The notes under the pieces: model-generated
What the model was told of the DNA's origin: nothing
Seen by the model: the letters and a program-made list of their open reading frames with translations, nothing else
Database searches by the model: none
Part shown: one piece after another, positions 1 through 15,424 of the stretch
How the letters are laid out: each line of letters starts with the position of its first letter
How positions within the stretch are numbered: position 1 is the first letter of the stretch
Assembly: GCA_027057985.1 (NCBI GenBank)
Contig: JALUTJ010000153.1
Coordinates: 1 to 15,424 of the forward strand
Reading direction: 5' to 3'
From: Chromatiales bacterium
GTDB lineage: Bacteria > Pseudomonadota > Gammaproteobacteria > UBA6429 > Thiohalophilaceae
DNA length: 15,424 bases
Made by a program: the position numbers and the translations under genes

Positions 1-7
1 TGAGCAG

Positions 8-868
8 ATGAATTGGTTTAGCAAATTATTACCGGAACGTATCCGCATTGATGGCGAGTCACGTAAAAGTGTTCCGGAAGGCCTGTGGACAAAATGTAGT
101 GCCTGTGGCGCGGTATTATACCGGGCTGAAATGGAGCGTAATCTCGATGTCTGTCCCAAGTGTGATCAGCATGCCCGTGTCGGTGCGCGCTGGCGACTGG
201 ACAAGTTTCTTGACGAAGAAGGCCGGGTTGAAATTGGTGAAAATCTAAAGCCGGTCGATGCCCTCAAGTTCAAAGATCTGAAAAAATATAAAGACCGTCT
301 TAGCCAGGCACAGAAGGCTACCGGTGAAAAAGATGCCCTGATTGCCATGAAGGGTGCGGTAAAAGGTCTGCCCCTCGTAGCGGCAGCGTTTGAATTCAAG
401 TTTATGGGCGGTTCCATGGGCTCGGTGGTCGGAGAGCGTTTCGTGCGTGCCGTCAATGTCTGCCTTTCTGAAAACCTGCCGCTGGTGTGTTTTTCTGCCA
501 GTGGGGGTGCGCGTATGCAGGAAGCGCTGTTCTCGTTGATGCAGATGTCCAAAACCAGTGCAGCGCTGGCGCGGATGCGTAAACAGTCTCTGCCCTATAT
601 TTCCGTGATGACCGATCCCACCATGGGCGGTGTCTCAGCCAGTCTTGCCATGCTGGGTGACATCAATATTGCCGAGCCGAATGCGCTGATTGGTTTTGCC
701 GGTCCCCGGGTTATCGAACAGACTGTACGCGAAGTACTGCCGGAAGGTTTCCAGCGTAGTGAGTTCCTGTTAGAGCATGGTGCAATTGATATGATCGTGG
801 ATCGTCGTGATATGCGTGACAAGATTGCCAGTCTGCTCAGTATGATGATGCAAAAACCTGCCGTGTAA
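8..868 (+). CDS. accD: Acetyl-CoA carboxylase carboxyltransferase subunit beta
   Basis: Beta subunit of the carboxyltransferase half of acetyl-CoA carboxylase. With AccA it moves the carboxyl group from carboxybiotin to acetyl-CoA, giving malonyl-CoA for fatty-acid synthesis in the cytoplasm. The 286-aa length is normal for the family. An N-terminal zinc ribbon is visible as C30-x2-C33 and C49-x2-C52. The crotonase-like fold follows, with SGGARMQE at 165-172, GG at 207-208 and AGPRVIEQT at 231-239, which are hallmark carboxyltransferase segments. The ATG at 8 gives the expected N-terminus (MNWFSKLLP); only a partial ribosome site (GAG) fits before the window edge. accD followed by folC is the usual gammaproteobacterial order. 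The gene appears intact. Confidence 0.97.
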
Positions 869-887
869 AAAATTAAAAATAACCAGG

Positions 888-950
888 CACAGAGGTCATC
901 GAGGTTCATAGAGAAGAAATATAACTCTGTGAACCTCGATGACCTCTGTG
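888..950. repeat. Long near-perfect hairpin between accD and folC
   Basis: Two 26-nt arms (888-913 and 925-950) are reverse complements at 25 of 26 positions. The one exception, T909 against G929, is a permitted G-U wobble in RNA. The 11-nt loop is AAGAAATATAA. The arms contain CACAGAGGTCATCGAGGTTC, which resembles the ACAGAGG-type intergenic repeats seen in many proteobacteria (recalled, not searched). There is only a short TTT after the stem, so it is not a textbook rho-independent terminator. It begins 20 nt after the accD stop and ends 35 nt before the folC ATG, so any transcript reading from accD into folC must cross it. It could be a REP-like mobile palindrome, a transcript stabiliser or an attenuating structure. 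Confidence 0.85.
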
Positions 951-984
951 TTTAGCGATTTTGATCTGTGAGAATGTCGGGCTA

Positions 985-2271
985 ATGCGCTTTTCTTCCC
1001 TTGATGACTGGCTGAAATGGCAGGAAGGCCTGCATCCAGCTGAAATCGAGCTTGGGCTTGAACGCGTCAGCCGGGTTTTCAGTCAGCTTCATCCCACGCC
1101 ACCTGCCATCCCGGTGATCACTGTTGCCGGTACCAATGGCAAGGGTTCCAGCATTGCCATGCTCGAAGCCATTTATCATGCGGCAGGTTATCGCACGGGT
1201 GTTTATACTTCACCGCACATCCTCAAGTACAACGAGCGTATTCGCTTAAACGGCGAGAATGTCGATGATGAACGGATCTGTGAGGCCTTTGAGCGTATTG
1301 ACCGGGCAAGGCAAGCATTTGAGCCAGAAATTTCCCTGACCTATTTTGAGTTTGGTACTCTTGCCGCGCTGGATATTTTTTACCAGCAGCAGCCGGATAT
1401 TATTTTGCTCGAAGTCGGGCTGGGCGGTCGGCTCGATGCCGTCAATATTATCGATGCCGATATTGCCCTGATCACTTCGATTGGGATTGATCATGCTGAC
1501 TGGCTGGGGAATGACCGCGAGAGCATAGGCCGTGAAAAGGCCGGTATTATGCGCCACGGCAAAACCGCCATCTTCAGTGGTAATGAACTGCCCGGCAGCA
1601 TCGACAACTATGCTACCGCGATCGGTGCACCCTTGCTGCTCAGGGGCAGGAATTTTGATTTCAGTTTATCGGCTGACGGCCAGTCATGGCAGTGGCAGCA
1701 CGATGAACAGGCTCGCACAGCCTTGCCTTTACCGGCACTGCGCGGTCAACATCAGCTGGAGAATGCCAGCGGGGTGCTGATGGCGATAGAAAGCCTGAAG
1801 CATAAATGCCCGGTCAACCAGCGTCAGATCAGGGAAGGCCTGCTGTCGGTTGACCTGCCGGGGCGCTTTCAGATGCAAGTGCGAGACAGTGGTGAGGCCA
1901 GCATGATTTATGATGTGGCGCATAACTCGGACAGTATCGCGGCGCTGGGGAAAATGCTGCAGGCACAGCCTTGTGTCGGAATGACCTATGCCATCCTGGG
2001 GATGATGCGCGACAAGGAACATGCCCGTGCCCTGCAGGCGATCATTCCCCTGGTCGATCAGTGGCTGATCTGTGATCTCCCCGTTCCACGTGCCATGCCG
2101 GCCAAAAAACTGGCAAATACGGTAGAGGCACTGTCAGATGCCATGGTGATAACTTACCCTGAGCCGGCGGCGGCTATCGCGGCCGTAAAATCAATGCTAA
2201 AAGCAGAAGACCGGGTGGTTATTTTCGGTTCATTTGTTACAGTGGAATTCGCCATGCGCTCGGGAATATAA
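985..2271 (+). CDS. folC: Bifunctional dihydrofolate synthase / folylpolyglutamate synthase
   Basis: Mur-ligase-type ATP-dependent enzyme that joins glutamate to dihydropteroate and extends the polyglutamate tail of folates. Visible from the ATG at 985: P-loop GTNGKGS at residues 49-55, TSPH at 75-78, GLGGRLDAVN at 145-154, SIGIDHADWLG at 165-175, EKAGI at 184-188, and the C-terminal-domain motif YDVAHN at 309-314. The protein is 428 aa, normal for FolC. An in-frame TTG at 961 would add eight residues, but the ATG gives the usual family start (a short segment before EGLHPAEIELGLERV). No strong Shine-Dalgarno site is seen before either start. It lies between accD and a SPOR-domain gene, as in the accD-folC-dedD-cvpA-purF cluster. 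Confidence 0.95.
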   Translation: MRFSSLDDWLKWQEGLHPAEIELGLERVSRVFSQLHPTPPAIPVITVAGTNGKGSSIAMLEAIYHAAGYRTGVYTSPHILKYNERIRLNGENVDDERICEAFERIDRARQAFEPEISLTYFEFGTLAALDIFYQQQPDIILLEVGLGGRLDAVNIIDADIALITSIGIDHADWLGNDRESIGREKAGIMRHGKTAIFSGNELPGSIDNYATAIGAPLLLRGRNFDFSLSADGQSWQWQHDEQARTALPLPALRGQHQLENASGVLMAIESLKHKCPVNQRQIREGLLSVDLPGRFQMQVRDSGEASMIYDVAHNSDSIAALGKMLQAQPCVGMTYAILGMMRDKEHARALQAIIPLVDQWLICDLPVPRAMPAKKLANTVEALSDAMVITYPEPAAAIAAVKSMLKAEDRVVIFGSFVTVEFAMRSGI

Positions 2272-2324
2272 TAGTGTATAAATTCAGTCAAACAGGCCGC
2301 TATGCGGTTAATTGCGGAGGATAA

Positions 2325-2891
2325 GTGGAACAAGGTCGCCTTAAACAACGCCTCGTGGGTGCAGTCGTCCTGGTTGCCCTGGCGGTGATTTTTATTCCCA
2401 TGTTACTCAGTGGTGGCCGGGAGATGGAAATGCCGGTTTTTGGCAGTAATGTTCCCGATCGCAATGAAAAAATCTCCAGTATTCACCATATCGATATCAA
2501 CGAGGTTGAAAAAAGCCAGCCCGCAGTGGTGAATCCCCCCAGAATTCCCGTCACCAAAGGCATAGCCGAGCCAGAAATCAAGCCTCAAAAAGAAAGCTCG
2601 CTGGTCGATAAACTGGTATCACTGGGTGAAGAGGAAAAAAAGCCGGCAATCACAAAAAATGTCTGGGCGGTTCAGGTGGGCAGTTTTTCCAGGCGTAAAA
2701 ACGCACTCGGCCTGAAAGAAAAGCTGCGCAAAAAAGGCTTTGCCGCTTTTGTTGAGCGGCTGCTAAAAGATAACAAGGCGACTTACCGGGTTCGCGTTGG
2801 CCCAGTGGCAAGCCGGGATAAGGCCGTGGCACTGAAAAAGAAGCTGAAACAAAAAGTTAAACTTGATGGCCTTGTGGTCAAACACCCCTGA
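2325..2891 (+). CDS. dedD: DedD-like SPOR-domain inner-membrane protein
   Basis: 188-aa protein with one N-terminal membrane segment (about residues 10-28, after the basic MEQGRLKQR), a charged low-complexity linker (about 30-110) and a C-terminal SPOR domain (about 112-188, starting WAVQVGSFSRRKNA). SPOR domains bind septal peptidoglycan lacking stem peptides, and DedD of E. coli is a septal cell-division protein with this same architecture. The start is GTG at 2325, supported by GCGGAGG at 2314-2320 just upstream. Its position between folC and cvpA matches dedD in E. coli and the SPOR gene at this place in Pseudomonas. The name rests on architecture plus position; the sequence outside the SPOR domain is poorly conserved in this family. 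Confidence 0.88.
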   Translation: MEQGRLKQRLVGAVVLVALAVIFIPMLLSGGREMEMPVFGSNVPDRNEKISSIHHIDINEVEKSQPAVVNPPRIPVTKGIAEPEIKPQKESSLVDKLVSLGEEEKKPAITKNVWAVQVGSFSRRKNALGLKEKLRKKGFAAFVERLLKDNKATYRVRVGPVASRDKAVALKKKLKQKVKLDGLVVKHP

Positions 2892-2912
2892 AATGGGATA
2901 AAAAGGTAAGGC

Positions 2913-3401
2913 ATGGTACTGGCAGATTTTATTGTTCTGGGGATAATCCTGATATCGGTGGTGATTAGCCTGATTCGTGGTTTTGTCAAGGAAGCACTGT
3001 CACTGGCAGGCTGGTTACTTTCACTCTGGATTGCCATGACATTTTCTTCTGGTATGGCCGAGATATATGCCGATACTATCAAGGATCCTACTTTACGATT
3101 GCTGGCTGCCTTTATCACTCTTTTCGTATTGTCGCTGGTTGCAGGTTCAATCATTAATTTTTTTGCCACCCAGTTTGTACAGCGTGCAGGACTGACCGGT
3201 GTCGATCGCACCATCGGTGTGGTATTTGGTTTTTTACGTGGCATTTTACTGGTCACGATTATCGTCATGTTGCTGGGTTTAACCACGTTGCCAAAAGAGG
3301 ACTGGTGGGATGATTCGTTCTTCCTCTTCCGCTTTGAAGTGATTGCTACATGGCTAAAAGATTTATTACCGGATGATATATCCCGGTATTTCAGGTATTG
3401 A
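2913..3401 (+). CDS. cvpA: CvpA family inner-membrane protein
   Basis: 162-aa hydrophobic protein with about four predicted membrane segments (roughly residues 4-20, 30-46, 62-84 and 101-122). The family signature is visible as FIVLGIILISVVISLIRGF near the N-terminus and GVDRTIGVVFGFLRG at 97-110. CvpA was first described in colicin V production and is linked to envelope homeostasis, but its biochemical role is unresolved. It starts 21 nt after the SPOR gene, with an AAAAGGTAAG ribosome-site-like stretch before ATG. In most relatives purF follows closely; here a 262-bp repeat separates them. Confidence 0.93.
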   Translation: MVLADFIVLGIILISVVISLIRGFVKEALSLAGWLLSLWIAMTFSSGMAEIYADTIKDPTLRLLAAFITLFVLSLVAGSIINFFATQFVQRAGLTGVDRTIGVVFGFLRGILLVTIIVMLLGLTTLPKEDWWDDSFFLFRFEVIATWLKDLLPDDISRYFRY

Positions 3402-3417
3402 TGCCTGGTTAAATTGC

Positions 3418-3679
3418 TGTTCCAGATACCTGTGCGCCAAGGGTATATAGGAGAGTCCAGAAGGTAGAAAGCCATTGTTGTTCAAGACCTTGGGCCGCAG
3501 GGGCAAGGATTGTTCCAGACAATCCTATTGCATTTCCGCCATCCCTGGCGGTCAAGGCGGGCCCAGAGCCTACATGGATGTATTTACGGCGTGTCTTGAA
3601 CGGCAATGGCTGAATACCTTTACTTGCAGAAATCGAAATGCCATTTTGAACTTTCTGACGAGACAGGTATTTTAGAACA
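3418..3679 (+). repeat. Palindromic repeat element, copy A (262 bp, MITE-like)
   Basis: This fills most of the 330-nt gap between cvpA and purF. The outer ends are imperfect inverted repeats: TGTTCCAGATACCTGT at 3418-3433 against ACAGGTATTTTAGAACA at 3663-3679. A second long-range helix pairs 3471-3488 with 3593-3610 (18 of 18 pairs, two of them G-U). Inside are two local hairpins: GGATTGT/ACAATCC (3507-3513/3519-3525) and CCGCC/GGCGG (3536-3540/3547-3551). The stretch 3491-3560 is identical over 70 nt to 15239-15308 in copy B, at a constant offset of 11748. Short open frames cross it on both strands (for example 3475-3675 + and 3409-3606 -), but they follow the palindrome and have no credible ribosome site, so I do not call a gene. 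No target-site duplication is evident. It begins 16 nt past the cvpA stop. Confidence 0.9.
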
Positions 3680-3697
3680 TTTATTTAGAACTGTTGA

Positions 3698-3703
3698 TAG
3701 AAT
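3698..3703 (+). promoter_or_regulatory. Candidate -10 box for purF at the edge of repeat copy A
   Basis: TAGAAT matches the sigma-70 -10 consensus at five of six positions and lies 34 nt before the purF ATG in an AT-rich stretch. About 18 nt upstream the element end supplies only a weak -35 (AGAACA, three of six). TTGATA at 3694-3699 is a good -35 by sequence but has no -10 at a suitable distance. If the repeat blocks read-through from cvpA, purF needs a promoter here; this is the best candidate seen, and it is weak. Confidence 0.25.
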
Positions 3704-3731
3704 TTAAATTTTACTTTGCAGGAAAACAATT

Positions 3732-5246
3732 ATGTGTGGAATCATTGGCCTTGTTGGCCATACCCCGGTTAACCAGTCACTCTATGATGGTCTGACAGTA
3801 TTACAACACCGTGGTCAGGATGCAGCCGGTATCGTCACCTGCGAAGGGGATCGTATGTACCTTCGTAAGAATAACGGCCTGGTCAAGGATGTGTTTCATA
3901 CCCGGCATATGATCAACCTGCGCGGTAATATTGGTATTGGCCATGTGCGTTATCCCACCGCGGGCTGTTTTTCTTCAGCCGAAGCACAACCGTTCTATGT
4001 CAATTCGCCTTACGGTATTGCCCTGGCACATAATGGTAACCTCACCAATGCCGATGAACTCAAGCGTGACCTGTTTGCCCAGGATCGTCGTCATATCAAT
4101 ACTAACTCTGATTCCGAAATCCTGCTCAATGTCTTTGCCCATGAACTGCAAAAGACCCTGGGCGACAAGCTCGATATTTCTGCAGATAATATTTTTGACG
4201 CAGTCGAAAAAGTACATGAACGCTGTCGCGGCGCCTATGCCGTGGTGGCCATGATTACCGGGCAGGGCATACTGGCTTTTCGTGATCCACACGGTATTCG
4301 CCCGGTGGCCTTTGGCAAAAGGGAAACAGAACAGGGCGTAGAACATATCGTTGCTTCAGAGTCGGTAGCGATAGATTCACTCGACTTTGAACTGGTGCGT
4401 GATATCGAGCCGGGTGAAGCCATCTTCATCAATAACCAGGGTGAACTATTCTCCCGCCAGTGTGCAAAGAACCCAAAACTGACGCCGTGTATTTTCGAGC
4501 ATGTTTACTTTGCCCGCCCGGATTCCATACTCGATGGTATTTCCGTGTACAAGGCCCGATTGCGCATGGGAGAGTACCTGGCAAAGACCATCCTCAAGCA
4601 GTTTCCGGATCATGATATCGACGTGGTACTGCCGATTCCCGATACCAGCCGAACCGCGGCACTGCAATTATCCTATGCGCTTGGCGTAAAATACAGCGAG
4701 GGCTTTATCAAGAACCGTTATATCGGTCGCACCTTTATTATGCCGGGACAGAAACAGCGCAAGAAATCGGTACGGCAAAAACTCAATGCGATTGAACTGG
4801 AATTCAAGGATAAGAATGTACTGCTGGTGGATGACTCGATTGTGCGCGGTACCACCTCACAACAGATTATCCAGATGGCGCGCGATGCCGGTGCGAAAAA
4901 AGTCTACTTTGCCTCAGCTGCCCCGGCGGTGCGTTACCCGAATGTTTATGGTATCGATATGCCAGCAGCGCATGAACTGATAGGTCATGGCCGAGATGTC
5001 GAGGAAATTGCCCGCGAGATCGGTGCTGACAGGCTGTTTTACCAGGAACTCGATGACCTGATTGAAGCAGTACGGAAGAAGGTGCCCAGGATTACCGAGT
5101 TCGATACCTCGGTCTTTAATGGGGAATACGTCACGGGTGATGTCGATGAAAAATACCTGCAACATATCGAAGCATTGCGTAATGATGCTGCCCGGGGTGA
5201 TGACGACAGTGACAACGAGGTTATTGCTATTCACAATAATACCTGA
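3732..5246 (+). CDS. purF: Amidophosphoribosyltransferase
   Basis: Catalyses the first committed step of purine synthesis: PRPP plus glutamine gives 5-phosphoribosylamine. The N-terminal glutaminase domain starts with the catalytic Cys2 ([10 protein letters not shown]), exposed once Met is removed; there is no propeptide. Other landmarks are HRGQDAAGI (26-34), [11 protein letters not shown] (68-78), AHNGNLTN (99-106), NSDSE (125-129) and RDPHGIRPV (184-192). The phosphoribosyltransferase domain carries the PRPP loop [14 protein letters not shown] at 363-376. The 504-aa length is typical. CAGGAAAA at 3719-3726 serves as ribosome site. Normally co-transcribed with cvpA; here the two are split by the repeat. 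Confidence 0.97.
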
Positions 5247-5346
5247 AGTATTTGACAATGGGACTGTCATCGCCTAACCTGTGTTTAATCAGTTTTGCGC
5301 CGATTTGTTATCAGCTTGCGGGCGCGTTAGAAATACAGCTAAAGTG

Positions 5347-5378
5347 AAGGCCTGCTTTAGCGAAAGCGGGCCTTTTTT
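5347..5378 (+). terminator. Rho-independent terminator after purF
   Basis: Stem 5347-5358 (AAGGCCTGCTTT) pairs with 5363-5374 (AAAGCGGGCCTT) over 12 positions, one a T-G wobble, around the tetraloop AGCG. It runs into a T-tract at 5373-5378. It lies 100 nt after the purF stop and 53 nt before the metZ ATG, so it should end the purF transcript. Confidence 0.88.
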
Positions 5379-5401
5379 GTGCCTGCCTGATAATTTGCTG
5401 G

Positions 5402-5407
5402 TATAAC
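5402..5407 (+). promoter_or_regulatory. Candidate -10 box for metZ
   Basis: TATAAC lies 24 nt before the metZ ATG and directly after the purF terminator, where a new promoter is expected. The only -35-like hexamer at a tolerable distance is TTGTGC at 5377-5382 with a long 19-bp spacer, so the assignment is tentative. Confidence 0.35.
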
Positions 5408-5431
5408 CTCAGAATGCAAACGGAGTAATAA

Positions 5432-6610
5432 ATGTCAGACTTTGATGAAAACTGGGCACTGGAAACACTGGCGGTACGAGCCGGGCAGCATCGCACCAAT
5501 GAAGGTGAACATAGTGAACCGATTTTCCCAACTTCGAGCTATGTCTTTCCCTCGGCCGCCGAAGCTGCGGCGCGATTTAAAGGCGAAAGCAAGGGCAATA
5601 TCTATTCACGTTTTACCAATCCTACGGTACGCACCTTTGAGCAGCGCCTTGCTGCGCTGGAAGGAGGAGAAAGCTGTGTTGCCACTGCTTCCGGCATGTC
5701 TGCTATTTTAAGCACCTTTATTGCCCTGTTGAAAAGTGGTGATCACGTTGTCTCTTCACGTTCCATTTTTGGAACCACGGTAGTGCTGTTCAATAAGTAC
5801 CTGCAACCCTTTGGTGTTGAGACTAGCTTTGTAAATCTTACCGATATCGATGCATGGAAGGCTGCCATTCGTCCTGAGACACGAATACTTTTCCTTGAGA
5901 CACCTTCAAACCCCCTGACCGAGGTGGCGGATATTCGTGCTCTTGCAGATCTGGCTCATGAAAACGATTGTTTGCTGATCGTGGATAACTGCCTGTGTAC
6001 GCCGGCACTGCAACAACCCTTAAAACTTGGCGCTGATATCGTTATTCATTCCGCAACCAAGTATATCGATGGGCAGGGACGCGCCGTGGGCGGTGCCGTT
6101 GTCGGTAACCGGGAACTGGTGGGTGAAACCGTGTTTGGTTTTCTGCGAACCGCAGGCCCTTCACTCAGCCCATTTAATGCCTGGATATTTTTAAAAGGAC
6201 TGGAAACCCTGTCGCTGCGCATGAAAGCTCATAGTGATAATGCATTGCAACTGGCGCAATACCTGGAACAGCATGAAAAGATCAATCGGGTTTTTTATTG
6301 TGGGCTGGAATCCCATCCACAGTATGCACTGGCACAGCAACAACAGCTGGCCGGGAGTGGCGTTTTGTCTTTCGAGGTAAAAGGTGGCCAGTCGGCGGCA
6401 TGGAAGATTATAGATGCAACCGAACTGCTTTCAATAACCGCGAATCTGGGGGATGCCAAGTCAACCATCACGCATCCCGCGACGACCACGCATGGGCGAC
6501 TCAGTGAGGAGGAAAAACAGCAGGCCGGTATTACCGATGGGCTTATTCGTATTTCGGTTGGGCTGGAAAACATCCAGGACATTATTGCGGATATTGAAAA
6601 AGGACTATAA
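5432..6610 (+). CDS. metZ: O-succinylhomoserine sulfhydrylase
   Basis: PLP-dependent enzyme of the Cys/Met metabolism family. The MetZ type makes homocysteine directly from O-succinylhomoserine and sulfide in methionine synthesis. The 392-aa protein shows YSRFTNPT (58-65), the cofactor segment SGMS (87-90), LETPSNPL (155-162), the PLP-aspartate region IVDNC (183-187), and the Schiff-base Lys210 in SATKYIDGQGR, a form typical of MetZ rather than MetB or MetC. The C-terminal LSITANLGDAKSTITHPATTTH and RISVGLE are also standard. GGAG at 5422-5425 precedes the ATG. metZ directly after purF is the arrangement I recall from Pseudomonas. Cystathionine gamma-synthase is the main alternative but less likely. 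Confidence 0.93.
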   Translation: MSDFDENWALETLAVRAGQHRTNEGEHSEPIFPTSSYVFPSAAEAAARFKGESKGNIYSRFTNPTVRTFEQRLAALEGGESCVATASGMSAILSTFIALLKSGDHVVSSRSIFGTTVVLFNKYLQPFGVETSFVNLTDIDAWKAAIRPETRILFLETPSNPLTEVADIRALADLAHENDCLLIVDNCLCTPALQQPLKLGADIVIHSATKYIDGQGRAVGGAVVGNRELVGETVFGFLRTAGPSLSPFNAWIFLKGLETLSLRMKAHSDNALQLAQYLEQHEKINRVFYCGLESHPQYALAQQQQLAGSGVLSFEVKGGQSAAWKIIDATELLSITANLGDAKSTITHPATTTHGRLSEEEKQQAGITDGLIRISVGLENIQDIIADIEKGL

Positions 6611-6616
6611 ACCGGT

Positions 6617-7825
6617 ATGGAAAATATCTTTGTTGCCCGGCAGCCAATCTATAACGCGGAAAATCAGGTTATGGCTTACGAGCTATTGTACCGATCCGGG
6701 GAAGTCGATACAGCCGAATTTACTGATGGGATGGCAGCCTCAACAAAGCTTATCCTCAGCAGCTACCTTGATATTGGTTTCGATGAGCTGGTGGGCAGTT
6801 CCTTTGCTTTTATCAATATCACGCGTGACTTTATTGTCGATGAGTCACTGGTGCCAATGTATGAAAAGCAGACGGTGCTAGAAGTACTGGAAGATATTGC
6901 TGTCGATGCCGAAGTGATTGCTGGTTTAAAACGTCTCAGGTCTCAGGGCTACCAGATTGCACTGGATGATTTCCAATACCGCGAGGGTGATAAAGCACTG
7001 CTTGAACTGGCTGATTATGTCAAGCTTGATGTGCTGGCGCTTAAGCCAGATGAAGTGGTGCAGCAACTGGATATTATCCGGAAATACCCGCTAAAGGTGA
7101 TTGCCGAGAAGGTGGAAACACCGGAAATTTTTGAGTTCTGTAAATCCCTGCCTTTTGATTATTACCAGGGTTTTTATTTCTGCAAGCCACAACTGGTTCA
7201 GCAAAAACGGCAACGCTCGAACCGCCTTGTTGTGCTAGACCTGCTGAGAAAAATCAATCGGCCGGATTATGACTTCAATGAAATCGAAAAAACTCTGGCT
7301 CAGGATGCGACCCTGACTTTCAAACTATTGCGCTATGTCAACAGCGCCGCATTTGCACAGCGCAAGGAAATCGATTCGATTCACGAAGCGCTGGCCATGG
7401 TAGGCGGCGATACTATTCGTAAATGGACCAACCTGATTCTGATGATGCGTCTCAGTGAAGGCAAGCCAACTTCATTGCTGGTTACCGCGCTGGTACGGGC
7501 GCGTATGTGTGAATTGCTGGAAAGTGATAGCAACCGTGGCCAGATGTTTACCGTGGGACTACTCTCATTACTGGATGCCTTAATGGATCAGCCATTGGTT
7601 GAGCTGCTTGATGAACTGGCATTATCGGCGTCGATAAAACTGGCATTGCTGGATCATGAAGGAGAAAACGGTGAAATACTGCTCAATGTTATTTTATATG
7701 AGCAGGGCGAATGGACCGAGCTGGTTAAACTCGGGGTCAATGCACCTCAGTATTTTAGTTGTTATATGGAAGCGGTAAAGTGGGCTGATCAGACAATCGG
7801 TGCTCTGGAAAGCGGCAATGTATAA
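6617..7825 (+). CDS. EAL-HDOD domain signalling protein (YuxH/CdgJ-like)
   Basis: 402-aa cytoplasmic protein with an N-terminal EAL-type domain (about 1-195) and a C-terminal HDOD domain (about 200-390). EAL landmarks: YELLYR with E22 in place of EALLR, N67 in NIT, E89 in LEV, DDF at 117-119, KLD at 136-138, AEKVET at 163-168, and QGFYFCKP at 184-191. Many metal and catalytic positions seem present, but the usual DDFGxG loop is DDFQYREG, so loop 6 is altered and cyclic-di-GMP hydrolysis cannot be assumed. Relatives include Bacillus YuxH and Vibrio CdgJ, the latter tied to c-di-GMP and motility. It begins 6 nt after the metZ stop, with AGGA at 6601-6604, so it is probably co-transcribed with metZ. 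Nothing here shows why a methionine gene and a signalling gene are linked. Confidence 0.88.
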   Translation: MENIFVARQPIYNAENQVMAYELLYRSGEVDTAEFTDGMAASTKLILSSYLDIGFDELVGSSFAFINITRDFIVDESLVPMYEKQTVLEVLEDIAVDAEVIAGLKRLRSQGYQIALDDFQYREGDKALLELADYVKLDVLALKPDEVVQQLDIIRKYPLKVIAEKVETPEIFEFCKSLPFDYYQGFYFCKPQLVQQKRQRSNRLVVLDLLRKINRPDYDFNEIEKTLAQDATLTFKLLRYVNSAAFAQRKEIDSIHEALAMVGGDTIRKWTNLILMMRLSEGKPTSLLVTALVRARMCELLESDSNRGQMFTVGLLSLLDALMDQPLVELLDELALSASIKLALLDHEGENGEILLNVILYEQGEWTELVKLGVNAPQYFSCYMEAVKWADQTIGALESGNV

Positions 7826-7842
7826 ATAAAGCGGGCTGGTAT

Positions 7843-8496
7843 TTAGAAATCAGCCGTTAAATCAATTTCAAGTTTTTCTTTAGTAAAAGGGTGCTGAAAT
7901 ATCAGCTTACTGGCATGAAGTAATAATCTTCCGGCTGCTTTTTGAATATTATCCGCTGCATAGAGTTCATCGCCGAGTATCGAGTGTCCAATTGCCTGCA
8001 TATGCACCCGTAGCTGATGTGAACGTCCTGTTAAAGGAGTCAGTTCAACCCGGCTACAATCATTAATGTCATCATAGGTAAGTAATCGGTACATCGTTTG
8101 TGAAGGTTTCCCCTGGATAAAATCCACTTTCTGTTTTGGCCGCCTTGGCCAGTCGGTAAGGAGCGGCAGGTTGATCTCGCCCTGTGGGGGTAGCAGTTTT
8201 CCGCTCACCACCGCGATATATTTTTTTTCTATCTTACGTTTCTGAAACAGGATACTTAACTGGCGCTGCGCTTCTTTCGAGCGGGCCATGATAATGAGTC
8301 CAGACGTCGACATATCGAGGCGGTGGACAATCAGCGCATCCGGGTAGTCCTGTTGCACTCGACTTAGCAGACAGTCCTGCTTGTCTTCACCGCGACCGGG
8401 AACCGATAATAGTCCCGCTGGTTTATTTACTACCAGCAGGTATTCATCAATATATTTATAATAAAGCTTTTCAGCAGGAGGAGGCTGGTAGTGCAT
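7843..8496 (-). CDS. rluA: RluA-family pseudouridine synthase
   Basis: 217-aa protein closest to RluA, the dual-specificity enzyme that makes pseudouridine at 23S rRNA position 746 and tRNA position 32. The catalytic motif HRLDMSTSGLI (58-68) has the catalytic Asp61. VVNKPAGLLSVPGRG at 22-36 and LTGRSHQLRVHMQAIGHSILGD in the C-terminal half are typical. There is no N-terminal S4 domain, as expected for RluA rather than RluC or RluD. The start lies 5 nt after the stop of the kinase gene, and the only ribosome-site-like bases (AAGG) overlap that stop, which suggests translational coupling. It is the third gene of the apparent nasA operon. The exact RNA target is inferred from family resemblance. 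Confidence 0.9.
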   Translation of the reverse strand: MHYQPPPAEKLYYKYIDEYLLVVNKPAGLLSVPGRGEDKQDCLLSRVQQDYPDALIVHRLDMSTSGLIIMARSKEAQRQLSILFQKRKIEKKYIAVVSGKLLPPQGEINLPLLTDWPRRPKQKVDFIQGKPSQTMYRLLTYDDINDCSRVELTPLTGRSHQLRVHMQAIGHSILGDELYAADNIQKAAGRLLLHASKLIFQHPFTKEKLEIDLTADF

Positions 8497-8501
8497 TGGC
8501 C

Positions 8502-10211
8502 TTAGCTGTTGAGCCTGTAGATAAGAATCAGGTTTATGATAAACAGCACCAGGCTGATAATCTGCCAGCTATAAACCGGGTTACGCTTCATCAGAGGAAC
8601 ATAATCATTGCTGATGAGCGAGGAATCAGGTTTTGTTAGCGCATAGGTAAACTCGGATAATATACTGAAGCGGTTTTCCGGATTAATACTTACGGCTTTT
8701 TCCACGGCCTTATCGACCCAGAGAGGAATGCCCGGATTGTAGTGCTTGATGGGAATATAGCGGGCACGTTTGATATTACGGGCACTGAGTTCCTTGCCAT
8801 AAGGCAGTCTGCCGGTCAGCATTTCATAAACAATCACGCCAAGTGAAAAAATATCAGAGCGATTACTGCCGGGCTCACCAATATGGTATTCGGGTGCGGT
8901 ATAGTTAATGGTGCCAAGAATATTATTGGCTTCCAGTGGCATATAGATTTCTTCGATCCCGGCGATCTTGGCTGAACCAAAGTCGATGATTTTCAGGGTT
9001 TCATTCCTGTCAATCAGGATATTTTCCGGTTTCAGGTCCTGATGGATCATTTCCAGCCGGTGAAAAGCACGTAGACCACGTTCAATCTGCTTTGCAAACT
9101 TACGTACCTGGTTTATGGATGGACGTGGGTTATCATCCAGCCACTGGCGTAAGGAAGAACCTTCGATATACTCGGTAATATAGTAAAGCGCAGTACGCTT
9201 GCGTTTAATTTCCAGCACTTTTAGTACATGCGGGTTATTAATGCGTTTACCGGCCCATTCCTCATGCAGGAACTGATTGATATATTCCGGATCATCCTGG
9301 TAATTGATCGATGGCGCTTTCATCACTACCTTGTCCCCGGTTTCAGTATCTTCGACCAGATAAACCTCGGTGCGCTTATTGGAAAAGAGGTGACGAATCA
9401 CCTTGTAACCATCCAGTACCAGCCCCGGTTCCAGTGGTGGTGGGAAGGGGAGCTCGACCAGTTTTTCATAAAACTCGCTTTCATTTTCACTCGGTAACTG
9501 GGTAATCTGGATTAACTGGCAGGTCAGGTTATCATCACTCTTATTGGCGGCTGCCGTTTCCACAATTTCTTTAGCGGCCTGCTGCAGTTGCTGCGGCTGC
9601 TGAGAAATAATGCTTTTTATATTGTTATCAGTGATAAACTCATAAACACCATCGGTTACCTGAATAAAAAGATCCCCTTTTTCAAGCGGGAACTTTTTAA
9701 AGTCGATATCGACTCGCAAATCGATACCAAGCGCGCGTGACAGATAGGTCTTTTCTTCGCTGGCAACAAAGCGATGATCATTGGTCAGTTGTTCGAGGTC
9801 ATTACCACGTAGTCGATAGATGCGGGTATCGCCGACATGAAAGATATAGGCAGTATTGGACTTGAAGACCAGGGCACTGAGTGTCGTCACCATACCCTGG
9901 TGGCTCTGGTACTTGCGTTGCCCCTGTCCATGCAGCCAGCGGTTTAATGCGGAAAGAATCTTTTGTCCGGAATTCTTGACCGACCAGCTTTCCGGGGTAC
10001 TGAAATAGTCACTCAGAAAACCTTTGACACAGCCCTCCGAGGCCTGCTTGCCATCATCACTGGTACTCATACCGTCAGCAATGACTGCAGCTATGCCCTT
10101 GGTAGTGAGCAAGGGCTCTTGCGGGACAAAAACACCACAGGCATCCTCATTGCGGGGTTTGGTTCCCGCAATACTATAGTGAGCTGAGTTTACCTGTAGT
10201 GTATCTGGCAT
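8502..10211 (-). CDS. Fused PP2C phosphatase / Ser-Thr protein kinase, membrane-anchored
   Basis: 569-aa three-part protein. A PP2C phosphatase domain (about 9-236) shows RNEDACG (20-26), IADGMS (44-49), FHVGDTR (124-130), TDG (186-188) and SDDN (225-228), which supply the usual metal-binding acids. A Hanks-type kinase domain (about 269-525) has Lys298 in VVMK, HQDLKPEN (390-397) with catalytic Asp392, DFG (410-412) and APE (439-441). One membrane helix (about 549-566) ends the protein, so both domains face the cytoplasm. The HRD arginine is Gln391, making this a non-RD kinase, and the usual Gly-rich loop is replaced by FSNKRTEVYLV with no glycines. It starts 26 nt after nasA. The same pairing of this enzyme with NasA and NirB is recalled from Pseudomonas (PA1781-PA1783), which suggests a role in controlling nitrate uptake or reduction. 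The substrate is unknown. Confidence 0.93.
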   Translation of the reverse strand: MPDTLQVNSAHYSIAGTKPRNEDACGVFVPQEPLLTTKGIAAVIADGMSTSDDGKQASEGCVKGFLSDYFSTPESWSVKNSGQKILSALNRWLHGQGQRKYQSHQGMVTTLSALVFKSNTAYIFHVGDTRIYRLRGNDLEQLTNDHRFVASEEKTYLSRALGIDLRVDIDFKKFPLEKGDLFIQVTDGVYEFITDNNIKSIISQQPQQLQQAAKEIVETAAANKSDDNLTCQLIQITQLPSENESEFYEKLVELPFPPPLEPGLVLDGYKVIRHLFSNKRTEVYLVEDTETGDKVVMKAPSINYQDDPEYINQFLHEEWAGKRINNPHVLKVLEIKRKRTALYYITEYIEGSSLRQWLDDNPRPSINQVRKFAKQIERGLRAFHRLEMIHQDLKPENILIDRNETLKIIDFGSAKIAGIEEIYMPLEANNILGTINYTAPEYHIGEPGSNRSDIFSLGVIVYEMLTGRLPYGKELSARNIKRARYIPIKHYNPGIPLWVDKAVEKAVSINPENRFSILSEFTYALTKPDSSLISNDYVPLMKRNPVYSWQIISLVLFIINLILIYRLNS

Positions 10212-10237
10212 AATTTCATTTTAAAGCGATGTGGGTT

Positions 10238-11713
10238 TTATTCAACCTCTATCATCTGTACCGTGCCATCGGGAAGTACTTCGGCCATTTGATCCTTTGG
10301 ATTTTCAAGGAACAGGGTAATCAATACAAAGACGATGATGGCAAAGGCAGCGATGACCAGAAAGAAGATATTGGAATCAACGAATGATAGCACGGTCAGG
10401 AAGGTAACCGCACCCACATTACCATAGGCACCCACCATACCGGCAATCTGCCCGGTCATGCGACGTTTTACCAGTGGTACAATTGCATAGACAGCGCCAT
10501 TTCCGGCATTGACAAAGATTGAACTGAAGATCACGATAAGTACCGCAAGGAAAATACTCCATTCACTGTTTACCAGGCTAAGCAGGTAATAACCCACGCC
10601 AGTGCCTAGCATCAGGATAGCCAGTGAACGCTTGCGACCAAACTTGTCACTGATCCAGCCACCAGCCGGACGCATTACCAGGTTAAGGCCGGCAAAGACC
10701 GAGGCGATTAGTCCAGCTTCTACTGCAGATAGCTTAAAGGTATCCATAAAGAACAGTGGCAGGATAGAGACCACGGCCAGCTCTGAACCAAAAGTGACCA
10801 TGTAGCTGAAATCGAGGATTGCCACCTGCTTGAACTTGTAGCGTTCAATTTCCGCTACGCTTTCCTTGAAAACATGATGGTTGATCTGGTAAATGCGGAT
10901 AACCTGAAAAAGGTACAGGCTACCGAGCATGGCATAGATGATATCGGTGGCACCAGTACTGAGCATACCAAGATTTGCCGGGCTGAGTTTCCAGGTGAGA
11001 ACAGCCAGCGCAGCATAGAGCGGTATATTCATGACCAGGTAAAGGAAAAAGTCGAGCGGACTGGTAATTTCCAGTGCACCATTTTTCTTTGGTTTGAAAT
11101 AAGTCGAACCTTTCGGGGTATCGCTTACACTGAAGAAGTAAATCGCAGAGTAAACCAGGGCAACAAAACCCGTCGAAGCGATAGCCCAGCGCCAGCCATC
11201 ATCACCACCAAACATAAGAGCAACAGTTGGCAGGGTGACTGCAGCACCGGCAGAACCAAAGTTACCCCAGCCACCGTAGATACCCTGGGCCAGACCAGTC
11301 TGCTTTGCCGGGAACCACTCACCGATCATACGAATACCAATCACGAAACCGGCACCAACGAAACCGAGCAGAAAACGCATCAGTGCCAGTTGCTCGAAGT
11401 CATCGGCCATGGCAAAACCAAAGCAGAGGAAGCTGGAGACAAACAGTAACATCGAGTAAATGCGACGGGGACCAAAGGCATCCACCAGCATACCGATAAT
11501 AATTCGTGCAGGTATGGTCAGTGCGACATTGAGGATAAGCAGTGTCTTTACCTGCTGCGGTGTCAGCCCCAGGGTTTCACGCATCATGCCAAGTAATGGC
11601 GCATGGTTGAACCAGACAAAGAAGCTGATAAAAAATGCAATCCAGCTTAAATGCAGGATACGCATCTTGCCGCTAAATGATAAAAGGTTGAGTTTACTCG
11701 TGTTTGTAGACAT
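10238..11713 (-). CDS. nasA: Nitrate/nitrite transporter, NNP family of the MFS
   Basis: 491-aa polytopic inner-membrane transporter of the NarK/NasA group, expected to bring in nitrate for assimilation. The two nitrate-signature glycine segments are present: [11 protein letters not shown] (147-157 region) and [11 protein letters not shown] (425-435). Arg70 in PARIIIG and Arg348 in MRPAGGW match the substrate-binding arginines of NarK-type proteins. The middle (about 200-300) is longer than in short NasA proteins and carries extra hydrophobic stretches. ATG at 11713 is preferred over ATG at 11728 because GGAG (complement of 11723-11726) sits 9 nt before it, while the outer ATG has no ribosome site. 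Transcription should start near 11745 from the sigma-54 promoter, giving a leader of about 30 nt. It is followed by the kinase/phosphatase and rluA. Linkage with nirB supports nitrate as substrate; nitrite exchange cannot be excluded. Confidence 0.92.
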
Positions 11714-11755
11714 ACCTTGTCGCTCCATAAAGACTTGAATAATGCCCCTAGGAGA

Positions 11756-11770
11756 GCAAAGGCTGTGCCA
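11756..11770 (-). promoter_or_regulatory. Sigma-54 promoter of nasA
   Basis: On the minus strand the sequence reads TGGCAC-AGCCT-TTGC, an exact match to the core -24/-12 consensus with the required 5-nt spacer. The start would fall near 11745, about 32 nt before the nasA ATG. An NtrC-type palindrome lies about 96 nt upstream of that start. RpoN promoters need an activator such as NtrC, which fits nitrate assimilation. Confidence 0.88.
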
Positions 11771-11776
11771 GTTTTG

Positions 11777-11789
11777 TAACTAATTGAAA
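11777..11789 (-). promoter_or_regulatory. Possible IHF site between nasA promoter and enhancer
   Basis: On the minus strand TTTCAATTAGTTA matches the IHF consensus WATCARNNNNTTR at all but one fixed position. An AT-rich tract (11790-11815) lies on the promoter-distal side. DNA bending here would bring the activator to the sigma-54 promoter. The site is close to the -24 box, so the call is tentative. Confidence 0.45.
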
Positions 11790-11832
11790 AATAGAAGAAA
11801 TATCTTTTTTTTATTAAATCATTATCTACTAA

Positions 11833-11849
11833 TGCACTAGAACAGTGCA
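11833..11849. promoter_or_regulatory. NtrC-binding palindrome upstream of nasA
   Basis: TGCACTAGAACAGTGCA is a perfect inverted repeat fitting the NtrC pattern TGCAC-N7-GTGCA. Its centre is about 96 bp upstream of the predicted nasA start, a usual enhancer distance. A degenerate second site (TGCAG-N7-TTCCA, 7 of 10 half-site bases) may lie at 11888-11904. Confidence 0.82.
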
Positions 11850-11916
11850 GAAAAATAAACTTATCAGATTCTTTTTCTTCATACTGGTGCAGTAATGTAT
11901 TCCATTTTCAAATTTC

Positions 11917-12015
11917 TATTCCATACCTGCCCAGTCTAAAAATTAAGAAATAAAGTGTATCCTGATTTCTGTAATAGAGGTAATTCAGCCATTGCCGATC
12001 AAGACACGCCGTAAA
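11917..12015 (-). repeat. Partial palindromic repeat element, copy C
   Basis: Read on the minus strand, this 99-nt segment matches the right-hand third of copies A and B: the segment from TTTACGG, the 18-nt arm (11988-12005), the CTGAATTACCTC stretch, and the outer end (minus-strand GGGCAGGTATGGAATA against ACAGGTATTTTAGAACA in A). The part from 11980 to 12015 is nearly identical to A, with one inserted A and one T-to-A change. The core, the left arm and the left end are missing. Minus-strand homology begins 8 nt after the lipoprotein stop, so it lies downstream of a gene in the same orientation as A and B. It occupies most of the gap before the nasA enhancer. Confidence 0.8.
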
Positions 12016-12023
12016 GTTATTAG

Positions 12024-12383
12024 TTAATTCAGAACATGGTAACCACGGCCACGCATACAGTTTTTAATCACACGCAGACGCTCACGCCGGGTGGCACGTC
12101 CACCCCGTACCGCACCACTTAGCGCACCGAGCTTGGCGCCGGTTTCAGCAGTATGGTGATCGCCAACAATACTGCCCGCAATTGCGCCCACGATAGCACC
12201 GCCTACGGCTCTTTCTCCCACTTTTGAGTCAACCTGGCGGGCAATTTCACGGCACTCGGCCAGGTCTCGCTGGTACATCGCCATGTCCACGCCCTGGGGA
12301 TCGATAATGACATCACGATGACGGGCACAACCACTCATGGCAAGCAGTGCGGTAAAGAGGGTAAAAACAAGTAGCTTTTTCAT
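12024..12383 (-). CDS. Glycine-zipper lipoprotein of unknown function
   Basis: 119-aa secreted protein. The N-terminus MKKLLVFTLFTALLAMSGC is a type II signal peptide with lipobox AMSGC and lipidated Cys19. Asp does not follow the Cys (next residues ARHR), which favours the outer membrane. Residues about 61-95 form a glycine-zipper segment (GGAIVGAIAGSIVGD and TGAKLGALSGAVRGG), similar to the OmpA-associated or 17-kDa antigen-like zipper proteins. Cys44 and Cys109 could form a disulfide. ATG at 12383 is chosen over an outer ATG at 12449 because it starts exactly at the signal peptide and has AGGA 6 nt upstream (12390-12393 complement). It is divergent from nirB and upstream of nasA on the same strand. 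A link to nitrogen metabolism is not evident. Confidence 0.85.
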   Translation of the reverse strand: MKKLLVFTLFTALLAMSGCARHRDVIIDPQGVDMAMYQRDLAECREIARQVDSKVGERAVGGAIVGAIAGSIVGDHHTAETGAKLGALSGAVRGGRATRRERLRVIKNCMRGRGYHVLN

Positions 12384-12420
12384 AGGTTTTCCTGAAGCGA
12401 TATTCGACATATATAAATAG

Positions 12421-12449
12421 TATATATCACGGGATTTTTTCCATGTCAC
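12421..12449 (-). promoter_or_regulatory. Candidate sigma-70 promoter of the lipoprotein gene
   Basis: On the minus strand GTGACA (12449-12444, five of six to -35) is followed after 17 nt by TATATA (12426-12421). The better -10, TATACT at 12424-12419, would need a 19-nt spacer. It lies about 40 nt before the ATG and is separate from the nirB control sites further upstream. Confidence 0.45.
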
Positions 12450-12506
12450 GACTAAAAAGAACCATCGTGGCGCATAAAGCGTTCAGTTTGTGACTGATTT
12501 GGGGCA

Positions 12507-12536
12507 TGCACTAATTCTGTGCACCAGTATAGCGCA
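12507..12536. promoter_or_regulatory. Two overlapping NtrC-type palindromes upstream of nirB
   Basis: Site 1 (12507-12523) is TGCAC-TAATTCT-GTGCA, a full match to the NtrC pattern. Site 2 (12520-12536) is TGCAC-CAGTATA-GCGCA, nine of ten half-site bases, and shares four bases with site 1. Their centres are 13 bp apart and about 135-147 bp upstream of the predicted nirB start, a normal enhancer position. Confidence 0.8.
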
Positions 12537-12594
12537 TTTTATGATTGGGTCTTTTCCCGGCTTTTACCGGGGTTATATCTTTTATTTTTAATAA

Positions 12595-12607
12595 AATCAG
12601 TAGTTTA
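12595..12607 (+). promoter_or_regulatory. IHF site between nirB enhancer and promoter
   Basis: AATCAGTAGTTTA matches WATCARNNNNTTR at every fixed position. An AT-rich tract (12577-12596) precedes it, as in strong IHF sites. It sits midway between the NtrC sites and the sigma-54 promoter, where IHF bending is typical of NtrC-activated promoters. Confidence 0.72.
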
Positions 12608-12635
12608 CGCTGATATTTAGCGAATTCTTATATTC

Positions 12636-12650
12636 TGGCACGGTAGTTGC
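12636..12650 (+). promoter_or_regulatory. Sigma-54 promoter of nirB
   Basis: TGGCAC-GGTAG-TTGC is an exact -24/-12 match, with T following. The start is expected near 12662, giving a leader of about 56 nt before the nirB ATG. The leader holds one small hairpin (12675-12681 with 12685-12691) without a T-tract. Confidence 0.9.
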
Positions 12651-12717
12651 TCCTGGGTAACTAGCAAAAATATCGGTCCATTGAATGGGCCAGAAATGAT
12701 CAAATCTGGAGTACAGG

Positions 12718-15153
12718 ATGAAAGAAAAACTGGTTGTCATTGGTAATGGGATGGCGGGCATTCGTACCGTCGAGGAATTACTGAAAATTGATGCTGACAT
12801 GTATGACATTGTTGTCTTTGGGGCCGAGCCTTACGGAAACTATAACCGTATTATGCTTTCACCTGTGCTGGCTGGCGAAAAGACCATCGATGAAATCATG
12901 CTCAATGATGAGCAGTGGTACAAGGACAATAATATTACCCTGCACAAGGGTGTGGAAGTAACAAAGATCGACCGTGTTAATCGCAAGGTGATTGCGGCCG
13001 ATGGTACAGAAGAAGCCTATGACCGTCTCTTAATTGCGACTGGCTCTGATCCCTTTATGATTCCGGTACCGGGTAATGACCTTGAAGGTGTGATTGCATT
13101 CCGCGATATCAAGGATGTGGACACCATGGTCGAGACGGCAAAGAAACACAAGCATGCCGTGGTTATCGGCGGTGGTCTGCTGGGACTGGAAGCGGCCAAT
13201 GGCCTGATGGAGCAGGGCATGAGCGTCACCGTGGTACACCTGATGGATCGCCTGATGGAACGTCAGCTCGATGCTTCGGCGGCGGCAATGTTAAAAGAAT
13301 CACTGGAAGAGCGTGGTCTGCACTTCCTGATGCAGGCCGAGACCGAGGCTATTATCGGTAAGGATCGGGTTGAGAAGGTTCGCTTCAAAGATGGCTCGGA
13401 AATCTATGCTGACCTGGTTGTGATGGCGGTGGGCATCAAGCCCAATATCAAGCTGGCGAAAGAGGCGGGTATTCACTGTGAGCGTGGTATTGTGGTCAAC
13501 GATACCTTGCAAACCTACGATCCGATCATCTATTCAGTGGGTGAATGTGTGCAGCACCGTGGTGTGACCTACGGTCTGGTGGCGCCATTATTTGAAATGG
13601 CCAAAGTCTGTGCCAACCATATTGCCAAGATGGGTATCGGTCGTTACGAAGGTACCCTGACATCGACCAAGCTTAAGGTAACCGGTATCGATCTGTTCTC
13701 TGCTGGTGACTTTATGGGTGATGAAACCACCGATGAGCTGGTATTCCAGGACAAGGCGCGGGGTGTCTACCGCAAGATCGTGGTAAAGGATGGCAAGATA
13801 CTCGGTGCCGTTATGTATGGTGATACCATCGATGGCACCTGGTACTTCGACCTGATGCGTGATGGTACCGATATCTCTGAAATGCGCGAAACCCTGCTGT
13901 TCGGTCAGGCGCATCTGGGTGATTCCGGTCACGGTGATGATAACCGCGTTGCCGCGATGTCGGATTCTGCCGAAATTTGTGGTTGTAACGGTGTCACCAA
14001 GGGCGATATCGTTAATGCCATTACGGTAAACAAGCTGTTTACCCTTGATGAAGTACGTGCCCACACCAAGGCATCCAGCTCATGTGGTTCCTGTACTGGT
14101 CTGGTGGAATCGCTGATGTCACATGTCCTTGGTGGTGATTACTCCACTGCTCCACACCTGAAGCCAATCTGTGGCTGTACCGACAAGACCCATGACGAAG
14201 TGCGTGCAGCAATTGCCGATAATGGCTTTAAGTCGGTGCAGACGGTAATGGACAGCCTGGAATGGAAAACACCTAACGGCTGTAGCAAGTGTCGTCCGGC
14301 AATCAATTATTACCTGGTATGCCAGTTCCCGGAACTGCATCTCGATGACGCACAGTCACGCTTTATCAATGAACGCGCACACGCCAATATCCAGGGTGAT
14401 GGTACCTATTCCGTTATTCCACGTATGTGGGGTGGTATGACCACGCCACAGGAACTGCGTGCGATTGCTGATGCGGCAGAAAAATTCAATCTCGATACGG
14501 TACACGTTACCGGCGGTCAGCGTATCGGCCTCTATGGTCTGAAAAAAGAAGAGTTACCGGCTATCTGGGATGATCTCAACAAGGCCGGCATGGTTTCCGG
14601 CCATGCTTATGGTAAAGCTTTACGTACTGTTAAAACCTGTGTTGGTAAGGAGTGGTGTCGTTTTGGTACCCAGGATTCAACCGGCATTGGTATCAAGCTG
14701 GAGAAAATGAGCTGGGGCTCATGGATGCCGCATAAATTCAAGATGGCCGCTTCCGGTTGTCCGCGTAACTGTGCCGAAGCCACCATCAAGGACTTTGGTG
14801 TTGTTTGTGTAGACTCAGGTTACGAACTGCATGTTGGCGGCAATGGTGGTATCAAGGTACGCGCAACCGACCTGTTATGCAATGTCAGTACAGAAGAAGA
14901 AGTACTGGAATACAGTGCAGCCTTTATCCAGCTTTACCGTGAAGAAGCGCATTACCTCGAACGTACTGCACCATGGATTGAACGTGTTGGCCTGGCGCAT
15001 GTGAAAGAAGCACTGGTCGATAATCCTGAAAAGCGTAAAGAGCTGGCAGAAAGGTTTAACTACTCGCAGACCTTTATGCAGGATGATCCATGGGAAGAAC
15101 GCGCCAAAGGTGGTGAAGCCCATGAATTTACACCGATTAAGGTGGTTGGCTAA
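12718..15153 (+). CDS. nirB: Nitrite reductase [NAD(P)H], large subunit
   Basis: Cytoplasmic siroheme enzyme that reduces nitrite to ammonium with NAD(P)H. Domains in order: FAD site GNGMAG (9-14); NAD(P)H site VVIGGGLLGLE (148-158); a first BFD-type [2Fe-2S] domain with C421, C423, C456 and C459; a second with C485, C487, C522 and C525; then the sulfite/nitrite reductase half-domains, with HVTGGQRIGLYG (596-607) and the 4Fe-4S-siroheme cysteines C641-x5-C647 and C681-x3-C685. At 811 aa it is somewhat shorter than E. coli NirB but complete. GGAG at 12708-12711 lies 6 nt before ATG. The sigma-54/NtrC control region indicates an assimilatory role. NirD, the usual small subunit, is not seen before the window ends; a repeat element follows instead. 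Confidence 0.96.
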   Translation: MKEKLVVIGNGMAGIRTVEELLKIDADMYDIVVFGAEPYGNYNRIMLSPVLAGEKTIDEIMLNDEQWYKDNNITLHKGVEVTKIDRVNRKVIAADGTEEAYDRLLIATGSDPFMIPVPGNDLEGVIAFRDIKDVDTMVETAKKHKHAVVIGGGLLGLEAANGLMEQGMSVTVVHLMDRLMERQLDASAAAMLKESLEERGLHFLMQAETEAIIGKDRVEKVRFKDGSEIYADLVVMAVGIKPNIKLAKEAGIHCERGIVVNDTLQTYDPIIYSVGECVQHRGVTYGLVAPLFEMAKVCANHIAKMGIGRYEGTLTSTKLKVTGIDLFSAGDFMGDETTDELVFQDKARGVYRKIVVKDGKILGAVMYGDTIDGTWYFDLMRDGTDISEMRETLLFGQAHLGDSGHGDDNRVAAMSDSAEICGCNGVTKGDIVNAITVNKLFTLDEVRAHTKASSSCGSCTGLVESLMSHVLGGDYSTAPHLKPICGCTDKTHDEVRAAIADNGFKSVQTVMDSLEWKTPNGCSKCRPAINYYLVCQFPELHLDDAQSRFINERAHANIQGDGTYSVIPRMWGGMTTPQELRAIADAAEKFNLDTVHVTGGQRIGLYGLKKEELPAIWDDLNKAGMVSGHAYGKALRTVKTCVGKEWCRFGTQDSTGIGIKLEKMSWGSWMPHKFKMAASGCPRNCAEATIKDFGVVCVDSGYELHVGGNGGIKVRATDLLCNVSTEEEVLEYSAAFIQLYREEAHYLERTAPWIERVGLAHVKEALVDNPEKRKELAERFNYSQTFMQDDPWEERAKGGEAHEFTPIKVVG

Positions 15154-15165
15154 GATTTAGATAAT

Positions 15166-15424
15166 TGTTCCGGATACCTGTATATATCGGGTTATATGAA
15201 GAATATAGGAGGTAGAAAGCTGTTGTTGAACAAGACCGTGGGCCGCAGGGGCAAGGATTGTTCCAGACAATCCTATTGCATTTCCGCCATCCCTGGCGGT
15301 CAAGGCGGCCCCCGAGCCTACAGGGATGTATTTACGGTGTGTCTTGATCAACAATAGCTGAATTACCTCCGATGACAGAAATTAAAATATACTTCCTGAC
15401 CCTTTTTAAAAGGCAGGTACCGGA
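15166..15424 (+). repeat. Palindromic repeat element, copy B (runs off the window)
   Basis: This is a second full-length copy of the element found after cvpA, aligning to copy A at a constant offset of 11748 from end to end. The outer ends are TGTTCCGGATACCTGT (15166-15181) and GGCAGGTACCGGA (15412-15424). By comparison with A the element should end at 15427 with ACA, three bases beyond the window. Its long-range arms are 15219-15236 and 15341-15358 (17 of 18 paired, one G-U). The local GGATTGT/ACAATCC and CCGCC/GGCGG hairpins lie inside the 70-bp core (15239-15308) that is identical to A. It begins 12 nt past the nirB stop, where nirD would normally follow. A minus-strand open frame (15157-15354) parallels the one in copy A but is explained by the repeat. 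Confidence 0.9.

Follow-up and report, generated by a model that had tools for sequence, protein, structure and literature searches.

CsrA sites are usually viewed as having evolved singly in leaders, together with a few dedicated sRNAs. In an excerpt of a 2020 review (PMC7652899), the CsrA SELEX consensus is given as RUACARGGAUGU, most sites are six-base loops closed by AC and GU, and their stems usually contain no more than four contiguous pairs. According to the published range, a CsrA dimer bridges sites 10–63 nt apart, best at distances above 18 nt. With regard to dispersed repeats, a text search with short strings from the tip of the element studied here led to one relevant match, PMC2759123, available in part, on the Yersinia repeat RU-2/YPAL (about 168 bp). 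YPAL is described in an excerpt of another review (PMC2229807) as mobile, with target duplications of 3–26 bp and with targets near dyad symmetry.

The window analyzed in this study is the whole 15,424-nt stretch of contig JALUTJ010000153.1 from a Chromatiales bacterium (GCA_027057985.1, hereafter the source genome). A preliminary description had reported two copies of a structured repeat, A and B. Both were recovered, but a third, half-deleted copy (C) was located at about 11909–12016 on the minus strand, the bounds of A were corrected to about 3410–3687, and B turned out to be truncated by the contig end at 15424. The window contains the following features:

3410–3687, forward strand: element A, about 278 bp, in the gap between cvpA and purF (end-repeat match, and empty spacer in five of seven congeners)
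3480–3601, forward strand: tip of element A, long form (model R1, 74.2 bits)
3500–3556, both strands folded: secondary insert within hairpin 1 of element A (comparison with short copies)
3568–3590, forward strand: hairpin 2 of element A, loop ATGGAT (sequence, fold, and the consensus in the excerpt of PMC7652899)
15158–15424, forward strand: element B, long form (start approximate, right end truncated by the contig end)
15228–15349, forward strand: tip of element B (model R1, 78.4 bits)
15316–15338, forward strand: hairpin 2 of element B, loop AGGGAT (sequence and fold)
11909–12016, reverse strand: element C, half-deleted, lacking the 5' tip half (approximate bounds)
2913–3401, forward strand: cvpA-like gene (Colicin_V, PF02674), upstream of element A
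3732–5246, forward strand: purF-like gene (glutamine amidotransferase and phosphoribosyltransferase domains), downstream of element A
12718–15153, forward strand: NirB-like reductase gene (Pyr_redox_2, NIR_SIR), upstream of element B

Searching Rfam at the gathering threshold placed no family on the element. The sole match in the window was a SAM_alpha riboswitch (RF00521) elsewhere, at 5287–5366 on the forward strand, with 36.2 bits against a cut-off of 36; it precedes a gene for a Cys/Met metabolism PLP enzyme (5432–6610). A CRISPR-repeat match of Rfam within the element was rejected as chance (E 7.7).

Using copy A as BLAST query against its own assembly (2.44 Mb, 539 contigs) resulted in 62 pieces on many contigs, and a covariance model of the tip (R1) revealed 37 matches in the source genome, so that the dispersed structured family proposed beforehand was confirmed. 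The predicted fold of copy A reached -109.2 kcal/mol compared with a shuffle mean of -74.4 (z -7.5) and that of copy B -105.4 kcal/mol (z -7.3), none of 200 shuffles being as good in either case, which is in line with the suggested folded nucleic acid. From the outside inwards, TAAATAGCTGTTCCAAATACCTGT-type end repeats, which have often decayed, are followed by a spacer, then by the inner stem with GAGGTAGAAAGCYRTTGTCGATCAAGAC and its partner, and finally by the tip. Short-form tips are 70-nt three-way junctions of two hairpins, namely GGGCCGC-ANGGANA-GCGGCCC (hairpin 1) and GCC-TAC-ANGGAT-GTA-TTTAC-GGC (hairpin 2). The long form, whose hairpin 1 is extended by about 51 bases, accounts for 9 of the 36 source-genome copies (A, B, L002, and L004–L009), three of which (L006, L008, and L009) harbor an additional insert of about 85 bases at hairpin 2. 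The 70-bp identical core reported for A and B is indeed present in the sequence, but consists mostly of this secondary insert of about 51 bases. Further variants in the source genome include L038, with the same tip on an unrelated stem, L007 and L033, in which part of the hairpin-1 stem is exchanged with both arms altered, and L031, L035, and L037, whose tip is reduced to one loop, apparently the result of a deletion from one CAGGGA loop repeat to the other.

Size variation was also detected in genome G030, where clean elements mostly measured 203–208 or 214–215 bp with matching ends. The same ends bound forms of 79–100, 255–258, and 308–310 bp among the 16 stretches examined; since end repeats were matched with up to 7 errors, some rows are spurious. 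On the sense strand, three GGA hairpin loops were displayed by each of three forms of 256–258 bp (L352–L354). The five forms of 308–310 bp (L347–L351) had two such loops on either strand, and L355 (255 bp) carried the antisense insert only, the other insert being absent. Similar antisense GGA inserts were found in other bacteria (L103 and L140). Five stretches of 79–100 bp in G030 (L356–L360) have the same end repeats and no tip; they are perhaps deletion products, or the ends can perhaps be retained without a tip.

The most conspicuous feature of the tip is the motif in its loops. Among 211 distinct tips (identical rows or stems counted once), ANGGA was present in 305 of 424 sense hairpin loops, compared with 8 of 393 on the antisense strand and 19 of 1339 in neighboring (background) DNA. 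Hairpin 1, which lies outside the search seed, revealed GGA in 88 of the 95 rows with letters there and A.GGA in 75; counts for loop 2 in the named-genome set are biased by the search pattern apart from 28 non-seed rows, all of which contained A.GGA, with altered closing stems in at least 13. The N inside ANGGA is free in both hairpins, and one source-genome copy (L005) has ATGAA in loop 2. Altogether, 163 of 184 distinct short tips carried two ANGGA motifs, 4 carried three, and 17 a single one. Of the 167 short tips with at least two, 135 have their GGA triplets 20 nt apart, within the 10–63 nt of two-site binding. Hairpin 2 consists of three pairs and a six-base loop followed by a bulge, and its UAC-ANGGAU-GUA fits the CsrA SELEX consensus, so that a GGA in a hairpin loop of the RUACARGGAUGU type is present; in element A the only mismatches to the consensus are at the first R and the AR position. 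The conserved bulge (TTYAC) may keep this stem short. Conserved as well are GAGCC and GCGTGTC, which CsrA alone does not explain.

In the lowest-energy fold, the sense strand of copies A and B displays a single ANGGA loop each, located in hairpin 2. Hairpin 1 is occupied by the insert and the second sense ANGGA loop is lost, which leaves A and B without the dual site found on the sense strand of short forms. The antisense strand of their insert folds into two GGA loops, CCAGGGATGG and TGTCTGGAACA.

ANGGA is the CsrA/RsmA signature, and based on sequence and geometry, the tip can be assigned as a putative dual CsrA/RsmA binding module. We therefore favor, with a probability of roughly two in three, a non-autonomous, MITE-like element of Gammaproteobacteria whose tip is a mobile, predicted CsrA-binding module.

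The preliminary description had relied on compensatory changes, and its two double compensations between A and B, C3473-G3608 to T15221-A15356 and T3481-A3600 to A15229-T15348, read as claimed. Following the check with a model and covariation in further copies that it had suggested, pairing was kept and double-sided changes were far above shuffles. Within the source genome, 22 of the 36 tips were used (21 distinct rows; 14 long, minimal, or duplicate tips were omitted), in which 98.0% of cells pair and 7 of 24 pairs changed on both sides, as high a value occurring in 0 of 500 shuffles. Duplicate loci (L001, L003, L025, and L027) were dropped. In 104 distinct tips from other genomes, 94.0% of cells pair and 22 of 24 pairs changed on both sides, amounting to 560 double-changed cells; shuffling gave 149 on average, and sliding the partners no more than 132.

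These changes are real, but taken alone they carry less weight than they seem to. In genome G014, stem sequences differ strongly from copy to copy in 21 tips and yet comprise 555 Watson-Crick pairs, 5 G.T, 1 A.C, and 4 mismatches. Such perfect hypervariable stems, as found in G014 and G034, suggest palindrome correction by template switching, a mechanism at the DNA level. Since near-perfect hypervariable stems can arise through DNA correction, compensatory changes alone are no proof of RNA selection, and caution is advisable wherever selection on RNA is deduced from covariation in long palindromes. Loci L257–L276 and L297–L311 from G014 and G034 displayed near-perfect stems with hardly any wobble and with sequences that differ among copies.

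Stronger evidence, overlooked in the preliminary description, comes from the ANGGA loops and from an excess of G.T over A.C on one strand across genera. In the named-genome set (80 of 116 listed stretches were given to the model), G.T outnumbered A.C by 133 to 26, prevailing in 53 loci compared with 4 for A.C and 23 with equal numbers, which is what selection on the RNA of the ANGGA strand would produce. The source genome revealed 40 G.T and 4 A.C, mostly from two inherited pairs. No significant asymmetry was detected in the sampled relatives, a set of 80 stretches chosen among the listed matches that favors high scorers, with 61 G.T and 46 A.C (25 loci compared with 16, p 0.21).

It is highly improbable that the repeats are neutral remains, in which template-switch correction keeps the stems complementary and the tips are alike merely as young or converted copies. 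The near-perfect hypervariable stems of G014 and the wobble parity in the sampled relatives would fit such an origin, but the tip is conserved across genera with the stems saturated, and the ends approach random identity while the tip remains at 92%. The latter value was obtained from 21 short source-genome copies, whose inner arms were 76–77% and outer parts 34–44% alike; aligned random 30-mers gave a baseline of 29%, and the fixed windows and indels depress the outer values. In G034, the inner arms were 36% and the tip 85% alike. Either selection or conversion thus preserves the tip as the remainder decays.

Mobility was apparent at the site of element A. In five of seven congeners, the spacer between cvpA and purF is short and contains no element, identifying element A as an insertion in the cvpA-purF operon, with its ANGGA strand as the sense strand; the other two congeners harbor a different insert there. 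These two inserts (L341 and L343) are about 200 bp long and resemble each other. As is typical of a MITE, the element has terminal inverted repeats and many copies and contains no transposase gene, for which it is too short, and a filled and an empty state were found at one site, cvpA-purF, so that the MITE-like mobile repeat considered earlier holds. The outer end repeats in the source genome and G030 mostly begin with TA, and no clear target duplication was seen by eye. Searching G030 by eye at about 100 of 150 sites for an autonomous partner, we found no clear pair of end repeats 0.7–3 kb apart. Altogether, the repeat is MITE-like: its ends decay and its stem varies, but the 70-nt tip with two hairpins is conserved.

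Such mobility, and the finding that stems in G014 and other relatives are perfect and show no wobble excess, would also suit a fold that acts as DNA, i.e., an extruded hairpin tip read by a transposase or recombinase, as REP sequences are read by RAYT, with ANGGA being part of the enzyme site. The conserved bulge and flanks of hairpin 2 exceed the needs of CsrA, and 14 of 21 tip-bearing genomes encode Y1 (RAYT-type) transposases. However, no Y1 was found in the remaining 7, including the source genome, G013 with at least 86 tip matches, and G041 with 27; for this reason RAYT/REP was rejected as the local driver. The one-strand excess of G.T across genera and the free N in the otherwise fixed ANGGA of both loops, which suits CsrA, also argue against an enzyme site, and we consider this explanation an outside chance.

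Regarding the gene context, none of the 36 source-genome copies lies in an ORF of at least 250 amino acids according to a crude longest-ORF caller; in the other two sets, this applied to 12 of 111 and to 10 of 89. The copies are mostly intergenic. A coding role was thus rejected. Orientation was counted for tips more than 450 bp from another tip, away from locus edges, and within 600 bp of a gene. Unpaired copies between same-direction genes were in sense in 44 of 91 cases, i.e., without strand bias, and convergent gaps (45) exceeded divergent ones (22; p 0.007), which indicates that the elements avoid promoters and choose no strand. An orientation bias in support of cis-regulation was therefore tested for and found absent. 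These data favor a decoy or read-through role over a fixed leader switch; many copies may have no effect at all. A generic RNA stem-loop repeat, comparable to BIME or ERIC, that alters mRNA stability or termination and has no role for CsrA would likewise agree with the mostly intergenic positions and the surplus of convergent gaps, and the excerpt of PMC2229807 states that YPAL might affect the stability of upstream transcripts. As a constant loop would be dispensable for such a repeat, but both hairpins retain A.GGA while the stems turn over, we regard it as improbable. In the named-genome set, 39 of 111 tips are located at most 450 bp from another tip, and neighboring tips are often divergent, e.g., L104, L115, and L143. 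With divergent pairs or loops on both strands, read-through from either side would often expose a site.

With regard to the predicted binding partner, a csrA gene was identified in all seven congeners and in 27 of 30 genomes searched. In the class sample, csrA was found in 75 of 77 tip-bearing genomes (read by eye) compared with 248 of 293 others (Fisher p 0.0017), an association confounded by kinship and genome reduction. The two csrA-negative tip bearers are G000 and G212; no csrA was detected in the source assembly or in that of G212, both of which are fragmented. Six of the seven congeners (G001 and G003–G007) harbor second or third, more distant CsrA-like genes.

The tip was detected in 21 of 58 genomes comprising the source genome and its relatives; sampling the class Gammaproteobacteria gave 77 positives among 370 genomes. 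In a draw at the phylum level, 32 of 397 genomes were positive, all being the source genome or members of the same class; the out-of-class share of the 397 is not shown. A pattern scan of named genomes revealed tips in Marinobacter, Microbulbifer, Rheinheimera, Luteimonas, Lysobacter, Pseudomonas, Halopseudomonas, and others. One Marinobacter tip resulted in no match at E 1e-5 in plasmid, phage, and E. coli collections, a single-tip query that can miss relatives due to the strong stem variation. Tips L086, L129, and L133 are located in MAG contigs titled Klebsiella pneumoniae; given that this one tip had no match in the E. coli collection, these titles may be wrong.

According to the favored CsrA-binding module, a copy would be transcribed, probably through read-through from a neighboring gene, and the RNA of its tip should bind a dimer of CsrA/RsmA, each RNA-binding face taking one loop. 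An inserted copy would thereby bring a CsrA site into a host mRNA, and many copies jointly could take up CsrA. Larger forms gain ANGGA hairpins, some of them on the opposite strand, so that a site could be displayed by read-through from either side. If true, a global post-transcriptional regulon would gain members by transposition of a ready-made dual CsrA site, dozens of copies could alter free CsrA, and YPAL, along with a large group of gammaproteobacterial repeats lacking an Rfam family, would acquire a suggested function. For a more far-reaching version the balance seems even: a class-wide superfamily of transposable elements, with YPAL as one branch, would have evolved to dock CsrA, the dual-loop module being selected through the complete turnover of ends and stems, and some lineages would have added GGA hairpins on both strands, so that MITEs become CsrB-like decoys which rewire or titrate Csr with each copy.

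No published link to CsrA was found for these repeats in our literature searches, and the available parts of four texts on YPAL (PMC2759123, PMC2229807, PMC2267715, and PMC5193452) do not mention CsrA. Like the antagonist sRNAs CsrB, RsmY, and RsmZ, the repeat possesses several GGA hairpin loops suited to CsrA dimers; unlike them, it is dispersed and mobile, has two to four hairpins per strand, and has no Rfam match. McaS-like dual-function sRNAs, as described in a review, differ in being single genes rather than mobile repeats. With ERIC (RU-1) and REP/BIME it shares the character of a short intergenic palindromic repeat in many copies. REP with RAYT differs with respect to the Y1 transposase, which was not found in 7 of 21 tip-bearing genomes, and the element is no single short palindrome of the REP type. 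YPAL/RU-2 comes closest. Its sequence, as printed in the available part of PMC2759123, includes GAGCCTACATGGATGTATTTACGGCGT, the hairpin-2 block, and folds with the loops CCAAGGATGG and ACATGGATGT, though hairpin 2 is absent from the lowest-energy fold of a 78-nt YPAL piece folded alone. In addition, YPAL is mobile, intergenic, and present in many copies. It differs, as far as these partial sources go, in having no TA termini, in its internal inverted repeats, and in its 3–26 bp duplications, while the copies in the source genome and G030 mostly have TA ends and other lengths, with no duplication seen. Thus, the earlier statement that the repeat belongs to no named family stands with regard to Rfam, but its tip is common to a published repeat: the element shares its tip with YPAL/RU-2 and is not classed as YPAL.
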